Assembly (NCBI GenBank): GCA_017408885.1 | Contig: JAFQTT010000004.1 | Span: forward strand, 62,001 to 126,000 | Origin: Methanocorpusculum sp. | Lineage (GTDB): Archaea; Halobacteriota; Methanomicrobia; Methanomicrobiales; Methanocorpusculaceae | DNA length: 64,000 nucleotides | Direction of reading: 5' to 3' | Shown here: positions 1 to 64,000 of the stretch, piece after piece | Layout of the letters: every line of letters starts with the position of its first letter | Position numbering within the stretch: the first letter of the stretch is position 1 | Notes under the pieces: generated by a model | What the model saw: only the letters and a program-made list of their open reading frames with translations | What the model was told of the DNA's origin: nothing | Database searches by the model: none | Made by a program: the position numbers and the translations under genes

Positions 1-1
1 A

Positions 2-325
2 GAAGAACACCCGTATGCATTAAAGAACCCCGCACCTTCGGTCTATGTTGACAGCCTTGGAGCACATGGAATCGAACTGAAAGTCCGCATATGGTCACCA
101 TCCGGATTCTGGTGGGATGCAAGAACTGAACTTCTCTGGACAATCTTCAAAGCTCTTCGCCATGAAGACATTGACGTACCGTTTGACCAGCTCACTGTAT
201 GGTTCGGTGAAGAGGACGCAGCAAAACTGCAAAGCAGTCTTGAAGAAGGTACAGATATGACTGTCGAAGAGATTCTTGGGAAAAGCGAAAAAGCTCCGGA
301 GAACGCAAACACAGGAAGAGTATAA
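2..325 (+). CDS. MscS-family mechanosensitive channel, C-terminal part (5' end outside window)
   Basis: An open frame enters from the left edge and ends with TAA at 323-325, leaving 107 residues. The visible part resembles the cytoplasmic C-terminal domain of small-conductance mechanosensitive channels: a beta-rich stretch (VYVDSLGAHGIELKVRIW), then a helix and the family-like ending DIDVPFDQLTVWF around residues 58-70. The last 35 residues are acidic and low in complexity. The membrane helices and pore are outside the window, so the assignment rests on the C-terminal domain alone. The stop codon overlaps the next start as TAATG, so the gene is probably the first visible member of an operon that continues into the HEAT-repeat gene and polC. 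Confidence 0.7.
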   Translation, partial: EEHPYALKNPAPSVYVDSLGAHGIELKVRIWSPSGFWWDARTELLWTIFKALRHEDIDVPFDQLTVWFGEEDAAKLQSSLEEGTDMTVEEILGKSEKAPENANTGRV

Positions 326-792
326 TGGAAGAGTTACTAAAAGCAATCAAATCTGAAAATCTTGACGAAAGACATGCTGCCGTTTCGAAGATGGCAGAAC
401 GTGCCCGCGAAAATCCTAATGCCTCAGCCGATATTATCTCTGCACTTCGCAAATCAGATATCTCTGGACGCTGGTATCTTGGACGTGCTCTATTAAAGAT
501 TGGTCCGTCTGTAATTCCTGTCCTAATTAAAGAAGCAGAGACCGAAACAGAAGCTGACGTACAAAAATACTTTGGCGCTGTCCTTGCATCTTTTGGAAAA
601 GAGTCCGTAGCTCCTCTTGTAGGTCTCTTCTCTTCTGAAAATGCAGCAGCCCGCGGAATGGCAGGAGCTGCCCTTGAAAAAATCGGAGAGCCTGCTCTTG
701 ACTCTCTTCTTGACGCGGCAAAGTCTGAGAACCAGACAGTTAAAATCTGCGCAGGCCTTGTCCTGATGAAACTTGGAGTATACAGTTACTAA
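325..792 (+). CDS. HEAT-repeat (PBS-lyase-like) protein
   Basis: This gene encodes 155 residues made almost wholly of helical HEAT-like repeats; recognisable repeat ends are GRALLKIGPSVIPVLI, FGAVLASFGKESVAPLV and MAGAALEKIGEPALDSLL, spaced about 30 residues apart. There is no signal peptide or membrane segment, so it should be a cytoplasmic protein-protein interaction scaffold. Start and stop codons overlap both neighbours as TAATG, which indicates translational coupling with the channel gene upstream and the polymerase gene downstream. A link to replication is suggested only by the coupling to polC. The partner cannot be read from the sequence. Confidence 0.85.
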   Translation: MEELLKAIKSENLDERHAAVSKMAERARENPNASADIISALRKSDISGRWYLGRALLKIGPSVIPVLIKEAETETEADVQKYFGAVLASFGKESVAPLVGLFSSENAAARGMAGAALEKIGEPALDSLLDAAKSENQTVKICAGLVLMKLGVYSY

Positions 793-3700
793 TGGCAGAA
801 CTTGCAACCTCACCCCGTTACCGTGCCTATCTTGACTCATTAATTACGGATCTTAACCGCATAATGGATATAGCATCCGAAGCCAAAGCTAAAGGTTTTG
901 ATCCAAGACCTGAGGTGGAGGTTCCAATCGCATCGGATTTAGCGGGACGTGTGGAAGCACTTTTAGGATACAAAGGAGTTGCCGCAGAAATCAGGCGTCT
1001 TGAAGAAGAGATGTCCCGTGAACTTGCCTCCTTAAAAATCTGCGATGCCTTTGTCGAAGGAAAGTTTGGCGAGACAAAAAGAGAAGACATCGTAGATCAT
1101 GCAATCCGCACCTCTATGGCTATTTTAACAGAAGGTGTGGTTGCAGCACCAACTGAGGGTGTAGGACAGATTAGTATCCGCAAAAATGATGACGGGTCTG
1201 AGTATCTCTCGATTGCTTATGCAGGTCCTATTCGTTCTGCCGGAGGAACTGCTCAGGCACTTTCAGTTTTAGTTGGCGACTACATCCGCCGTCTTTTGAA
1301 GATGGAACGCTACAAGCCTCGTGTTGAAGAAATCGAGCGTTACGTCGAGGAGATTAAGCAGTACAACAACATCCAAAGTATGCAGTATCTCCCAAAGGAC
1401 GATGATATCCGAATGATTATCAAAAACTGTCCGGTCTGTATTGACGGAGAGCCGACCGAGCAGGAGGAAGTTTCTGGATATCGCAACCTTGAAAGGGTTG
1501 AGACAAATACTGTCAGAGGCGGTATGTGCCTTGTTGTGGCGGAGGGTATCGGATTAAAAGCTCCAAAGATTCAGAAGAATGTGGCAAAGATGGAGCTTGA
1601 CGGCTGGGAATGGCTTGAGGATTTAATTAACGGTACAACTCCTGCTTCCCCAGCCCCTGAAGAAGAGGAAGAGCCTGGCATTCATCCAAAGGATAAATAC
1701 ATGCGTGATATGCTGGCGGGCCGTCCTGCATTTTCGTATCCGATGCGAAAAGGAGGATTCCGTCTTCGCCTTGGACGCGGCAGAAACACAGGTTTTGCAA
1801 CCTGCGGATTCAACCCTGCAACCCTTCACATCTTAGGAGACTACCTCGCTGTTGGAACGCAGATGAAGGTCGAGCGTCCGGGAAAGGCCTGCGGTGTAGT
1901 TCCTGTTAGTACGATTGAAGGGCCGACAGTCCGTCTTACATCAGGCGAGGTTCGCCGTATTGACGACATGGAAGAGGCAAAGGCTCTTCTTGCCGAGGAT
2001 AAAATCGAGTACATCTTTGATGTCGGCGAGATTTTAATCTCGTTTGGTGAGTTCCTCGAAAACAACCATGTCTTAGCGCCTCCATCATACTGCGAAGAGT
2101 GGTGGATTCAGGAAGGTGGTCCACGTCATCCGGAAAACGAAACCGAAGCTCTCAGATTCGTTGCAGAAGGTGCGTACCTTCACCCGGACTACACATGGTT
2201 TTGGGACGACTGCACAGAAGAACAGCTCATAACTCTCTCTGACGCAGTTGAGAATACAGGACGGTTCGAAGGCGGAATTCTCTACATCGCAGAAGACAAG
2301 GAAGCAAAGGCTGTATTAGAAGAACTTCTTGTCCCGCACACTGTCGAAAACGGAGAGTATGTTGTAAGAATCCCGCTCTCGTTAATCGCAGGACTTGGAC
2401 TTTCGCCGGAACTTAAAAAACTCCCGACATGGGAGAACAGACCTGCATTTACCAACGGACTTGTCATGGCCTCACATCTTTCCGGAATTAAGATGCGTTC
2501 AAAGGCCGGAACACGTATAGGAGGACGTATGGGACGTCCTGGAAAGTCTGCTCCCCGTAAGATGAAGCCTCCGGTACATGTTTTATTCCCGGTTGGAAAG
2601 AGCGGAGGGGCAAGACGTTCTGTTGATGCGGCTGCTAAATCATGTGCCTTAGATGAATCTCTTCTTTTCGGCGGAGGGCCTGCTGCAAAGCAGATTGAAG
2701 GTTTAATCCATGTGGAGACTGGAGAGCGCAAGTGCCCGAAATGCGGGACTGTCACCTTCAAAAGTAAATGCCCGGATTGCGGAGCTCACACTGATGCAGT
2801 CTATCGCTGTCCTCACTGCGGAAAGATTGGTGAACCTGGAATGGACACCTGTCCTGTATGTAATGCAGGCCTTGTCTGCATGAAGGAGAGTATCTTATCC
2901 ATGAAGGCCGAGTACGAAGCGGCAGTTTCCAACGTTGGAATCGAGTACGCACGCGATATTCCTGAGGTAAAAGGGGTTCAGGGATTAATCTCCAAAGAAC
3001 GTGTGGTAGAGCCTCTGGAAAAAGGACTGCTTCGTGCAAAGCACAATGTCTTTGTATTCCGTGACGGAACGATTCGATATGATATGATTGACCTGCCGCT
3101 TACTCACTTCAAGCCCAAAGAGATTGCGGTCTCGGTTGAAAAACTTCGTTCTATCGGATACACCAAAGACACCTATGGAAACGAGCTGACAGAGCCGACC
3201 CAGATTGTCGAGCTTCTTCCGCAGGACATTTTAGTATCTGAAGACTGCGGTGAGTATCTTGTGCGTGTATCAAAGTACATCGATGAACTGCTTGTAAGAC
3301 TTTACGGTCTTGAGTCATTCTACAATGCAGAAAAGCCTGAAGACCTTGTAGGTCAGCTGATTATGGGACTTGCTCCGCACACGTCAGCCGGAGTTCTTGC
3401 CCGTCTTGTCGGCTTTACGAAGGCGAAGGCTGGTTACGCACATCCGTATTACCATGCTGCAAAACGCAGAAACTGTGACGGTGATGAGGACTGTGTTATG
3501 CTGATGATGGACGGATTAGTTAACTTCTCGCGTTCCTTCCTTCCAAGTACAAGAGGAGGAACAATGGATGCTCCTCTGGTTCTTACAACCACGCTTAATC
3601 CAAAAGAGGTCGATAAGGAAACACTCAATGTTGATGTCATGCCGCGTTATCCTCTTGAGGTCTATGAAGGTGCTTTGACATATACTGCTCCAAAGAATCT

Positions 3701-4232
3701 GACAAAGTATGTGGATTATGTAGAGGCACGCGTTGGAACCGAGAAACAGTTCGAAGGTTTCCTGTTTACTCATGATACAGATGATATCTCAGCAGGCCCT
3801 CTTGATACGATGTATACAAACCCGATGTTCAAAGGAACTGGTGAAAAGATTATGGCAGAGCTTGCCTTAGCAGACAAGATTCGGGCTGTAGATACAGATG
3901 ATTTGGCAGAGCGTATCTTAAACAGTCACTTAATGCCTGATATGATTGGTAACTTAAGGTCATTTTCGAAGCAGTCATTCAGGTGTCCGAAGTGTAAGAC
4001 GAGCCATAGAAGAATGACGCTTTCCGGTAAATGTCCAAAGTGCGGAGGTCCTCTGAAGGCTACGATGCATAAAGGAAATGTTACAAAGTATCTCGAGATT
4101 GCAAAACTCATGGCCGAGACCTATAAGCTTTCAGGATACACTGACCAGAGAATCAAGGTCATCGAGATGAATATCCTCTCAACGTTTGGTGAGGAGGAAA
4201 AGGTTCAGATGGATTTATCGGACTTTTTCTAA
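792..4232 (+). CDS. polC: DNA polymerase D large subunit DP2
   Basis: The 1146-residue product is the catalytic subunit of the archaeal D-family replicative polymerase, which works with the small exonuclease subunit DP1 (not in this window). The acidic active-site motif NCDGDEDCVM lies near residues 892-901. Two zinc-binding regions are visible: three CxxC pairs at about 645-700 (CPKC, CPDC, CPHC, CPVC) and CPKC...CPKC at about 1063-1085. The C-terminus ends QMDLSDFF, which fits the PIP-box consensus QxxLxxFF for sliding-clamp binding. The length matches the family and no intein is present. The ATG overlaps the HEAT-gene stop (TAATG). Confidence 0.97.
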   Translation: MAELATSPRYRAYLDSLITDLNRIMDIASEAKAKGFDPRPEVEVPIASDLAGRVEALLGYKGVAAEIRRLEEEMSRELASLKICDAFVEGKFGETKREDIVDHAIRTSMAILTEGVVAAPTEGVGQISIRKNDDGSEYLSIAYAGPIRSAGGTAQALSVLVGDYIRRLLKMERYKPRVEEIERYVEEIKQYNNIQSMQYLPKDDDIRMIIKNCPVCIDGEPTEQEEVSGYRNLERVETNTVRGGMCLVVAEGIGLKAPKIQKNVAKMELDGWEWLEDLINGTTPASPAPEEEEEPGIHPKDKYMRDMLAGRPAFSYPMRKGGFRLRLGRGRNTGFATCGFNPATLHILGDYLAVGTQMKVERPGKACGVVPVSTIEGPTVRLTSGEVRRIDDMEEAKALLAEDKIEYIFDVGEILISFGEFLENNHVLAPPSYCEEWWIQEGGPRHPENETEALRFVAEGAYLHPDYTWFWDDCTEEQLITLSDAVENTGRFEGGILYIAEDKEAKAVLEELLVPHTVENGEYVVRIPLSLIAGLGLSPELKKLPTWENRPAFTNGLVMASHLSGIKMRSKAGTRIGGRMGRPGKSAPRKMKPPVHVLFPVGKSGGARRSVDAAAKSCALDESLLFGGGPAAKQIEGLIHVETGERKCPKCGTVTFKSKCPDCGAHTDAVYRCPHCGKIGEPGMDTCPVCNAGLVCMKESILSMKAEYEAAVSNVGIEYARDIPEVKGVQGLISKERVVEPLEKGLLRAKHNVFVFRDGTIRYDMIDLPLTHFKPKEIAVSVEKLRSIGYTKDTYGNELTEPTQIVELLPQDILVSEDCGEYLVRVSKYIDELLVRLYGLESFYNAEKPEDLVGQLIMGLAPHTSAGVLARLVGFTKAKAGYAHPYYHAAKRRNCDGDEDCVMLMMDGLVNFSRSFLPSTRGGTMDAPLVLTTTLNPKEVDKETLNVDVMPRYPLEVYEGALTYTAPKNLTKYVDYVEARVGTEKQFEGFLFTHDTDDISAGPLDTMYTNPMFKGTGEKIMAELALADKIRAVDTDDLAERILNSHLMPDMIGNLRSFSKQSFRCPKCKTSHRRMTLSGKCPKCGGPLKATMHKGNVTKYLEIAKLMAETYKLSGYTDQRIKVIEMNILSTFGEEEKVQMDLSDFF

Positions 4233-4296
4233 AACAATTCTCTGGTGTCTTCAAAACCTTCATATTGGATTCACGCAAATTAGTATAAGCACTTTT

Positions 4297-4378
4297 GCGA
4301 GGGTATCCAAGTGGCCAACGGAGGCTGACTCAAGATCTGCTCGAAAGTCGTTCGCGGGTTCGAATCCCTCCCCTCGCA
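4297..4378 (+). tRNA. tRNA-Leu (anticodon CAA)
   Basis: The sequence folds as a class II cloverleaf. The acceptor arms GCGAGGG (4297-4303) and CCCTCGC (4371-4377) pair perfectly, with discriminator A at 4378 and no encoded CCA. The anticodon loop CTCAAGA gives CAA, reading UUG. The 13-nt variable arm can form a short CGA/TCG stem, and the T loop is TTCGAAT. Two odd points are a T-T opposition in the middle of the anticodon stem (GCTGA/TCTGC) and a C-T opposition in the T stem (GCGGG/CCCTC). An Ser (CGA) reading of the neighbouring CTCGAAA was considered and fits the stems worse. Confidence 0.88.
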
Positions 4379-4489
4379 TGTCTCTTTTCACTTCGTTCAA
4401 AAATCCATGCTCGATCTTCGAGCCGCTGCCGCGTCTCTCGAACCCCGCATAATTCTTCTTTTCACTCGCTTCGCTCATTCAAATCAGAA

Positions 4490-4588
4490 TTATAATGAAA
4501 TATTGCTGATGTATGCTGTAAGGATAACAAACACAATCAGAAAAAATACGAGGGTGTAGATAAATATCACTGCGGTTTTATATGACAT
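4490..4588 (-). CDS. 32-residue single-pass membrane peptide, last gene of the CotH operon
   Basis: ATG at 4588 directly follows the TAG stop of the CotH gene (TAGATG), and a GGAGG-like sequence lies inside the last CotH codons. The 32-residue product begins MSYKTAVIFIYTLVFFLIVF and is nearly all hydrophobic up to residue 25, so it should be one membrane helix with a short tail. It ends with TAA. Its 3' end overlaps one arm of an inverted repeat (ATAATTCT / AGAATTAT, 4449-4493) that could stop transcription. The perfect junction and hydrophobic pattern argue for a real gene; function is unknown, and a role as small partner of the membrane protein DUF4956 is only a guess. Confidence 0.6.
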   Translation of the reverse strand: MSYKTAVIFIYTLVFFLIVFVILTAYISNISL

Positions 4589-6214
4589 CTACCTGCCTCC
4601 AAAACCTCCGCCGAACATAGTGCCGAGGCTTTGTATATCCAAAGCATCAGCATTGACTAAGGTTTTACTGTTCTTCTGTTCTTCATGTGTTGACGGGATA
4701 ACTCCTTTGAGCTGCCCCGTAATACTTTCTGCACGAAGTTCTCCGTAGGTTTTAATTGCTGACAACCCGTCCTTATATTCATCATATGAGTAGAAAGCTG
4801 TCGGGTCTGTTCTCACATAATCACGAATGAGTGAATCAATGGAATCAATTCTGTCTGCAAATGATGTTCCAAAGAACTCCTCTGCAATATATCCGAGATA
4901 TTCATGATACTGTTCTTTGTATGCGTCAACTTCCAGGAGCGAACCAATCAGCGGGCGCTCATCAAGAGAAATCTCTTCGGACACCGGTGTGTCGATTGGG
5001 AAATTAACAACACTTTCTGCATCTCCGCTCTGGAATGTTCCAAATGCTAAGTTGAAGTCCCAGGGAAGAATAGATATTCTGCCGTCCTCCTCATAGAGGT
5101 AGTAATTGTGCTTTAGAGAACTTACATAACTGTCGAGATTAACCAAAGCTGTATTTGCCGCAAAGTATCTTAGTACTTCATCAACATCCACATACTTTTC
5201 CAGATTATCTCCTTCTGCAAGTGCTTTGAGAGATTCAATCACGCGGGTCTTATCTGCATTCTTAACTCCGTCAAAGACTGCATTATCAAATATCTGACTG
5301 TAGCTTGAGATTTCATCATCAGTATACACAAGGTCTGCTCCGCCGCCGGAACCAAATCTTCCGCCCTTATCTGGTATTGAAAATCCGTCAGGCATTGTAA
5401 ACTCTCCCTCCGTTCTTCCTCCCTGCTGCATATCAGTCATTGAAAATCTGTCAGGCATAGTAAACTCTTCCTCCGTTCTTCCTCCCTGCTGCATATCAGT
5501 CATTGAAAATCCGTCAGGCATTGTAAACTCTTCCCCCGTTCTTCCTCCCTGCTGCATATCTGGCATGGATGGTCTGACTCCGTTCTGAGGCTGATTACCT
5601 CCCATATCCATAGTCTCAGGTTTGTAGAGCTCGCCGTAGTCAGAACCAAAGTTTCGCATAGCAAAATCCTCCTCCACCGCTTCTACCATCAGATACAGAC
5701 CAAAATACTCACCGTTGATGTAAACCGCGGCATACGCATGCAGAGGTGTTGGAACATCCATCTCCTCCATCAGCTCATAGGACAAAAACTCCTTCATGTA
5801 AGTCGGGTCCTGGTAATTATTGTTTAAAACAAACTCATCAAGCCCTGCAAAGCTCTGTCCTGACACATACTCATCAGCTTTTACCTTGAAACTGTAACGG
5901 TCGGAATCACTTGACGCAACAGAAGAAAGACTTGTCATACCTTTCGTCCTGATACCAACTCCTGAATAAACATCACTGTTTATCTCAACATCAGCAACAT
6001 GGAACTCCTCTGCTGTCGGGTTTTCAAGAATATCAGCCCAGTTGGATTCAGAGATTGTAATGTTTACAACAGTCACCGCATCCGAATCGAAGTACTTCGC
6101 ATACTCAGTGCCCCGCTCGTAAATCCCAAGGGATGCCGGAGAGAACATGAATATCAGGGTGAAAACCACCGCTGCCGCCACAAGAATCAGGGTAATTGTG
6201 TTTATGTGCTTCAT
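4589..6214 (-). CDS. CotH kinase family protein, membrane-anchored
   Basis: The product has 541 residues. An N-terminal hydrophobic helix (about residues 5-28) acts as signal or anchor, so the domain faces outward. The CotH-type fold is supported by GVGIRTKGMTS near 75, NINGEYFGLYLMVEAVEEDF-like sequence near 165-185, LYKPE, and ISILPWDFNLAFG near 385. CotH proteins are atypical extracellular kinases; here the substrate is unknown. Residues about 217-280 hold three copies of a 21-residue tandem repeat absent from ordinary CotH domains. The end is glycine-rich (GGGFGGR). The start overlaps the upstream stop (TAATG). It lies with DUF4956 and VTC-domain genes, a grouping known from many bacteria. 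Confidence 0.88.
   Translation of the reverse strand: MKHINTITLILVAAAVVFTLIFMFSPASLGIYERGTEYAKYFDSDAVTVVNITISESNWADILENPTAEEFHVADVEINSDVYSGVGIRTKGMTSLSSVASSDSDRYSFKVKADEYVSGQSFAGLDEFVLNNNYQDPTYMKEFLSYELMEEMDVPTPLHAYAAVYINGEYFGLYLMVEAVEEDFAMRNFGSDYGELYKPETMDMGGNQPQNGVRPSMPDMQQGGRTGEEFTMPDGFSMTDMQQGGRTEEEFTMPDRFSMTDMQQGGRTEGEFTMPDGFSIPDKGGRFGSGGGADLVYTDDEISSYSQIFDNAVFDGVKNADKTRVIESLKALAEGDNLEKYVDVDEVLRYFAANTALVNLDSYVSSLKHNYYLYEEDGRISILPWDFNLAFGTFQSGDAESVVNFPIDTPVSEEISLDERPLIGSLLEVDAYKEQYHEYLGYIAEEFFGTSFADRIDSIDSLIRDYVRTDPTAFYSYDEYKDGLSAIKTYGELRAESITGQLKGVIPSTHEEQKNSKTLVNADALDIQSLGTMFGGGFGGR
5387..5566 (-). repeat. 63-bp tandem coding repeat inside the CotH gene
   Basis: Three near-identical 63-bp units encode 21-residue blocks of the form DMQQGGRTEEEFTMPDGFSM. 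The units differ by a few bases (R/G, G/E and IPD/MTD exchanges), so repeat number may change by slippage without breaking the frame. It looks like a flexible, acidic, Met/Gln-rich linker inserted between two parts of the kinase-like domain. Confidence 0.85.
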
Positions 6215-6894
6215 TATGTCATGTATTCCCCGTTGTAGCTTACAAGAACACTCTTGGAAACACCGCTGATACGGGACACCTCATTTACAAACTCACCCTC
6301 CATACTGTTGAGCCTGACTTCTACCGTGAGCTCGATTCCGGCAGGGCTTACAGTCTTTGAGCGGAGAACATACTTCTTAACAGACTTTGAGACCGTATCA
6401 AGAACATTCTTTTCTGTATCATCGTCTGCGCAGTCCACAATAAAGATGTACGGCTTGTGGGTTGGTTTTTTGATTGAGAAAATGTAGAGAACAACTCCGA
6501 TAAAGATTGAACCGAACACTGCAAGAGGAATTAAACCTGCTCCAAGAACGATACCGACAGAAATCGCCCAGAAAAGATATGCGATATCCATCGGGTCTTT
6601 TACTGCTGAACGGAATCTGACGATTGAAAGAGCACCAACCATACCAAGCGAGAGGATAATGTTAGAACCAATCGCGAGAATAATCATGGTCGTAATAAGA
6701 GACATCGCAAGAAGCGAAATTGCAAACCCTGATGAGTAAACAACTCCTGAGAAGCTCTTCTTGTACACAAAGATAATGAAAAGTCCAAGAACAAAGGCAA
6801 GGATGAGGCTGATTACCATGTCAGTTAAGGAAAACTCGGTAATGCCTGCGAGAAGATTTGATGAAAGAATGTCGTTGAATGTAAGTTGTGCCAT
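6214..6894 (-). CDS. DUF4956 domain integral membrane protein
   Basis: The 226-residue protein has three to four hydrophobic helices (about 25-45, 50-72, 78-95, 108-132) followed by a soluble alpha/beta tail. The block NIILSLGMVGALSIVRFRSAVKDPMD-like region near residues 78-104, including VGALSIVRFR, is characteristic of DUF4956. Function is unknown in the family. It lies between the VTC-domain gene (5-bp gap) and CotH (TAATG overlap), so all are very likely expressed and act together at the cell surface. Confidence 0.9.
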   Translation of the reverse strand: MAQLTFNDILSSNLLAGITEFSLTDMVISLILAFVLGLFIIFVYKKSFSGVVYSSGFAISLLAMSLITTMIILAIGSNIILSLGMVGALSIVRFRSAVKDPMDIAYLFWAISVGIVLGAGLIPLAVFGSIFIGVVLYIFSIKKPTHKPYIFIVDCADDDTEKNVLDTVSKSVKKYVLRSKTVSPAGIELTVEVRLNSMEGEFVNEVSRISGVSKSVLVSYNGEYMT

Positions 6895-6899
6895 TTATA

Positions 6900-7595
6900 T
6901 CACCCGAAAACTCTGGAGACTGCATATTTTGAAAATGCGGTAACTCTCCTGTTTGGAAGCTGAATCATGCATTTGATAACCGATGGAAGGAAGCTGTCAT
7001 ACTTTACTTCCATAATAATTACCGGCTCACTGTGTGTTTTTACAACAGGTGTATCATCGAACAGGTTAGTCGAAGAAACTCCTGTCTGGATGTTTGTATC
7101 AAGTGTGACCCGCACATTTCCCGGAGCATAGATGAAACACTCGCGAACATAATCCACGATTGTTTTCGGGCGAAGCTGCTGATACTTCATCTTCGCATAA
7201 AGCTCAATTAAAAGAGCACGCTCTGAGTTTTTCATCCACTCAAGGTCGCCGGATAGAATTTTCTCGACCTCAGGTCTTGTAATCGGACACGAGAGTTTGC
7301 TTGTCATGCTGTTTATCTTCATCTTTTTTTCAAGACGGATGAAAGACGGGTCATGATTGTAGAATCTGATACGAAACTTTTCGCGTTCAATAATTCCGGT
7401 TAGTTTCTCCTGCAGGGCGGTATCATTTGGCGTTTCAAAGTAGAGACTTCGGATATGATACCTCCCTTCTTCATCTGCGTGACTGTCGAAGGCACAAATC
7501 TGCATCAGCCGCGAGCGGATGGTGAAGTAATCTGCCTTGTTTAGGTAGTACTTTAGTTCATGTCTGAACTTCAGTTTTTTGTCTGCGGTTTGCAT
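6900..7595 (-). CDS. VTC-domain (polyphosphate polymerase-like) protein
   Basis: The 231-residue soluble protein fits the VTC catalytic tunnel domain: RHELKYYLN near residue 10, RYHIRSLYFETPNDTALQEK near 45-62, REKFRIRFYN near 70 and RLEKKMKIN near 86 supply the basic residues that line the tunnel in this fold. The yeast relative makes polyphosphate from ATP. In these three-gene clusters the actual product is not established. It is the first gene of the minus-strand operon. A TATA-like CTATAAATG on the minus strand (about 7672-7680) lies upstream of a leader of moderate length. Confidence 0.88.
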   Translation of the reverse strand: MQTADKKLKFRHELKYYLNKADYFTIRSRLMQICAFDSHADEEGRYHIRSLYFETPNDTALQEKLTGIIEREKFRIRFYNHDPSFIRLEKKMKINSMTSKLSCPITRPEVEKILSGDLEWMKNSERALLIELYAKMKYQQLRPKTIVDYVRECFIYAPGNVRVTLDTNIQTGVSSTNLFDDTPVVKTHSEPVIIMEVKYDSFLPSVIKCMIQLPNRRVTAFSKYAVSRVFG

Positions 7596-7773
7596 ACATA
7601 CATTTGTTTGATGTAAAACACTATTAACATAATGTTATTGTTTGCTTTACAATATGACAAACTATTTATTCATTTATAGCTGATACTATATTGCGCAGGA
7701 ATTAACCCTACTGCGTGTAAGCATCAAACACCAGACAAGAAGCTAGATGTTTTTCTTCATTAAATACTCCATA

Positions 7774-7808
7774 TTCCGCCTGCGAAATAGCCAGATAAGC
7801 AGGCGGAA
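7774..7808. promoter_or_regulatory. 10-bp perfect inverted repeat upstream of the DUF2178/Xre operon
   Basis: TTCCGCCTGC (7774-7783) and GCAGGCGGAA (7799-7808) are perfect complements separated by 15 bp. They lie in the 273-bp space between the divergent VTC gene and the membrane-protein/regulator pair, 60 bp before the ATG at 7869. It could be an operator for the small Xre repressor encoded at 8314, or a leader hairpin. Nothing else that looks coding is seen in 7596-7868. Confidence 0.5.
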
Positions 7809-7868
7809 AGTCTACCATGTGTGGAAAAGTATTAGGTGTACAACGAACAAAAGTAACAAAATCATTTC

Positions 7869-8324
7869 ATGCAGAAAAATACATTTTATCTCTTATCGGG
7901 CGCAGTTGCCCTCATACTGGTTTTTCTCTTCTACATCTCGGTAGAACTGAAAAAGCCCTGGCTTGTCTTTGTCGGAATTCTTCTGGCTGTTGTTCTGTAT
8001 CTTATGTGCAGAAAAAAGATTGCAGGGATTGCCGGAGATGAGCGTGAAATGTTCATTGATATGAAGACAGCATCAGCCACCCTGAAATCTGCTGCTGTAC
8101 TTTATCTTGCAGTAAATATTCCGCTCGCTGTTTATGCATTCAGTTTTCCGCAGATGATTTTACCGCCTCCGCATCACATGCCGCCTGTAACAGTTCCGCT
8201 TGTAACCCTTGGTTCTGTTGCTCTAATCGAACTGATTCTTCTGGCTGTTGTGCTGTTCATCTATGTCAGTTTCCATGTCTATTACGCAAAGAAATACGGA
8301 GGAGACATCGAAGATGAAGAATAA
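7869..8324 (+). CDS. Four-helix membrane protein, DUF2178-like
   Basis: The product has 151 residues with hydrophobic segments at about 5-25, 30-48, 75-95 and 112-136. A charged loop after the second helix contains GDEREMFIDMKTASATLK, as in small archaeal and bacterial membrane proteins (DUF2178/DUF3796 type) that commonly precede an Xre regulator. The 11-bp overlap with the downstream helix-turn-helix gene supports a functional pair. The membrane protein has no known enzymatic role; sensing or modulating the regulator is inference. Confidence 0.75.
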   Translation: MQKNTFYLLSGAVALILVFLFYISVELKKPWLVFVGILLAVVLYLMCRKKIAGIAGDEREMFIDMKTASATLKSAAVLYLAVNIPLAVYAFSFPQMILPPPHHMPPVTVPLVTLGSVALIELILLAVVLFIYVSFHVYYAKKYGGDIEDEE

Positions 8325-8511
8325 GATTAAGGTGTACCGTGCTATGCATGATTTAACGCAGGATAATCTTGCCCATGCATTAGGGGTTACACGCCAGACA
8401 ATTCTCGCGATTGAAAAGGGCAGGTATGACCCGTCTTTAGAACTTGCGTTTAAGATGGCACGGTACTTTAATACAACAGTTGAAGAGCTGTTTGTCTATG
8501 AATCAGAATAA
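8314..8511 (+). CDS. Small Xre/Cro-type transcriptional regulator
   Basis: The 65-residue protein is a single helix-turn-helix domain beginning MKNKIKVYRAMHDLTQDNLA and continuing LGVTRQTILAIEKGRYDPSL, followed by LAFKMARYFNTTVEELFVYE. It is a classic short YvaO/HipB-like repressor found beside membrane proteins. ATG at 8314 was chosen because the domain starts there and a GGAGGA motif (8299-8304) lies at proper spacing. An in-frame upstream ATG (8248) would place 22 unrelated residues in front. Confidence 0.92.
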   Translation: MKNKIKVYRAMHDLTQDNLAHALGVTRQTILAIEKGRYDPSLELAFKMARYFNTTVEELFVYESE

Positions 8512-8567
8512 CAGCTAAGACACAGTTTCACTCTTTTTCTAACTTTCATTCAACATCTTTCTTCTCA

Positions 8568-8665
8568 TTCATTCAATACCTTTTTCAACCACCCGTATGC
8601 CAGTGGCGCCTCGCGGGCATGCGGCTAAAGCCTTAGCCCACTTCCCTTTCATTCAATACCTTTTT
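8568..8665. repeat. Two-hairpin intergenic element, copy A, with 18-bp flanking direct repeats
   Basis: TTCATTCAATACCTTTTT occurs at 8568-8585 and again at 8648-8665 (period 80). Between them is a GC-rich core: GTATGCC pairs with GGCATGC around GGCGCC, followed by GGCTAA/TTAGCC as a second hairpin and then CCAC. The same plan occurs in the other copies of this family in the window. The right repeat abuts the TATA box of gap. Confidence 0.75.
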
Positions 8666-8669
8666 TTAT

Positions 8670-8677
8670 CTATAAAG
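8670..8677 (+). promoter_or_regulatory. TATA box of gap
   Basis: CTATAAAG lies 14-21 bp before the ATG at 8691, so the transcript should be leaderless or nearly so. The element copy A ends 5 bp upstream of it. Confidence 0.55.
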
Positions 8678-8690
8678 CCAAGCATACTGT

Positions 8691-9716
8691 ATGATTAAGG
8701 TCGCAGTCAACGGATACGGAACCATTGGAAAACGTGTCGCAGATGCAGTTGCAGCACAGCCTGATATGGAGATTATCGGCGTCTCCAAAACAAAGCCGGG
8801 GGCAGAGGCATTTGTTGCCTTAGAACGCGGATACCCGCTCTATATTGCAGACATCTCCAAGAAGGAAGCTTTCGAAAAAGCAGGAATCCCTGTTGCAGGA
8901 AGCGTCGAAGAGATGGTTCAGAAGGCAGACATCGTTGTTGACGCAACTCCGGGGGGTGTTGGTGTCTCCAACAAAGAACTCTACGCAAAGTACCAGAAGA
9001 AAGCAATCTGGCAGGGAGGAGAAGACCATGAAGTAGCAGGATTTTCATTCAACTCCTCCTGTAACTACGCAGAGGCACTTGGACGCGACACTGCACGCGT
9101 TGTCTCCTGTAACACTACTGGTCTTTGCCGCATCATCAACTTAATCGATACCGCATTCGGAGTCAAGAAAGTACGCGCAACCATGGTTCGCCGCGGAGGA
9201 GATCCGGGAGATATCAAGCGCGGACCAATCGATGCAATCGCATTAAACCCGGTTACTATCCCGTCCCACCACGGACCGGATGTACAGAGTGTCTTACCGC
9301 ACATCAAGATTGTAACATCTGCAATGATTGTGCCGACAACCTTAATGCACATGCACTTCTTAAACATGGAACTCGAAAAAGAAGCAACCAAGGAAGAAGT
9401 AATTGAGCTCATCAAGTCCCACTCCCGCTTAGGACTTATCACCAAAGCAACCGGCATCACCAGTACTGCACAGCTCAAAGAGCTTACAACTGACATGCTC
9501 CGTCCAAGAGGCGACCTCTGGGAGAATGGAATCTTCCAGGACTCAGTTTCAGTTCAGGACGGAACTGACCTCTACCTCTTCCAGGCAATCCACCAGGAAG
9601 CAGATGTTGTTGTCGAGACCGTTGACTGTATCAGAGCTATGATTGGCGAAGTAAAGACCGCTGCTGAATCCATCGCAATCACTAACAAAGCAGTTGGCTT
9701 AACCGCCATCCGCTAA
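8691..9716 (+). CDS. gap: Type II glyceraldehyde-3-phosphate dehydrogenase
   Basis: The 341-residue product is the archaeal phosphorylating GAPDH. It has an N-terminal Rossmann motif NGYGTIGKRVADAV (8-21), the catalytic cysteine in SCNTTGLCR near residue 139, and the RRGGDPGDIKRGPIDAI block near 167. It interconverts glyceraldehyde 3-phosphate and 1,3-bisphosphoglycerate, mostly for gluconeogenesis in methanogens. It stands alone, with its own promoter and a T7 tract (9718-9724) right after the stop. Codon use is C-rich, as expected of a highly expressed gene. Confidence 0.97.
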   Translation: MIKVAVNGYGTIGKRVADAVAAQPDMEIIGVSKTKPGAEAFVALERGYPLYIADISKKEAFEKAGIPVAGSVEEMVQKADIVVDATPGGVGVSNKELYAKYQKKAIWQGGEDHEVAGFSFNSSCNYAEALGRDTARVVSCNTTGLCRIINLIDTAFGVKKVRATMVRRGGDPGDIKRGPIDAIALNPVTIPSHHGPDVQSVLPHIKIVTSAMIVPTTLMHMHFLNMELEKEATKEEVIELIKSHSRLGLITKATGITSTAQLKELTTDMLRPRGDLWENGIFQDSVSVQDGTDLYLFQAIHQEADVVVETVDCIRAMIGEVKTAAESIAITNKAVGLTAIR

Positions 9717-9717
9717 C

Positions 9718-9724
9718 TTTTTTT
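9718..9724 (+). terminator. Oligo-T terminator between gap and the WG-repeat gene
   Basis: TTTTTTT follows the gap stop by one base and directly touches the ATG of the next gene at 9725. Oligo-T without a hairpin is the usual archaeal terminator. Confidence 0.5.
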
Positions 9725-10861
9725 ATGGAATTTCCTGTTATAAGTGCGGACAAAACGCACCATGTATTCGAAGGCACACCTATCTACGATGCCCGATTTA
9801 AAAATGTTCGTGAGTTCCATTTCCCCGGACTTGCGGCTGTATCTGATGACACCGGTGCTTACCATATCGATTTCTTCGGACGTCCGCTTTATGCAGAACG
9901 ATACGAGGAGGTTGGGGATTTCTTCGACAGTACAGCATGGGTAAAGACAGCAGACGGGTACTTCTATATCGATGAGAACGGAGGCCGGATTAATTCTGAG
10001 ATCTACACGAGGGTAACTGATTTCTCAAACAAAATAGCTGCTGTTTATCATTCGTTCTGCGGAGCAACGCACATCACAACCGCGGGAGAGATGCTCTATA
10101 ATGACTGGTACTATGATGTCCGTCCGTTTGATGAAGGAAAAGCTCTTGTCCGCGATGATGACGGCTGGTTCTTTATCAATATGGGAGGCGAGCGTTTAGA
10201 GGCAGCAAAAGCCCCGGCTGATTCTATGCCTTATGGAAATGTTCGAATTGCCCCAAGGAAGAACAAAATAGCAGAGCTTCTGTCCGGACAGAAGTATGAT
10301 GCCGCCGTAATTCTTGTACGCCATGCAGAACGCGAGCCGTTTTTCAGAGGAGAGCCGGGTGTTGGAAAGCTTGTAACTGTCCGCGGTGAAAAAACAGCCG
10401 CGGCTTTTGGATCTATCCTGCCAAAGATTTCTGCCGCATATGCAAGTCCTATGCCGCGCTGTATGAGAACGGCAGAACTTATCGCAGGGTTCATGCCGGA
10501 AGCAGACAGCATGCTTGGAGAACCCAGTGCTTTTATCTTCGACAACGCAAAAAGTCAGGAGTTCTATCAGAACAACTCAACAGCAAAGGCAGTCCGCTCG
10601 TACATCAAAGGAGCCAAGCTTCCAGGACACTATCCAATTGAAGAAGGGGCAGGCCGTCTGCTATCTCATCTGAAATCACTTTGCAAAGAGGGAGTTACTC
10701 TTTGTGTTTCACATGATCTCTTTACCGCATCATTTATCGGATTTGTCACAGGTTACAGCTTTGAAGCAGACTGGGTGGACTTCATGGATGGGTGTATTCT
10801 TCTTCGAAAAGGAGATGTCTGGCGGCTTGTCTGGAGAGAAGGAGAGTTTATTCTCCCATAA
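9725..10861 (+). CDS. WG-repeat domain fused to histidine phosphatase domain
   Basis: The 378-residue protein has two halves. Residues about 1-165 carry WG-type repeats (blocks such as FHFPGLAAVSDDTGAYHIDF, VGDFFDSTAWVKTADGYFYI and DEGKALVRDDDGWFFI). Residues about 190-378 are a histidine-phosphatase/phosphoglycerate-mutase-like domain with the phospho-acceptor motif VILVRHAERE (about 194-203), SPMPRCMRTAELI near 239, and a second histidine in CVSHD near 327. No membrane segment is seen. The substrate is unknown; beta-propeller-like WG repeats probably bind a partner. Confidence 0.85.
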   Translation: MEFPVISADKTHHVFEGTPIYDARFKNVREFHFPGLAAVSDDTGAYHIDFFGRPLYAERYEEVGDFFDSTAWVKTADGYFYIDENGGRINSEIYTRVTDFSNKIAAVYHSFCGATHITTAGEMLYNDWYYDVRPFDEGKALVRDDDGWFFINMGGERLEAAKAPADSMPYGNVRIAPRKNKIAELLSGQKYDAAVILVRHAEREPFFRGEPGVGKLVTVRGEKTAAAFGSILPKISAAYASPMPRCMRTAELIAGFMPEADSMLGEPSAFIFDNAKSQEFYQNNSTAKAVRSYIKGAKLPGHYPIEEGAGRLLSHLKSLCKEGVTLCVSHDLFTASFIGFVTGYSFEADWVDFMDGCILLRKGDVWRLVWREGEFILP

Positions 10862-10893
10862 ATTATTTTACATTCAAACTCAGATTATTATCT

Positions 10894-11412
10894 ATGAAGA
10901 AGGGTGTTATAATCCTCATTATCTGTCTGGCAGTACTCTTCGCCGCCATTTTTGCTTTTGAGTATTCCAGCAGTATTTGTTCTGGTGAGGATGGGTTAAT
11001 CGATAAAGCCCGCGATGAGATTCCAATCGCAGACGCAGATATTATCGAACTTGTGATTGCTGGAAAATCCGTTGATGGAGATGCTGAGCTTTACTGGTTC
11101 AAATCCGGAAACGAATACCAGTACCACAGATACACTCCAATCGAATTTACAGCTTTAGGTGACGACAGATACCGCTTCGTCAAAACATACAATCCGATTG
11201 AACGCGGTATGCAGATTTACGCTCTTCAGTGGAATGGAGGATATTCGTTCATTATAGATAATGAAAACTATGTCGCTCTTGAGCTGACCTATCCGGAAGT
11301 AAATCCGACAGTTAAGACAATACCGGTTGATTCAGTGCCGTTTGTGTACTATTCTGAGTTGATGCCTGCTGAGTATAAATTTCTGGATGCAGAAGGAAAC
11401 CTGATTTATTGA
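10894..11412 (+). CDS. Secreted or anchored hypothetical protein
   Basis: The 172-residue product starts MKKGVIILIICLAVLFAAIF, a strong N-terminal hydrophobic helix, then a soluble beta-rich domain. ATG at 10894 was selected because it puts the signal directly at the N-terminus; an upstream in-frame ATG (10792) lies inside the phosphatase gene. I do not recognise a family. It follows the phosphatase gene by 32 bp and may share its transcript. An AT-rich inverted stretch (ATTTTT/AAAAAT, 11433-11447) lies between its stop and the convergent flavoprotein gene. Confidence 0.7.
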   Translation: MKKGVIILIICLAVLFAAIFAFEYSSSICSGEDGLIDKARDEIPIADADIIELVIAGKSVDGDAELYWFKSGNEYQYHRYTPIEFTALGDDRYRFVKTYNPIERGMQIYALQWNGGYSFIIDNENYVALELTYPEVNPTVKTIPVDSVPFVYYSELMPAEYKFLDAEGNLIY

Positions 11413-11459
11413 CAGGTTTTCTAATCTGCCCAATTTTTGAAAAATAGGATTTGGTTATA

Positions 11460-12041
11460 CTAATTCTCTATCTTATTCAAAACCTCAGCCGCTTTTAACA
11501 CCTCTTCCTTCGCCCGCTCAGATTTTGAAAAGTCAGTCTTCTTATCCAGTCCGTCGAGTAAGACATACTGCATATTCTTATTCTTCACACCTGCCACATT
11601 GAACAAAAATCCTGCAACAGGAATTGTGTGTTCGAATACATCCGGATAAGTCTGGCCTGCTGTCGCGATGAATACCCCTCGTTTTTTATCGTCTGAAACA
11701 AGCGTCTTCAAAACAAATTTCCTCGCCCAAAGAGCCTGACATCTGTCGATTGCCATCTTCGCCTGAGCGCAAACTGAGAGAGCATAAACAGGGGATGCAA
11801 AAACCAGAACATCGCATTCGAGCATTTTATCCATCAGAGGAATAAATGCATCCTTTTGAATACACTCTCCATCCTTTTCGCAGAACCCGCATCCTCTGCA
11901 TGGAGAAAATGGAGTTGATTTAAGCTGAACCTTTTCTATCTCAAACTTGTCCTTTACTGCATCAAGTAACATATCAAGAGCAGAATCAGAGTTACCTTTT
12001 GTTCTTGGGGATGATGATATTGCGAGGAGTTTTTTTGGCAT
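11460..12041 (-). CDS. Iron-sulfur flavoprotein / NADPH-dependent FMN reductase family
   Basis: The 193-residue flavodoxin-like protein begins MPKKLLAISSSPRTKGNSDS, the FMN phosphate-binding loop. The cysteine cluster CRGCGFCEKDGEC (about 50-62) is the compact 4Fe-4S motif of archaeal iron-sulfur flavoproteins. FASPVYALSVCAQAKMAIDR is the second flavin-contact region. It probably transfers electrons, perhaps to reduce oxygen species or quinone-like compounds. ATG at 12041 fits the family start; a longer frame exists upstream but has no family similarity. It is divergent from the transglutaminase-like gene. Confidence 0.9.
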   Translation of the reverse strand: MPKKLLAISSSPRTKGNSDSALDMLLDAVKDKFEIEKVQLKSTPFSPCRGCGFCEKDGECIQKDAFIPLMDKMLECDVLVFASPVYALSVCAQAKMAIDRCQALWARKFVLKTLVSDDKKRGVFIATAGQTYPDVFEHTIPVAGFLFNVAGVKNKNMQYVLLDGLDKKTDFSKSERAKEEVLKAAEVLNKIEN

Positions 12042-12122
12042 TGAAATTATTTTGTCACATAATGATTTAAACAAAGCGGAAGCGGCAAAGATATATCCTG
12101 CGCATCTCAAATGTTCTATTAC

Positions 12123-13169
12123 ATGGCACGCCCTCCTCTTCACCTCGTAACATATCCAAAGATAACTTTGTCTCCTGCGTCTGGTACGCGCAGTGTTACG
12201 GTGAAGATTCCATATGCCCACCTCAACTACTCACATACAATAGAGGTGGAAGATGCTCTCTATCTTGGGGCAAAGGAGTCGGGGAAATCTGCATCAGTTC
12301 CTGCCGGAATCGGTGATGCATGGCTTGCCGGATATTACAAGGCTTTTATCTTCGACAAAAACCTCTCATCATTCTATCCGAAGGTGCTGTCTCTTTTCAG
12401 GAAAATCCGGCGTGAGTTAAATCTTGACAGCGATAGATATCTTGAGCTTTTAACGGCCTATGTTCAGGGGCTTCCATACGATAAGGAAAAGCTTGCGTCA
12501 ATCGAGATAGCTCCCCGTTTTCCGGTTGAGACTGTAGTTGACGGAACTGGTATTTGCAGTGATAAAAGTCTGCTATTAGCAGGTCTTTTGTCGTGCGAAG
12601 GGTATGCGTGTTCTCTTCTCCATTTTGGAAAGGAGAATCACCTGGCTGTTGGAATCCCTGCCCCGGATGGTTTTGATTTCAAAAAGACGGGGTATGCGGT
12701 AATTGAGACTACTGCTGTCTCTTATATTGGTTCTGATCCATGTACTGAGACTAAGGGATGTCTTGTAACCAGACCTAAGGTGATTCCTATTGGAAACGGG
12801 ACAAAAACCTACAGTGCGATACGCGATACTGCAAAAATTCTTTCTGTCATTCGTGAGCTTGAGGATAAGCTGAATCCTGACGGGACTATGGTGTCAGAAC
12901 TGCTTCGTCTGAAATCTTCAATTGAGAACCAGACAGAGATTCTCCGCGGGTTAAAAGATACTATTGAGCATGATTTTGATTTAACAGAGGATGAGTTTCG
13001 GGATTTGAAAGAGGCGGCCGGAAAAAAACTTCAACGGCTTCAGAAGACGATTCTTCAGTACAATGCTTTGGCGAATGAGTTTTCAAGAGCTCAGGAACTC
13101 GCGTCTTTTATTCGGGCGAATCGGTTGGACCGTCAGGCTGTTGTGAAGAGGCTTTTGTGTTTTGAATGA
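12123..13169 (+). CDS. Transglutaminase-like domain protein with C-terminal coiled coil
   Basis: The 348-residue protein has a transglutaminase-like core: VDGTGICSDKSLLLAGLL with the likely nucleophilic cysteine near residue 143, the histidine in FGKENHLAVGI near 175, and YAVIETT near 195 as the third catalytic region. The last 90 residues (RELEDKLNPDG onward) are rich in Leu, Glu and Lys and look coiled-coil. No signal peptide is present, so it may be an intracellular protease or cross-linking enzyme. ATG at 12123 was chosen; one four codons upstream also exists. Confidence 0.8.
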   Translation: MARPPLHLVTYPKITLSPASGTRSVTVKIPYAHLNYSHTIEVEDALYLGAKESGKSASVPAGIGDAWLAGYYKAFIFDKNLSSFYPKVLSLFRKIRRELNLDSDRYLELLTAYVQGLPYDKEKLASIEIAPRFPVETVVDGTGICSDKSLLLAGLLSCEGYACSLLHFGKENHLAVGIPAPDGFDFKKTGYAVIETTAVSYIGSDPCTETKGCLVTRPKVIPIGNGTKTYSAIRDTAKILSVIRELEDKLNPDGTMVSELLRLKSSIENQTEILRGLKDTIEHDFDLTEDEFRDLKEAAGKKLQRLQKTILQYNALANEFSRAQELASFIRANRLDRQAVVKRLLCFE

Positions 13170-13289
13170 TATTATGATATCAGTGTCATAAGATTTTTGT
13201 CTGTATCTTCCAAATCATTAGGAGCCAAAACAATCCCATATGTCTATTATGAAACACAGCGTCCTATTCTATTTTCAAATCACTGGTAG

Positions 13290-13301
13290 AAAATATATAT
13301 G
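13290..13301 (+). promoter_or_regulatory. TATA box of npdG
   Basis: AAAATATATATG lies 24-35 bp before the ATG at 13325, ideal archaeal spacing for a transcript with a very short leader. Confidence 0.6.
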
Positions 13302-13324
13302 AGAAGGGACAATTACTCAGCATT

Positions 13325-13999
13325 ATGAAGAAAGTTGCCATTCTCGGTGGAACTGGAAATATTGGAGAAGGCCTTGCCCGCCGTATCTGTCTTGGAGAGA
13401 AGTTCGACGTTGAAATAGGATCTCGCGGAGCAGAAAAGGCAGCAGAAGCAGCAGCCGGAGTCTGCACATGCCTTATTGAGCACAACTGTACCTGCACAAC
13501 ATGTACCGGAGGCACAAACGCAGACGTATGTGAAGCTGACATTTTAATTCTCTCACTTCCATTCGAGAGAATCGAGTCAACAATCGAAACCATCGGAAAA
13601 GACTGCTTCGAGAACAAAATCGTTGTCTCCTTAATCAACCCGATGATCAGAAACCCTAAGGAGAAGTATTTCCTGCCGGATGCACCGGAAGAAGGCTCGG
13701 CAGCTCTTGCCATTCAGAAGATGCTTCCTGAGTCTGCCAAACTCGTATGTGCATTCAACAACGTTGCCGCAAACAAATGGATGCTCTTAGATGAAGAGCT
13801 CGACTACACCGTTGCTGTCTGCGGAGACGATGAGGATGCCAAAAAGGAAGTTATGGAACTTGTTGCAAGCGTTTCCAAACTTCATCCACTCGACGCAGGG
13901 CCGCTTGCCATGTCCAAAGTTATCGAAGGAATCACCCCGCTTGTTATCACAATTGCCATGCGTAACAAGTTAAAGGACGTTGGAGTTTACTTCAAATAA
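13325..13999 (+). CDS. npdG: F420-dependent NADP reductase
   Basis: The 224-residue product transfers hydride between coenzyme F420H2 and NADP+, the main NADPH source in many methanogens. The N-terminal Rossmann motif VAILGGTGNIGEGLARR (4-20) is followed by GSRG, which fits NADP phosphate binding. A family-like insertion CLIEHNCTCTTCTGGTNADVCEADI and the end AMRNKLKDVGVYFK match Fno-type enzymes. The cysteine-rich insertion (CTC-CTCTTC near 47-60) stands out and could bind a metal or be oxidation sensitive. It precedes a flavoprotein gene that has its own TATA box. Confidence 0.93.
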   Translation: MKKVAILGGTGNIGEGLARRICLGEKFDVEIGSRGAEKAAEAAAGVCTCLIEHNCTCTTCTGGTNADVCEADILILSLPFERIESTIETIGKDCFENKIVVSLINPMIRNPKEKYFLPDAPEEGSAALAIQKMLPESAKLVCAFNNVAANKWMLLDEELDYTVAVCGDDEDAKKEVMELVASVSKLHPLDAGPLAMSKVIEGITPLVITIAMRNKLKDVGVYFK

Positions 14000-14011
14000 C
14001 TCCATTTTCAA

Positions 14012-14023
14012 ACCTATTTATCC
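14012..14023 (+). promoter_or_regulatory. TATA box of the geranylgeranyl-reductase-family gene
   Basis: ACCTATTTATCC lies 26-37 bp before the GTG at 14049 and just after the npdG stop. It supports the GTG start, because a transcript starting near 14045 could not contain the upstream ATG at 13980. Confidence 0.5.
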
Positions 14024-14048
14024 AATCACAACCAACTATTATCTAATA

Positions 14049-15191
14049 GTGTACGATGCAGTTGTAGTCGGCGGAGGACCTACCGGTTCTTCTGCGGCAA
14101 GGCTTTGTGCGAAAGCAGGTCTTTCAACACTTCTTCTCGAAGAACACTCAGTGATAGGGTATCCTGTCCAGTGCGCGGGACTTTTGTCCAACTCGGCATT
14201 TGCTGAGTGTGAGGTTTCAAATCGTTCTGTTTACCGTACGGTATCCGGTGCAAAGATCTTTGGAAGCACGGGAGAGCCCCTCTCCTTTGATGCAGGAGTA
14301 ACAAAGGCCTATGTTGTAGACCGCGGAACCTTAGACCATGAAATGGCAGAAAGAGCTGCTGAGGCTGGCGCAGATTTTCGCATGAAGACCTGTGTGACCT
14401 CTGTCAACGAAGAAAAGCACATCATACACACAGCAGACGGGGAGGACATCAAATACCGCATACTAATCGCAGCGGACGGACCTCGAAGTGTTTGTGCAAG
14501 ATCTTTTGGTGTTCCAACGTCTCAATTTATCTATTCGGGAATCCAGGCAGAGGTTCTCTACAATACTGACACGCCTCAGGTAGAGCTTTATCCAAATGCC
14601 GCGCCTGAGTTTTTTGCCTGGGCAATTCCTATGTCTTCAACTCGTGCCAGAATCGGTCTATGCGGTACGAAAAATGTCCCGCAGCTCTTCGAGGCATTCC
14701 GCAAACGGTTTACTGTAATGAATGTTCACTCAGTAACCGGTACGATTCCAATCGGAGTTCGCAAACATACATACGGTAATTCCTGGATGCTTTCTGGAGA
14801 TGCCGCAGGATTTCCAAAGCCGACTTCAGGAGGAGGGGTGTATACAGGAATCCGCTCTGCACGCCACGCGGTATCGACTGCTGTATCTGCTCTTGAAAAT
14901 GGAGATACGTCAGCAAAGGCTCTCTCAGGATACGAAACCCTCTGGAAGAATGATTTCGGACGAGAGATTGAGCTTGGCTTAAACTTCCTGAAGATTAGAA
15001 GAACCTTCACGGAAGAGGACATCGATGCAGGAATCTCTGCCATGAATAATCCTGAGATTCTAAAAATCATCACCGAATCAGGAGATATCGACAGACCTTC
15101 AGCCCTTCTTCGAAAGCTTGTGATGCGCCCTGAAATCATAAGCCTTGGCGGAAGACTTGGAATAAAGACGCTGATTAGATTATTTAGATAG
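14049..15191 (+). CDS. Geranylgeranyl reductase family FAD-dependent oxidoreductase
   Basis: The 380-residue product opens with the dinucleotide motif YDAVVVGGGPTGSSAARL, then an EEH loop, PVQCAGLLS near 38, AADGPRSV near 140 and the FAD-binding GDAAGFPKPTSGGGVYTG near 245-262. These blocks fit the geranylgeranyl reductase / digeranylgeranylglycerophospholipid reductase family, which saturates isoprenoid chains of archaeal membrane lipids. GTG at 14049 is preferred over an ATG at 13980 because the FAD motif sits at residue 8 and a TATA box precedes it. The exact lipid substrate is not shown by sequence. Confidence 0.85.
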   Translation: MYDAVVVGGGPTGSSAARLCAKAGLSTLLLEEHSVIGYPVQCAGLLSNSAFAECEVSNRSVYRTVSGAKIFGSTGEPLSFDAGVTKAYVVDRGTLDHEMAERAAEAGADFRMKTCVTSVNEEKHIIHTADGEDIKYRILIAADGPRSVCARSFGVPTSQFIYSGIQAEVLYNTDTPQVELYPNAAPEFFAWAIPMSSTRARIGLCGTKNVPQLFEAFRKRFTVMNVHSVTGTIPIGVRKHTYGNSWMLSGDAAGFPKPTSGGGVYTGIRSARHAVSTAVSALENGDTSAKALSGYETLWKNDFGREIELGLNFLKIRRTFTEEDIDAGISAMNNPEILKIITESGDIDRPSALLRKLVMRPEIISLGGRLGIKTLIRLFR

Positions 15192-15275
15192 GTCTGGAAA
15201 ATCTATTCGGATAATTCCATACCCTATTGCAAATTTTTGCTTCATAAAGCATTTTTTTGAAATAGAATAAAAAAG

Positions 15276-16721
15276 TTAGAAGAAGTCCAGGGTTGCCTGG
15301 GTTGCCGCAGGTTTCTTTTCGACCGGTTTTTCCTCTTCAACAACCGGAACCGGCTCCAGCTCTGCGGGCCGGACTGCCGCTGCTTCCTCGGCTTTTCTTA
15401 AAGCCTCCTCAAGGTCAGCCTTCTTTCTTGCCTCGGCCTTCTTTGCCGCAGCTGCCTTTTTAACCTTAATCTCTCTCTCTTTTGCGGCTTTCTGGACTGC
15501 TTTGAATGCGGCAGCCGCCCTTGCTTTATCATGAAGCAGAACAGTTAACTGGTCGGCATCTAAATTATGACGCTCACAGAATGCCTCAGGATCTGCCTCT
15601 GCAACCCTTGATAGAAGGTCGATGTACTCTGACTGAACCTGAATATCAGGAATCGAGTAACCTTCCGCAAGAGCCGCAGACAAAGTACGCCGTACTGTCT
15701 TCTGCTTCTTTGCAGTTGCCATCCGCTTCCATCTGGAAGGAGGCATAACACGCGGCCTGAATCCTGCTGACTCCTCCTCTGAGGCAACACCTATTGTCAT
15801 CAAAGCAGTTGCGTACCTCCAGAGAGTATAATACTGACGAGTCATAGTTCTGCCAAGATACACATCGGCCTTGCTAACTCTGCGATATGCACGTATTCTT
15901 CTCCTGCGGTCCGGAATCTGCGAGACAGCCTCCTCAACCCACTGAACAACATAATCAGGCTTCTCTTCGCATTCGCGGGAAAGCTTCATCAAACGCTCAT
16001 CAGAAGTACCTGTTGAAACGGCTGCAACCAAATCAAAAATTGTGGCACGTTCATCCTTCTGAGCAGTAGAAACACCGTCTGCTGAGAGAGAATCGCGTCC
16101 GGCAGCAGAACCAAACAGCATATTTACAGCACTTCGCATATCACCTGCGGCACTTCCGGCAATCTCAGACAAAGCCTCATCACTGCATGAGACATGCTCT
16201 AAGACACAAATCTCTTTCATGCGCTTTGCAAGAGTGGACGAAGTAATCGAGCGGAACTGAACCGTCTCACAGATTCTTCTAATCGAGTCAGAAACACCGT
16301 ATGCATCATTTGCGATTAAGAGAACCGGCTGCTTTGCAGTCTTTAACAAATCTGCAATCGCACGCGCGCCTCCCCTGTCTGCATTTCCTTCGAGATTGTC
16401 TGCCTCATCAATAATAACCATCTTTCTGGATGCACCGAAGAGACTTGCAGTAGACGCAGAATTTCCGGCAATTCTCTCAATAACAGCTTTCGTTCTGGCA
16501 TCTGAAGCATTGAGTTCCAGAACTTCCCAGTTCATATCACGGGCGAGAGCCAAAGCCGCAGAAGTCTTTCCGATTCCAGGTTTTCCGATTAAAAGAAGCG
16601 GAGCCGAATCTGAAGTCCAGGTCTGAGCCCATAGAGCCATCTGCTTCACTGCTGCGGCATTGCCCAGAATCTCATCGAGATGCTGCGGTCTGTACTTCTC
16701 TGCCCAATCCATATTACTCAT
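15276..16721 (-). CDS. rfcL: Replication factor C large subunit
   Basis: The 481-residue protein is the large subunit of the archaeal clamp loader. It begins MDWAEKYRPQHLDEILGN, carries Walker A GKPGIGKT at 46-53 and Walker B VIIDEADNL near 102-110, and has a lysine/alanine-rich helical tail (about 400-460). The C-terminus ends QATLDFF, a PIP box for the sliding clamp. It works with RfcS, not present here. The gene is monocistronic, divergent from the methanogenesis-marker genes. An AT-rich terminator-like sequence lies just after its stop (15251-15275). Confidence 0.96.
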   Translation of the reverse strand: MSNMDWAEKYRPQHLDEILGNAAAVKQMALWAQTWTSDSAPLLLIGKPGIGKTSAALALARDMNWEVLELNASDARTKAVIERIAGNSASTASLFGASRKMVIIDEADNLEGNADRGGARAIADLLKTAKQPVLLIANDAYGVSDSIRRICETVQFRSITSSTLAKRMKEICVLEHVSCSDEALSEIAGSAAGDMRSAVNMLFGSAAGRDSLSADGVSTAQKDERATIFDLVAAVSTGTSDERLMKLSRECEEKPDYVVQWVEEAVSQIPDRRRRIRAYRRVSKADVYLGRTMTRQYYTLWRYATALMTIGVASEEESAGFRPRVMPPSRWKRMATAKKQKTVRRTLSAALAEGYSIPDIQVQSEYIDLLSRVAEADPEAFCERHNLDADQLTVLLHDKARAAAAFKAVQKAAKEREIKVKKAAAAKKAEARKKADLEEALRKAEEAAAVRPAELEPVPVVEEEKPVEKKPAATQATLDFF

Positions 16722-16800
16722 ATATTGGAGGTCAGGGATTATAAAAGGCAGGAATCAGATTCAGGTACAAATAGTACAACATATTATCCCTTTGTAATGG

Positions 16801-16810
16801 AAATATATAA
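16801..16810 (+). promoter_or_regulatory. TATA box for the marker 2 / marker 4 operon
   Basis: AAATATATAA lies about 57 bp before the ATG at 16867. The predicted transcript has a leader of roughly 30 nt containing a GAAGGAA stretch. Confidence 0.45.
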
Positions 16811-16866
16811 CCACAAGTTAGAAGGAACAATCTCTCCCGCGGGATTTTCCTTCTGGTGAATTCACA

Positions 16867-17853
16867 ATGCAGTCAGATAACTATACTCCGGCGTCTGTCG
16901 CGGCAGAAGTCAAAAAATATGACGGTGTACGCAGAAAGCAGGCAATAGGCTCACTGGTAAAAACTCTCCACATCGATAATCTGGATGTTATCGCATCCTA
17001 TGGAGAGGATGCCGCAGTAATTCAGAACGGAAGAACCGCTCTTCTCCTTGCCGCTGACGGAATCTGGAATAAACTCATGGATATTGACCCTTACTGGGCA
17101 GGATACTGTGCGATTCTTGTAAATGTTCACGACATCGCAGCAATGGGAGGCAGACCTGTGGCTATGGTGGACATTCTCTCAGCTTCTGATGATGAGGTTA
17201 TGGCTCAGGTTACAAACGGTATGCGTGATGCCGCAAACGCATTCAATGTTCCAGTCGTTGGAGGTCATCTCCACCCGGACGCACCGTACAATGTAATTGA
17301 TGTCTCGATTTTAGGTGTTGCCGACCTCGAAAATGTCATCTACAGCAGTACTGCAAATGTCGGGGACTCGATTATCATGGCAATCGACTTAAACGGCAGA
17401 ATTCATCCAAGCGCACGCATGAACTGGGATTCTGTAACCCAGAAGTCTCCGGAAGTTTTACAGAAACAGCTCGGCGTCATGAAAGAACTTGGAGAACACC
17501 ATCTCTTAACTGCCGGAAAAGATATCTCAAACCCCGGAGTCATCGGAACTCTTGGTATGCTTCTTGAGGCGTCCGGAGTTGGCGGTGTTGTTGACCTTAC
17601 GTCAATTCCAACTCCTGACCTCGATCTTCTTGGAATCACCTTTGAGGAATGGGTTAGAATGTATCCTGGTATGGGCTTTATCATGACTGCTGATAAAAAC
17701 TCTGTGATGCAGGTCTGCCGTAAATTCCGTGATGCAGGAATGGCAGCTCAGGTCATTGGAACTGTTGTAAAGGAAAGAAGCCTCACTCTTACAAAGGGCG
17801 AGGATAAGGCAACTATCTTCAACTTCTGTTCCGAAGGCATTACCAATATATGA
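16867..17853 (+). CDS. Methanogenesis marker protein 2 (AIR-synthase related)
   Basis: The 328-residue protein belongs to the ThiL/PurM/SelD ATP-binding superfamily: SYGEDAAVI near 39 and AADGIWNKLMDIDPYWAGYCAILVNVHDIAAMGG near 57-90 form the metal and nucleotide region, VVGGHLHPD near 132 and SNPGVIGTLGMLLEA near 220 follow. Its close tie to the marker 4 gene supports methanogenesis marker 2 over ThiL. Members are found in all methanogens and related lineages; the reaction is unknown. The ATGA overlap with the next gene indicates co-translation. Confidence 0.9.
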   Translation: MQSDNYTPASVAAEVKKYDGVRRKQAIGSLVKTLHIDNLDVIASYGEDAAVIQNGRTALLLAADGIWNKLMDIDPYWAGYCAILVNVHDIAAMGGRPVAMVDILSASDDEVMAQVTNGMRDAANAFNVPVVGGHLHPDAPYNVIDVSILGVADLENVIYSSTANVGDSIIMAIDLNGRIHPSARMNWDSVTQKSPEVLQKQLGVMKELGEHHLLTAGKDISNPGVIGTLGMLLEASGVGGVVDLTSIPTPDLDLLGITFEEWVRMYPGMGFIMTADKNSVMQVCRKFRDAGMAAQVIGTVVKERSLTLTKGEDKATIFNFCSEGITNI

Positions 17854-18608
17854 AGATTGGAATCGGCTGCGGTGTAAATCCTGAAAAGGTGATTTGGAGC
17901 GCGGGTAAATCTGCATCACCTGATATTGAGATAATCTGTTATGTAAAGGAAGGAATGGAGTTCTCCGTTCCAAAATATGTTTCTATTAATTACTCAAAGT
18001 GTCCTGAGAGATCTCTTGTTGATGATTTGTACTCGAAGAAAATTGATGCGGCAGTCCGCGGTTCTCTTCCTGCAAATGACACATTAAAGTATCTGAAAGC
18101 AGTCTATGGAGTACAACGTCTTGAAAGAATAGCTCTTCTCGAAACTTCTGCCGGGAGTAAGTTTTTCTTCGCACCGGTTGGTGTTGATGAGGGATGGACT
18201 GTTTCAGAGAAGGTATCTTTTGTAGAAGACGGAAGACGTCTTGCAAGGGCTTTTGGTCTTCCGGAGAAGGCTGTTATCCTTTCCGGAGGAAGAATCGGTG
18301 ATATTGGACGTCATGAGATGGTTGACAGGACTATCTGTGATGCTGAAGAAGCAGCAGAGATTTCGGGTGCTGTACATGGCGAGATTTTAATCGAGGATGC
18401 TGTATCCGATGCGGGAGTGATTATTGCCCCTGATGGAATTTCAGGCAATCTGATTTTTAGGACACTTGTGTTTCTTGGAGGAGGAATTGGACACGGTGCT
18501 TTGATTGTAAATATTAAAGACCTGTTTGTCGACAGTTCGCGCGCATCTGCATCATATGAAGGGATACTCTCCATGACAGTTCGCATAATTGAAGGCAAAA
18601 TCCGCTAA
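17850..18608 (+). CDS. mtxX: Methanogenesis marker protein 4 (MtxX)
   Basis: The 252-residue protein resembles phosphotransacetylase-like folds: [20 protein letters not shown] at the start, [19 protein letters not shown] near 67, [20 protein letters not shown] near 145, and [22 protein letters not shown]-like sequence near 190-212. This matches methanogenesis marker 4, also called MtxX and once annotated as a methyltransferase. Function is unproven. The ATGA overlap with marker 2 is the usual arrangement and supports a joint role. Confidence 0.9.
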
Positions 18609-18737
18609 TATTGACTTGTTTTTAACAACAGGATTGTTTGTACGGCATTTACCAAAACAAAGCAATATTTTTTGCGCAATTCCTTCTTTGCCTCATATTT
18701 TTGTCCTAATACGTAAAACAGCCATTATTTTGAGATA

Positions 18738-18775
18738 CTTTTATATATTTACCAATCCAATTTTTTGATTGGTAA
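18738..18775 (+). promoter_or_regulatory. Histone promoter with leader palindrome
   Basis: A strong TATA region (CTTTTATATATTTA, 18738-18751) overlaps the left arm of a perfect 9-bp inverted repeat, TTACCAATC (18749-18757) and GATTGGTAA (18767-18775), separated by 9 bp. The right arm ends 5 bp before the histone ATG. The start of transcription should fall inside the palindrome or its right arm, so it can act as an operator or as a leader stem. Confidence 0.6.
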
Positions 18776-18780
18776 TAACT

Positions 18781-18987
18781 ATGGCAGACTTACCGAAAGC
18801 AGCAGTCGTCAGACTTGCAAAGAAAGCAGGCGCAGAACGCGTTGGTGAAGATGCTGCAGATGCACTTGTTATCAAGGCAGAAGCATACATCGAGGCTATT
18901 GCAAAGGAAGCCAACGAACTTGCCAAGCACGCTGGTCGTAAAACCATCAAGGCAGAGGACGTTGAGCTCGCCACCAAGAAAGAGTAA
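18781..18987 (+). CDS. Archaeal histone
   Basis: The 68-residue protein is a single histone fold of HMf type: MADLPKAAVVRLAKKAGAER, then SADALVIKAE-like helix (DAADALVIKAEAYIEAIAKE) and AKHAGRKTIKAEDVELATKK. The RKTIKAEDV loop with the arginine and threonine that contact DNA is intact. It dimerises and wraps DNA in nucleosome-like stacks. ATG at 18781 is preferred over one four codons upstream because the family starts at this residue and the upstream codons lie within the palindromic promoter. It is monocistronic. Confidence 0.96.
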   Translation: MADLPKAAVVRLAKKAGAERVGEDAADALVIKAEAYIEAIAKEANELAKHAGRKTIKAEDVELATKKE

Positions 18988-19069
18988 ATATAATACCTTT
19001 TTCCGGATTAATGACGAATGCCGGCAGCCAATGAGGCTGCCTTTATGCATTCATTGATGGTTTCTATTT

Positions 19070-19753
19070 TCAGCAGTTATCTTTTCCAGCCATTTTGCAG
19101 TAAAGAAGGGCTGCACATACGGCTCCAAGAATTGGACCAATTACATAAATTGGAAATGTTGTCCATAAAGCATCTGATCCAGAGAAGATTAGTGCCATTA
19201 GGTCAGGTCCAAATGTTCTGGCAGGATTTATAGAGCCGCCGGATATTTTTCCAATGACAAGGATTACAGCAAGGACTGAGGCTCCAATAGCTAATCCGGC
19301 AAATCCGGATACTGCACGGCGGTCAACAGCCACTCCCATGATAACCATCATGAGGATAAATGTTCCAATAAACTCTGCAAGAACCGCCTGGAACACTGAG
19401 ATTCCAACTGCCGGTGCTGTCATTCCAAGTCCGCCTGATGTTAAGGCATCCATTCCCATCACGAGAATTATAAGACCAGCTCCAAGTGATGCTCCGATAA
19501 ACTGTGCTGTACAGTAGGCTGCTGTGTCTTTTACAGGAAATTTTTTCGCAGCACAAAGAGCGATTGATACAGCAGGATTGATGTGGCATCCGGAAACAGC
19601 TCCGATTGTGTAAATCATAATCGTTACAGCCAGACCAAAGGCGGCTGCTATTCCAAGCAGGTCTCCTCCAAGTACACAGACTGTTCCGCATCCGATAAAT
19701 ACCAGAATCAGTGTTCCAATACATTCTGCAATCGAGCGTTTTAGTAAATCCAT
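19070..19753 (-). CDS. MIP-family channel (aquaporin/glyceroporin)
   Basis: With the start at 19753 the protein has 227 residues and six membrane helices plus two half-helices. Both NPA motifs are intact: HINPAVS at 58-64 and SINPARTFGP at about 174-183, the second followed by the arginine of the selectivity filter. It should pass water or small neutral solutes. The ATG overlaps the stop of the DUF2180 gene (TAATG). Its position at the end of the DUF2193/DUF2180 operon suggests transport of a small molecule handled by those proteins, which is inference. Confidence 0.93.
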   Translation of the reverse strand: MDLLKRSIAECIGTLILVFIGCGTVCVLGGDLLGIAAAFGLAVTIMIYTIGAVSGCHINPAVSIALCAAKKFPVKDTAAYCTAQFIGASLGAGLIILVMGMDALTSGGLGMTAPAVGISVFQAVLAEFIGTFILMMVIMGVAVDRRAVSGFAGLAIGASVLAVILVIGKISGGSINPARTFGPDLMALIFSGSDALWTTFPIYVIGPILGAVCAALLYCKMAGKDNC

Positions 19754-19962
19754 TACCTGCCTCCAAAGGCTGCCGCACATTCAGGGCATAAGATACGCGG
19801 GATTGGCTTTTTGAGTTTGCGCGATGGGAAAGGGTATCCTCCTTCAAAGGTTTCGACATCTGACCTTACCATGTGTTCACTGCAAAGTCCCATTCCGCAT
19901 ACGATGCAGACACCGGATGCTTCGCGGTCGATTCCCATCTTTTCACATACATAACACTTCAT
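19753..19962 (-). CDS. DUF2180-like small zinc-ribbon protein
   Basis: The 69-residue protein has three CxxC pairs or near pairs: MKCYVCEKMG at the start, CIVCGMGLCSEH near 18, and LCPECAAAFGG at the end. This spacing would bind two metal ions. It fits DUF2180, a family of short archaeal zinc-finger proteins of unknown function. It overlaps the upstream DUF2193 stop and the downstream aquaporin start. It may be an adaptor or regulator for its operon. Confidence 0.8.
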   Translation of the reverse strand: MKCYVCEKMGIDREASGVCIVCGMGLCSEHMVRSDVETFEGGYPFPSRKLKKPIPRILCPECAAAFGGR

Positions 19963-21461
19963 CAGACACCTTCTTTGTACTGACAGTACTGGTGGCGTGA
20001 ACCGATTAAGCAGGCGGTTGCGCAGTTCTTACAGCCGCGAACAGGAGCTGCGGGGTTTTCTTTGTCGAGAGCGATGATGTTTGTCATCATGGTGGCCGTG
20101 ACAGGTTCGCTTGTCATGAGACACGGGTAATCTGCGAGGCGAAGAAGTGCTGATGTCCTGACAGTAATTGAGCAAGCCGGGTATGCATAACGCTGAGGGT
20201 TCATGAGGACTTCGTTTTCATGGATTGGTGAGAGATCAACTTCAACTCCATCAACTACTGGACGAATCGGATCTCCGCTTCCGTTTTTGACGCGGCCTGC
20301 TCTATCCATAATCTTCCATCCTCTGTAAATCATATCCATGAAGTCGCAGTTGTGAAGTTCAGCAGCAGAGCCTCTTGTCGGATTAATCATAACAAGGTTG
20401 TGATAGCGTTTGGTTAAGAGATCCACTATCATTGGGGCATTGAATCCGTCAAGTTCAAGGAGGTATTCTGCGGCTGCGGCAGTTGAGCCTGTTGCAATGT
20501 TTAAGAGTTGGAACGGAGATTTTACTTTCGGAATTGCGCCCTCAAGTGTGTTTTTCATGACACCTGTTACAGCATCGATTACTGAGAAAATCACGTCATC
20601 TTTGCACATGTTGAACGTGGATTGAGATATGTGGTGAGATATGTCTCCAACACAGTATGCAGGAACAGTCACAATGTTTCCATAATGCACTTCATCTTCG
20701 ATTGCGGCTTTGACAGACGGAAGCATGCGCTTTCTATACTCCTGCATGTAGCGTTTTGCAGAGAAGGATGTCATGTGAGCTTTTCGCATGAGTGATGCCT
20801 GTGCTTCCATCGGGTTTTTGTAGATGTCGCAAAGCTGTTTTACTTCTTTTCTGGATGCTTCTGCAAGTGTGTCTCCTGCTTCTACAGATTTGGCAAAGGC
20901 GTCTCCGATTCCGTATGAGGTGTTCATTCCCCAGGATTTGGCAGCGAGGATTGTTTTTTTGTGGGTTTCCGGGATATCGGTCTTTGCTAATATGCGGTTG
21001 ACTACGTTACTGGTAGATCCAGGCATTAATGCGAAGTCAACAGAGCAAACAGGGCCGTAAAATCCTGCATAACAGCGTGCTGCTTCACGGCCTATGAGTG
21101 CTTCATGTTCGCGGATTGTGTCTGCGAACTTTTCCATACTGTTTGCAAATGCTTCGTCTTCGGAACAGAGGATGTCTAAAACAACAGGTGTCTGGTAGTG
21201 TTCTACAAATGGGTCGTCTTCTTCTCTGACATGGGTTGTAAGAGATGAGAGGATTTCAAAATGGTTTTTGACTGATTCTTTGTGGAGGTTGATTACGGCT
21301 TTGCTCTGGTTTGGAAGGATCGTCATTTTTTCTACAGCCTCCACATAGGGTTTTGCATCCTTCATGTGGAAACGCATTCCGCGTCTTCTGCGGATGACGT
21401 CTAAGTCTGCATACTGTGCGGCAAGGGCTTCTTCGACCATTTTCCTATAGAGATTTTTCAT
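19962..21461 (-). CDS. DUF2193 family protein
   Basis: The product has about 499 residues and no membrane segment. Its final 30 residues contain CKNCATACLIG and HQYCQYKEG, four cysteines that could hold an Fe-S cluster. It matches DUF2193, an archaeal family of unknown function; the reaction cannot be inferred. ATG at 21461 (MKNLYRKM) is favoured because a GGTG motif precedes it; an in-frame ATG at 21473 adds four residues. It leads a three-gene operon with DUF2180 and the channel. Confidence 0.8.
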   Translation of the reverse strand: MKNLYRKMVEEALAAQYADLDVIRRRRGMRFHMKDAKPYVEAVEKMTILPNQSKAVINLHKESVKNHFEILSSLTTHVREEDDPFVEHYQTPVVLDILCSEDEAFANSMEKFADTIREHEALIGREAARCYAGFYGPVCSVDFALMPGSTSNVVNRILAKTDIPETHKKTILAAKSWGMNTSYGIGDAFAKSVEAGDTLAEASRKEVKQLCDIYKNPMEAQASLMRKAHMTSFSAKRYMQEYRKRMLPSVKAAIEDEVHYGNIVTVPAYCVGDISHHISQSTFNMCKDDVIFSVIDAVTGVMKNTLEGAIPKVKSPFQLLNIATGSTAAAAEYLLELDGFNAPMIVDLLTKRYHNLVMINPTRGSAAELHNCDFMDMIYRGWKIMDRAGRVKNGSGDPIRPVVDGVEVDLSPIHENEVLMNPQRYAYPACSITVRTSALLRLADYPCLMTSEPVTATMMTNIIALDKENPAAPVRGCKNCATACLIGSRHQYCQYKEGV

Positions 21462-21473
21462 ATTCATCACCAT

Positions 21474-21880
21474 TTTTGGTCAAATGAATAATTCTCCTGT
21501 AAAGGTCAAAAGGTTTCAGATGGAGGTAATTTTGGTCGTTATATGAAAAAGCGGGTGGGTGGATATAGAATATTTCAGTTTAATTAATCATGAAAACAAT
21601 TCCGAAATAAAAGGGATTAGTCAGAGGTTTCTCTGATTGCGTTGCCCCCTCTTACTTTGTTCGAACTACTTTCTTCTAAGAACAAAACCTGCACCAATTC
21701 TTGCAGGCCTTGGAGCAGCAGTTGTTCTTAGAAGAAAGTAACGCAGATGAACAACAGGGAATTTCCCCTGCTTTTTTAAACATCTTATCACATTGGATAA
21801 TTCAGGAATACCACAGGTTGGTTTTAGAAAAGAAGTAAACAATCATCAGACATTTCCAAAAAAAAAAAAGAAATTATCCT
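21474..21880. other. Gene-free stretch holding relics of surface-protein 3' ends
   Basis: Positions 21593-21683 match the reverse complement of the 3' end and downstream region of the adhesin at 31984-32075 with few differences. Positions 21688-21741 then encode, on the plus strand, PAPILAGLGAAVVLRRK and a stop, a nearly exact copy of the adhesin C-terminal anchor. The two relics face each other and form a 17-bp perfect inverted repeat (21667-21683 and 21724-21740). The remaining sequence is AT-rich, with an A12 run at 21858-21869 that is the T-tract terminator of the MFS gene on the minus strand. Confidence 0.8.
21858..21869 (-). terminator. T12 terminator of the MFS gene
   Basis: An uninterrupted run of 12 T on the minus strand begins 11 bp after the stop codon at 21881. 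Confidence 0.6.
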
Positions 21881-23260
21881 TCACGCCAAAAAAGTATCTT
21901 TAGCAATCCTGGATGTAATATACGAAAGAACCGCACAGACCGCTCCAAAGATACACGCAGCAGCAATTCCGCCTGTTGTGAACACATCAGGACTTCCTGA
22001 AGCAAGAGAAGCCGCAACAGAGTATGCTGCAATTCCAACAACGCTTCCAACATTCATCACAGTATAGGTCAGACTTCCTGCAGATCCCTGAGTATCTTCT
22101 GTACAATGGATTGTAATTCTTCGAATTGTCGGCCCCTCATTTATTCCAAGAGTTGCTCCAAGCAGCAGAAGACCTACGAAAAGCAGGACACCATTTTGCA
22201 TCATAACTGCTGCTGCAAGGAATAGAGACGCTGCGATTCCTACAAGTGCTGATATATTGCAGAGTTTTTTACATCCGAAAGAGTTTGTAAGATTTCCTGC
22301 TGGAACTCCCATAATCATCATGGTCACAGGCGGGATAAGCATAATAATCCCTGCCAGAGCACTTCCAAGACCAAGTGGTCCTGTTAAGTAGAACGGGAGA
22401 ATGTAGATGCTTCCAAGATACACAATTGTGATGAATAGACACGAAACAGCTGCCCAGATGACTATTTTATTTTTCAGGATATTTGCCGGGAGAACCGGAT
22501 CAGCATGCTTCATCTCACAGCGTAAGAAAATGAATCCAAGAATCGGAGTTGCAGCAAGCAGAATTATTACCGGAATAGACCAGCCTTCGGTATTTGCAAT
22601 CTCAAGACCTGCAAGGAACACAAGAAGTGTTGCTGCAAGAAGGAAAGCTCCTGCAAAATCAAACGGCTTTTTCTCACGCGATATGTGTTCCACTTTTGGA
22701 ATCACAAAAAGTGCCCCAAGAATTCCAATGATTCCAATTGGAATGTTGATGAAGAAAATCCAGTGCCACGAAAGATACTCTGCAATAATTCCGCCAAGTC
22801 CGGGCCCAAATGCAAGAGCCGCTCCGCCAAGTGTTGCAAGCATACCAGCGGCCATTCCTTTCTTTTCTTCAGGCAGATGAAGCATAACAAGCATTGTTGC
22901 TGTACTGACCATTAAAGCAGCACTCGCCCCCTGGAAAACACGGCATAGAATCAACATGATAATCGAGGAAGAGATGCCGCAGAAGAACGAGGCTATTGTA
23001 AAGAGTACAAAACCTGTGATGAAAATCTCGCGATAACGTCCTGTCCTGTCTGCAAGTTTTCCAAACACCAGAAGCATGGAAGCAAGAGCTAAAAGATAGC
23101 CGGTCATAACCCACGCGGAAACAGCACTGCCAACGCCTAAGTCTGCTGTAATTGACGGAAGAGCGATTGAGACAATGCTGGTATCCAGATAGTCCATAAA
23201 AACGGCAGAAGCTGCGACGACCATTAATATGTACTGCATAGATTTCTTTTCAAGAATCAT
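21881..23260 (-). CDS. MFS drug:H+ antiporter, DHA2 (14-helix) family
   Basis: The 459-residue protein has the 14-helix pattern of EmrB/QacA-type exporters. Motif D1 DYLDTSIVSIALPSI is near residues 23-37, motif A GKLADRTGRYREIF near 67-80, and motif C LGGAALAFGPGLGGIIAEYLSWHW near 143-166. It should export toxic or waste compounds by proton antiport. It is monocistronic. A second paralogue lies at 47654-49066, and the two share the DHA2 layout but are clearly different genes. Confidence 0.92.
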   Translation of the reverse strand: MILEKKSMQYILMVVAASAVFMDYLDTSIVSIALPSITADLGVGSAVSAWVMTGYLLALASMLLVFGKLADRTGRYREIFITGFVLFTIASFFCGISSSIIMLILCRVFQGASAALMVSTATMLVMLHLPEEKKGMAAGMLATLGGAALAFGPGLGGIIAEYLSWHWIFFINIPIGIIGILGALFVIPKVEHISREKKPFDFAGAFLLAATLLVFLAGLEIANTEGWSIPVIILLAATPILGFIFLRCEMKHADPVLPANILKNKIVIWAAVSCLFITIVYLGSIYILPFYLTGPLGLGSALAGIIMLIPPVTMMIMGVPAGNLTNSFGCKKLCNISALVGIAASLFLAAAVMMQNGVLLFVGLLLLGATLGINEGPTIRRITIHCTEDTQGSAGSLTYTVMNVGSVVGIAAYSVAASLASGSPDVFTTGGIAAACIFGAVCAVLSYITSRIAKDTFLA

Positions 23261-23441
23261 GATATCACAAAAAAGGCGAATCTTCCGTCGGGCGGAAAAT
23301 CCGCCCTGATATTTTTAGCGGACCTGACAGTACGAAGAGACACGTTTTAAGCCCTTTTTAATACGTACTGAGGTCATTTGCAGAATATAATCTGTGGCTT
23401 ATCTGATATATAGATTGGGGGTTAGAGTTTTTCATCAAATC

Positions 23442-23546
23442 ACATATGACAAGACGAGCATCACCCGCCCGTATGCCCGCGACGCCTGTGAGGCACGCGG
23501 AGGCATTGCCTCCTTAGCCTCAAGATTACATATGACAAGACGAGCA
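23442..23546. repeat. Two-hairpin intergenic element, copy B, with 19-bp flanking direct repeats
   Basis: ACATATGACAAGACGAGCA is present at 23442-23460 and 23528-23546 (period 86). The core has GTATGCC, GCGACGCCT, GGCACGC and then a GGAGGC-ATT-GCCTCC hairpin followed by CTTAGCC. The right direct repeat encodes the last residues of the small coiled-coil gene on the minus strand; the left copy would have supplied the same residues and a TGA before insertion. Confidence 0.8.
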
Positions 23547-23675
23547 GCTGCCGCGAAGACTGCGCTCAGTTAAGATTCCAATCTGGAGTTCAAGTTCTCT
23601 GACGCGCTCCTCGAGCTCTTCGTTATCCTTTTCCAGTCTGTCAAGCCTGATTGCCAACTCTTCTAATGAGACCAT
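23526..23675 (-). CDS. 49-residue coiled-coil protein
   Basis: ATG at 23675 opens a 49-residue frame starting MVSLEELAIRLDRLEKDNEE and continuing with clear heptads (LEERVRELELQIGIL), then RSLRGSCSSCHM. A TATA box (GTTATATAG, minus strand, 23698-23706) lies about 26 bp upstream, fitting a leaderless transcript. The CSSC pair at the end might bind metal or form a disulfide. It resembles short SlyX-like coiled-coil proteins in character only; no function is assigned. Its stop codon lies at the junction of element copy B. Confidence 0.6.
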   Translation of the reverse strand: MVSLEELAIRLDRLEKDNEELEERVRELELQIGILTERSLRGSCSSCHM

Positions 23676-23697
23676 ACAAAAATCTATGTCACTAATC

Positions 23698-23706
23698 TAT
23701 ATAACA
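23698..23706 (-). promoter_or_regulatory. TATA box of the coiled-coil gene
   Basis: Minus-strand GTTATATAG lies 23-31 bp upstream of the ATG at 23675. Confidence 0.5.
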
Positions 23707-23823
23707 GCACAGGTTAAGACATCAATGTCTATGATATGAAATCCTTTATTCTCTTACGCCAATTATTAATCAGGGAAGAGAACTGAAAACCAATCAGCCT
23801 TCCTGGATAAGTGAACCATTCAC

Positions 23824-23925
23824 ATGCCAACACACAAAAAAGAAGACAAGATGGCAAAGCAGGCAACAAAAAAAGAAGAAACTGCTAAGCCGTCAGTAGC
23901 AACAAAAAAATCTGCGCACAAATAA
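23824..23925 (+). CDS. 33-residue lysine-rich peptide
   Basis: ATG at 23824 starts MPTHKKEDKMAKQATKKEET and ends VATKKSAHK with TAA. About a third of the residues are lysine, with few hydrophobic residues, as in disordered nucleic-acid-binding tails. There is no obvious Shine-Dalgarno or TATA box close by, so coding is uncertain. The last five codons and the stop are part of the 25-bp direct repeat of element copy D, so the duplication preserved the end of this frame. Confidence 0.4.
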   Translation: MPTHKKEDKMAKQATKKEETAKPSVATKKSAHK

Positions 23926-24017
23926 ACTCATTGGAGCTAAGTCCCAAAGGGACGCATGCTCCTTAGGTGTCGCAGGCATACAAGCGACTGAGAAATCTGC
24001 GCACAAATAAACTCATT
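23908..24017. repeat. Two-hairpin intergenic element, copy D, with 25-bp flanking direct repeats
   Basis: A 25-bp sequence starting AAATCTGCGCACAAATAAAC is repeated exactly at 23908-23932 and 23993-24017 (period 85). On the minus strand the core reads GTATGC, TGCGACACCT, GCATGCG, then the GTCCC-TTT-GGGAC hairpin and CTTAGC, aligning block by block with copies A to C. It lies in the opposite orientation to copy B only 0.4 kb away. Confidence 0.85.
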
Positions 24018-24052
24018 AAGTCAGAAAATAACACCGATTGGGGGTATATCCC

Positions 24053-24772
24053 TCAATCATTATTCACTGGCATTTTTAGTTCTTTATCAAGTCCGATTGA
24101 TGCAGCTTTCATAAGTACGTCATAATCCATTGTTGTCTCAACACAACCATCAGTTTTTGTTACTACACCAATAGTTGTCATCGAAATCCTGCGTCCAAGT
24201 TCCAGACCCTCTTTTACCTCCATCAGACATCCAACACCAATCATAGCCTGTGGACGGTATTTTTTCACAAGACGCTTAATAAAAGTCGAGCCCGGGATAA
24301 TAAAAGTCATGTATCCTGCTTCTTTTAAGATTGGAATCGCATCTCCAAGCTGACACTTACCACATGAAACACAGGAAATTCCAACATCAGGAGAAAGCCT
24401 TGCAGGACACTTTGCAGAGCGAAGACAGAGAGGAATAAACACCGCACGGCGCTCAACCGGAACTTTCGCAAATGCCGAGTAGTTCATCTGATTATCAATC
24501 TTAATCAGAAACTCCATAAGCTCTGTTGGGTCAACACGAAACATCATGCAAACCAGCTTCACAGTTCCTTCCGTAAGTGCCAGAACAGGTCTTAGAAGCA
24601 TTGGGAAGTACATCTTCTTCTTTCTGATGGACAGAGCAATTAAGATTCCAATCAGAAGTGACAGAAGAATCCATAGGACAAGAACAATAATTACAAGTTC
24701 GCCTAGCAGGTACACTATTGAATTCAGAATTGGAACGTCAAAGAAAGCAACAGGAAGATAATCTGTAATCAT
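24053..24772 (-). CDS. DUF116 domain membrane protein
   Basis: The 239-residue protein has two N-terminal hydrophobic helices (about 15-50) and a cytosolic domain with conserved cysteines: LCLRSAKCPARL near 115, CVSCGKCQLGD near 133-143 and GVGCLMEVKEG near 174. These fit DUF116, a family in anaerobes and archaea, likely binding Fe-S clusters. The role is unknown. It overlaps mtnA by four bases (ATGA), so it is the last gene of a four-gene operon. Confidence 0.88.
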   Translation of the reverse strand: MITDYLPVAFFDVPILNSIVYLLGELVIIVLVLWILLSLLIGILIALSIRKKKMYFPMLLRPVLALTEGTVKLVCMMFRVDPTELMEFLIKIDNQMNYSAFAKVPVERRAVFIPLCLRSAKCPARLSPDVGISCVSCGKCQLGDAIPILKEAGYMTFIIPGSTFIKRLVKKYRPQAMIGVGCLMEVKEGLELGRRISMTTIGVVTKTDGCVETTMDYDVLMKAASIGLDKELKMPVNND

Positions 24773-25821
24773 TTCAGTTCACTAAAGTCAAATGGAGGAT
24801 ACAGGACACCTTTCTCTGTGATAATTCCGCTTACAAGCTCAAGTGGTGTTGCATCAAACGCATGGTTAATTACTGGGACATTCTCTGGCACAGTGGTCTT
24901 TCCAAAGAGATTTGCAACCTCGGCTCTTCCCCGCTCCTCAACTACAACATCCTTCATCTCAGCTTCGAAGTCGAAGGTAGATACAGGAGCTGCCACGTAG
25001 AATGGAATGTTGTGATGCTTTGCGCAGATTGCGTGCATATAAGTTCCAATTTTGTTGAAGACTCCGTCTTTTGTGATTCTGTCAGCTCCAACCACTACTG
25101 CATCGATTTTTCCCTGCTGCATAAGGTATGCGGCCTCGGAATCGATGATTGTTGTTACAGGAATTTTATCGCGTGCAAGTTCGAAGGCTGTAAGCCTTGA
25201 GCCCTGAAGAAGAGGTCTTGTCTCGCAGGAGATAACAGAGATGTTCTTCCCCATCTTCCATGCAGAACGAACAACACCAAGTGCTGTTCCCCAGGATGAG
25301 CATGCGAGAGCTCCTGCATTGCAGTGGGTTAAGACTGTTCCAATCTGCGGAAGAAGTTTGGCTCCGTTTCTTCCAATCTCCTGACAGATTTTTGTGTCGT
25401 CTTCTGCAATCTTCTTTGCTGCAAAGAGGGCCATAATCTTTGCCATCTCCGGCGGGAGATTTTCCATGCTCATAAGGACTTTTTTAACTCCCCATGAGAG
25501 ATTGACAGCAGTTGGTCTGGTGCCGATTAACTCCGCTGCATCTGCGGCAACGGTCTCTTCAAACTCAACATCAGACTCGCAGGAACGTGCGGAAAGTGCA
25601 ACACCAAAAGCTCCGGCAACTCCAAGTGCCGGGGCTCCCCGGATGGCAAGTCTCTTGATTGCATCAGCTAAAGCGTTGATTGTTCTGATTTCAAGAACCT
25701 TGTATTCAGTCGGCAGAAGAGTCTGATCAACAGCCATGATACAGCTCTGTTCATCATCCCACCAGAGGGTTTTCTCTTCACTGATTACAGGTTTTTTACC
25801 GTTAGTTCTTTTCTGTACCAT
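24769..25821 (-). CDS. mtnA: S-methyl-5-thioribose-1-phosphate isomerase family
   Basis: The 350-residue product matches the eIF2B-like aldose-ketose isomerase family: IRGAPALGVAGAFGVAL near 59-75, TVLTHCNAGALACSSWGTALG near 158-177 with the catalytic cysteine, and VVGADRITKDGVFNKIGT near 245 with the catalytic aspartate. MtnA converts methylthioribose 1-phosphate to the ribulose form for methionine salvage; related enzymes handle 5-deoxyribose or ribose 1,5-bisphosphate, which cannot be excluded. The start touches the upstream stop and its end overlaps DUF116 by ATGA. Confidence 0.9.
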   Translation of the reverse strand: MVQKRTNGKKPVISEEKTLWWDDEQSCIMAVDQTLLPTEYKVLEIRTINALADAIKRLAIRGAPALGVAGAFGVALSARSCESDVEFEETVAADAAELIGTRPTAVNLSWGVKKVLMSMENLPPEMAKIMALFAAKKIAEDDTKICQEIGRNGAKLLPQIGTVLTHCNAGALACSSWGTALGVVRSAWKMGKNISVISCETRPLLQGSRLTAFELARDKIPVTTIIDSEAAYLMQQGKIDAVVVGADRITKDGVFNKIGTYMHAICAKHHNIPFYVAAPVSTFDFEAEMKDVVVEERGRAEVANLFGKTTVPENVPVINHAFDATPLELVSGIITEKGVLYPPFDFSELK

Positions 25822-27101
25822 TATTCAACACGCTCCATGCTGCAGAGAAATGCCTTTGCAGCAGCAGAACCTCCGGAAACTACAGAGTCTGGAATGTCCT
25901 TTGGTGCAAGGGCTGTTCCTGCAATAAAGATTCCTGGAACTCCGCTTACTGCAGGCGAGTATGGGTCATCAGCTTTGAGAAATGCGCTTTCGTCCATCTT
26001 GATTCCAAGGGAATTTGCAAGGCGGACAGTGTCTGGTTCTGGAGACATTCCAACAGAGAGAACAACCAGGTCTGCTTCGAGGTTTACAAACTCGCCTGTC
26101 TCGGTGTTTTCAAGAGGAATTACCAGACAGTCTTTGGATTTCTGAACCTCTCCGGCAAATGATCTAAGGAAGGTCACACCCATGTTTTTGGCACGCTCAA
26201 AGTACTCTTCGTATCCTTTTCCATATGCTCTTATATCATTGTAGAGAATGGATACTTCACAGTCCGGGTAGTGTTCCTTAATCAGCATGGCGTTTTTCAT
26301 CGCATACATGCAGCATACACATGAGCAGTAGTTTCTTTTGAGAACTGCATCACGTGAGCCGACACACTGAACAAAGACAACACTTTTTGGTGTCTCACCG
26401 TTGGAAAGTCTTCGAAGTTCTCCTTTGGTTGGGCCTCCTGCGTTAATCATTCTCTCAAACTCAAGGCTTGTTATGACATCCGCATATCTGAGGTATCCGA
26501 ATTGAGACTTTTTCTGCGCGTCAAAGAGCGTGTATCCGGTGGCGATAATAACCGAGGCTGCTTCGATTTCTATGGTTTGGACTTTGTCTTCGGTGATTTT
26601 TAAGACTGCGTTTTTACCGCACTCATCAAAGCAGAGGCCGCAGTTGATGCAGTGGAATGCATCGCGGACAACTAAGTTCGGAACTGCCTGTGCGTGCGGT
26701 TTGTAGATGGCTTTTCTAACTCCAAGGCCTGCATCGAATTTGTTGTAAACTTCGACCGGGCAGACTTCGATGCATTCACCGCATCCTGTACAGTCTGCTT
26801 CGTTTACATATCTTGGGTATTTGGTGACGGTGACGGTGAACTTTCCAGCGGTTCCTTCAATCTTTTCGACTTCGGCTAAGGTCAGGATTGTGATATTTGG
26901 ATGGCGGGAGACCTCTGCCATTTTCGGCGATAAGATACACATTGAACAGTCGTTTGTCGGGAAAGTTTTGTCGAGCATTGCCATGTGCCCTCCAATGGAC
27001 GGCTCACGCTCGATGATGTAGGCATGGATTCCGTGATTTGCCAAATCCATGGCTGCCTGGATTCCTGCAACGCCTCCTCCAATTACAACAGCATTACTCA
27101 T
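25821..27101 (-). CDS. HdrA-like FAD/Fe-S oxidoreductase
   Basis: The 426-residue protein has an FAD motif AVVIGGGVAGIQAAMDL at 4-20, the HdrA-specific CSMCILSPKMAEVSRHPN at 52-69, two 4Fe-4S motifs CTGCGECIEVCP (104-115) and CINCGLCFDEC (151-161), and VVFVQCVGSRD near 260 followed by YCSCVCCMYAMK. It is shorter than HdrA of the heterodisulfide complex (about 650 residues), lacking a second ferredoxin module, and no hdrB/hdrC lie nearby. It may serve as an electron hub for another partner. ATG at 27101 overlaps the upstream gene by eight bases. Confidence 0.88.
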   Translation of the reverse strand: MSNAVVIGGGVAGIQAAMDLANHGIHAYIIEREPSIGGHMAMLDKTFPTNDCSMCILSPKMAEVSRHPNITILTLAEVEKIEGTAGKFTVTVTKYPRYVNEADCTGCGECIEVCPVEVYNKFDAGLGVRKAIYKPHAQAVPNLVVRDAFHCINCGLCFDECGKNAVLKITEDKVQTIEIEAASVIIATGYTLFDAQKKSQFGYLRYADVITSLEFERMINAGGPTKGELRRLSNGETPKSVVFVQCVGSRDAVLKRNYCSCVCCMYAMKNAMLIKEHYPDCEVSILYNDIRAYGKGYEEYFERAKNMGVTFLRSFAGEVQKSKDCLVIPLENTETGEFVNLEADLVVLSVGMSPEPDTVRLANSLGIKMDESAFLKADDPYSPAVSGVPGIFIAGTALAPKDIPDSVVSGGSAAAKAFLCSMERVE

Positions 27102-27588
27102 GGAGATACCTCTGACCCACACCTACGTAGGTCTCTGCGTTTTTGATGTTTTTCAGGACTTCTTCTTCGGTTAGTTCGCGGACAACTTTTCCTGGAACTC
27201 CCATTACAAGAGATCGCGGCGGGATTTCTTTTCTCTCAGAGACAAGAGCTCCTGCTGCGATGAGAGATCCTTCTCCGATTTTTGCATCGTTTAAGACGAT
27301 GGCACCCATCCCTATAAGGCAGTTGTCCTCGATTTTTGCTCCATGGATGATTGCTCCATGTCCAATGGATACGTTTTTGCCGATGACTACAGGTTTTCCA
27401 ATGCTTTCATGGATTACTGCGTTATCCTGTACGTTTGAGCCGTCACCGATTGTAATTGAGTCCATATCTGCACGAAGCACTGCTCCGAAGAGGATTGTTA
27501 CGTTGTTTCCAAGGTTTACATCCCCTGCGAGTGTTGCGTTAGGTGCGATATAGGTCTCGCTTCCAATTGTTCTTCCGCCAAAGTCCAT
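27094..27588 (-). CDS. Gamma-carbonic-anhydrase family protein
   Basis: The 164-residue protein is a left-handed beta-helix with hexapeptide repeats from residue 15 to 125 (GDVNLGNNVTILFGAVLRAD, VQDNAVIHES, VSIGHGAIIHGAKI, LIGMGAIVLND). Histidines in VIHES, SIGHGAIIHG match the zinc-binding positions of gamma carbonic anhydrases; catalysis is likely but not certain. It is the first gene of the operon with the HdrA-like protein, MtnA and DUF116. A minus-strand TATA-like AAATATATTAT lies just upstream. Confidence 0.92.
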   Translation of the reverse strand: MDFGGRTIGSETYIAPNATLAGDVNLGNNVTILFGAVLRADMDSITIGDGSNVQDNAVIHESIGKPVVIGKNVSIGHGAIIHGAKIEDNCLIGMGAIVLNDAKIGEGSLIAAGALVSERKEIPPRSLVMGVPGKVVRELTEEEVLKNIKNAETYVGVGQRYLHE

Positions 27589-27871
27589 ATTAATAATATA
27601 TTTGAACTATACTGATATCAGTGTTTCCTGAGAGTGGGTTGTGCGGAGTTAAGAAACCTATGCGCGTAAATCCCCAAATAGCTGCCGGGCACATGTATCT
27701 GGTATTATAAAATAATCTCCAACAACTTTTCAGAGATGATGTACGAAAAACAGTCGTAAAGCTTCGCTTCAAGCTTGCCTTATGAAATCTTATTTAATAC
27801 ATTTGGTAGATTATTTTGTAAAAAATAGAATATTAGAGATAAAATCTTATGGATTTTTAATATCTTACAAA

Positions 27872-28521
27872 TTACTCATTAGTGGGGAAGTATATAAGAT
27901 TAACTTCATTACTAGTGACTTTCATGGTGAATGTCAGATTGTCAGAATACTTGCCCATCTGAAGATTATCAGATGTTTTAGATGAGTCACGAGCAGTAAG
28001 AATATCAAATTCTACTGGACAATTTGTGGTAATGATATCAATAGATTCCGTCGACTTCGAATCAGAATCACTGTTACTGAATTTACCAATATTATTTAAG
28101 TGTCCATTTGGAGCATACTGGTTGCTTGTTTTCTCCATATAGCTACTTGATTAAGTCAGATATAACAAGTATGCAATTCTAGAATTTTCGTCAGTTTCAT
28201 GTACAACATCCCATGCATTTTCAGATGCAACAGATATAGTCAGGTTATGATTGCCTGGGATATCAACCATACTTACATTTAATGTTGCACCATTTTTGAA
28301 ATACAAATCATTAGTACTGCCATCGTTTATTGTGATTGATGTTGGAAGCACAACAGTGTATGCACCAGTTAATGTAACCTCAACAGGGACTTCTCCCATG
28401 CTAGTGTCTCCATAATAACCAGATCCATTAATTTCGTTTTCATTGGCCGTTACAGCACCTGTAAAAGACAGGATGAGGGCTGCACTAAGCAGAATCATAA
28501 ACATTTTTTCAGACTTTTCAT
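27872..28521 (-). pseudogene. Secreted surface protein gene with a frameshift and an ochre stop
   Basis: ATG at 28521 has a good GAGGT motif and reads MKSLKK, but then a six-A run (28504-28509) puts the frame into a stop; one extra A would join it to MFMILLSAALILSFTGAVTA, a clear signal peptide. That frame runs 117 residues to TAA at 28151-28153 and then stays open for another 92 residues ending NLTFTMKVTSNEVNLIYF. Parts on both sides of the TAA read as one beta-sandwich domain (VPVEVTLTGAYTVVLPTSI at the start, a YSDNLTFTMKV strand at the end), like camelysin/TasA or WxL-type surface proteins. Two lesions indicate a pseudogene. Confidence 0.75.
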
Positions 28522-28557
28522 AATGATTACCTCATTGTTTGATGACCAGAATGGATG

Positions 28558-29121
28558 TTATCGTACGAAAACATCTATCTGGATATTTGCATTGTTCGTA
28601 GGTGTCATATCCGATATACGGTACGGTTGTATCTGTAAAACACCATCATACTTTCCGGCTACAAGTCCACGGGAAAGTGTCAGTGTCTGGATATGGTCTC
28701 CTGGTGGGATAAGACCTGATTCGTACAATGTTTCTGACACCCTACCATTTTCGTCCAGAAGCGAGAGTTTGAATGTCAGATAATACAATCCTTCATTATC
28801 TTTAGGGTTGTAGAAGTCAGCAGTCTTCACTACAGTAACACCTGTTGGAATTGTAACAGATGTCCATCCTGGAATAGTTACACCAGGTTCAGGTTTCTGT
28901 TCAACAAATGCACCGGCAAAGGGATCTACCTGCAGTCCAACTCCTGATGAAGGTTTCATGTTTTCCTGAATCAGTGGGACGAAGACCACAACACCCGTAG
29001 TAACAACGAAGAGCAGAAGTATAAGCAGAATAATAATAATTACCTTCAGCAGGCGATTACTCTTAGACTGCTTTTCTGATTCAGTCCCATCTTTGGAAGA
29101 TTCGTATGGTTTGTCAGTCAT
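28558..29121 (-). CDS. Membrane-anchored surface protein, companion of the TasA-like gene
   Basis: The 187-residue product has a short charged N-terminal tail, one hydrophobic helix (VIIIILLILLLFVVTTGVVV, about 28-50) and an extracellular beta-rich domain with IPGWTSVTIPTG, FYNPKDNEGLYYLTF and YESGLIPPGDHIQTLTLSRG. Similar membrane-anchored proteins accompany fibre or WxL-domain proteins in bacteria, which is an analogy. The frame is intact, unlike the gene downstream. The ATG overlaps the upstream small frame by ATGA. Confidence 0.7.
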   Translation of the reverse strand: MTDKPYESSKDGTESEKQSKSNRLLKVIIIILLILLLFVVTTGVVVFVPLIQENMKPSSGVGLQVDPFAGAFVEQKPEPGVTIPGWTSVTIPTGVTVVKTADFYNPKDNEGLYYLTFKLSLLDENGRVSETLYESGLIPPGDHIQTLTLSRGLVAGKYDGVLQIQPYRISDMTPTNNANIQIDVFVR

Positions 29122-29348
29122 AATTTTAAGACTCCAGGATTCAGTGCAGTGTCTTTTGTTGGAAAAAGATTGCTTTCCTGTGGAGTCACAGTAACTTTCA
29201 TCGCAGGATCTCTCCCATGTTCATCAGTCAATACTTCGGGGTTAACCAGGCTTAGCCCGGTCTCACCGCCGATGGATTGTTTTCGCGCGGGATATTCTGT
29301 ATATTTCTGTAATTTCAAATACTTGCTTAGGGGGCTTATTTTAAGCAA
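29118..29348 (-). CDS. Possible small gene or fragment upstream of the surface protein
   Basis: A 76-residue frame opens at TTG 29348 and ends TGA overlapping the next ATG. The last half (LVNPEVLTDEHGRDPAMKVT to ALNPGVLKL) has a protein-like composition; the first 28 residues do not, and overlap the region where a plus-strand frame runs. A shorter version from the ATG of MKVTVTPQES would have 23 residues. It is either a truncated remnant of a larger surface-protein gene or a coupled leader peptide. I recognise no family. Confidence 0.35.
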   Translation of the reverse strand: MLKISPLSKYLKLQKYTEYPARKQSIGGETGLSLVNPEVLTDEHGRDPAMKVTVTPQESNLFPTKDTALNPGVLKL

Positions 29349-29367
29349 TCAGCCTCGTATTGGGCGT

Positions 29368-29493
29368 TTGCTGATTATCTTAAAAATTATTCCACTCCTT
29401 CTGTATAAGGAATTGACGCCATCTCAGATTATTTCAGCGCTGAATCGTCTGGGCTTGGATTCGCAATTTACCTTATACAGGACGGTAAAATGA
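29368..29493 (+). CDS. Possible 41-residue helix-turn-helix-like leader ORF
   Basis: A TTG at 29368 begins a frame of 41 residues ending ELTPSQIISALNRLGLDSQF then TLYRTVK and a TGA that overlaps the ATG of the adhesin (ATGA). The pattern of LTPSQIISALNRLG is like the recognition helices of winged-helix proteins, but the fragment is too short for a full domain. The frame stays open upstream to 29149 without a better start. It contains both arms of a 10-bp inverted repeat (CTGTATAAGG 29401-29410, CCTTATACAG 29471-29480). Coding status is uncertain. Confidence 0.3.
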   Translation: MLIILKIIPLLLYKELTPSQIISALNRLGLDSQFTLYRTVK

Positions 29494-31993
29494 AAAACGA
29501 AAAATGTCTCAAAACGACATCTAAAAAAGCGCTTCATCGCTTTGCGGCACTCGCGGCTGTTCTGTTCGCGGTCTGTCTGGTGTTTATGACGCCGGTCAGT
29601 GCGGCATGGACGGCTGATGCAGGTTGGGGTACTGATTATGATACCTCAACTGAGTTCACCATAGCAGACGCAGGCGACCTCGCACAGTTTGCTGCGATGG
29701 TGAATGATGGTAATGATTTCTCAGGAAAGAACGTTAAGCTCACTGCTGACATTGACCTTGGAAGCCAGGAATGGACGCCGATTGGAACAATGGATAAGTC
29801 GTTCAAAGGTATTTTTGACGGAGACGGTAAGACCATCTCTGGTCTGAGTATTACCAACGCGAATAATCTGATCTCTGTTGGTCTTTTTGGTTATATTGAA
29901 GGAGGAACTGTAAAGAACCTCCAAGTATCTGGAAATATTGATGTCAGCAATTCAGTAGGTCTTATGACAGGTGGTATTGCTGGTGTTAATATGGGGTATG
30001 TCGAGGACTGCAGTTTCACGGGAGCAGATATCAAAGCTTCAGTCACTATTTCAGGAGATGGTGGTAATTCTGTGACAACAGCTGGTGGAATAGTTGGTGT
30101 TAATTCATATGGCGGAAGCATTAAGAACTGCCACTCTTCCACAAATGTTACGGTAACTTCTACGAATGTTTTTGCCTACTCCGGAGGAATTGCAGGAATG
30201 GATGGGGAGTTATTGAATCATGTTATTCTCTAGGAGATATTGAAGCATCTGCTACTAATTCTATTGCCTATGCAGGAGGTATTGTCGGACAGGGAAAGGG
30301 AACTATTTCCAAGTGCTATTTTGTAGGATCTGTCAAAGCAACCCATCATGGACTTAGTGGGTATCTTGATTTCAATGCTCATGCAGGAGGTATTATAGGA
30401 AGTACCATAGGCAGTACTGTTAAAACAATTTCTAAGTGCTCTTCTGCAGGTAGTACTGTTACCGCTACATCCGATAACTCTCAACAAACTGTTGCAGGCG
30501 GTATTGTGGGTGTAACTGGTGAGTATTCTTTTTCTAACTGCTATGCATTAACCAAAGAGGTCAGCGCTGAAACCGCTGGAAGAATTGCAGGTAAATGTGA
30601 TCCTGATGGAAGCCTTACATCCAACTTTGGCTGGATTGGGATGAAGGTTAACAATAATGTTGTAACTGAGGGAACAGCTACTGACGTCAATGGTGAATCA
30701 GTCTATGCTAAGTCGTTCTGGGACAATCAGAATTTTGGCATACCAACCAACATCTTACAGTCTCATGCAGCATATCTTAAACCAAAGTTCACTCTTACAT
30801 ACAACAGTAATGGAGCAACATCTGGAAATGCACCGGATGCAGAAAAGTATGCTGATGGTGAACTGGCAAAAGTAGCATCCGCTGTTGGTATGTCCAAAAC
30901 AGATTCGGGAAAGAACTACAAAGCAGATGGATGGAATGCCAATGCAGATGGAACTGGAACATCCTATGCAAAAGATGCGTACTTATCCATGACTAAAGAT
31001 GAAACACTGTACGTAAAATGGGTGGAAGGAACTCCTGTTACACACACCGTTACCTTCGTGAATGAGACTGTCACTGTCCATACCGAGACAGTTAATTCTG
31101 GTGAAACTGTAACTGCATATGAACTTCAACCACGTACTGGATACACATTTGTCGCTTGGAAGAACGGTAATAATAACTGGGACTTTACGCAAACAGTAAC
31201 CAGTGATATTACTCTCACTGCAGAATGGAATATTAATCAGTATATGATTATCTTCCGTAATACTGCTGATACAAAAGTTCCAAACATCAATCTGAATTAC
31301 GGAGCCACGGTAACCGTTCCGGAAAATCCGACGAGAAAGGGTTACTCCTTTACCGGATGGGAGCCAGAGATTCCAGAAACTATGCCTGCTCAAAATCTGG
31401 ATATTACAGCACAGTGGACTATTAACTCGTACACTCTGACTTTTGAGAACACGGGTGATTCTATCATTCCTCCAATCTCACAGACATATATGACTCCGAT
31501 ATCTCCTCCATCTGACTCAAGTTGGGCGGGATATACCTTCATAGGATGGGACAAAGAGATTCCTGCATTCATGCCGGCGGAGGACATAACAATCACAGCA
31601 CAGTTGAAGTATCCAAGCTCTGGCGGCAGCTCAAAGACCACCTACACCGTAACCTTCAACGCAAACGGCGGAGCAGGCGAGATGTTCCCGCAGACATTCA
31701 CCTCCGTAAAAGAGAAGGTATTAAACCTTAACTTCTTCACCAGAGAAGGATACACCTTTGCCGGATGGGCAACCTCTGCTGACGGTGATGTTGTTTACAC
31801 ATATGGGGAAACCATCAAAGTAACTAAATCAATGACACTCTACGCTGTCTGGGAATCTAACGAACCAGTTAATACGGAACAGCCGGGCGATGAGCCGGAG
31901 AATCCGGAAAAGCCAACTGAACCGGAAACCCCTGCACCAATTCTTGCAGTGCTTGCAGGACTTGGAGCAGCTGTAGTTCTTAGAAGAAAGTAG
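29490..31993 (+). pseudogene. Large surface adhesin with GLUG and InlB-type repeats, frameshifted
   Basis: Frame one (29490-30233) has a signal peptide (RFAALAAVLFAVCLVFMTPVSA) and GLUG-like repeats (GGIAGVNMGYVEDCSFTG, GGIVGVNSYGGSIKNCHSST). At the GGGG run 30204-30207 the frame is lost; one more G gives an uninterrupted 834-residue protein to 31993. The second part has more GLUG repeats, at least four InlB/Flg_new-type repeats from about 30790 (for example FTREGYTFAGWATSADGDVV), a Pro/Glu-rich linker (EPVNTEQPGDEPENPEKP) and a C-terminal hydrophobic anchor APILAVLAGLGAAVVLRRK like archaeosortase signals. It is a decayed, switched-off or mis-sequenced adhesin; the second half as deposited could only be translated alone from 30506. 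Confidence 0.85.
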
Positions 31994-32520
31994 TTCGAAC
32001 AAAGTAATAGGGGACAGCGCAGTCAGAGAAACCTCTGACTAATCCCTTTTCATTTCGGAATTGTTTTTGAACAAACAATCAGCAAAAAAGAGCTGCGTGC
32101 CTTACAGCCGGACAGTATCTGATGAAAAATTCACTCCACAAAATCAAGATTCACATTTCATCAGCGCAATTAAAACGTGAATAAAATCCGCAAAATCAAA
32201 TTAAAGCAATTTGCTCACCGCAAAACAACAAAATAAACAAACGAAAAGTTTTGTTTTCATTTTCATACCTTGCATAAGCAAAACCCGTATCAGATACCAG
32301 GAAACCGGATATCATCTGTATTTATCAGAGTTATACTGTCCGCAGTCAATCTAAATTTCTGAGTGTCTTCTGATATTTTGTATCAGAGACATGCATCTTC
32401 GGAGTTTGCAACCGCATTACAGTGGTGCATGTCTAAAACCCTTTAGCTGTTTTATCCAATTCTATCGTGTTGCCTTATGAAGTTTAAAAAAAAGTAAGGT
32501 TGTTAGAAATCCTAAGACGA
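31994..32520. other. 527-bp non-coding stretch with several stem-loops
   Basis: No convincing frame is present. Besides the hairpin at 32021 it has TCTGATA/TATCAGA (32369-32375, 32381-32387), AGACATGCA/TGCATGTCT (32387-32395, 32426-32434), and a distant pair CGGACAGTAT / ATACTGTCCG near 32109 and 32333. The cluster of stems in a long space between convergent genes could mark a small RNA, or only terminators and relics of adhesin recombination. Confidence 0.4.
32021..32040 (+). terminator. Hairpin downstream of the adhesin
   Basis: AGTCAGAG and CTCTGACT form an 8-bp stem with a 4-nt loop, followed by AATCCCTTTT. The same hairpin is conserved in the inverted relic at 21620-21640. Confidence 0.55.
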
Positions 32521-33090
32521 TTATTTTCTCAGCTGAATGATTAACTCAGCAACATTTGCTGCAAAGGTCTGTAAAGTCTGCATACCCTCTGCATCCTCTC
32601 CAACTTCTCCCGGTGCATTTCCGAATGCGATGTTCCAGTAGGTTGAACCGCATACAGTCATTCCTGAGATGAAAAACGACATAAGCATCTCCTGTAAGGT
32701 TGAAGTAAGTCCTCCTCTGCGTGCAACAACAACCGGCCCTCCAACTTTTCCTGCAAGCCAGTTTCCATTCTTTCTTGCAACCATACTGGTTCTCTGGAGG
32801 AAATTCATGACATCTCCGCGGGCTGTTCCAAAGTAAACAGGAGCTCCGATGATGAATCCTTTTGCTTCCTTGATTGCCGGGAGCATCTCGTTTAAGTCAT
32901 CCTGTAATGCACAGCAGTCCTGGGTTCCGCACTTTCCGCATGCGATACATCCGTGAATCTGCTTTCCGCGAAGTGAAATAATTTCAGCAGTTAATCCATG
33001 CTTTTCGATTTCTTCCTTGCACACGTTTAATGCATATTCGGTATTTCCATTTGCACGCGGGCTTCCTGAGATTAAAACTACATCTGCCAT
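32521..33090 (-). CDS. Flavodoxin-fold iron-sulfur flavoprotein / NADPH-dependent FMN reductase
   Basis: The 189-residue protein begins MADVVLISGSPRANGNTEYA, the FMN phosphate loop, and has the Fe-S type cysteine cluster CIACGKCGTQDCC near 48-60. GAPVYFGTARGDVMNFLQRT near 81-100 forms the flavin pocket. It is a paralogue in type of the protein at 11460-12041. It likely passes electrons to an unidentified acceptor. Just after its stop lies GGTTGTTAGAAATCCT (32498-32513), also found after another minus-strand gene at 43473. Confidence 0.9.
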   Translation of the reverse strand: MADVVLISGSPRANGNTEYALNVCKEEIEKHGLTAEIISLRGKQIHGCIACGKCGTQDCCALQDDLNEMLPAIKEAKGFIIGAPVYFGTARGDVMNFLQRTSMVARKNGNWLAGKVGGPVVVARRGGLTSTLQEMLMSFFISGMTVCGSTYWNIAFGNAPGEVGEDAEGMQTLQTFAANVAELIIQLRK

Positions 33091-33138
33091 ATACCTATAT
33101 GTCAGTCTTTAGCGGATAAAAAAGATATGAAAAAGGGA

Positions 33139-33558
33139 TTAGAATTCGCTGGAAACAACACGGGTGTTTTTGCCCATGAGTTTTCCGCACTGTATTTTTC
33201 CAAGGACTAAAATGTTGTTGCCTCTAACTTCCGAGGCAGATACATCCTTTCTAAGGTAGACATCTCCCGTACTTAAGATACGGTTTATGGATGCTCCATC
33301 GCAAATTCTAAGCTCTCCGTCTGATTCTGCGATTAAGTCACCTTCAATTACACATCCCCGGCAGATAACTCCTCCTTTGCATGTGACGTTGCCTTTCACA
33401 TGCGATTCAGGACAAAGATAGATATTGCCGGATACAACAATGTCCTTCCAGAACTCTGTGCGCGGAGGTACCAGGAAATCGCCGTCGATTTTTACTGATT
33501 TCTCAAAGTATGAGCCGGCTTCTGCCATATGCAGTGAATCTTGTACAAATATCTTCAT
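33139..33558 (-). CDS. Bactofilin-like beta-helix protein
   Basis: The 139-residue protein is built of short beta-helix turns rich in Gly and Val (VKIDGDFLVPPRTEFWKDIVVSGNIY, VKGNVTCKGGVICRGCVIEGDLIAE, ISTGDVYLRKDVSASEVRGNNILV-like). The character matches polymer-forming cytoskeletal (bactofilin) or related archaeal proteins of unknown role. It has no signal or membrane segment. It is expressed on the minus strand, likely with the flavoprotein 48 bp downstream. Confidence 0.65.
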   Translation of the reverse strand: MKIFVQDSLHMAEAGSYFEKSVKIDGDFLVPPRTEFWKDIVVSGNIYLCPESHVKGNVTCKGGVICRGCVIEGDLIAESDGELRICDGASINRILSTGDVYLRKDVSASEVRGNNILVLGKIQCGKLMGKNTRVVSSEF

Positions 33559-33684
33559 ATCTATCCCTGATAAGTATTCTTAACTATTCCTTTTACTTAC
33601 ATCCTAATAAGTGTATTACCTGCGGTCCCTTACATTCTTTCAAAAGTTGCGTTCATGCGACTGGCGATGGAAAAGAATAATATT

Positions 33685-33693
33685 AGATATAAG
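33685..33693 (+). promoter_or_regulatory. TATA box of tRNA-Arg
   Basis: AGATATAAG lies 22-30 bp upstream of the first tRNA base at 33715. Confidence 0.55.
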
Positions 33694-33714
33694 CAAATTA
33701 TGAGCATACATTTT

Positions 33715-33789
33715 GGACATGTAGCCAAGTCAGGATATGGCATCAGCCTCCTAAGCTGAAGATCTAGGGTTCGAATCCCTACATGTCCG
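33715..33789 (+). tRNA. tRNA-Arg (anticodon CCT)
   Basis: GGACATG (33715-33721) pairs with CATGTCC (33782-33788), discriminator G, no encoded CCA. The anticodon stem TCAGC/GCTGA is perfect and the loop CTCCTAA gives CCT for AGG. The T arm TAGGG-TTCGAAT-CCCTA is perfect. No intron is seen. The Trm1 gene starts 9 bp after it, so both could be on one primary transcript. Confidence 0.95.
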
Positions 33790-33797
33790 TGATTTTT

Positions 33798-34922
33798 ATG
33801 GATCTGCATGAAATAACTGAAGGAAGTACTACTTTTTACGCACCGGTTCAGGATGAGAACGCGGAATTCCCGCCGGGTTCAGCTCCGGTATTCTACAATA
33901 CCAGAATGGAATTCAACCGTGATATGACAATTCTTTTGATGAGCGTCATAAAACCTGAAGAATATCTGGACTCTATGGCCGCAACAGGTATACGAGGTCT
34001 TCGTGTTGCAAACGAAACTCACGTGCCTGCTATCATCAATGACTTCAATCCAACCGCTGTTAAAATTATTGAGGAAAATGCAAAGCGGTTCGATGAGGAT
34101 ATCAAAGTCACATGTGATGATGCAAATCGTCTGATGTGTTCCGGCAGATATGATGCGGTGGACTTAGATCCGTTTGGAACTCCAATGCCGTTTTTAGATG
34201 CAGCATCACGTGCTGCAAAGCGGTATCTTTTCGTCACTGCAACAGATACAGCTCCTCTTTGCGGAGCTCACTTAAAAGCAGGTCTTCGCAGATACTTCTC
34301 AACACCGATTAATACAGAGTATCACTCTGAAGTTGGTCTTCGTATGATGATGGGTGCTATGGCACGTGAGCTTGTAAAGTATGACCGCGGTATGGAACCG
34401 ATTTTATCCTTCGCAAAAAATCACTACTACCGATCTCACGTAAAAATCATCGCAAAAGTTCCGGCAGCCGATGAAACAATGGGTGAGATTGGATTCATCC
34501 ATGAATGCCCGAACTGTCTTTACCGCTCAGAAGAAAAGGGGGCCTTGCTTCCAACGGAAGAAGTATGCCCGTACTGCGGAGCAAAGACTCTTCCAATAGG
34601 CCCTCTCTGGATGGGAAAACTACAGGGCGAGGGCATTATCGATTCCATGCTCGAGAACCTTCCAAACATGAAGTTTGGAACCGGTCGGCAGATGGAAAAA
34701 TTCCTGCGTATCTTGAAAGATGAGCCTGAGTGCGGTTTTTTCTACGACTATCATGCAATCTGCCGTGATATTCGCGTCTCTCCTCCGAAGATGGAAGACT
34801 TTGTTGTAATACTCAACGAGATGGGTTATGTTACTTCCAGAACCCACTTCCACCCGACAGGAATCAAAACATCAGCATCTCTTGGTGTTCTGACCGAAGT
34901 TCTCAGAAACTGGGAACAATAA
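33798..34922 (+). CDS. trm1: tRNA (guanine26-N2)-dimethyltransferase
   Basis: The 374-residue Trm1 dimethylates G26 of tRNA using S-adenosylmethionine. Markers are the start MDLHEITEGSTTFYAP, FYNTRMEFNRDM near 32, SMAATGIRGLR near 59, AVDLDPFGTPMPFLDAASRAAK-like block near 117-138 and a zinc ribbon CPNC...CPYC near 235-262. ATG at 33798 was chosen because an in-frame ATG at 33783 lies inside the tRNA acceptor arm. It ends with a T7 tract (34924-34930). It is notable that a tRNA modification gene follows a tRNA gene directly. Confidence 0.96.
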   Translation: MDLHEITEGSTTFYAPVQDENAEFPPGSAPVFYNTRMEFNRDMTILLMSVIKPEEYLDSMAATGIRGLRVANETHVPAIINDFNPTAVKIIEENAKRFDEDIKVTCDDANRLMCSGRYDAVDLDPFGTPMPFLDAASRAAKRYLFVTATDTAPLCGAHLKAGLRRYFSTPINTEYHSEVGLRMMMGAMARELVKYDRGMEPILSFAKNHYYRSHVKIIAKVPAADETMGEIGFIHECPNCLYRSEEKGALLPTEEVCPYCGAKTLPIGPLWMGKLQGEGIIDSMLENLPNMKFGTGRQMEKFLRILKDEPECGFFYDYHAICRDIRVSPPKMEDFVVILNEMGYVTSRTHFHPTGIKTSASLGVLTEVLRNWEQ

Positions 34923-34923
34923 C

Positions 34924-34930
34924 TTTTTTT
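34924..34930 (+). terminator. T7 terminator of trm1
   Basis: TTTTTTT starts one base after the TAA. Confidence 0.5.
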
Positions 34931-35009
34931 GACAGATTATTCAGTTTAGTTTGTTAATTCTGCACAATACTCTGTGAAGAGTTCACACCCCGACTGTAAA
35001 ACATAGGGT

Positions 35010-35019
35010 ATTTATACTA
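35010..35019 (+). promoter_or_regulatory. TATA box of the acetyl-CoA synthetase gene
   Basis: ATTTATACTA lies about 90 bp before the GTG at 35106, giving a leader of about 65 nt that ends with AAGGAG at 35090-35095. Confidence 0.5.
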
Positions 35020-35105
35020 ATCATACATGATAAATAATGTACAATTAATCAATCCTGTAGATATGCAGGAATGATTACTCAACATAAAATAAGGAGTATC
35101 GAAAA

Positions 35106-37166
35106 GTGTCCTCTAAACCTACCAAGATGTTATCTGAGGCAGACGGCTATGCCCTCCTGCGCCAGTATGACGTACCAGCCCCGGCTTTTGAGATTGTGCA
35201 GTCAGCAGACGATGCAGCAAAAGCCGCCGCATCGATAGGTTATCCTGTTGTAATGAAGATTGTCTCTCCGCAGATTATTCACAAGAGTGATGCAGGCGGA
35301 GTTATCGTTGGCGTCAAAGATGACGCAGCAGCAAAGGAAGCTTTTGATAAAATCGTTGCAAACGCAAAGAACTACGATGCATCCGCTGAAATCAAAGGCG
35401 TCATCGTTGAAGAAATGGCAAAACCGGGACTTGAGCTCATCGTCGGCGGTAAGATTGACCCGGCATTTGGTCGCGTCTTAACATTCGGTCTTGGAGGTAC
35501 CATGGTTGAGTTCCACAAGGATGTTGGAATCCGCCTTCTTCCTGCATCTGATGGGGAGCTTCGCTCCTTAATCCGTGAGATTAAAGGTTATACCTTAATC
35601 AAGGGATACAGAGGAGATGCACCAAAGGATGAGGAGTTCCTCTTCCAGGTCTTAAAGAACGCATGCCGCTTCTTCGAAGAGAATGAGACTGTCGTTGAGT
35701 TCGATATCAACCCGCTTAGACTGTATGAGAAGGGAGGCTGTGCTGTTGATGCACGTGTCATCGTTCAGGACGAACCGGTTGTTCTTCCGCCGCACTATGA
35801 CCCTGAAAAGATTGTCCCGCTCGACTACTACAAGCCAAGAAGCGTTGCAGTCATTGGAGCATCTGATGATAAGACCAAGATGGGATATGCAGCATTCCAC
35901 AATCTGCTTCAGTTCCCAGGAGAGGTTTATCCGGTCAACAACAAGCGTGCTGAGATTCAGGGCGTCAAGTGTTACCCGTCTGTTGGGGACATTCCAGGAC
36001 CGGTTGACATGGTGGTCATTACTGTCCCTGCACAGTTAGTTCCGGGAATCATGGACGAATGCGGTAAGAAGGGTGTTAAGATGGCTGTCGTCATCACTGC
36101 CGGATTCAAAGAGATGAACGAGGAAGGCAGAGCTCTTGAAGAACGCATGGTTGCAATCGCCCGTTCCTACGGTGTCAGAATTGTTGGTCCGAACTGTCTC
36201 GGTCTGATTCTTCCGCCGTACAAGCTGGATACCACCTATGTCGCAACCTCTCCGCTTCCGGGAGACATTGCATTCATCTCCCAGTCCGGAGCTATTGCAA
36301 ACGCAGTTGTTGGAATCTCTCTTTCTGAAGGTTCTGAGATGGGTTACTCCGAGGTGGTCTCTGTTGGTAACCAGTGCGATCTTGACTTCCTTGACTACAT
36401 GAGCTATGCAGCCCGCGACCCGCACACCAAGTCCATCATCCTCTACATCGAGGAAATCAAGAACGGTGTGGCATTCATGGAGATGGCACGCGAGGTCACC
36501 AAGCTTAAGCCGATTGTCGCAATTAAGGCAGGTTCTTCCAAGAGAGGACAGGCAGCAGCAGCATCCCACACTGGCTCATTATCCGGAGCATACGAGGTCT
36601 ACATGGAAGCCTTTAGAAAGTGTGGTGTTGTTCCGGCAAAGACCCTTGAGGGTGCTTTCCAGATTGCAAAGATTCTTGGAGGCTTAAAGAAGCCGCTGAC
36701 AGGCAAGCGTGCTGTTGTTATCACCAATGCAGGCGGTTTCGCTGTTCTTTCCAACGACTATGCAGAGACCTGGGGAATTGACATCTGTGATCTTCCAAAG
36801 GAAGTCATTGATGAGATGGATACCTTCCTGCCGCCGTTCTGGAACAAGAACAACCCGATTGATTTACTCGGCGATGCAGACGAAGCCCGCTTCCGCGGTG
36901 TCTATGATGTTCTCTGCAAGAACCCTGACCTCTGGGACATTGCAATCCTTGTTAACTTCCCGAACAAGGTTCTCTCACCAGAACAGGTTAGTCAGGTTAT
37001 CATCGACTACCAGAAGAAGACTGATAATCTCCTTGTCGGATGTTTCGTTGGAGGAGACAGCTTAAAGCCTGGAATTGACCTCTTAACCGAGCACAACATT
37101 CCGGTCTTTGATGAACTTGAGTTCACCTACCGCGTCTTAGGTCACCTGACCTGGACCGCAAAATAA
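35106..37166 (+). CDS. ADP-forming acetyl-CoA synthetase, fused alpha-beta chain
   Basis: The 686-residue protein fuses an ATP-grasp beta domain (about 1-225; GYPVVMKIVSPQIIHKSDAGG near 46-66, FGLGGTMVEFHKD near 130) with the CoA-binding and ligase alpha domains (SVAVIGASDDKTKMGYAAF near 246; SQSGAIANA near 393; AASHTGSLSGAYE near 486). This beta-then-alpha order is one of the known fused forms. It makes ATP from acetyl-CoA or another acyl-CoA. GTG at 35106 has AAGGAG 11 bp upstream. C-rich codons suggest strong expression. Confidence 0.93.
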   Translation: MSSKPTKMLSEADGYALLRQYDVPAPAFEIVQSADDAAKAAASIGYPVVMKIVSPQIIHKSDAGGVIVGVKDDAAAKEAFDKIVANAKNYDASAEIKGVIVEEMAKPGLELIVGGKIDPAFGRVLTFGLGGTMVEFHKDVGIRLLPASDGELRSLIREIKGYTLIKGYRGDAPKDEEFLFQVLKNACRFFEENETVVEFDINPLRLYEKGGCAVDARVIVQDEPVVLPPHYDPEKIVPLDYYKPRSVAVIGASDDKTKMGYAAFHNLLQFPGEVYPVNNKRAEIQGVKCYPSVGDIPGPVDMVVITVPAQLVPGIMDECGKKGVKMAVVITAGFKEMNEEGRALEERMVAIARSYGVRIVGPNCLGLILPPYKLDTTYVATSPLPGDIAFISQSGAIANAVVGISLSEGSEMGYSEVVSVGNQCDLDFLDYMSYAARDPHTKSIILYIEEIKNGVAFMEMAREVTKLKPIVAIKAGSSKRGQAAAASHTGSLSGAYEVYMEAFRKCGVVPAKTLEGAFQIAKILGGLKKPLTGKRAVVITNAGGFAVLSNDYAETWGIDICDLPKEVIDEMDTFLPPFWNKNNPIDLLGDADEARFRGVYDVLCKNPDLWDIAILVNFPNKVLSPEQVSQVIIDYQKKTDNLLVGCFVGGDSLKPGIDLLTEHNIPVFDELEFTYRVLGHLTWTAK

Positions 37167-37167
37167 C

Positions 37168-37197
37168 TTTTTTCTTTTGTTAATTTATTAAAAAAAA
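37168..37197. terminator. Bidirectional oligo-T terminator between convergent genes
   Basis: T6 (37168-37173) ends the synthetase transcript; A8 (37190-37197), read as T8 on the minus strand, ends the permease transcript. Confidence 0.55.
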
Positions 37198-37203
37198 GAG
37201 GAA

Positions 37204-38460
37204 TTATTCTTTCTTCTCGTCTGTGTCAACTATTCCAAGACGTTCTGGAAGAATAAGGTTTAAGACAATTCCAACAACAGCTGCTAATGCAACACCTGAG
37301 AGGTAGAGGTCTGCTTCAGGCATGATTGGGATTGCAAGACCTCCAATTGCGATAATCAGCATGATACCGACAATTAAGACGTTTCTCTGGTTCTTGAAGT
37401 CAACCTGATTCTCAACAAGAGTTCTCAGACCAACGCTTGCAATCATTCCAAAGAGAATAATACACATACCGCCAAGAACTGCGTTTGGAATCGAACTGAT
37501 AAATCCGCTGATATATCCAATGAAACTGATGAGGATTGCAAAGACTGCTGCAATCTCTAAGGTTCTTGGGTTGTAGTTTCTTGTTGCTGCAAGAACTCCT
37601 GTGTTTTCAGAGTAGGTTGTGTTTGCCGGACCTCCGACAAGACCTGCAAAGATAGATGCCAGACCGTCACCAACAAGTGTTCTGTGAAGTCCGGGGTCTT
37701 TGAAGAAGTCTTTTCCAACGATTGCACCGTTTGCGGAGATATCTCCTAAGTGTTCGATGAAGGTAACAATTGCGATTGGAGCAATCATTAAGATTGCAGA
37801 AACACTGAATGCCGGAAGGAAGAACTCAGGAACAGTGATGAGTGCTGCATCAGTAATCTTTGTGTAGTCAAGACCGATGTCAACGCCGAATGCATTGATA
37901 ATCATACATGAGATGTATCCTACAATCAGACCAAAGAGAATCGGGAGCATCTTGAAGAATCCCTTAAAGAACAGACTCACGATGATAACGGTTGCAATCA
38001 CAATAACTCCGACAAGGTAAGACCAGCCGTTAGTGAAGTAGCTGATTGCAGTTCCTGCAAGCATCAGACCAATAATCATCACAACAGGACCGGTAACTAC
38101 AGGCGGGAAGAGCTTTCTGATTCTATCTGCTCCAAAGAAGAAGACAAGTACTGCAAGCAGTAGATACACACAACCAGCAGCTACGATACCGCCTGTTGCA
38201 AACTCAATTCCTTCAGTTGCAGCTACGACCTGAATGGCTGCAATAAATGCAAAACTTGAACCAAGGAAAACTGGAACTTTGCCTTTTGTGACAAGATGGA
38301 AAATCAGCGTACCGATACCGGCACAGAACAATGCGACAGAGACTGGAAGCCCTGTTAGAATAGGGACGAGGATGGTCGAACCAAACATAGCAAAGACATG
38401 CTGAATGCCAAGTACGGTTGCCTTTCCTCCCTCCTTCAATTTAGAGGATTCACGCACCAT
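37204..38460 (-). CDS. Uracil/xanthine permease (NCS2 family)
   Basis: The 418-residue protein has about 14 membrane segments, with GIQHVFAMFGSTILVPILTGLPVSVALFCAG-like N-terminus (residues 18-50), a QHL-type motif and the family block VGGPANTTYSENTGVLAATR near 270-290. It imports uracil (or xanthine) with protons. The uracil phosphoribosyltransferase gene lies immediately upstream on the same strand, so uptake is coupled to salvage. Element copy E separates the two, in the position of the promoter of this gene. Confidence 0.93.
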   Translation of the reverse strand: MVRESSKLKEGGKATVLGIQHVFAMFGSTILVPILTGLPVSVALFCAGIGTLIFHLVTKGKVPVFLGSSFAFIAAIQVVAATEGIEFATGGIVAAGCVYLLLAVLVFFFGADRIRKLFPPVVTGPVVMIIGLMLAGTAISYFTNGWSYLVGVIVIATVIIVSLFFKGFFKMLPILFGLIVGYISCMIINAFGVDIGLDYTKITDAALITVPEFFLPAFSVSAILMIAPIAIVTFIEHLGDISANGAIVGKDFFKDPGLHRTLVGDGLASIFAGLVGGPANTTYSENTGVLAATRNYNPRTLEIAAVFAILISFIGYISGFISSIPNAVLGGMCIILFGMIASVGLRTLVENQVDFKNQRNVLIVGIMLIIAIGGLAIPIMPEADLYLSGVALAAVVGIVLNLILPERLGIVDTDEKKE

Positions 38461-38477
38461 GAAAGGTATATTGAACC

Positions 38478-38585
38478 CGAAAGTGTTTATTCTATAGGTT
38501 TGACTTTTGGGCTAAGCCCTTGGGCTTATGCCCTTTCTGGAGCCGCAGAGATATCTGCGCTCGAAAGTATTTATTCTATAGGTTT
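38478..38585. repeat. Intergenic element, copy E, with 24-bp flanking direct repeats
   Basis: The 24-bp sequences at 38478-38501 and 38562-38585 (core TTATTCTATAGGTTT) differ at one base; period 84. On the minus strand the core has a CGCAGAT-ATCTGCG palindrome and AAGCCC-AA-GGGCTT followed by AGCCC, the same two-hairpin plan as copies A to D but with different stem sequences. The right repeat contains two bases of the upp stop codon. Evidence for family membership is architecture and period more than sequence. Confidence 0.65.
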
Positions 38586-39213
38586 ACTTTGTTCCAAAGA
38601 TTCTATCGCCTGCATCGCCTAAGCCTGGTACGATGTAACAGTTATCGTTCAGACACTCATCAACTGATGCGGTGAAGATGTCGATATCGGGATGCTCCTC
38701 CTGTAAAACGCGGATTCCCTCAGGTGCTGCAACCAGACACATGAATCTGATATTCTTACATCTCCTTTCCTTCAGGAAATTAAGAGCCGCTGATGCACTG
38801 CCGCCTGTTGCAAGCATTGGGTCAACGACAATAACTTCTGCATCAACTGATTCTTTTGGAAGTTTGCAGTAATACTCAACCGGCTGATGTGTGGTCTCAT
38901 CACGGTAAAGACCGATATGACCAACTTTTGCTGTCGGCATCAGCTGCAGAAGACCGTCAGTCATGCCAAGTCCTGCTCTTAAAATCGGGACAACAACAAT
39001 ATCTTCTGCTGCAAGGATTGGAGCATCCATTTCGCGAATAGGAGTTTCAATGCGGATTTGTTTTGTCGGGAAGTTTCTGGTAACTTCGTATCCCATAAGC
39101 ATTGAGATTTCGGTTAAAAGCTCACGGAAACTTTTGGTGTTGGTGTTTTTCTCACGCATCATGCTGAGCTTGTGGAGAATCAGCGGATGGTTTAAAATAT
39201 GAACTTCGCTCAT
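38584..39213 (-). CDS. upp: Uracil phosphoribosyltransferase
   Basis: The 209-residue enzyme converts uracil and PRPP to UMP. Family marks are [21 protein letters not shown] at the start (3-20 region), [16 protein letters not shown] near 73, [18 protein letters not shown] near 125-142 (PRPP-binding) and the C-terminal [18 protein letters not shown] at 39213 gives the normal length; a longer frame upstream adds 30 hydrophobic residues not in the family and overlaps the divergent gene. It forms a salvage unit with the permease. Confidence 0.96.
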
Positions 39214-39301
39214 GCCTGTTTTGACTATTTGCTTTACGATGACTAATATGTTTTGGCAGAAAGCCCAACACATAAATATCCTGACAGCGGAAATAATTTT
39301 C

Positions 39302-39787
39302 ATGGCTGGAAGCTTTGAATGTATCCAGTGCGGAAAGTGCTGTCTTGGAATCGGTTCTATCGTAAAGATGGAGCGTCAGCTTTCGAAGTTTGGATATGTT
39401 GTTAAGAATGATGTGGTAAAAGAGATGCGCCAGGCTTTAATTACTCCTGAGTATCGCGATATTTTTGAAAATGACCACTCGGTTCAGGAACAGCATCCGT
39501 CAGCATGCTTCTTTGTAAGACGTCTTCCAACCGGAAAATATGTCTGCACAATTCACCCGTACAGACTTCTGATTTGCAGCTCGTATCACTGCTGTTCAGC
39601 ACGTATATCAAAAGACGGGGCAGAGGTTGGTAAGGTCAAAGGGCGCGTGTCCCTGGAATCAAAAGATGAAACACTCCTGGAACTCTGGCGCGAGAAGATA
39701 ACATCTGCTGACGATCCAAGCCGCGAGTACATTGCATCAGTTCTCGCTGAAGCAGGCTATGAGGTTTTGTTCTATGACGGCGAATGA
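39302..39787 (+). CDS. YkgJ-family zinc/iron cysteine-cluster protein
   Basis: The 161-residue protein has the N-terminal cluster [14 protein letters not shown] (5-18) and later [26 protein letters not shown] near 81-99. This arrangement is typical of YkgJ proteins, predicted to bind metal and of unknown activity. ATG at 39302 is chosen; the upstream in-frame ATG is on the far side of the divergent upp promoter. The next small gene starts inside its last 14 bases, indicating coupling. Confidence 0.85.
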
Positions 39788-40031
39788 GCTGCCTGTATCG
39801 GGAGGAAAAGTAACATGTACAGACGGTCGTCTTCGAAGTACCGAGAACTGCAGGTTTTGTGTTCATTCCAGATATTTTGTAATCGATGGAAAACAGGAAC
39901 GCTCCCCGTCTCTTGCTTTCTGTCTTCGTGAGAGGACAGTAAAAGAAGTTGACTACCTTCGTGCAACAGCTGTCGGCTGCGTGGAAAGCCGCGGGGACGG
40001 ATTTTCAAGTATCGGAAATATTATTGCATGA
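39774..40031 (+). CDS. Small cysteine-rich protein coupled to the YkgJ gene
   Basis: The 85-residue product starts [20 protein letters not shown] and has five cysteines, CRFC being the only CxxC pair. It overlaps the YkgJ gene by 14 bp. The composition is soluble. I recognise no family. A metal-binding partner for the YkgJ protein is plausible from the coupling only. Confidence 0.65.
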   Translation: MTANELPVSGGKVTCTDGRLRSTENCRFCVHSRYFVIDGKQERSPSLAFCLRERTVKEVDYLRATAVGCVESRGDGFSSIGNIIA

Positions 40032-40108
40032 ATCCTTAGAGTGAGATGGGAAATCTTTCGTCTTATGCCGAAAAACCCTTCTCCTTATTATAAGATAAAA
40101 ATCAAATA

Positions 40109-40121
40109 CTATACTATATAT
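40109..40121 (+). promoter_or_regulatory. TATA region of the DUF362 operon
   Basis: CTATACTATATAT lies 45-57 bp before the ATG at 40166. Confidence 0.45.
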
Positions 40122-40165
40122 GCCGCTTTCCTGCGGCAGTCTGCTTCGCGGAGAATTATCCAACC

Positions 40166-41317
40166 ATGAAATCCATAACCGGCTCGGCAAAATGTTCCTC
40201 TTATGAGAAAGATCTAGTCTTCAAAGCAGTTGAAAAAGCTGTAAAAGCAGCAGGAGGTCTTCCAAATGTCAACGGCAAGCGTGTCCTTCTCAAACCGAAC
40301 CTGTTATCAGATGCAGCTATTGACAGAGCTGTAACAACTCACCCTGCGGTAATCTATGCGGTTGGAAAAATGATTATCGATGCAGGCGGAATTTTAACGA
40401 TAGCAGACAGCCCCGGAGCCGGAATTATGTACAACCAGCGCTCCTTAAAGCGTGTGTACCATAAATGCGGAATTGAAGACGTGGCAAAGGAGCTTGGTAT
40501 CGAGTTAAACTATGATACCGGGTATCAGGAACGTACAATTCCTGAAGGCGTTGCCATGAAACGGTTTACTGTTATCAATCAGGCATGCGATGCAGAGGTC
40601 ATCATTTCAGTCTGTAAATTAAAGACTCATATGTTTGCACACTTCTCAGGAGCTGTCAAGAACACCTTTGGAGTGGTGCCGGGTCTGGATAAGCCTGTTT
40701 TCCACTCACGCTTCCCAGACTTCACTGATTTTGCCGAGATGCTTGTGGACTTAAATGAGCTCATAAAACCCGACATGGTAATTATGGATGCTGTAATTGG
40801 TATGGAGGGAAATGGTCCAATGGGCGGAAGCCCCAAAGAAGTTGGATATATTTTAGCATCCAAATCCGTTTACGGTCTTGATGTAACAGCTCAGACATTA
40901 ATCGGTATGGCTCCTGAATCCATCGCCACAACAATCTCAGCACTTCGCCGCGGATTAATCGATGATGAAGTGGAAGTAGAAGGAGATGAAGTAATTCCTG
41001 TGACTGACTTCACTCCGCCGTCCACATACCGCGTCGAAGTAAAAGAGTCCTGGCACAAGAAAAACATCTACCGCAGACTTCAGAGAGTTGGTAAAATTTA
41101 TGCACCGTCTCCTGTTATCAACAACAAAAAATGTGTTGGATGCGGTCAGTGTGTCAGAATCTGTCCTGTAAAGGCGGCAAAGATTGTTCAGAAAAAAGCA
41201 ACCTTTGACTTAACCAACTGCATCAGATGTTACTGCTGTCACGAGATGTGTCAGTATGATGCAATCGATATGAAACGTTCTGCTATTGGAACACTTGTAC
41301 ACTCAATTATCAGGTAA
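40166..41317 (+). CDS. DUF362 protein with C-terminal 2[4Fe-4S] ferredoxin domain
   Basis: The 383-residue protein has a DUF362 core (VLLKPNLLSDAAIDRAVTTHP near 42, GGILTIADSPGAG near 78, VCKLKTHMFAHFSGAVKNTFGVVPG-like block near 151) and a ferredoxin tail with CVGCGQCVRICPVKAAKI near 325-340 and CIRCYCCHEMCQYDAI near 353-368. DUF362 proteins are linked to iron-sulfur redox reactions of unknown substrate. It leads an operon with an FAD protein and a glycosyltransferase, 4 bp apart. Confidence 0.92.
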   Translation: MKSITGSAKCSSYEKDLVFKAVEKAVKAAGGLPNVNGKRVLLKPNLLSDAAIDRAVTTHPAVIYAVGKMIIDAGGILTIADSPGAGIMYNQRSLKRVYHKCGIEDVAKELGIELNYDTGYQERTIPEGVAMKRFTVINQACDAEVIISVCKLKTHMFAHFSGAVKNTFGVVPGLDKPVFHSRFPDFTDFAEMLVDLNELIKPDMVIMDAVIGMEGNGPMGGSPKEVGYILASKSVYGLDVTAQTLIGMAPESIATTISALRRGLIDDEVEVEGDEVIPVTDFTPPSTYRVEVKESWHKKNIYRRLQRVGKIYAPSPVINNKKCVGCGQCVRICPVKAAKIVQKKATFDLTNCIRCYCCHEMCQYDAIDMKRSAIGTLVHSIIR

Positions 41318-41321
41318 TACA

Positions 41322-42635
41322 ATGTCTACCAAATGGGCAATTCTGGGTGGAGGGCTGACCGGTGTCACCCTCGCACGCCTCCTTTCTGAAAAAGGAGATG
41401 AGGTTTGTGTATTCGAAAAGGAAGCAAAGACCGGTGGTCTTTGTATCTCCGAAGAAAGAAACGGATTTACTTTCGATGTCGGAGGTTCTCATATTATTTT
41501 CTCCCGTGACACTGAAGTTCTCGAGTTTATGCAGAATGTCCTGGAAGAGAACCGTGAGTTTAGAAACCGCAACACCAAGATTTTCTACAAAGACCTTTTC
41601 CTGAAGTATCCGTTCGAAAACGGTTTATCTGACCTTCCAAAGGAAGACCTCTTCTTCTGTATCAATGAGTATGTGAAGAATCTCGTTGCAGTGGAAAAGG
41701 GCGAGGTTGCAGAGCCGCAGAACTTCAAGGAGTGGATTTACTACACCTTCGGTAAAGGAATTGCTGAGTGTTATCTTGTCCCGTACAATGAGAAGATTTG
41801 GAACTATCCAACAGACAAGATGTCCAAGCACTGGATGGATGGACGCGTGCCGCGCCCGCCTGTAGAAGACATCATCAAGTCTGCTGTAGGAATCGAGACG
41901 GAAGGCTACACTCACCAGTCTGTGTTCTCCTATCCGGTTACGGGCGGAATTGAGGCTTTAGTTCGCGCAATCGAAGCACCTGTTCTGGATAAAATCAAGA
42001 CCGGATGCGAGGTCACCAAAGTAGAGCGTGCAGGAGACGGATGGAAGGTTACAGCAGGAGGAGAAGTCTATGATGCAGACCGTGTAATTTCCACCGTGCC
42101 GCTTCATGTGCTTCTCCCGATGCTTTCTGACATCCCGCAGGAAATCCACGATACTGTGGCTGCTCTTCGCTACAACTCGATTGCCTGTATCTCTGTTGGA
42201 ATCAAAGGCGAGATTCCAGACATCTCCTGGATGTATGTTCCGGAGATGAAGTGGGGAGCTTTCAACCGCTTATCCTTCCCGTCCAACTTTTCGACAAAGG
42301 TAGCTCCTGAGGGTTGTTCTTCTATCCTTGCAGAGATTACCTACAACGAGGGTGATGACATCTCGAAGATGACTGATGAGGAAATCATTGAGCACACTGT
42401 ATCCGGTCTTCGCGAGATGGGACTTGCTGGAGACAATGTTGTTCACACAGCAGTCGACCGTTTCAAGTATGCGTATGTGGTCTATGATGTTGACTATCTG
42501 GAAAACATAAAAATTGCCCGCGAGTACTTAGAAGGTCTTGGTCTGGATTTAGTAGGCCGCTTCTCTCAGTTTGAGTATCTGAATATGGATGGATGTATCA
42601 GAAGTGTTCTGAATTTTGTGGAGAATAAATCATGA
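41322..42635 (+). CDS. FAD-dependent protoporphyrinogen-oxidase/UDP-galactopyranose-mutase-like protein
   Basis: The 437-residue flavoprotein begins with the FAD motif WAILGGGLTGVTLARLLSEKG and FEKEAKTGGLC, then DVGGSHIIF near 52. VISTVPLHVLLPML near 255 and the end VGRFSQFEYLNMDGCIRS near 410 are typical of amine-oxidase-like proteins that act on sugars or carotenoids. Beside a GT2 gene, a role in sugar or cell-surface synthesis is most likely, for instance UDP-sugar mutase activity. ATG at 41322 puts the motif at residue 6. ATGA overlap with the next gene. Confidence 0.85.
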   Translation: MSTKWAILGGGLTGVTLARLLSEKGDEVCVFEKEAKTGGLCISEERNGFTFDVGGSHIIFSRDTEVLEFMQNVLEENREFRNRNTKIFYKDLFLKYPFENGLSDLPKEDLFFCINEYVKNLVAVEKGEVAEPQNFKEWIYYTFGKGIAECYLVPYNEKIWNYPTDKMSKHWMDGRVPRPPVEDIIKSAVGIETEGYTHQSVFSYPVTGGIEALVRAIEAPVLDKIKTGCEVTKVERAGDGWKVTAGGEVYDADRVISTVPLHVLLPMLSDIPQEIHDTVAALRYNSIACISVGIKGEIPDISWMYVPEMKWGAFNRLSFPSNFSTKVAPEGCSSILAEITYNEGDDISKMTDEEIIEHTVSGLREMGLAGDNVVHTAVDRFKYAYVVYDVDYLENIKIAREYLEGLGLDLVGRFSQFEYLNMDGCIRSVLNFVENKS

Positions 42636-43339
42636 TTTCAGTTGTTATTCCGGCATTTAACGAAGGAGAAGGAATCGAGGCATGCTTGAAGAGTGTCTGC
42701 GATCAGACACTTGCGCGTGATCAGTATGAGGTGATTGTTGTTGACGGAAATTCGAAGGACAACACCAGAGAGATTGCTGCAAAGTATGCGGATAAGGTTT
42801 TCATTCAGACAAGCAAGAAGGTCGGAGGTGCCAGGAACGATGGTGTGATGGAAGCAAAGTATGACTGGATTGTAACTGCTGATGCTGATTGTTTCTTCCC
42901 GCGTACATGGCTTGAGACGATTGTAAATGATTTCAAGAACCATCCGGAGGCTTCTACTTTCTATGGGCCGATTTATCCTCTCGAGCCTGGATTAAAGCAT
43001 AAGATTGAGGTTTTCCTCTACAACAGAGTTGTCTGGCTCGGCGGAAAGACCGGTATTTTCTATGCAACGCTTGGTGCAAATACTGCCTTTAGAAAGAAGG
43101 AGTTTATCGAGGCTGGAATGTACCGCGTCTGTGATGCAGGAGACGACTGGGAGCTTCCAAAGCGGATGAAGCATTTCGGAAAGGTTCATCTTGATATGAA
43201 GATGGTTGTCGGGTTCTCTATGAGGAGATATATTAACTTTGGACTTTTCCGTTCTGCATTCCAGTGGTTCTATGTGGTGGCTAAAGGAGGAGATTCCGAT
43301 AAGCACCAGTATATGGGAAAGACGTATACGAAGAAGTAA
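42632..43339 (+). CDS. Family 2 glycosyltransferase
   Basis: The 235-residue protein has the GT-A fold start MISVVIPAFNEGEGIEACLK, the DxD-like VTADADCFFP near 76-85, and ANTAFRKKEF near 148. A weakly hydrophobic region near 110-130 may touch the membrane. It should move a sugar from a nucleotide donor to a lipid or protein carrier. It is coupled by ATGA to the flavoprotein gene. Element copy C starts a few bases after its stop. Confidence 0.92.
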   Translation: MISVVIPAFNEGEGIEACLKSVCDQTLARDQYEVIVVDGNSKDNTREIAAKYADKVFIQTSKKVGGARNDGVMEAKYDWIVTADADCFFPRTWLETIVNDFKNHPEASTFYGPIYPLEPGLKHKIEVFLYNRVVWLGGKTGIFYATLGANTAFRKKEFIEAGMYRVCDAGDDWELPKRMKHFGKVHLDMKMVVGFSMRRYINFGLFRSAFQWFYVVAKGGDSDKHQYMGKTYTKK

Positions 43340-43345
43340 TTGCCA

Positions 43346-43400
43346 GTATGCCGCGACGCCTTATCCGCATGCGGCTCTTCGAGCCTTAGCGTGAGGGTGT
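43346..43400 (+). repeat. Two-hairpin intergenic element, copy C, without flanking repeats
   Basis: Core GTATGCC-GCGACGCCT-TATC-CGCATGCGG, then a GGCTC-TTC-GAGCC hairpin and CTTAGCG. It matches copies A, B and D in block order. No direct repeat of the flanks at a distance of 75-95 bp could be found. It starts 6 bp after the glycosyltransferase stop. Confidence 0.75.
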
Positions 43401-43493
43401 TGAGATTTTCTCTTTTTTCCAGTATCTCTATAACCTAAAGGCAATTCCGAATCTTATTTTTTGAAAAATAGAGGTTGTTAGAAATCCTCTAAT

Positions 43494-44498
43494 TTATTCC
43501 TCGGATACCATTCTGTTAATCAGAATTTCTGCGATATCTGAGCTGTATTCTGTGATTCTGTGCATGCTCTGTACAATCTGGTTCACGGCAATTGCTTCCT
43601 GAGCTTTCATCTTACGTGTAGTGTCTCCGAACTGATGGTACTGTGGTTCAAGTTCGTCTGCATCGGAAATAATCTGGTTTGCCTTCACAATATTTCCGGA
43701 AAACACTGCCTGAATACTTCTGTAGAATACATCAAGTGACTCAGCATCAAGACCTGAAAGCTTTGGGATAAGAGAACGGTCAACACCTTTGTCGATTAGG
43801 ACAAGGACTGATTCGGCAATCAAAACCGCGTGGTCTCCGACACGCTCTATGATACGTGAAATCTGATAATAGGTCGAAGCCATGCTTGGTGTAATATTCA
43901 TCCGAAGAGACAATGCAGGATTGTCAATAATCAGGGAGAACTGTCTGTGAATTAGCCAGTGAAGGCGGTCGATATCAGTATCGCGTGCTGCAACATCCTC
44001 TGCCAGCTCACGCTTTCCCTGCTCTAAAGCATATACAGCGTCTTCATGCATCGCCTTTACAATCACATACATACGCCTGATTGTATTCTCAAACGGCATC
44101 TCGCTTGGGTTTAAGATATCCTTTAGAGTAATGCTGTTGTCGGTTTCTTCTGCTACTTCCTGACCGATTGTCATCTGTGTAAATTTGCGGACAACCTGCC
44201 TGACTTTTGGAGGAATACGCCCTGCGGATGTAATTTTAATCACAGTAAAGCCGCTGATGTATGCCCCGATTAATGAGCGAAGAAGCATCTGCGGGTCAGG
44301 GTAATCCTTTAATGGAAACTCTTTTGATTTTGTTGTTCTGTCATACTTGATATTCGGAGTAATAAGAAGAGTGCCGTCGGCCTGTGATACAACACCGATT
44401 GGGTCATTTTTCTGAATGTTTCGTTCGCGAATCCATGACTTCGGCAGAGAAAGAACATATGACGACCCGCCGGTCACCTGAATCTTTCTGATTTCCAT
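43494..44498 (-). CDS. PhoU-type phosphate uptake regulator with AbrB-like N-terminus
   Basis: The 334-residue protein has a SpoVT/AbrB-like DNA-binding domain (MEIRKIQVTGGSSYVLSLPK to about 50) and two PhoU helical repeats, the second with YQISRIIERVGDHAVLIAES near 207-226 and the last with IVQSMHRITEYSSDIAEILI. This archaeal architecture controls phosphate transport or response genes. No pst genes are in the window. After its stop lies GGTTGTTAGAAATCCT within an AGAGG/CCTCT stem. Confidence 0.9.
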   Translation of the reverse strand: MEIRKIQVTGGSSYVLSLPKSWIRERNIQKNDPIGVVSQADGTLLITPNIKYDRTTKSKEFPLKDYPDPQMLLRSLIGAYISGFTVIKITSAGRIPPKVRQVVRKFTQMTIGQEVAEETDNSITLKDILNPSEMPFENTIRRMYVIVKAMHEDAVYALEQGKRELAEDVAARDTDIDRLHWLIHRQFSLIIDNPALSLRMNITPSMASTYYQISRIIERVGDHAVLIAESVLVLIDKGVDRSLIPKLSGLDAESLDVFYRSIQAVFSGNIVKANQIISDADELEPQYHQFGDTTRKMKAQEAIAVNQIVQSMHRITEYSSDIAEILINRMVSEE

Positions 44499-44554
44499 AA
44501 AATAGTATTTGGCAGGGATTCTATAAATACTATAGAGTACCTGTTTTCACAATA

Positions 44555-47305
44555 TTATACGAGCAGTTCTCTGATGACAGAGATGAGGGTATTTACTTCG
44601 CTATCTGTGTTGTAGAACGAAAGAGATGCACGAACTGTTCCGTTTGCTGCTCCAAGGCGTCTCATTAATGGTTCTGCACAGTGCATTCCAGACCTTACAG
44701 CGATTGCGTGTTCTTCATCAAGCCATGCGGAAAGTTCATGCGGGTGAACTCCTTCTACGTTGAATGAAACCGCACCAACGCGTGAGTCTGCATCGCGGCA
44801 TGCGTAAAGCGTTACACCTTCAATTTTTTCGAGGCCTTCGATTAAGAGGTCGGTGAGTTTCTTTTCGCGGGCTGATACTGCGTCCATTCCAAGAGCTTCG
44901 AGGTAGTCAACTGCTGCTGCAAGACCGATTCCGCCTGAGATGTTCGGTGTTCCCGACTCGTATTTTGCATATCCTTTTGCCGGAACGTAGCTGTCGTCAG
45001 ATACACTCTCAACCATTCCGCCTCCAAGAATAAGCGGTTCGAGGTTTTCTTCACGCATCCAGAGAACGCCTGTTCCGGTTGGACCAAACATTTTGTGTCC
45101 TGAGAAGATGTAGTAGTCAGCATGGATTTTTTCCACGTCAACTTTCATGTGCGGGACTGCCTGGGCTCCGTCTACACAGAAAGCAACGCCTGCTTTGCGG
45201 CAGAGTTTTCCAATCTCTTCGACCGGGTTTACAGTACCTGTGACATTTGATGCATGGGTTACTGTGACGAGACGAACTGATCTGTCCTCTTCTAAGATGT
45301 TTCTTAATTCATCCATGTCGAGAGTTAAGTCATCTTTGATTTTCACAATTCTGATGTTTACTCCCTTTAATGCACGCCATGGAAGGATGTTTGAGTGATG
45401 TTCGAGTTCTGTTAAGACAACTGTGTCGCCTTCGCCAAATGGGAAGCCGCGGGCTACAATGTTTAATGCTTCTGTTGAGTTTTTGGTAAAGACAACAGTT
45501 CCTGCTTCTCCGTTGATGAACTTTGCAACTTTCTGGTGAGCGTGCCAGTATTTCTGGGTTGCAATTTTTGAGAGTCTGTGGACTCCGCGTCCGACATTTG
45601 CTCTGAAGTTCTGGTCGAATTCAGCGACTGCTGCGATTACCTGATTTGGAGAGAATGATGTTGCCCCGTTGTCCATGTAGATGATGTCTCCAATCATTGG
45701 GAAGTCTGCTCTGATCTTTTCGACATCGAGTTTGGGAATCTCTGGTACGGTGTCATCAACCAGATTTTCTCTCTGGTGTTCGGGCATTAAGTGTGCGACA
45801 GATGCGGGAGTGCTTCGTTTTACCGGTTTTTCGGTTAAGTCAAGACCTTTTTCTCTGACGAGCTCCTTCATCTTTGGCGGAAGTTCTTTCCATCTCCAAA
45901 GTCCCCATGAGATGAATTCTTCTGGAAGGCCTCTGTCACTTGCCCAGCGGTTTAGGAAGTCGTCCCATCTTTTTGCCATCTCAGGGTGGGTTTTGTGCAT
46001 GTTTTCCTGTTCTGCTTCGAGCATTGCAGGGCATAAGTAGCATCCGATTCTTTCGTATCCCATCTCGTAAAGCGGGTTGTACGGGATTTCCTTGAGCCAG
46101 AGATAGAAGAATACATCCAAAGCTCTCCATGAGCGAATGGGTGATATGTTTAGCTGTAAGGGGTTGTTCGGGTTCTGGGTTACTGCTTCGAGTTCAGCTC
46201 TGTTCCATGATTCGTACCAGCGGTTACCCTGAACCGTTAGGCATTCGCCTGTTTCGTTTAGGTGGACTTTTAACGGGTTGAGTTTTAAGAGTTTACAGCA
46301 CCAGCGGTGGTCTTTTGCAGGCGGTCCTGCTTTTTCGACAGCCTGCCAGAAGTTTCCTGCTTTGCTGATGAATTCAACGTTTTGTGATTTTACAAACTCG
46401 ATGGTTTCCGGGAATTCAAGTCCTGTGTCGATGAAGAATGCATTGGTGACGCCGGCTTTTTGTGCGATGTGCCAGACTGCTGTGCTGTCTTTTCCGCCGG
46501 AGAATGAGCAGTTTATGGTTGGTTTGAGGCTTAGGTTCTGGCGAATCTCGCGTACTGCTGTGCGTTCCATGTTCTTTAGGTGGAATGCGTTTTTGGCGAC
46601 TGCGTCATTCCATGTCGGGTTTGGAAGCTGTTTTGCAGGTTCGACGGCTCCAAGTTCTTTGATTTTCAAAGATTCGCCTTTGAGAATTCCTGTTCCGTAC
46701 TTTGATTTGTATCGGACGATAACTACTCCGTCTTCGATTGCCTGTGGTTTTACAGTAATCTTTTTGCCTCCAAGACGTCCTTCGGGAATGGATACTGCTG
46801 CGTCTTCTAATCTTACAATTCCGCGGTCGGCTTTTCCGATTAACCATGGAAGAGCTTCTGCTTCTATGTCGAGTGAGAAGCGTCTTTTGGACTGGTCAAA
46901 GCTGAGCCATGCAAAGCGTACTCCGTTTGCGATAATCAGGTCGTTTCTGTCCATTCCGCCTGCTTTGTTTAAGACAAGGATGTTTGGTAATGTGACCTTT
47001 TCTCCGAAACGTTTCTGGATGAGGTTTTGGATTAGTTCGTAGTCTCCTTTTAATGCAGGGCGTACGTCGTACGGCTGCTGGAGGTCGATTTTAATCGACT
47101 CGGTCTTGCAGGCACAGGTTTTTGCTAAAAGCGGTATGTTACATACAGGACACCAGTAGAGCTGTTTCATGAGTTTTGCTCTGATGCTGTCTTTTCTTGT
47201 AACCTCTAGTCCAAGTGACTTTGGCTTTTCTTTTCGTTCTGTTTTTTTATGTTCCGGCTTTCTTTTTTTCTGCCGGTATTTTGGAGGTCTGTATTCGTGA
47301 GGCAC
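44555..47305 (-). CDS. Fusion of PAPS/APS-reductase-like protein and SufS-type cysteine desulfurase
   Basis: The 916-residue protein has, in order: a basic N-terminus, a zinc ribbon CPVC...CAC (52-66), a PUA-like region (about 120-210), an adenylyl-sulfate-reductase-like domain with SGGKDSTAVWH (269-279), a CC pair (336-337) and CYLC (422-425), which together fit the 4Fe-4S ligand pattern, and a class V aminotransferase domain (about 530-916) with NGATSFSP, GHKMFGPTGTGVLW (PLP lysine) and RSGMHCAEPL (persulfide cysteine). It may couple sulfur release to sulfur transfer, for example in tRNA or Fe-S synthesis. Divergent from a small membrane gene. Confidence 0.9.
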   Translation of the reverse strand: MPHEYRPPKYRQKKRKPEHKKTERKEKPKSLGLEVTRKDSIRAKLMKQLYWCPVCNIPLLAKTCACKTESIKIDLQQPYDVRPALKGDYELIQNLIQKRFGEKVTLPNILVLNKAGGMDRNDLIIANGVRFAWLSFDQSKRRFSLDIEAEALPWLIGKADRGIVRLEDAAVSIPEGRLGGKKITVKPQAIEDGVVIVRYKSKYGTGILKGESLKIKELGAVEPAKQLPNPTWNDAVAKNAFHLKNMERTAVREIRQNLSLKPTINCSFSGGKDSTAVWHIAQKAGVTNAFFIDTGLEFPETIEFVKSQNVEFISKAGNFWQAVEKAGPPAKDHRWCCKLLKLNPLKVHLNETGECLTVQGNRWYESWNRAELEAVTQNPNNPLQLNISPIRSWRALDVFFYLWLKEIPYNPLYEMGYERIGCYLCPAMLEAEQENMHKTHPEMAKRWDDFLNRWASDRGLPEEFISWGLWRWKELPPKMKELVREKGLDLTEKPVKRSTPASVAHLMPEHQRENLVDDTVPEIPKLDVEKIRADFPMIGDIIYMDNGATSFSPNQVIAAVAEFDQNFRANVGRGVHRLSKIATQKYWHAHQKVAKFINGEAGTVVFTKNSTEALNIVARGFPFGEGDTVVLTELEHHSNILPWRALKGVNIRIVKIKDDLTLDMDELRNILEEDRSVRLVTVTHASNVTGTVNPVEEIGKLCRKAGVAFCVDGAQAVPHMKVDVEKIHADYYIFSGHKMFGPTGTGVLWMREENLEPLILGGGMVESVSDDSYVPAKGYAKYESGTPNISGGIGLAAAVDYLEALGMDAVSAREKKLTDLLIEGLEKIEGVTLYACRDADSRVGAVSFNVEGVHPHELSAWLDEEHAIAVRSGMHCAEPLMRRLGAANGTVRASLSFYNTDSEVNTLISVIRELLV

Positions 47306-47372
47306 AGTTGTTTAATATATTGAATGTATTTGCATAAGCCTCTTTTGTGAGGCGTGCGTATAAGTAAGTACT

Positions 47373-47657
47373 ATGGGATTAAATCCGGTGCCGAGATTGC
47401 GCGAAGGGGCAACTTTAGATGATATGAACTGGAACGAGAGGTTTTACTACTGTCTGCAAAAGCCGTTCTGGTTTATTTTAGGAATTGTAGTTTTTGGAAT
47501 TCTTGCTCTTGTATATTCGCTGAACGGGCTTGTCGGGGATTTACTTGATGTTGCAGTTCTTCTCATATGGGGTATTGGAATTATTTATCTCCCGATTGCT
47601 CTTCCTGTGTCGATTATCTACGCTACGGTTATGGGATTTAGAAAAAAGACCGAATGA
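47373..47657 (+). CDS. Small two-helix membrane protein
   Basis: The 94-residue product has hydrophobic segments at about 33-50 and 58-85 (FWFILGIVVFGILALVYS; VAVLLIWGIGIIYLPIALPV). I recognise no family. The ATGA overlap with the MFS gene suggests it is an accessory subunit or co-regulated gene of the exporter. Confidence 0.7.
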   Translation: MGLNPVPRLREGATLDDMNWNERFYYCLQKPFWFILGIVVFGILALVYSLNGLVGDLLDVAVLLIWGIGIIYLPIALPVSIIYATVMGFRKKTE

Positions 47658-49066
47658 AATCCGAGAACTCCAAAATAAACAAACAATCCATCCTTCTCTT
47701 AATAGCCGTAGCTCTCGGCGGATTGATGGACGGCCTTGACGGCTCAATTGTAAACATTGCTCTTCCAATAATTGCCTCGGACTTCGGAGCTGACACCGGT
47801 TCTGTTTCATGGATTGTTATCATCTACCTCTTAATGGTCGCTGGAACAATCCTTATCTTTGGAAACATCGCATCAAGAGGTCACATCAAAAAGACACTGA
47901 TTGCAGGATTTGCTCTATTTACAATATCCTCTGTTATCTGCGGATTTTCCATATCCCTTCCAATGCTCATCATCGCACGCGGAATCCAGGGTCTTGGGGC
48001 TTCAATGATTATTGCCTGTGCCCCGATTATCTGCGTAAAGTTCATGCCAAGAGAAATCATCGGCCTCTCATTTGGAGTACTAACTGCGGCAACGTCTGTT
48101 GGATTTGCGGCAGGTCCTGCCATTGGCGGAGTTTTGACACACTTCCTTTCGTGGAACTGGATTTTCTTCATCAACATACCAATCGGCATTTTTGCAATTC
48201 TCTACTGCTTAAAGGTAATCCCGAAAGGAGATGCGGCAAGTTCAGAGCCTTTCGACTGGATAGGATCTCTTCTTCTCTTCGCGGCTATGGCATGCGGAAC
48301 TTATGTCCTTGAACGCTTCCCGCATGTCGGTTTTTCAAGCCCTCAGATTCTTGGAATCCTTGCGGCCTGTATAATATCCGCTGTAATTCTTTGCATCTAT
48401 GAACTGAAAAATCCACGTCCGTTAATTAACATCAGGGTGTTCAAATACTTCAAAGTAAATGCAGTTATCTCTGCTTTCCTTATCGTACAGGTGATTTACT
48501 GCGGTCTGCTGTATCTTATCCCGTTCTATCTGACAAATGCTGCAGGCATAGACTCTCTGGTTTCCGGAATTTATCTTTTAATACCGCCGCTTGTAACAGC
48601 TGTTGCAAGTATTCCGGTAAGCCGTATCTCAGACAGAATCGGAGGACGCAGATGGTTCATGGCTGCATCTTCTGCGATGCTTGTCGTAATCAGTCTTATC
48701 TATTCGGTAATTATTCCTGAGTTCGGGGCTCTTCCATTAATCGCCGCCCTAATCCTCATGGGTTTTTCGATTGCTGCAGTAAGCGGTCCCGGCCCTGGCA
48801 AAATCGTTGAGGTAATGCCTGAAGGAGACAAAGAACTTGGCTCGACCATTATGATGACCTGCGTCTACGGCGGAGGGGTTTTAGGTACAGCCCTTTATGC
48901 TGCCATATTCACCCTTCTGACCAGCAGCGGAGGACATGTTATTTCGTTTGCAGAGCTTCCAACAGAGATTTTCCTCTACGGATTCCACTTAGCGATGATT
49001 ATCGGGGCTGTTATCTCTATTGCCGGAGTTATTCTGTCGCTTGTTGTACGCGACAATCCTGAATAA
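47654..49066 (+). CDS. MFS transporter, DHA2 (14-helix) family
   Basis: The 470-residue protein has motif D1 MDGLDGSIVNIALPIIAS near 22-39, a degraded motif A IASRGHIKKT near 70-79, and motif C SVGFAAGPAIGGVLTHFLSWNW near 150-171. Fourteen helices are visible. It should export a drug-like or metabolic compound. The motif A residues (normally GxLaDrxGrkxxl) are clearly changed compared with the paralogue at 21881-23260, so gating may differ. Confidence 0.9.
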   Translation: MKSENSKINKQSILLLIAVALGGLMDGLDGSIVNIALPIIASDFGADTGSVSWIVIIYLLMVAGTILIFGNIASRGHIKKTLIAGFALFTISSVICGFSISLPMLIIARGIQGLGASMIIACAPIICVKFMPREIIGLSFGVLTAATSVGFAAGPAIGGVLTHFLSWNWIFFINIPIGIFAILYCLKVIPKGDAASSEPFDWIGSLLLFAAMACGTYVLERFPHVGFSSPQILGILAACIISAVILCIYELKNPRPLINIRVFKYFKVNAVISAFLIVQVIYCGLLYLIPFYLTNAAGIDSLVSGIYLLIPPLVTAVASIPVSRISDRIGGRRWFMAASSAMLVVISLIYSVIIPEFGALPLIAALILMGFSIAAVSGPGPGKIVEVMPEGDKELGSTIMMTCVYGGGVLGTALYAAIFTLLTSSGGHVISFAELPTEIFLYGFHLAMIIGAVISIAGVILSLVVRDNPE

Positions 49067-49204
49067 TCAACCCGCGCATGAGCTGTGTGTGCATGTAGCA
49101 TGATTTATCACCCCCCTTAGCTGATGCTGTAATCTATTTGTGTTTTATTCATACAATATGTAAATCAAATGAATTATTCAAAAACATTATTGCCTCGAAG
49201 ATTA

Positions 49205-49215
49205 GTTTTATAATC
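49205..49215 (+). promoter_or_regulatory. TATA box of the NTF2-like gene
   Basis: GTTTTATAATC lies 29-39 bp before the ATG at 49244. Confidence 0.5.
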
Positions 49216-49243
49216 TGACTCGACCAAATATCTCATATCAACT

Positions 49244-49597
49244 ATGATTATGAAACCCCCTGTTCGATCAGAAGAGGAGATTTCCAAGACTCTCCTGAGC
49301 CTGCTGAATGCATATGAAAGATCCGACATCCCAAAGCTCCAGGAGCTCATCTCAAGGGACGTTGACATTCACATTCATGAACTCGATTTGTATGGGAGAG
49401 CTGCATTCTTCCGAATATATGAACCAGAGCGTTTCGTACTGTCAAAGTATTCAGTAAAGACTGACGGACATGTTGGGTGGAGTTACGGTACTATCAGAAA
49501 AAATGATGAAGTAATGCATTTTAGTATTGTATTGCGTGAAAAACGCAGACACCACTGGAAGGTTGTCCACGTTCATTTATCTGACGCGTCACTCTGA
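49244..49597 (+). CDS. SnoaL/NTF2-like protein
   Basis: The 117-residue protein has the short alpha-helix plus beta-sheet pattern of the NTF2/SnoaL fold: LLSLLNAYERSDIPKLQELI at the start, DVDIHIHELDLYGRAAFFRIY, and the end strands MHFSIVLREKRRHHWKVVHVH. No catalytic residues can be assigned. The gene is single, with its own promoter, and converges on a GNAT gene. Confidence 0.7.
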   Translation: MIMKPPVRSEEEISKTLLSLLNAYERSDIPKLQELISRDVDIHIHELDLYGRAAFFRIYEPERFVLSKYSVKTDGHVGWSYGTIRKNDEVMHFSIVLREKRRHHWKVVHVHLSDASL

Positions 49598-49603
49598 TTA
49601 AAA

Positions 49604-50125
49604 CTATTTTTTAAGAATTTCCGGCATTCCAAGTCCGCCCGGATGGATGCCTAAGAGAGTTTCATAATATACATCCGGCAGAAAATCTTTTGCAGTTGAG
49701 AGGACAGTATAAGTCATCTGAGTGTCTCGAAGAAGATATCCTGTATTATAGAATCCGTTTCTTTCGTAGAATGAATAACGCCTTCTTCTCTCATCTGCAT
49801 TATCTGCTGTATCATCCATTGGCTCGATGTTAAGTGTCAGAGGTTTTCTGTACAGGTTTTTAAGATACGACAAAATCTCTGAGCCGATTCCTGTTGAGCG
49901 GATATTTTCTGATACTGCAAGATACAAAACAAAAACCATCCCGCGTCCTTCAACTGTAAAAGACAGACCTGCAAGGCTTCCTTCTTTATAGTACGAAATA
50001 AACCGGCAGGAACGCCTAAGTCTCATCATTTGCAGGAATAAAAAAGGAAACCGTTCCTCTTTTGGAAATGCTGATAGATACAGGCGTCTAACAGAAAAAC
50101 CTGCTGGTCTGCTTGTAAGAGACAT
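49604..50125 (-). CDS. GNAT-family N-acetyltransferase
   Basis: The 173-residue protein has RRLYLSAFPKEERFPF near 14-29, FVLYLAVSENIRSTGIGSEILSYLKN near 65-92, where the acetyl-CoA-binding loop (RxxGxG) reads RSTGIG, and YERNGFYNTGYLL near 125. Substrate unknown. It converges on the NTF2-like gene six bases away and has T-rich sequence after it on neither strand. Confidence 0.85.
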   Translation of the reverse strand: MSLTSRPAGFSVRRLYLSAFPKEERFPFLFLQMMRLRRSCRFISYYKEGSLAGLSFTVEGRGMVFVLYLAVSENIRSTGIGSEILSYLKNLYRKPLTLNIEPMDDTADNADERRRRYSFYERNGFYNTGYLLRDTQMTYTVLSTAKDFLPDVYYETLLGIHPGGLGMPEILKK

Positions 50126-50218
50126 ACCTCAATCTTGGAATCAGCATCCAAAAAAGGTTTTTGGTGTTCCCTTTGTCAGTCACATCATTCTTATATGATT
50201 CTGCGGCCAACACAATAG

Positions 50219-50237
50219 TGCACGAAGACTTCGTGCA
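50219..50237. terminator. Near-perfect hairpin downstream of the TrmB-like gene
   Basis: TGCACGAA-GAC-TTCGTGCA forms an 8-bp stem followed by AAAA on the plus strand. On the minus strand it lies 65 bp after the regulator stop, with a TCCGGA repeat pair (50294 region) between them. A role in ending the regulator transcript is possible. Confidence 0.4.
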
Positions 50238-50303
50238 AAACTTCATGAAAGGCATTCGCACCTGCCTTCATTGCATACCCTGTCGCATCCGGCATCCGGA
50301 GAT

Positions 50304-51086
50304 TCATTTCCGGATTTGCGGCAGAGGTTTCAGATAAGATATCAGATTCTCAGCCATCAGACTAATAAAGAAATTCCTGTCAGTAAAAAATACCATTCCC
50401 TGCAAATTCCCTTCAACCGTATCAATACTCAGCATAGATGTGCGGTCGGAGATTAACAGAAACTTACTGTTCTGTTTATGAAACGGCGTCGGCTGTACAT
50501 CACGCAGTGTCTTTGGAATCCGTACTGAGTCAAGTGTCATGCAGGGAACAGGCACACCTTCTGCATCTTTATCCTCTTTTACCACAAGATAGAGATTCAC
50601 CTTCCTTGCAAGCTGTTTTAACGTCTTTTCTGGAATCATATGCAGCAGATATTCTGTATCCGCAGAACTGATTATCAGCTCTGATTTACACTGCGACAGA
50701 AGCGTCTTTAAGTGATTCTGAATCGCCCACTCTGTCTGCAGTTCATATGCATGCGGGGTGGAAAACAGCGGCTCGGGTTTTTCCTGGCTCTTCAAAAACT
50801 CTTCTGCCTCTGAAAGTTCATGCAAAGCATTCTGCTTTAATGTTCGAAATGTCTGGGTGATGTCGGTTTTTGCATACCGCAGGGGGCTGCTTCCGATAAC
50901 TGCTGTGAATCCCTTTTTCTCCAGAGATTTTAACGACTCATATACTTTGTTTCGCGGAATGCCGCAGATATCATAAATCTCTCTGACCGTTGCAAACTTC
51001 AGATGAAAAATGACAGCATATACCTTCGCCTCGTACTCTGTCATCCCGATTCTCTGCATCACCGACACAAACTGCTCGTCAATCAT
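50304..51086 (-). CDS. TrmB-family transcriptional regulator
   Basis: The 260-residue protein has an N-terminal winged helix (IGMTEYEAKVYAVIFHLKFATVREIYDICGIPRNKVYESLK-like block, about 12-52) and a C-terminal region with a phospholipase-D-like strand pattern (LIISSADTEYLLHMI near 137; LLISDRTSMLSIDT near 215) that in relatives binds sugars. Target genes are unknown; it may regulate itself or its neighbours. Confidence 0.85.
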   Translation of the reverse strand: MIDEQFVSVMQRIGMTEYEAKVYAVIFHLKFATVREIYDICGIPRNKVYESLKSLEKKGFTAVIGSSPLRYAKTDITQTFRTLKQNALHELSEAEEFLKSQEKPEPLFSTPHAYELQTEWAIQNHLKTLLSQCKSELIISSADTEYLLHMIPEKTLKQLARKVNLYLVVKEDKDAEGVPVPCMTLDSVRIPKTLRDVQPTPFHKQNSKFLLISDRTSMLSIDTVEGNLQGMVFFTDRNFFISLMAENLISYLKPLPQIRK

Positions 51087-51313
51087 TTATTTTCTATTCT
51101 CTATCATGCTTTAAATAGTTCTGTAACTTTTTCCGGTAACACCACCTTTATGCTCCATCCTCTCCCATATTTATATTGCATGCATTGACCTGCATGTTAA
51201 TACTCGCATTTGGTACGTGCCGCTGTCCTCCGTCTCCACCTATTCCGACAGTGGTGTAAACCGAGATATCAATACCAATATTTTTTTTGTATTCTGCCGT
51301 TTCGGGTAACAGA

Positions 51314-51323
51314 GATTATAAAC
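51314..51323 (+). promoter_or_regulatory. TATA box of the FKBP gene
   Basis: GATTATAAAC lies 30-39 bp before the ATG at 51353, with AAGGAAT between. The rest of 51087-51352 shows nothing that looks like a gene. Confidence 0.55.
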
Positions 51324-51352
51324 TTAGAACGACCATATAATAAGGAATTCGT

Positions 51353-52057
51353 ATGGCTATCGAAAACGGCACATATATCAAACTCAACTACACCGGTACC
51401 ATCAACGGCGTCGCATTCGACACCACCGATGCAGAGACTGCAAAGAATGCAAACATCTTCCGTGAGAACTTCGAGTACACCCCGGCAATCGTTAAGGTTG
51501 GCGCAGGCAGACTCTTAAAGGGACTCGACGAGGAACTTGCAGGAAAGGAAATCGGTCAGGAATACACCATCACCCTTCCGGCAGAGAAGGCATTCGGTGA
51601 GCACAAAGCAGAAGAGATGAAGGCAGTCGACAAGAAGGCATTCGACCACAAGCCGGAACTTTTCGAGCGCTTAACCGTTGAGGGACGCGAAGGTGTTGTC
51701 GTCCAGAAGATCGGAAACAGATACATTGTCGACTTCAACCACCCGCTTGCAGGACAGGAAGTTGTCTACACCTTCACCATCATCGAAGAAGTCACCGATG
51801 CAGCAGAGTGCCTTGCAGGTACCATCAAGCTCATCACCGGCCGCGACATGAAAGTTGGAACCAAGCACGAGAACTTTGTCTCCATCGAAGTCCCGACCAT
51901 GATTGCCATGTACAACCAGAACTGGTTCATGACCCAGTACCTTATCATGCAGGAAGCACTCGAACTCTTCCCGGCAGCAGAGTCTGTCAAGTTCGTTGAG
52001 TCTTTCCCGCGCCCGAAGGCAGTCGAAGAGCCGGCAGCAGAAGAGAAGACTGAATAA
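51353..52057 (+). CDS. FKBP-type peptidyl-prolyl isomerase (SlyD-like, long form)
   Basis: The 234-residue protein has the FKBP core split by an insert-in-flap domain: NGTYIKLNYTGTINGVAFDTT at the start, VGAGRLLKGLDEELAGKEIGQEYTITLPAEKAFGEH at 48-83, the insert (about 85-130), then HPLAGQEVVYTFTI. A further 80-residue C-terminal domain is typical of archaeal long FKBPs. It acts as isomerase and chaperone. C-rich codons suggest high expression. A T7 run (52074-52080) ends it. Confidence 0.95.
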   Translation: MAIENGTYIKLNYTGTINGVAFDTTDAETAKNANIFRENFEYTPAIVKVGAGRLLKGLDEELAGKEIGQEYTITLPAEKAFGEHKAEEMKAVDKKAFDHKPELFERLTVEGREGVVVQKIGNRYIVDFNHPLAGQEVVYTFTIIEEVTDAAECLAGTIKLITGRDMKVGTKHENFVSIEVPTMIAMYNQNWFMTQYLIMQEALELFPAAESVKFVESFPRPKAVEEPAAEEKTE

Positions 52058-52073
52058 ATTCTCTTCCAAATAC

Positions 52074-52080
52074 TTTTTTT
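52074..52080 (+). terminator. T7 terminator between the FKBP gene and amrS
   Basis: TTTTTTT runs directly up to the amrS ATG at 52081, the same layout as between gap and its neighbour. Confidence 0.5.
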
Positions 52081-53070
52081 ATGCAGGCACGCCTGTTTGA
52101 TTCTTTAACAAAAACCTGTAATCTTTGTGCGAGACGCTGTGTAATTCCAAATGGAAAGCGGGGTTTTTGTAATGTTCGCGAGAATGTTTCGGGAAATCTT
52201 TTGACTTTGACCTACGGAAAGGTTACAGCCTGCGGGCTGGATCCTGTAGAAAAGAAGCCGCTTTATCATTTCCTGCCCGGTACTGGTACTGTTTCTGTCA
52301 GCAGTTTCGGATGTAATTTTACGTGTCTGCACTGCCAGAACCATACATTATCTCAGGAGTTCAGACGGGATGCTGTATGGGCTGAGCCTGAAGATATTGT
52401 AAATGCTGCTTTGCAGTCCAAAGCTCAAAGTATCTCTTTTACTTACAATGAGCCGACTGTTTTTTATGAGTTCATGTATGATGTCTCAAGGCTTGCGAAG
52501 TCTGCCGGGTTAAAGACGGCTGTTATCACAAACGGGTACATGACTGAAGAAGCAGTCTGTGATATCTCGCCTTATATGGATGCATTTCGCATTGATCTTA
52601 AGGCATTCTCCGATTCGTTTTACAAAACGGTCTGCGGCGGGGCAAGGCTTGAACCTGTTTTGGATGCCGTAAAACTTGTGTCTGGGCTGAAGAAGCACTT
52701 AGAGCTTGTGACTTTGATTATCCCGGGTATGAATGATTCAAAGGATGAAATTTCTTCGATGCTTTCGTGGGAGATTGAAAATCTCGGTGTTTTCGTCCCT
52801 CATCATTTCACTGCTTTTACTCCGATGTATGAGATGAGAGATAGACGTGCGGCAGGGCATGCGGATGTTGATGCTGTTTTCAGGATGGCAAAGGATGCAG
52901 GTCTGTATTATCCATATGTGGGAAATGTTATGCATGCAGAGGGAAGTACTACGTACTGTCCCGAATGCGGCGAGCGTTTGATTTTAAGAGCAGGGTATGT
53001 GTGCAGGATGCCTGGTGTAAAGGACGGGTGCTGTGCTAAGTGTGGTCGGAAGATTGAGGGGATTTTTTAA
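52081..53070 (+). CDS. amrS: AmmeMemoRadiSam system radical SAM enzyme AmrS
   Basis: The 329-residue protein begins with a zinc-type CNLCARRC (13-20) and GFCNV, then GCNFTCLHCQN near 77-87, the CxxxCxxC radical-SAM motif. SFTYNEPTVFYEFMYD near 120, and a C-terminal rubredoxin-like CPECG...CAKCG end complete the family pattern. It is usually found with AmmeMemo and AMMECR1 genes, which are not here; the reaction is unknown. The gene has no room for its own TATA box between the T run and the ATG. Confidence 0.92.
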   Translation: MQARLFDSLTKTCNLCARRCVIPNGKRGFCNVRENVSGNLLTLTYGKVTACGLDPVEKKPLYHFLPGTGTVSVSSFGCNFTCLHCQNHTLSQEFRRDAVWAEPEDIVNAALQSKAQSISFTYNEPTVFYEFMYDVSRLAKSAGLKTAVITNGYMTEEAVCDISPYMDAFRIDLKAFSDSFYKTVCGGARLEPVLDAVKLVSGLKKHLELVTLIIPGMNDSKDEISSMLSWEIENLGVFVPHHFTAFTPMYEMRDRRAAGHADVDAVFRMAKDAGLYYPYVGNVMHAEGSTTYCPECGERLILRAGYVCRMPGVKDGCCAKCGRKIEGIF

Positions 53071-53295
53071 TTTTTTGAGATGAGCGTATTTCTGAGTGTG
53101 TTTCGTGTTTTATCTTTTTATCTGCCTTTGATTTTTTTTTCATTAATCAACATTTGGTGCGCGTCTCTTCTATCTATCATGTTGGTTTTGTGTTTTTTTG
53201 ATTGGCAGACATTCCAACACTCTTATCTTCTAAAAATACAAAGTATCAGATAAGAATACCATCCCTTCTGTATGGTATATATTCTCGAGGCAATC

Positions 53296-54765
53296 ATGTT
53301 AACCGGCTCTATTCGCAACAAAGTTGATGCAATCTGGGACGATATCTGGGCAGGCGGAATTACTAATCCGATTACTGTTATTGAACAGCTTACCTATCTG
53401 ATGTTTATTCGTTCTCTTGATGAGAAGGAGCTGGAAGCGGAGGCTTTTGAGGCGTTGAGCGGTGAGAGACAGCCAAAGATTTTCTTAGATGATGCAGAAT
53501 CACAGAAGATGCGGTGGAGCAGGTTTAAGAATCTTGACGGCCGCGAGATGTATGATGTTGTAAGCCGGAAGGTGTTTCCATTTATTAAGAGTATGGGAGG
53601 AGATGATACAGCGTTTTCGTACTATATGCGTGATGCTATGTTTCTGTTTCCGGAGGGAAAGAAGGAGCTTTTACAGAAGGTTGTAACTGGTCTGGATATT
53701 TTGTATGAGGAGGATATCAAGGATCGTGATATGCTTGGTGATCTCTATGAGTATATGCTTGGTAAGCTCTCCCAGGCAGGTACTAATGGTCAGTTCAGAA
53801 CGCCGAAGCATATCCGTGATATGATGGTATCAATTCTTGCCCCGAAGCCGTCAGAGAGGATTTGCGATCCGGCCTGCGGTACGGCAGGTTTTTTGGTTTC
53901 GAGTGTTGAGTTTATCCGGAAGAATTATGAGAATTCGATGACGCCTGAGGATTGGGAGATGTTTGAGGGTGGTGCATTTACCGGTTTTGAGTTTGACCAG
54001 ACGATGCTTCGAATTTCTGCTATGAATCTGATGCTTCATTCGGTGACGCGTCCAAGGATTGAGTATAAGGACAGTATTTCGAAGCAGAATGAGATTTCCG
54101 GTTTGTTTGATGTGATTCTGGCAAATCCGCCGTTCACCGGTTCGGTTGATGCGTCGGGAATTCATCCAAGTCTTGCTGCGGTTACTCCGACGAAGAAGAC
54201 CGAATTGTTGTTCCTTGCTTTGTTTGTTCGGATGCTGAAGAAGGGCGGTCGCTGTGCATGTATTGTTCCTGATGGTGTTTTGTTTGGTTCTTCGAAGGCT
54301 CATAAGTCTATCCGGAAGGAGATTGTGGAGAATCATCATCTGCAGGCTGTTATCTCAATGCCTTCCGGTGTTTTTAAGCCGTATGCGGGGGTTTCTACTG
54401 CTGTTCTGGTGTTTACGAAGACAGGTGCAGGTGGTACTGATAAGGTTTGGTTCTATGATATGCAGGCTGATGGTTTCAGTCTGGATGATAAGCGTTCTCC
54501 GGTTTCTGAGAATGATATTCCAGATATTCTTGCCCGCTTTGGAAATCTGGATGGCGAGGAGAGCCGCGAGCGGACAGAGAAGTCGTTCTTTGTTGATAAG
54601 GCTGAGATTGCAGAAAACGGCTATGACCTGTCGATTAATAAGTACAAGAAGGTTATCTATGAGGCGGTTGAGTATCCTCCGACAGAAGATATTCTGGCTG
54701 AGCTGAAGGCGTTGGAAGCACAGGCGGCTAAGGGTTTGGAAGAGCTGGAAGGGATGCTGAAGTGA
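53296..54765 (+). CDS. hsdM: Type I restriction-modification system, DNA methyltransferase subunit
   Basis: The 489-residue protein has the HsdM helical N-terminus (MLTGSIRNKVDAIWDDIWAG), SAM motif DPACGTAGFL near 190-199 and catalytic motif NPPF near 276-279 for N6-adenine methylation. ATG at 53296 matches the family start; an in-frame ATG 24 bp upstream lies within a TATA-like sequence GGTATATATTC (53272-53282). hsdS follows with overlap. Codons are T- and G-rich, unlike hsdR at the other end of the island. Confidence 0.95.
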   Translation: MLTGSIRNKVDAIWDDIWAGGITNPITVIEQLTYLMFIRSLDEKELEAEAFEALSGERQPKIFLDDAESQKMRWSRFKNLDGREMYDVVSRKVFPFIKSMGGDDTAFSYYMRDAMFLFPEGKKELLQKVVTGLDILYEEDIKDRDMLGDLYEYMLGKLSQAGTNGQFRTPKHIRDMMVSILAPKPSERICDPACGTAGFLVSSVEFIRKNYENSMTPEDWEMFEGGAFTGFEFDQTMLRISAMNLMLHSVTRPRIEYKDSISKQNEISGLFDVILANPPFTGSVDASGIHPSLAAVTPTKKTELLFLALFVRMLKKGGRCACIVPDGVLFGSSKAHKSIRKEIVENHHLQAVISMPSGVFKPYAGVSTAVLVFTKTGAGGTDKVWFYDMQADGFSLDDKRSPVSENDIPDILARFGNLDGEESRERTEKSFFVDKAEIAENGYDLSINKYKKVIYEAVEYPPTEDILAELKALEAQAAKGLEELEGMLK

Positions 54766-55799
54766 GCGGGGCTTTGAAGCGGGACGAGTGGAAGACGGTA
54801 ACATGGAGTTCTATTCTTGAAATTAAAAATGGAAAGGACTACAAAGCGGTAGCTAATGAAAATGGCGCATATCCAATTTATGGCAGTGGGGGTAGAATGG
54901 GATATGCAGATTCCTACATATGTCCGGAAGATACAACAATCATCGGAAGAAAAGGAAGTATTAATAAACCAATCTATGTTTCTGAGAAATTTTGGAATGT
55001 TGATACCGCTTTTGGTTTAGTTGCTAAAAAAGAAGTTCTTAATCCCAAATTCCTTTATTACTTCTGCGTACAGTACAACTTTGAAAAACATAACAAAACT
55101 GTTACTATTCCCAGTTTAACAAAAGCTGATTTACTCACTATTAAAATCCCTCTCCCCCCTCTCGATATACAGAGACAGATTGCCGATACCCTCGACAAGG
55201 TAACTGAGCTTATCACTCTTCGAAAGACGCAGCTCGAAAAGCTGGACGAGCTGGTGAAGGCGCGGTTTGTGGAGATGTTTGACGGTAAAGGATATCCTAC
55301 TTTGAAATGGGAAGAGGTGTTTAATACAACAACGGGAAAACTTGATTCTAATGCTATGGTTGAAAATGGTGAATATCCGTTTTTCACTTGTGCGAAAGAA
55401 GTATTTAGGATTGATAAATATGCTTTTGACCAAGAAGCCTTGCTGTTAGCAGGAAACAATGCTGCAGGTAAATATGATGTAAAATATTACAAGGGAAAGT
55501 TTAACGCATACCAAAGAACCTATGTGTTGGGGTTAAAAGAGGAGTGGTCATATCAACTATTTAAATATCAACTTGAAGATAAGTTGATGTATCTGCAACA
55601 ACAGTCATTGGGTGGACTTACAAAATATCTCACTCTGAAAATTCTTGGAGAATTAGATTTTATTGTTCCATCGATGGATAATCAGAATGAGTTCACAAGA
55701 TTTGTTGAACAGACCGACAAATCAAAATCTATCATACAACAGAGTTTAGACACTCTTGAGACATTGAAGAAATCACTCATGCAGGAGTACTTTGGATAA
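54762..55799 (+). CDS. hsdS: Type I restriction-modification system, specificity subunit
   Basis: The 345-residue protein has two target-recognition domains (about 1-125 and 175-300). Each is followed by a conserved helix: LPPLDIQRQIADTLDKVTEL near 130-150 with KLDELVKARFVEMFD, and the C-terminal EQTDKSKSIIQQSLDTLETL. It chooses the DNA site for HsdM and HsdR. Start is GTG (54762), four bases inside hsdM. The first TRD reads A-rich, unlike hsdM, as expected of exchangeable specificity domains. Confidence 0.93.
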   Translation: MSGALKRDEWKTVTWSSILEIKNGKDYKAVANENGAYPIYGSGGRMGYADSYICPEDTTIIGRKGSINKPIYVSEKFWNVDTAFGLVAKKEVLNPKFLYYFCVQYNFEKHNKTVTIPSLTKADLLTIKIPLPPLDIQRQIADTLDKVTELITLRKTQLEKLDELVKARFVEMFDGKGYPTLKWEEVFNTTTGKLDSNAMVENGEYPFFTCAKEVFRIDKYAFDQEALLLAGNNAAGKYDVKYYKGKFNAYQRTYVLGLKEEWSYQLFKYQLEDKLMYLQQQSLGGLTKYLTLKILGELDFIVPSMDNQNEFTRFVEQTDKSKSIIQQSLDTLETLKKSLMQEYFG

Positions 55800-55814
55800 A
55801 TGGAGGTATGATTT

Positions 55815-56798
55815 GTGATAGAAAATAATGCAGTAAAAGTTAATTTTGAAAATGTTGGTGTTGAAACCGGAAAAGGTATTGGAAAATTAGCAGACGCTTT
55901 TTTTGGATATCTGGGATTGCGAGCAGAACAGAAACATGAGATAAAGACACTGCAGATATTGAAGGACGGGCAGTTATCCAACCCAAATCAATTAGTAGAG
56001 TATCATGGTCGAACCATCTCAATCACTCCAAATTCACCAATTGAAGAACGGGCACAGATAAGAGAAGCAGCACAGAGTATTCGAAAACAGAATAATCTTG
56101 AAACAGTTGTGTTACATGCATCCAATGAATTAAATGATGATTCAGAGGTTTCAGACGAACCTGTAGATGATTACTGGGCAACCCGCTTCTTTGATATGGC
56201 ATCTGATATTTCCGGAGAAGACATGCAGATTCTCTGGGGAAAAATTCTGGCAGGGGAAATTAAGTGTCCAAATTCCTATTCTATCAGAACACTTGAACTC
56301 CTCCGCTCATTAACTACACAGGAAATTCAAGCACTTAAAGAGACCTTGCCATACATCATCGTTATGAACTCTGATTATTTTATTATCAATAAGGTGGACA
56401 TACGAAAGAAATACAACATAAGCTTCGACCGTATATCGATGTTAGTTGAATCTAAATTTCTCTCTCCGGTAACATTTGTGATTGAAGATGTACATTTGAA
56501 AGGTGGTACTGAGATAACACAGGATTTGTTCAACAAAAACTATGTCATCTGTATGTGTTGTAATGATGAAGAGGACAGAGACTTCAATATTCCAATCTAT
56601 GCACTTACTTCTTCTGGAAAAGAATTGGTTAAATTACTGCAACCCGAAGGAGACAAACAGTACATGCTCGATGTTGTAAAGTACTTGAGGAATAAGGTTA
56701 ATCCTCCAATTAAAGTAACCATGCATGAGATAAAAGAATGGACAAAACCATTTGAGGATTTTAAATATTCTAAAGTTGATATAGCCAATGAGCTATGA
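55815..56798 (+). CDS. DUF2806 domain protein inside the restriction island
   Basis: The 327-residue protein has no membrane segment apart from a small hydrophobic FFGYLGL near 28. The block DDYWATRFFDMASDISGEDMQILWGKILAGEIKCPNSYSIRTL near 118-160 is the DUF2806 region. Function is unknown; the domain is seen near mobile and defence genes. GTG at 55815 has a good GGAGG 9 bp upstream. It starts 15 bp after hsdS, so expression with the restriction system is likely. Codons are A-rich compared with the chromosome, suggesting recent transfer. Confidence 0.85.
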   Translation: MIENNAVKVNFENVGVETGKGIGKLADAFFGYLGLRAEQKHEIKTLQILKDGQLSNPNQLVEYHGRTISITPNSPIEERAQIREAAQSIRKQNNLETVVLHASNELNDDSEVSDEPVDDYWATRFFDMASDISGEDMQILWGKILAGEIKCPNSYSIRTLELLRSLTTQEIQALKETLPYIIVMNSDYFIINKVDIRKKYNISFDRISMLVESKFLSPVTFVIEDVHLKGGTEITQDLFNKNYVICMCCNDEEDRDFNIPIYALTSSGKELVKLLQPEGDKQYMLDVVKYLRNKVNPPIKVTMHEIKEWTKPFEDFKYSKVDIANEL

Positions 56799-56855
56799 GT
56801 ATCAGGTGTCAAACACATCGTTGCCTCTATCACAGAATAACCAAACCTTGAATGA

Positions 56856-57635
56856 ATGAATAAAAAAACACGCAAGATAATAAACTGGCTTCTTGGAAAA
56901 GAAGACGAAGAACTCCCGCGTTCCAACATTCAGAACTGGGATGAATCAAAGGCTCAACTGGTGTATAACCTACTGTCCAAACGGTATGATGATGAAATAA
57001 AAATTGGCGATGCTTTCCAAAAGAAAGCTTCATTTTTCCTGACAACGTTGGGAGTAATTCTTACACTTATCCTAACAATAACCATTCCTCAGATATCAGA
57101 ATGGCCTGATGAAAGCATTCTGCCGTTCATTTTGATAATGTTTATCCTTGGTCTTTCAGTTGCATTTTATTTTCTCCTTTATATGAATCAAAATAGGTTT
57201 GCTTATCCTCAATCAAGACCGACAAACCAGGATATGGAATGGTATCTAACAGATGAAAAATCTACAAAACTCAGCATACTGCAGAGGCAGATTGAATATT
57301 TATATAAAGACATAGCCACTGCCAAAAAGAAAAACATCCATACACGGATTTTATTCATCCTCGTTGATTCATTCTTTATGATTGGTTTTATTTGCACGAT
57401 TGGATATGCTCTTCATTCAGCTCAGTTATCCCAGATAGCAATCTCCTTTATCATTATTCTCCTACTTTATCTGTTTTTTGCAGTTATTTTCGTATTATAT
57501 GCCATACAATTCTTTTCATATCGGAGATTTATCATTGAGTTGTGTGTGTTTGTCGGCAAATCGTTGGTGAAGTTATATAATTGGATTGTAAGACACATAT
57601 CTAATCTATTTGCAGAGAGAAAGTCGGGAAAATAA
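56856..57635 (+). CDS. Four-helix membrane protein of unknown function in the restriction island
   Basis: The 259-residue protein has two pairs of hydrophobic helices (about 58-78, 86-110; 168-188, 195-225), separated by a charged helical region LSILQRQIEYLYKDIATAKKK. The first 50 residues are soluble (LVYNLLSKRYDDEIKIGDAFQKKASFF). The layout recalls membrane effectors of defence systems such as SLATT proteins, but no clear match is seen. It is 57 bp after DUF2806. Its strong A+T bias suggests acquisition. Confidence 0.6.
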   Translation: MNKKTRKIINWLLGKEDEELPRSNIQNWDESKAQLVYNLLSKRYDDEIKIGDAFQKKASFFLTTLGVILTLILTITIPQISEWPDESILPFILIMFILGLSVAFYFLLYMNQNRFAYPQSRPTNQDMEWYLTDEKSTKLSILQRQIEYLYKDIATAKKKNIHTRILFILVDSFFMIGFICTIGYALHSAQLSQIAISFIIILLLYLFFAVIFVLYAIQFFSYRRFIIELCVFVGKSLVKLYNWIVRHISNLFAERKSGK

Positions 57636-57980
57636 AAATCAATCCATTTTCTATTCTCTGCTGAAAAAAATTAGTAATTCCGCGGATCGCCAAAAATAAA
57701 AACCTTCAGAAAACACTCCAACACAAAAACAAACCGCTAAAAATGTTTATACTAATTTACACAAATTAGTAATAATACACATATTACACACATTACACAA
57801 AACATACAGAATACACAAACATCTCCTCTTACACCAATTACCTGATTTACACAACGGCAGAAAAATTAGTAATGACGCACTGTTCAATAACTCAAACTCT
57901 GTGTATAATCGTTTGATTGAAAAATAACTCTTTAAAAACGTTTATACTAATTTACATAAATTAGTAATTGCAGAGCTCTG
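57636..57980. promoter_or_regulatory. 345-bp region with palindromic ATTAGTAAT sites downstream of the Fic gene
   Basis: No gene is seen. ACTAATTTACACAAATTAGT (57751-57770) and ACTAATTTACATAAATTAGT (57946-57965) are perfect or near-perfect 20-bp palindromes, each preceded by TAAAAA(T/C)GTTTAT and followed by AAT. Half-sites ATTAGTAAT occur also at 57670-57678 and about 57865-57873. The repeat spacing is 195 bp. GTTTATACT could serve as a TATA box for a short transcript running toward or against the Fic gene. Confidence 0.65.
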
Positions 57981-59267
57981 TCACAGCCCTGCGTTCTCTC
58001 TCCACTCCGAATTAACAGAATAATACTGCGCTTTGCCCCGCTTTCTCATCCACAGATACCCGCGGGCATGCAGATGCATCAAATCAGTTCTTGCCGTCTG
58101 ATACGTAACCCCGAACCGCTTTGCAACCTCATCAATACCAAACTCCTCACCCTTATACTCAAGCATATAAGTCAGAATATTACCCTGCCGGATATTCTTC
58201 AAATCAGAAAGCTCAGCAACCTTCGCCGCAGAAGCACTCTTTTGACTCTTCAGATTCTCAATATGCTCATGCAGAGCCTTTCGAGCCTTATCAACACACG
58301 AAAGATTATAGAGAATAAAATACGTCAGATCCAGATCATCATTCTCCGTTGCCACATACGCATCTCTATACTTTCCCGGAGACTGCTTAATCATCTTTGA
58401 AATAGGAATATACTCAAACAGTCGATACTCCCTGGATAAAACATACCAGTAAAACAGCGCTCTCGCTGTTCTTCCATTTCCATCATAGAACGGGTGAATA
58501 TATCCAATTAAGAAATGAAGGGCAATACCAACAATCATTGGATGAATAAACCTCGGCTTATCCACATTCTTATCTGCGTTTGCAAAATCACACAGAGCAG
58601 AAATCAGCCTAGGAATCTCTGCTGCTTTTGGCGGATGATACACCTCCTCATCAGTCCGTAAATCCCGCAGCCACACATCATCCGTCGTCCGGAAAACACC
58701 GGAATACTCCGGCTCATCCAGAGTATCTTTGGTTACAATCTCCTGAATCTTACAGATAAACTCCGGGGTCAACGCAACATCGGTATTCTCACGGATAAAC
58801 TGCATCGCCAGATGATTATTCACAATCATCCGCTCATCTTTATTTTGCGGCTCCTTTTTCTTCCGCAGAATCTCCCGGGCAACAACTGCTGTCGTTACCG
58901 CCCCTTCCAGCTGACTTGAAGAAATAGCCTCATCCGATAAAATCTCCGAAACATAATCTGTTGCCGCACTGGCAGACTGCTCGGTAAGCCGCAGAACATT
59001 CGCTAAATCCTGATCACACAAATGCAGACTCTCATAAATCTCAGGTGTCAAAACATACGAAATCTTAAGCGGTTCGTAGGGTAAAACACTCGCAGAAAGA
59101 GAACGTGCAATCTTCAAAATCTCCCATGCCTGGTCTAAATCCTCTCTATTTACCCGATATTTCAACTCATCCTTCGTCAGATATTTACCGCCAATAAACT
59201 TATCTGCATTCTGCTTAAACTCAGCAAAAAACGTCTGGGACACCTCCTGCTTTTTCTTACCTGCCAT
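57981..59267 (-). CDS. Fic-family protein with C-terminal winged helix
   Basis: The 428-residue protein carries the inhibitory motif SSQLEGA (117-123, S/TxxxEG type), the Fic active site HPFYDGNGRTAR (258-269; HPFxDGNGRxxR), and a C-terminal winged helix (about 350-428; EFGIDEVAKRFGVTYQTART). Such class II Fic proteins usually AMPylate targets and are kept quiet by the inhibitory glutamate. Here the winged helix may bind the palindromes next to the gene for autoregulation. It lies on the opposite strand between the two halves of the restriction system. Confidence 0.93.
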   Translation of the reverse strand: MAGKKKQEVSQTFFAEFKQNADKFIGGKYLTKDELKYRVNREDLDQAWEILKIARSLSASVLPYEPLKISYVLTPEIYESLHLCDQDLANVLRLTEQSASAATDYVSEILSDEAISSSQLEGAVTTAVVAREILRKKKEPQNKDERMIVNNHLAMQFIRENTDVALTPEFICKIQEIVTKDTLDEPEYSGVFRTTDDVWLRDLRTDEEVYHPPKAAEIPRLISALCDFANADKNVDKPRFIHPMIVGIALHFLIGYIHPFYDGNGRTARALFYWYVLSREYRLFEYIPISKMIKQSPGKYRDAYVATENDDLDLTYFILYNLSCVDKARKALHEHIENLKSQKSASAAKVAELSDLKNIRQGNILTYMLEYKGEEFGIDEVAKRFGVTYQTARTDLMHLHARGYLWMRKRGKAQYYSVNSEWRENAGL

Positions 59268-59280
59268 ATTATCAACCCAG

Positions 59281-59308
59281 AATTACTAATAATTAATTAT
59301 TAGTAATT
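59281..59308. promoter_or_regulatory. 28-bp perfect palindrome upstream of the Fic gene
   Basis: AATTACTAATAATT and its exact complement AATTATTAGTAATT are joined without spacer. The palindrome lies 14 bp before the Fic ATG at 59267, downstream of a minus-strand TATA region (about 59312-59328), so it covers the expected start of transcription. It holds the same ATTAGTAAT half-site as the region after the gene. Confidence 0.75.
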
Positions 59309-59408
59309 TGGAATTATAAATATATCGCAGCAGTCACCCCCATACAAAGTAAAACTTAATACAACCCAAACACAAAAGAGACGTATCTATAAACAACCCG
59401 CCGGAAAA

Positions 59409-62400
59409 ATGAGCAACTTCCAATATCTAACTGAAAACCCAAGATACAAGCTCTTCGCCGCAGCAGCCCTGGACGCAGAAAACCTACTTGAACTCTCCCC
59501 TGCCATGTCTGCCGCTGCCTCCCGCAAAGCCTTAGAGCTTGCCGTCAAATGGGTATATGCCGCAGACAAAAGCCTAAGCGAACCATACAGAGACAACATA
59601 CAGGCACTCATCCACGAACCAAGCTTCCGCTTCGCAGTCGACCGCTCAACCTGGCAGGTTCTTCCCTACATCATCAAACTCGGAAACATAGCCGTCCACA
59701 CAGAAAAACAAATCAACAGAACAGACGCAGTAAACTCATTATCAGCCCTCTTCCACTTCATCCAATGGATAGACTGCGTCTATGGAGAAACATACACCAG
59801 AAGAACCTTCGACGAAAAGAAAATACCAAAAGGAAACAACCAGGACATAATCAACTCCCACACCGAAACACTCAAACAAAAAGAAAACGAAATCGAAACC
59901 CTCCAAAAACAGATTGAAGCACTAGCAGAAGAATACGCAGCCTTCAAAAAAGAAAACACCAAATCCAGAAAAATCCCAACATTCGACACATCCGAATTTG
60001 CAACCCGCAAAAAATACATCGACGTAGACCTAAAACTTCGGGGATGGGAACTTGGAAACTCATGGCTTGAAGAAGTCGAAGTCGACTGCATGGCAGGAAT
60101 TAACGGACAATCCGGATATGCCGACTACGTACTATTCGGAAAAGACGGAAAACCGCTCGCCGTAGTCGAAGCAAAAAAATCCTGCAAAGACCCAAACATC
60201 GGAAGACAGCAGTGCAAACTCTACGCCGACAGCCTCGAAAGAAAATACGGAAGACGCCCTGCAATGTTTTACACCAACGGGTTTGAAACATACTTCTGGG
60301 ACGACCAGACAGCACCTCCAAGACAGGTCAGCTCCATCTTCTCACAGGCAGACCTCCAAAAACTCATAGACAGAAGAGAAGAAAAGAAAAACCCTGCATC
60401 TGTACCTGTAAACGACCAAATCACAAACAGATACTACCAGAAAGAAGCAATCAGAGCTGTCTGCGACAACTTCAGCAAAGGAAACAGAAAAAGCCTGCTT
60501 GTCATGGCAACCGGAACTGGAAAAACCAGAACCGCTGTAAGCATAGTCGACGTATTATCCAGAAGCGGACAGGTCTTAAACGTCCTCTTCTTAGCAGACA
60601 GAACCCCCTTAGTCGACCAGGCAGAAGAAGCATTCCAGAACAACTTACCCGAAATCTCACGCTGCAACCTGCTCAAAAACAAAAAAGACGAAACCGCAAG
60701 AATCGTCTTCTCCACATACCCAACCATCCTAAACACCATCGACCAGAACAAAGACGGAAAACCACACTTCAGCCCGGCACACTTCGACCTCATCATCTTA
60801 GACGAAGCACACCGAAGCATCTTCAAAAAATACAGAGCAATCTTCGACTACTTCGACGCATGTCTCTTAGGACTTACCGCAACACCAAAAGACGAAATCG
60901 ACAGAAACACCTATGACTTCTTCGAAACCGAACCGGATGTCCCGACATTCGCCTACGACTACGAAACAGCAGTCCACAAAGACCACTACTTAGTCCCGTA
61001 CTACAACATCGAAGTAAAAACCCAGTTCCTCGAAGAAGGAATCACCTACGACGAACTATCAGAAGAAGACAAAGAACGCTTCGAAGAAGACTTCACTGAA
61101 GACTATGGAGACACCGGATATATCCCGTCCAACGAACTCAACCGATTCATCTTCAACCAGAACACCGTTGACATCGTATTAACCGACCTGATGGAAAATG
61201 GAATCAAAATCGAAGGCGGCGACAAAATCGGAAAAACCATCATCTTCGCACAGAACAAAGAACACGCCCAGTTCATCATAGAACGCTTCGACAAACTCTA
61301 CCCGCAGTACAATGGTGTCTTTGCACGCAGAATCGTCCATGTAGACAACTACGCAAAAACACTCATCACAGACTTCAAACAACCGGAAAAAGTACCGCAG
61401 ATTGCAGTCTCCGTAGATATGATGGACACAGGAATTGACGTCCCCGAAGTCGTCAACCTCGTCTTCTTCAAAAAAGTCAAATCAAAAACAAAATTCTGGC
61501 AGATGATTGGAAGAGGAACCCGCCTATGTCCGGAACTTGAATGCGTAGACGGACAAAACGGAGAATACACCGGAAAGAAATACTTCTACATCTTCGACTA
61601 CTGCGGAAACTTCGCCTTCTTCCGTGAAAACCAGAACGGAATTGAAGGACACGAAGTCCATTCAGTAACCCAGGCCATCTTCGAAAAACAGCTCGACTTA
61701 ATCCAGGAACTTCAGTCAATAAACTTCGCAGATGAAAAACATCAGGCAATCAGACAGGAATTTATTGAAACCATAGTATCCCAGATACAGTCTCTAAACA
61801 CCGAAAAACCAACAGTACGCCTCAAATTAAAATACATCGAGAAATTCAAAAATCCGGAAATCTATGTAACCCTCTCAGAACAGGATAAAAGTGAACTGAA
61901 AAAACACTTAAGCGGACTTATCTGCAATCCGGAAACTGATGAATATGCAAAACGCTTTGACAATCTCATTTATGGATTTATGCTGTCACTGACTATCTCA
62001 TCACCGGCAGTGAAAACATACTTCAAGAGACTAAATGAAACAGCAGAAGCCCTTGGAAAGCGTATTACAGTTCCGCAGATTAAAGAGAAGATTGCATTAA
62101 TCAAAGAAATATCTGAAGAGACAAACGCAAAGAAATTCACAATACCATACCTGGACTACATAAGAGAAAACCTCCGTTCCTTAATCCAGTTCTTAATTGA
62201 CGAAGGAACGGAAAAACAGAGAATCTATACTAACCTGAAAGACATTGTAATTGACAGATTCACCTGCGGTGAAGCCCCTGTCTCATACAACTTTGAAAAT
62301 TACAAAAAGAAAGTCAACAGATACATCGAAGAGCACAAAGATGACTTCACCATCTGGAAACTAAGAAACAACCAGAAACTCGATGCAGAAGACTATCAGA

Positions 62401-62747
62401 ATTTAGAGGAAATCTTCACCAAAGAGCTTGGAACGTTGGAAGATTACAAGAAAGAGTATGGAGAGACACCATTTGGATTGCTTATTCGAAGAATCGCAAA
62501 AATGGATAGAGGGGCCGCCCTTGAAGCATTCTCTGAATTTATCAATAAACACAACTTAAACCAGTCTCAGATTGTTTTTGTTGAGAAAGTCATAGACTAT
62601 GTAGTCGAAAACGGCTATCTTGAACCAGGAGATTTGATGAAACCTCCATTCGACAAACCGCAGAATTTCATGAAGCTGTTTTTCGGTCAGGAACAGAGAG
62701 AAATTTATCAGCTGATTGTCTCAATTAAGAACAATGCTTTAGTCTGA
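59409..62747 (+). CDS. hsdR: Type I restriction-modification system, restriction/translocase subunit
   Basis: The 1112-residue protein has a helical DUF4145-like N-terminus (1-120), a coiled coil (about 158-185), a nuclease domain with GYADYVLFG near 234 and VVEAKKS near 249-255 (D...ExK), SF2 helicase motifs MATGTGKTRTA near 364, LDEAHRS near 462, LTATPKDE near 489, QMIGRGTRL near 698, and a helical C-terminus. It moves along and cleaves unmethylated DNA with HsdM and HsdS. It is separated from them by the Fic gene. Codons are A- and C-rich, opposite to hsdM. Confidence 0.95.
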   Translation: MSNFQYLTENPRYKLFAAAALDAENLLELSPAMSAAASRKALELAVKWVYAADKSLSEPYRDNIQALIHEPSFRFAVDRSTWQVLPYIIKLGNIAVHTEKQINRTDAVNSLSALFHFIQWIDCVYGETYTRRTFDEKKIPKGNNQDIINSHTETLKQKENEIETLQKQIEALAEEYAAFKKENTKSRKIPTFDTSEFATRKKYIDVDLKLRGWELGNSWLEEVEVDCMAGINGQSGYADYVLFGKDGKPLAVVEAKKSCKDPNIGRQQCKLYADSLERKYGRRPAMFYTNGFETYFWDDQTAPPRQVSSIFSQADLQKLIDRREEKKNPASVPVNDQITNRYYQKEAIRAVCDNFSKGNRKSLLVMATGTGKTRTAVSIVDVLSRSGQVLNVLFLADRTPLVDQAEEAFQNNLPEISRCNLLKNKKDETARIVFSTYPTILNTIDQNKDGKPHFSPAHFDLIILDEAHRSIFKKYRAIFDYFDACLLGLTATPKDEIDRNTYDFFETEPDVPTFAYDYETAVHKDHYLVPYYNIEVKTQFLEEGITYDELSEEDKERFEEDFTEDYGDTGYIPSNELNRFIFNQNTVDIVLTDLMENGIKIEGGDKIGKTIIFAQNKEHAQFIIERFDKLYPQYNGVFARRIVHVDNYAKTLITDFKQPEKVPQIAVSVDMMDTGIDVPEVVNLVFFKKVKSKTKFWQMIGRGTRLCPELECVDGQNGEYTGKKYFYIFDYCGNFAFFRENQNGIEGHEVHSVTQAIFEKQLDLIQELQSINFADEKHQAIRQEFIETIVSQIQSLNTEKPTVRLKLKYIEKFKNPEIYVTLSEQDKSELKKHLSGLICNPETDEYAKRFDNLIYGFMLSLTISSPAVKTYFKRLNETAEALGKRITVPQIKEKIALIKEISEETNAKKFTIPYLDYIRENLRSLIQFLIDEGTEKQRIYTNLKDIVIDRFTCGEAPVSYNFENYKKKVNRYIEEHKDDFTIWKLRNNQKLDAEDYQNLEEIFTKELGTLEDYKKEYGETPFGLLIRRIAKMDRGAALEAFSEFINKHNLNQSQIVFVEKVIDYVVENGYLEPGDLMKPPFDKPQNFMKLFFGQEQREIYQLIVSIKNNALV

Positions 62748-62860
62748 TATTCTTTTAAATTACTGCGGGAAGCGGGCATGAACCCAAACCCGAAACACCC
62801 TCTCCATTCAATACCCATCACAGATATTTTATCCTAATACAGCAAAAATAATTAAACATT

Positions 62861-64000
62861 ATGAACGACGCCGAGGTTCTGATGAATCCTAACGACTTAG
62901 TACAGTTCCTGAAAAAGAGTCCAGAGTACTTCACAAAGGATGACATCATCCGCTTCTGCGAAGAAAATGCCATCGAAATGGTAAACTTCCACTATGCAGC
63001 AGCTGACGGAAAACTCAAGACACTGAACTTTGTCATCTCTTCCAAAGAATACTTAGACACCATTCTCTCTGACGGAGAGCGTGTTGACGGAAGCAACATC
63101 TTCCCGTTCATCGAAGCAGGAAGCTCTGACTTATACGTCATCCCGCGTTACGCAACCGCATTTGTCGATCCGTTTGCAGAAACCCCAACCCTTGGAATTC
63201 TCTGTTCCTACTACGACAACACCGGAAAACCGCTCACCTCCGCACCAGAATACATTTTATCCCAGGCTGCAGCAGCATTCCGCAAAAACACCGGAATGGA
63301 CTTCAAGTGCTTAGGAGAACTTGAGTACTACGTCATCTGCGACCAGGACGACTTCTACCCGGGACGCGACCAGAAAGGCTACCACGAATCTGCCCCGTTC
63401 TGCAAATTCGAAGAGATGCGTGTCGAAGCCATGCGCTTAATTGCCAAAGCAGGCGGTAAAATCAAGTACGGTCACTCTGAAGTCGGATGCTTCACCAAAG
63501 ACGGCCTCTACTACGAACAGCACGAAATCGAGTTCCTCCCGGTCGACCCGAGACTTGCTGTCGAAGAACTCATCCTCGCAAAGTGGATTCTCAGAAACCT
63601 TGGAAACCAGTACGGCGTCACTGTTTCCTACGCACCAAAGATTACTGTCGGCAAAGCAGGCTCTGGAATGCACTTCCACATGATGGCAGAAAAGAACGGC
63701 AAGAACGTCATGATTAAAGACGGCGTCTTATCTGACATCGCAAAGCGCATGATTGCAGGAATTCTCGATGTCGGAGACGCAGTAACCGCCTTTGGAAACA
63801 CAATTCCGACCTCCTACCTCCGCTTAGTCCCGCACCAGGAAGCCCCGACCTACATCTGCTGGGGAGACAGAAACCGCTCTGTCGTTGTCCGTGTCCCGCT
63901 TGGATGGACCGGCTCTTCCGACATGGCAGCAGAAGCAAACTTCGGCCTCAAGAGAAAGGCAGACAAGATTTGCAAGCAGACATTCGAATACCGCGTAGCA
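62861..64000 (+). CDS. glnA: Glutamine synthetase (3' end outside window)
   Basis: The visible 380 residues contain the beta-grasp N-terminus, GELEYYVICDQDDFYPG near 147-163, EVGCFTKDGLYYEQHEIEFLP near 207-227 (metal-binding Glu residues), GSGMHFHMMAEKNGKN near 267-282, and RLVPHQEAPTYICWGDRNRS near 324-343 (substrate and ATP contact). It forms glutamine from glutamate, ammonia and ATP. ATG at 62861 starts MNDAEVLMNPNDLVQFLKKS. Codons are C-rich, as in the other highly expressed genes. The last residues are beyond 64000. Confidence 0.95.
   Translation, partial: MNDAEVLMNPNDLVQFLKKSPEYFTKDDIIRFCEENAIEMVNFHYAAADGKLKTLNFVISSKEYLDTILSDGERVDGSNIFPFIEAGSSDLYVIPRYATAFVDPFAETPTLGILCSYYDNTGKPLTSAPEYILSQAAAAFRKNTGMDFKCLGELEYYVICDQDDFYPGRDQKGYHESAPFCKFEEMRVEAMRLIAKAGGKIKYGHSEVGCFTKDGLYYEQHEIEFLPVDPRLAVEELILAKWILRNLGNQYGVTVSYAPKITVGKAGSGMHFHMMAEKNGKNVMIKDGVLSDIAKRMIAGILDVGDAVTAFGNTIPTSYLRLVPHQEAPTYICWGDRNRSVVVRVPLGWTGSSDMAAEANFGLKRKADKICKQTFEYRVA

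Follow-up and report, generated by a model that had tools for sequence, protein, structure and literature searches.

Dispersed two-hairpin elements with long, site-specific flanking repeats in Methanocorpusculum: a candidate family of small mobile elements

The window considered here, that is the whole 64-kb stretch of DNA that was analysed, belongs to a Methanocorpusculum genome of 1,553,516 bp (G000) and holds five copies of a short hairpin core, four of which lie between long direct repeats. The copies are listed with their positions in the window, and for each core the match to the covariance model R1 and the position on the contig (C4) are given.

8568..8585: upstream direct repeat of copy A, 18 bp, exact
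8587..8644, plus strand: hairpin core of copy A (R1 match 5.9e-15; C4:70587-70644), with CAC/GTG in place of CGC/GCG in the first stem
8648..8665: downstream direct repeat of copy A, 18 bp, exact, extending into a T-rich region upstream of the next gene
23442..23460: upstream direct repeat of copy B, 19 bp, exact
23463..23525, plus strand: hairpin core of copy B (R1 match 5.0e-16; C4:85463-85525)
23528..23546: downstream direct repeat of copy B, 19 bp, exact, covering the last codons and the stop of a 49-aa minus-strand ORF (23526-23675)
23908..23932: first direct repeat of copy D, 25 bp, exact, covering the last codons and the stop of a 33-aa ORF (23824-23925)
23929..23989, minus strand: hairpin core of copy D (R1 match 2.0e-15; C4:85929-85989), the model edge overlapping the first repeat by 4 bases
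23993..24017: second direct repeat of copy D, 25 bp, exact
38478..38501: first direct repeat of copy E, identical to its partner at 23 of 24 bp
38504..38562, minus strand: hairpin core of copy E (R1 match 8.7e-10; C4:100504-100562), a diverged family member between the minus-strand ORFs 37204-38460 and 38584-39303
38562..38585: second direct repeat of copy E, directly past the stop of ORF 38584-39303
43338..43397, plus strand: hairpin core of copy F (R1 match 3.4e-9; C4:105338-105397), without clear flanking repeats

A sequence-only reading of this DNA had claimed four repeat pairs, with periods of 80, 86, 85 and 84 bp, around a common core. An unbiased search for direct repeats across the window (18-base windows, at most one mismatch, periods 50-250) recovered all four and placed them at 8566-8585 (A, period 80), 23439-23460 (B, period 86), 23906-23932 (D, period 85) and 38478-38501 (E, period 84). 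The repeat sequences agree with the earlier account and do differ between sites, and the core is indeed common to A, B, D and E, which all match R1, with D and E on the strand opposite to A and B; copy F was absent from that reading. The scan gave seven rows in total; of the other three, a 63-bp tandem repeat accounts for two and the last is a 195-bp pair at 57738. No repeat pair was returned by the same scan from 20 first-order Markov copies of the window. The tandem repeat (5376-5560, 2.9 copies, 95% matches) has a period divisible by three, which suggests that it is a putative coding sequence. The pair at 57738-57970 consists of an AT-rich segment of about 35-40 bp present twice, 195 bp apart, each time with a palindrome-like part (ATTTACA..AAATTAGTAAT), and these segments may be paired promoter or operator sites.

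The core family was collected from G000 with the pattern GTATGCNNGCGACNCCT, allowing up to two mismatches, which occurs at 23 places, against 9 for the same pattern read backwards. On inspection, the 23 places divide into 18 true copies, one related hairpin module (L017) and four chance matches. Alignment A1, on which R1 was built, has 19 rows, namely the 18 true copies and copy E, and its consensus reads CGCCCGTATGCCCGCGACGCCT, two or three free bases, then GGGGCATGCGnCTnnnGnCTTAGCCCC. The core is composed of two hairpins, with 12 pairs in three helices that are kept in 92.8% of the cells of A1; this structure was drawn by eye from the same rows that served for the covariation test, in which both sides change in 9 of the 12 pairs and 33 cells are counted, compared with 9.4 in shuffles, a value reached by none of 500. 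Four of five covariation measures were unreached in 500 shuffles and the remaining one, further pair types, was reached by 14, and the signal collapses once the partner is slid by 1-3 columns. The core has no terminal inverted repeats, its consensus ends being CGCCCGTATGCC and CTTAGCCCCAA. Whether the genome holds further copies, a check attached to the earlier reading, is answered by R1, which matches 27 places at E<2e-4 in the 1.55 Mb, five of them inside the window, and a known Rfam family was rejected, with no core match in the window at the gathering score and none in six copy loci up to E=5.

Within the order, R1 finds the family in six Methanocorpusculum genomes (G000, G094, G102, G114, G138 and G141), with 13-28 matches each at E<=0.01, and gives no match in the 19 other genomes of the genus; four of the 199 genomes of the order, none of them Methanocorpusculum, give a single marginal match (E 9e-4 to 9.4e-3). 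In the class-wide search of 232 genomes, E<=0.001 is reached by the same six genomes and by one marginal match, the order and class searches having been run with the stricter filters meant for large sets. The six carriers are incomplete MAGs (69-92% complete) and form one clade with support 100/100 in a tree of the gapdh region that takes in 16 of the 25 genus genomes, G102 adjoining G000 (92/95). A 19-base core pattern was found in five Methanocorpusculum MAGs of a GTDB-based contig collection, obtained from cattle colon (RGIG409), goat caecum (RGIG1678), buffalo rectum (RGIG7729) and water deer colon (RGIG8706), the fifth (SIG11) having a title without a host. The 28 stretches given by that scan comprise 19 with Methanocorpusculum titles, eight from unrelated bacteria, each with a single match that was put down to chance, and one contig (L140, JAFVSN010000055.1) from a sheep colon MAG labelled Lachnospiraceae; several stretches of the latter match carrier loci at 83-99.6%, and to judge from this similarity it is probably misbinned Methanocorpusculum DNA. 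A viral or plasmid origin was rejected, as viral contigs had no exact match to two core patterns and one 61-base copy matched nothing in plasmids.

The flanking repeats were assessed over the whole family. R1 gave 131 matches in 96 fetched stretches, of which 121 copies were kept after removal of four duplicates from overlapping stretches and six weak, partial or edge matches; three weak matches in G102 (on C4, C12 and C17, 26.7 bits each) were left out of the set. Repeats with a score of at least 16 flank 60 of the 121 copies; for control points the counts are 12 of 1755 at intergenic positions and 1 of 1410 at positions drawn at random from the same loci. At score 14 the corresponding figures are 64 of 121, 20 of 1755 and 6 of 1410, with none among 1210 shuffled flanks. 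The comparison with shuffled DNA, which the sequence-only reading had named as a check, is in its favour, and a chance origin of the repeats was rejected on the intergenic control points and the Markov copies. When upstream and downstream flanks were taken from different copies, 1.5% reached score 13. The copies are not independent, as 46 of the 121 fall in 18 site groups common to several species, and with each shared site counted once 49 of 93 units have repeats at score 16; the copies of G000 taken by themselves have repeats at score 13 in 15 of 27 cases. After setting aside 57 copies below score 14, four gapped pairs, four pairs above 70 bp and two repeats of an earlier pair, there remain 54 distinct ungapped pairs of up to 70 bp, which measure 17-67 bp (median 28.5, with 50 of the 54 within 18-50 bp); longer repeats reach 116 bp, arrays among them. 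Neither junction of these 54 pairs shows a conspicuous base motif, and a target motif for insertion is thus not apparent there.

The earlier reading had also pointed to sites lacking the core as a check, and such sites, with about one copy of the repeat, were found in sister genomes at B, D and E. Site E in G114 has the same gene order and one copy of the repeat segment without the core, and in G138 and G094 the core is likewise missing, and behind the single segment copy stands a partial 12-bp echo (TTTATACCATAG, TTTAGACCATAG) that could be a scar or chance; the site is filled in G102 and, on two contigs, in G141, one of these contigs having a further partial core. Site B is filled in G000, G094, G114 and G138 and holds one repeat copy without the core in G102, which is the sister of G000, so this site is best explained by a precise loss of the core in G102. 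Site D, filled in G000 and G114, has one related repeat copy and no core in G102. Site A is filled in G102; in four other carriers (G114 best) 9-18 bases from the end of the downstream segment occur once, and the upstream flank of these genomes does not align. On the tree, site E is best explained by two gains or by one gain and two losses. The repeats seem to offer a route for exact deletion, and the core-less sites may be precise losses, which alone do not prove a never-filled state; the non-carrier species are too diverged at the places of A, B, D and E to act as empty-site references.

Repetition of whole units was observed as well. One locus (L024) has three units and three others (L082, L122 and L089) have two each, the period being 84 in a three-unit array of G000; head-to-tail repetition was seen at a few sites with 2-3 units, most copies being single. 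A simple tandem repeat is an unlikely reading of the family, given that the repeats differ between sites and that A, B, D and E are all missing from the TRF output at score 50. The proposal that the copies are insertions which duplicate their target, and not tandem repeats, is thus supported by the further copies, the excess of repeats and the core-less sites, with mobility deduced from these; the part of it that set insertion against expansion has to be qualified, because the arrays of 2-3 units show that expansion through the repeats belongs to the story.

The core itself varies in its make-up. Long forms of 102-117 bp account for 14 of the 121 copies and contain an extra hairpin module, M2, which by inspection lies between GCGAC and CCT in 12 of them and within the second hairpin in the other two (L109 and L118); at three site groups the longer form of one species corresponds to a short form in another. 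The M2 pattern (GAGCAAG..CTTGCGAC) was found in 15 of the 25 genus genomes, non-carriers included, the reversed control pattern giving one hit, and its hairpins are sometimes arrayed at a spacing of 51-52 bp (for instance in L248, L249, L251, L252 and L254 among the loci with the pattern). The genus thus has a wider stock of hairpin modules, and ten M2 loci are without long duplication, such duplications being seen only with the core family.

These ten loci are also relevant to another reading, in which the hairpins spread without duplicating their target and slippage or template switching at the hairpin later duplicated the flank across it. Twelve M2 loci were read, of which two are long forms of the family and the other ten have no long flanking duplication (one of them, L252, has a 17-bp repeat that forms part of the hairpin array), a point for this reading. 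It agrees equally with such a history that clear repeats are missing from 56 of the 121 copies (score below 13), that the repeat length is variable, with no fixed stagger, and that the arrays point to unstable units. Against it, 49 of 65 repeat-bearing copies have the two repeats no more than 8 bases from the ends of the model, some pairs are identical over 24-32 bp, and of the 18 shared site groups eight have repeats (score >=13) in all copies and six in none, with four mixed. Furthermore, slippage would ordinarily be expected to duplicate the core along with the flank (X-E-X-E), so that one more exact loss would have to follow. Duplication at the time of insertion is therefore preferred, and a secondary origin of the repeats is considered unlikely. 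One copy without clear repeats (L128) looks like a decayed case, as its sister copies have them.

In the second hairpin the model strand has 9 G-U and 24 A-C cells, and the wobble pairs thus fall on the complement, with no G-U excess on the model strand; in RNA folding the model strand is better in just 23 of 117 distinct copies, the complement usually being the better one. If RNA takes part, then, the complement strand is probably the form involved. Both observations would suit a retroposition in which a small structured RNA is copied by target-primed reverse transcription, with SINE-like duplications of variable length such as those found here; most R1 matches, however, cover the whole model, no 3' tail was noticed, and the reverse transcriptase domain RVT_1 was matched in only three of the six carriers (G000, G114 and G094) and also in three of the 19 other genus genomes (G048, G078 and G030), although the incompleteness of the MAGs weakens the absences. 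The match in G000 is a 1112-aa protein below the Pfam cut-off. On balance, such an RNA route appears improbable, about as much as a secondary origin of the repeats.

Conservation of pairing was further examined at 19 shared site groups, hand-chosen with site A included and with rows that do not belong together omitted. Over 23 comparisons, 28 cells of changed second-hairpin pairs were found, 17 compensated and 11 broken or wobble, five of the 17 coming from one single comparison, and from this it follows that pairing is mostly kept after insertion or that copies are replaced by others. Maintained stems could point to a structured RNA or DNA element that serves the host, as a regulator or terminator, and does not move. 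The gene context argues otherwise: by crude ORF calls, 35 of the 121 copies are in sense, 21 in antisense, 20 convergent, 13 divergent, 16 inside an ORF call and 16 not placed, which gives no strong rule of orientation or context, and gene 3' ends as a general target, hinted at by B, D and E, are not upheld across all copies. Since, in addition, 75 of the 121 copies lie outside any recognised shared site (a figure inflated by MAG gaps) and the flanking duplications are site-specific, a fixed host function is very doubtful, the least probable of the readings considered. At two loci (L079 and L080) copies of the element lie between genes of about 165-170 aa (MADF...), tandem paralogues by eye. 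In G138 and G114 copies form clusters that resembled attC arrays; integron-like cassettes were set aside, as these clusters adjoin genes with the look of tandem paralogues and several members have flanking repeats of their own.

Several enzymes were considered as the possible mover. The Y1 transposase (PF01797) has no match in the 25 genus genomes, several of which are incomplete, and was matched in 5 of 14 control genomes. Cas1 (PF01867) is matched in all 25; the homologue of G000 (L228 6618-7538, G000:C9 152617-153537) is flanked by an archaemetzincin-like gene (Peptidase_M54 match) and a GTPase-like gene, the latter named by inspection, and no other cas gene was noticed in the ORF list around it. 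When this single protein was aligned to 4n06, Leu and Tyr were found in place of a Glu and a His, which we take to be catalytic residues, the Asp being kept, and the G000 protein seems by this alignment to be short of two catalytic residues. A CRISPR-free Cas1 acting as integrase is accordingly regarded as an unlikely mover, PF01867 being present in all 25 genomes.

DDE transposases bear on the possibility that the cores are miniature derivatives of an insertion sequence of the IS1634/IS1549 type. These sequences are described as producing variable direct repeats of 8-514 bp upon insertion, and a 2008 paper says that a model for this was still lacking (PMC2266710). The resemblance to the long variable duplications of the core family (17-67 bp in the 54 pairs, longer ones also existing, with an origin at insertion deduced) speaks for a derivation, and a DDE transposase pair is present in an apparent integrated element of G000 (L242 6949-11359, G000:C3), where two DDE ORFs, one of them by inspection with a SWIM-like zinc motif, are near a tyrosine-integrase-like ORF; G094 has a DDE pair as well, G138 a related gene and G102 a fragment. 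On the other hand, IS1634 and IS1549 are full insertion sequences with a transposase and carry terminal inverted repeats, whereas the core family has no transposase and its ends are not mutual inverted repeats, and no core copies were seen at the borders of the DDE transposase genes in the stretches taken. DDE_Tnp_1 is matched in 10 of the 25 genus genomes, that is in four of the six carriers and six of the 19 others, without a match in G114 and G141, both incomplete MAGs. A descent from such insertion sequences is accordingly quite improbable, only slightly less so than a host function. Neither a reverse transcriptase nor a DDE transposase has a clean link to the carriers, and none of the RVT_1, Cas1 and DDE_Tnp_1 candidates is convincing in carriers that are 69-92% complete; the Y1, RVT_1, Cas1 and DDE_Tnp_1 searches of the 25 genus genomes thus did not reveal a responsible enzyme. 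Nor was a gene noticed between the two ends of any copy.

Among known systems, mobile GC clusters of yeast mitochondria come nearest in behaviour, together with other mitochondrial hairpin elements, and IS1634 and IS1549 come nearest in footprint; judged from their descriptions, the core family fails one defining feature of each. The yeast clusters of the GC42 family are very small, GC-rich, palindromic and mostly intergenic, vary between strains, merge and shuffle their modules, and have an unsettled mechanism of movement (PMC4478555). The merging of modules has its counterpart here in an extra module that is present or absent at one site and occurs in two positions. The yeast clusters have short flanking duplications (AG or ACT) in a mitochondrial genome (PMC4478555), while the Methanocorpusculum duplications are mostly 18-50 bp and lie in an archaeal chromosome. 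The mitochondrial trait of a 2-3 bp duplication or none is at odds with repeats of at least 17 bp at about half of the copies, and the other copies do not contradict it. Sponge and Allomyces mitochondria have repetitive and double hairpin elements that are similar in their single and double hairpins dispersed between genes, and those of Allomyces are reported to be without flanking duplications (PMC2800124), unlike the long ones found at about half of the present copies.

REP/RAYT and IS200/IS605-derived elements are also small intergenic hairpins, and they differ in that no Y1 match was found in the 25 genus genomes; these systems are not known to make long target duplications. A CRISPR array combines a constant repeat with a variable spacer, and the present family reverses this arrangement, with a constant core and a repeat that is different at each site. 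Among the matches listed in open-access literature, a family of this kind in Methanocorpusculum is undescribed, subscription papers and preprints lying outside that coverage.

Taken together, the dispersed covarying two-hairpin cores, the site-specific repeats, the filled and core-less sites and the arrays are best accommodated by non-autonomous mobile hairpin elements of about 50-60 bp, which would insert with a long target duplication of variable length and later be lost or multiplied through the repeats, a reading that we hold to be probable, with some reservation. The excess of repeats, the core-less sites, the covariation, the restriction of carriers to one clade, the arrays and the occurrence of long and short forms at the same site all speak for it; the lack of an enzyme, the copies without clear repeats, the lack of a junction motif, the possible precise losses and the lack of a G-U excess weigh against it. 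Movement is inferred from dispersal and from presence or absence at sites, not seen. A trans-acting enzyme or a repair process might insert a hairpin-forming copy, made of single-stranded DNA or reverse-transcribed from RNA, where a staggered break leaves long overhangs, for the most part between genes, and filling of the overhangs would produce the target duplication. The direct repeats could later let the unit expand into arrays or drop out precisely, leaving one repeat.

Compared with the systems above, we rate the core family as another sort of small hairpin mobile element, a wholly new insertion mechanism being also possible. It is conceivable, at somewhat less than even chances, that a gene-free hairpin of about 60 nt represents a new class of archaeal mobile element, moved in trans, which duplicates 18-50 bp of its target in most cases and close to 100 bp in some, trades hairpin modules and is lost exactly by way of its own repeats. 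Mitochondria have hairpin mobile elements of very small size, the movement of which is unsettled (PMC2800124, PMC4478555), and for the long variable target duplications of IS1634 and IS1549 a 2008 paper notes that no model had been put forward (PMC2266710). With many copies in an archaeal chromosome, a rich footprint and sites that differ between related species, the Methanocorpusculum family makes the mechanism testable by comparison of strains.
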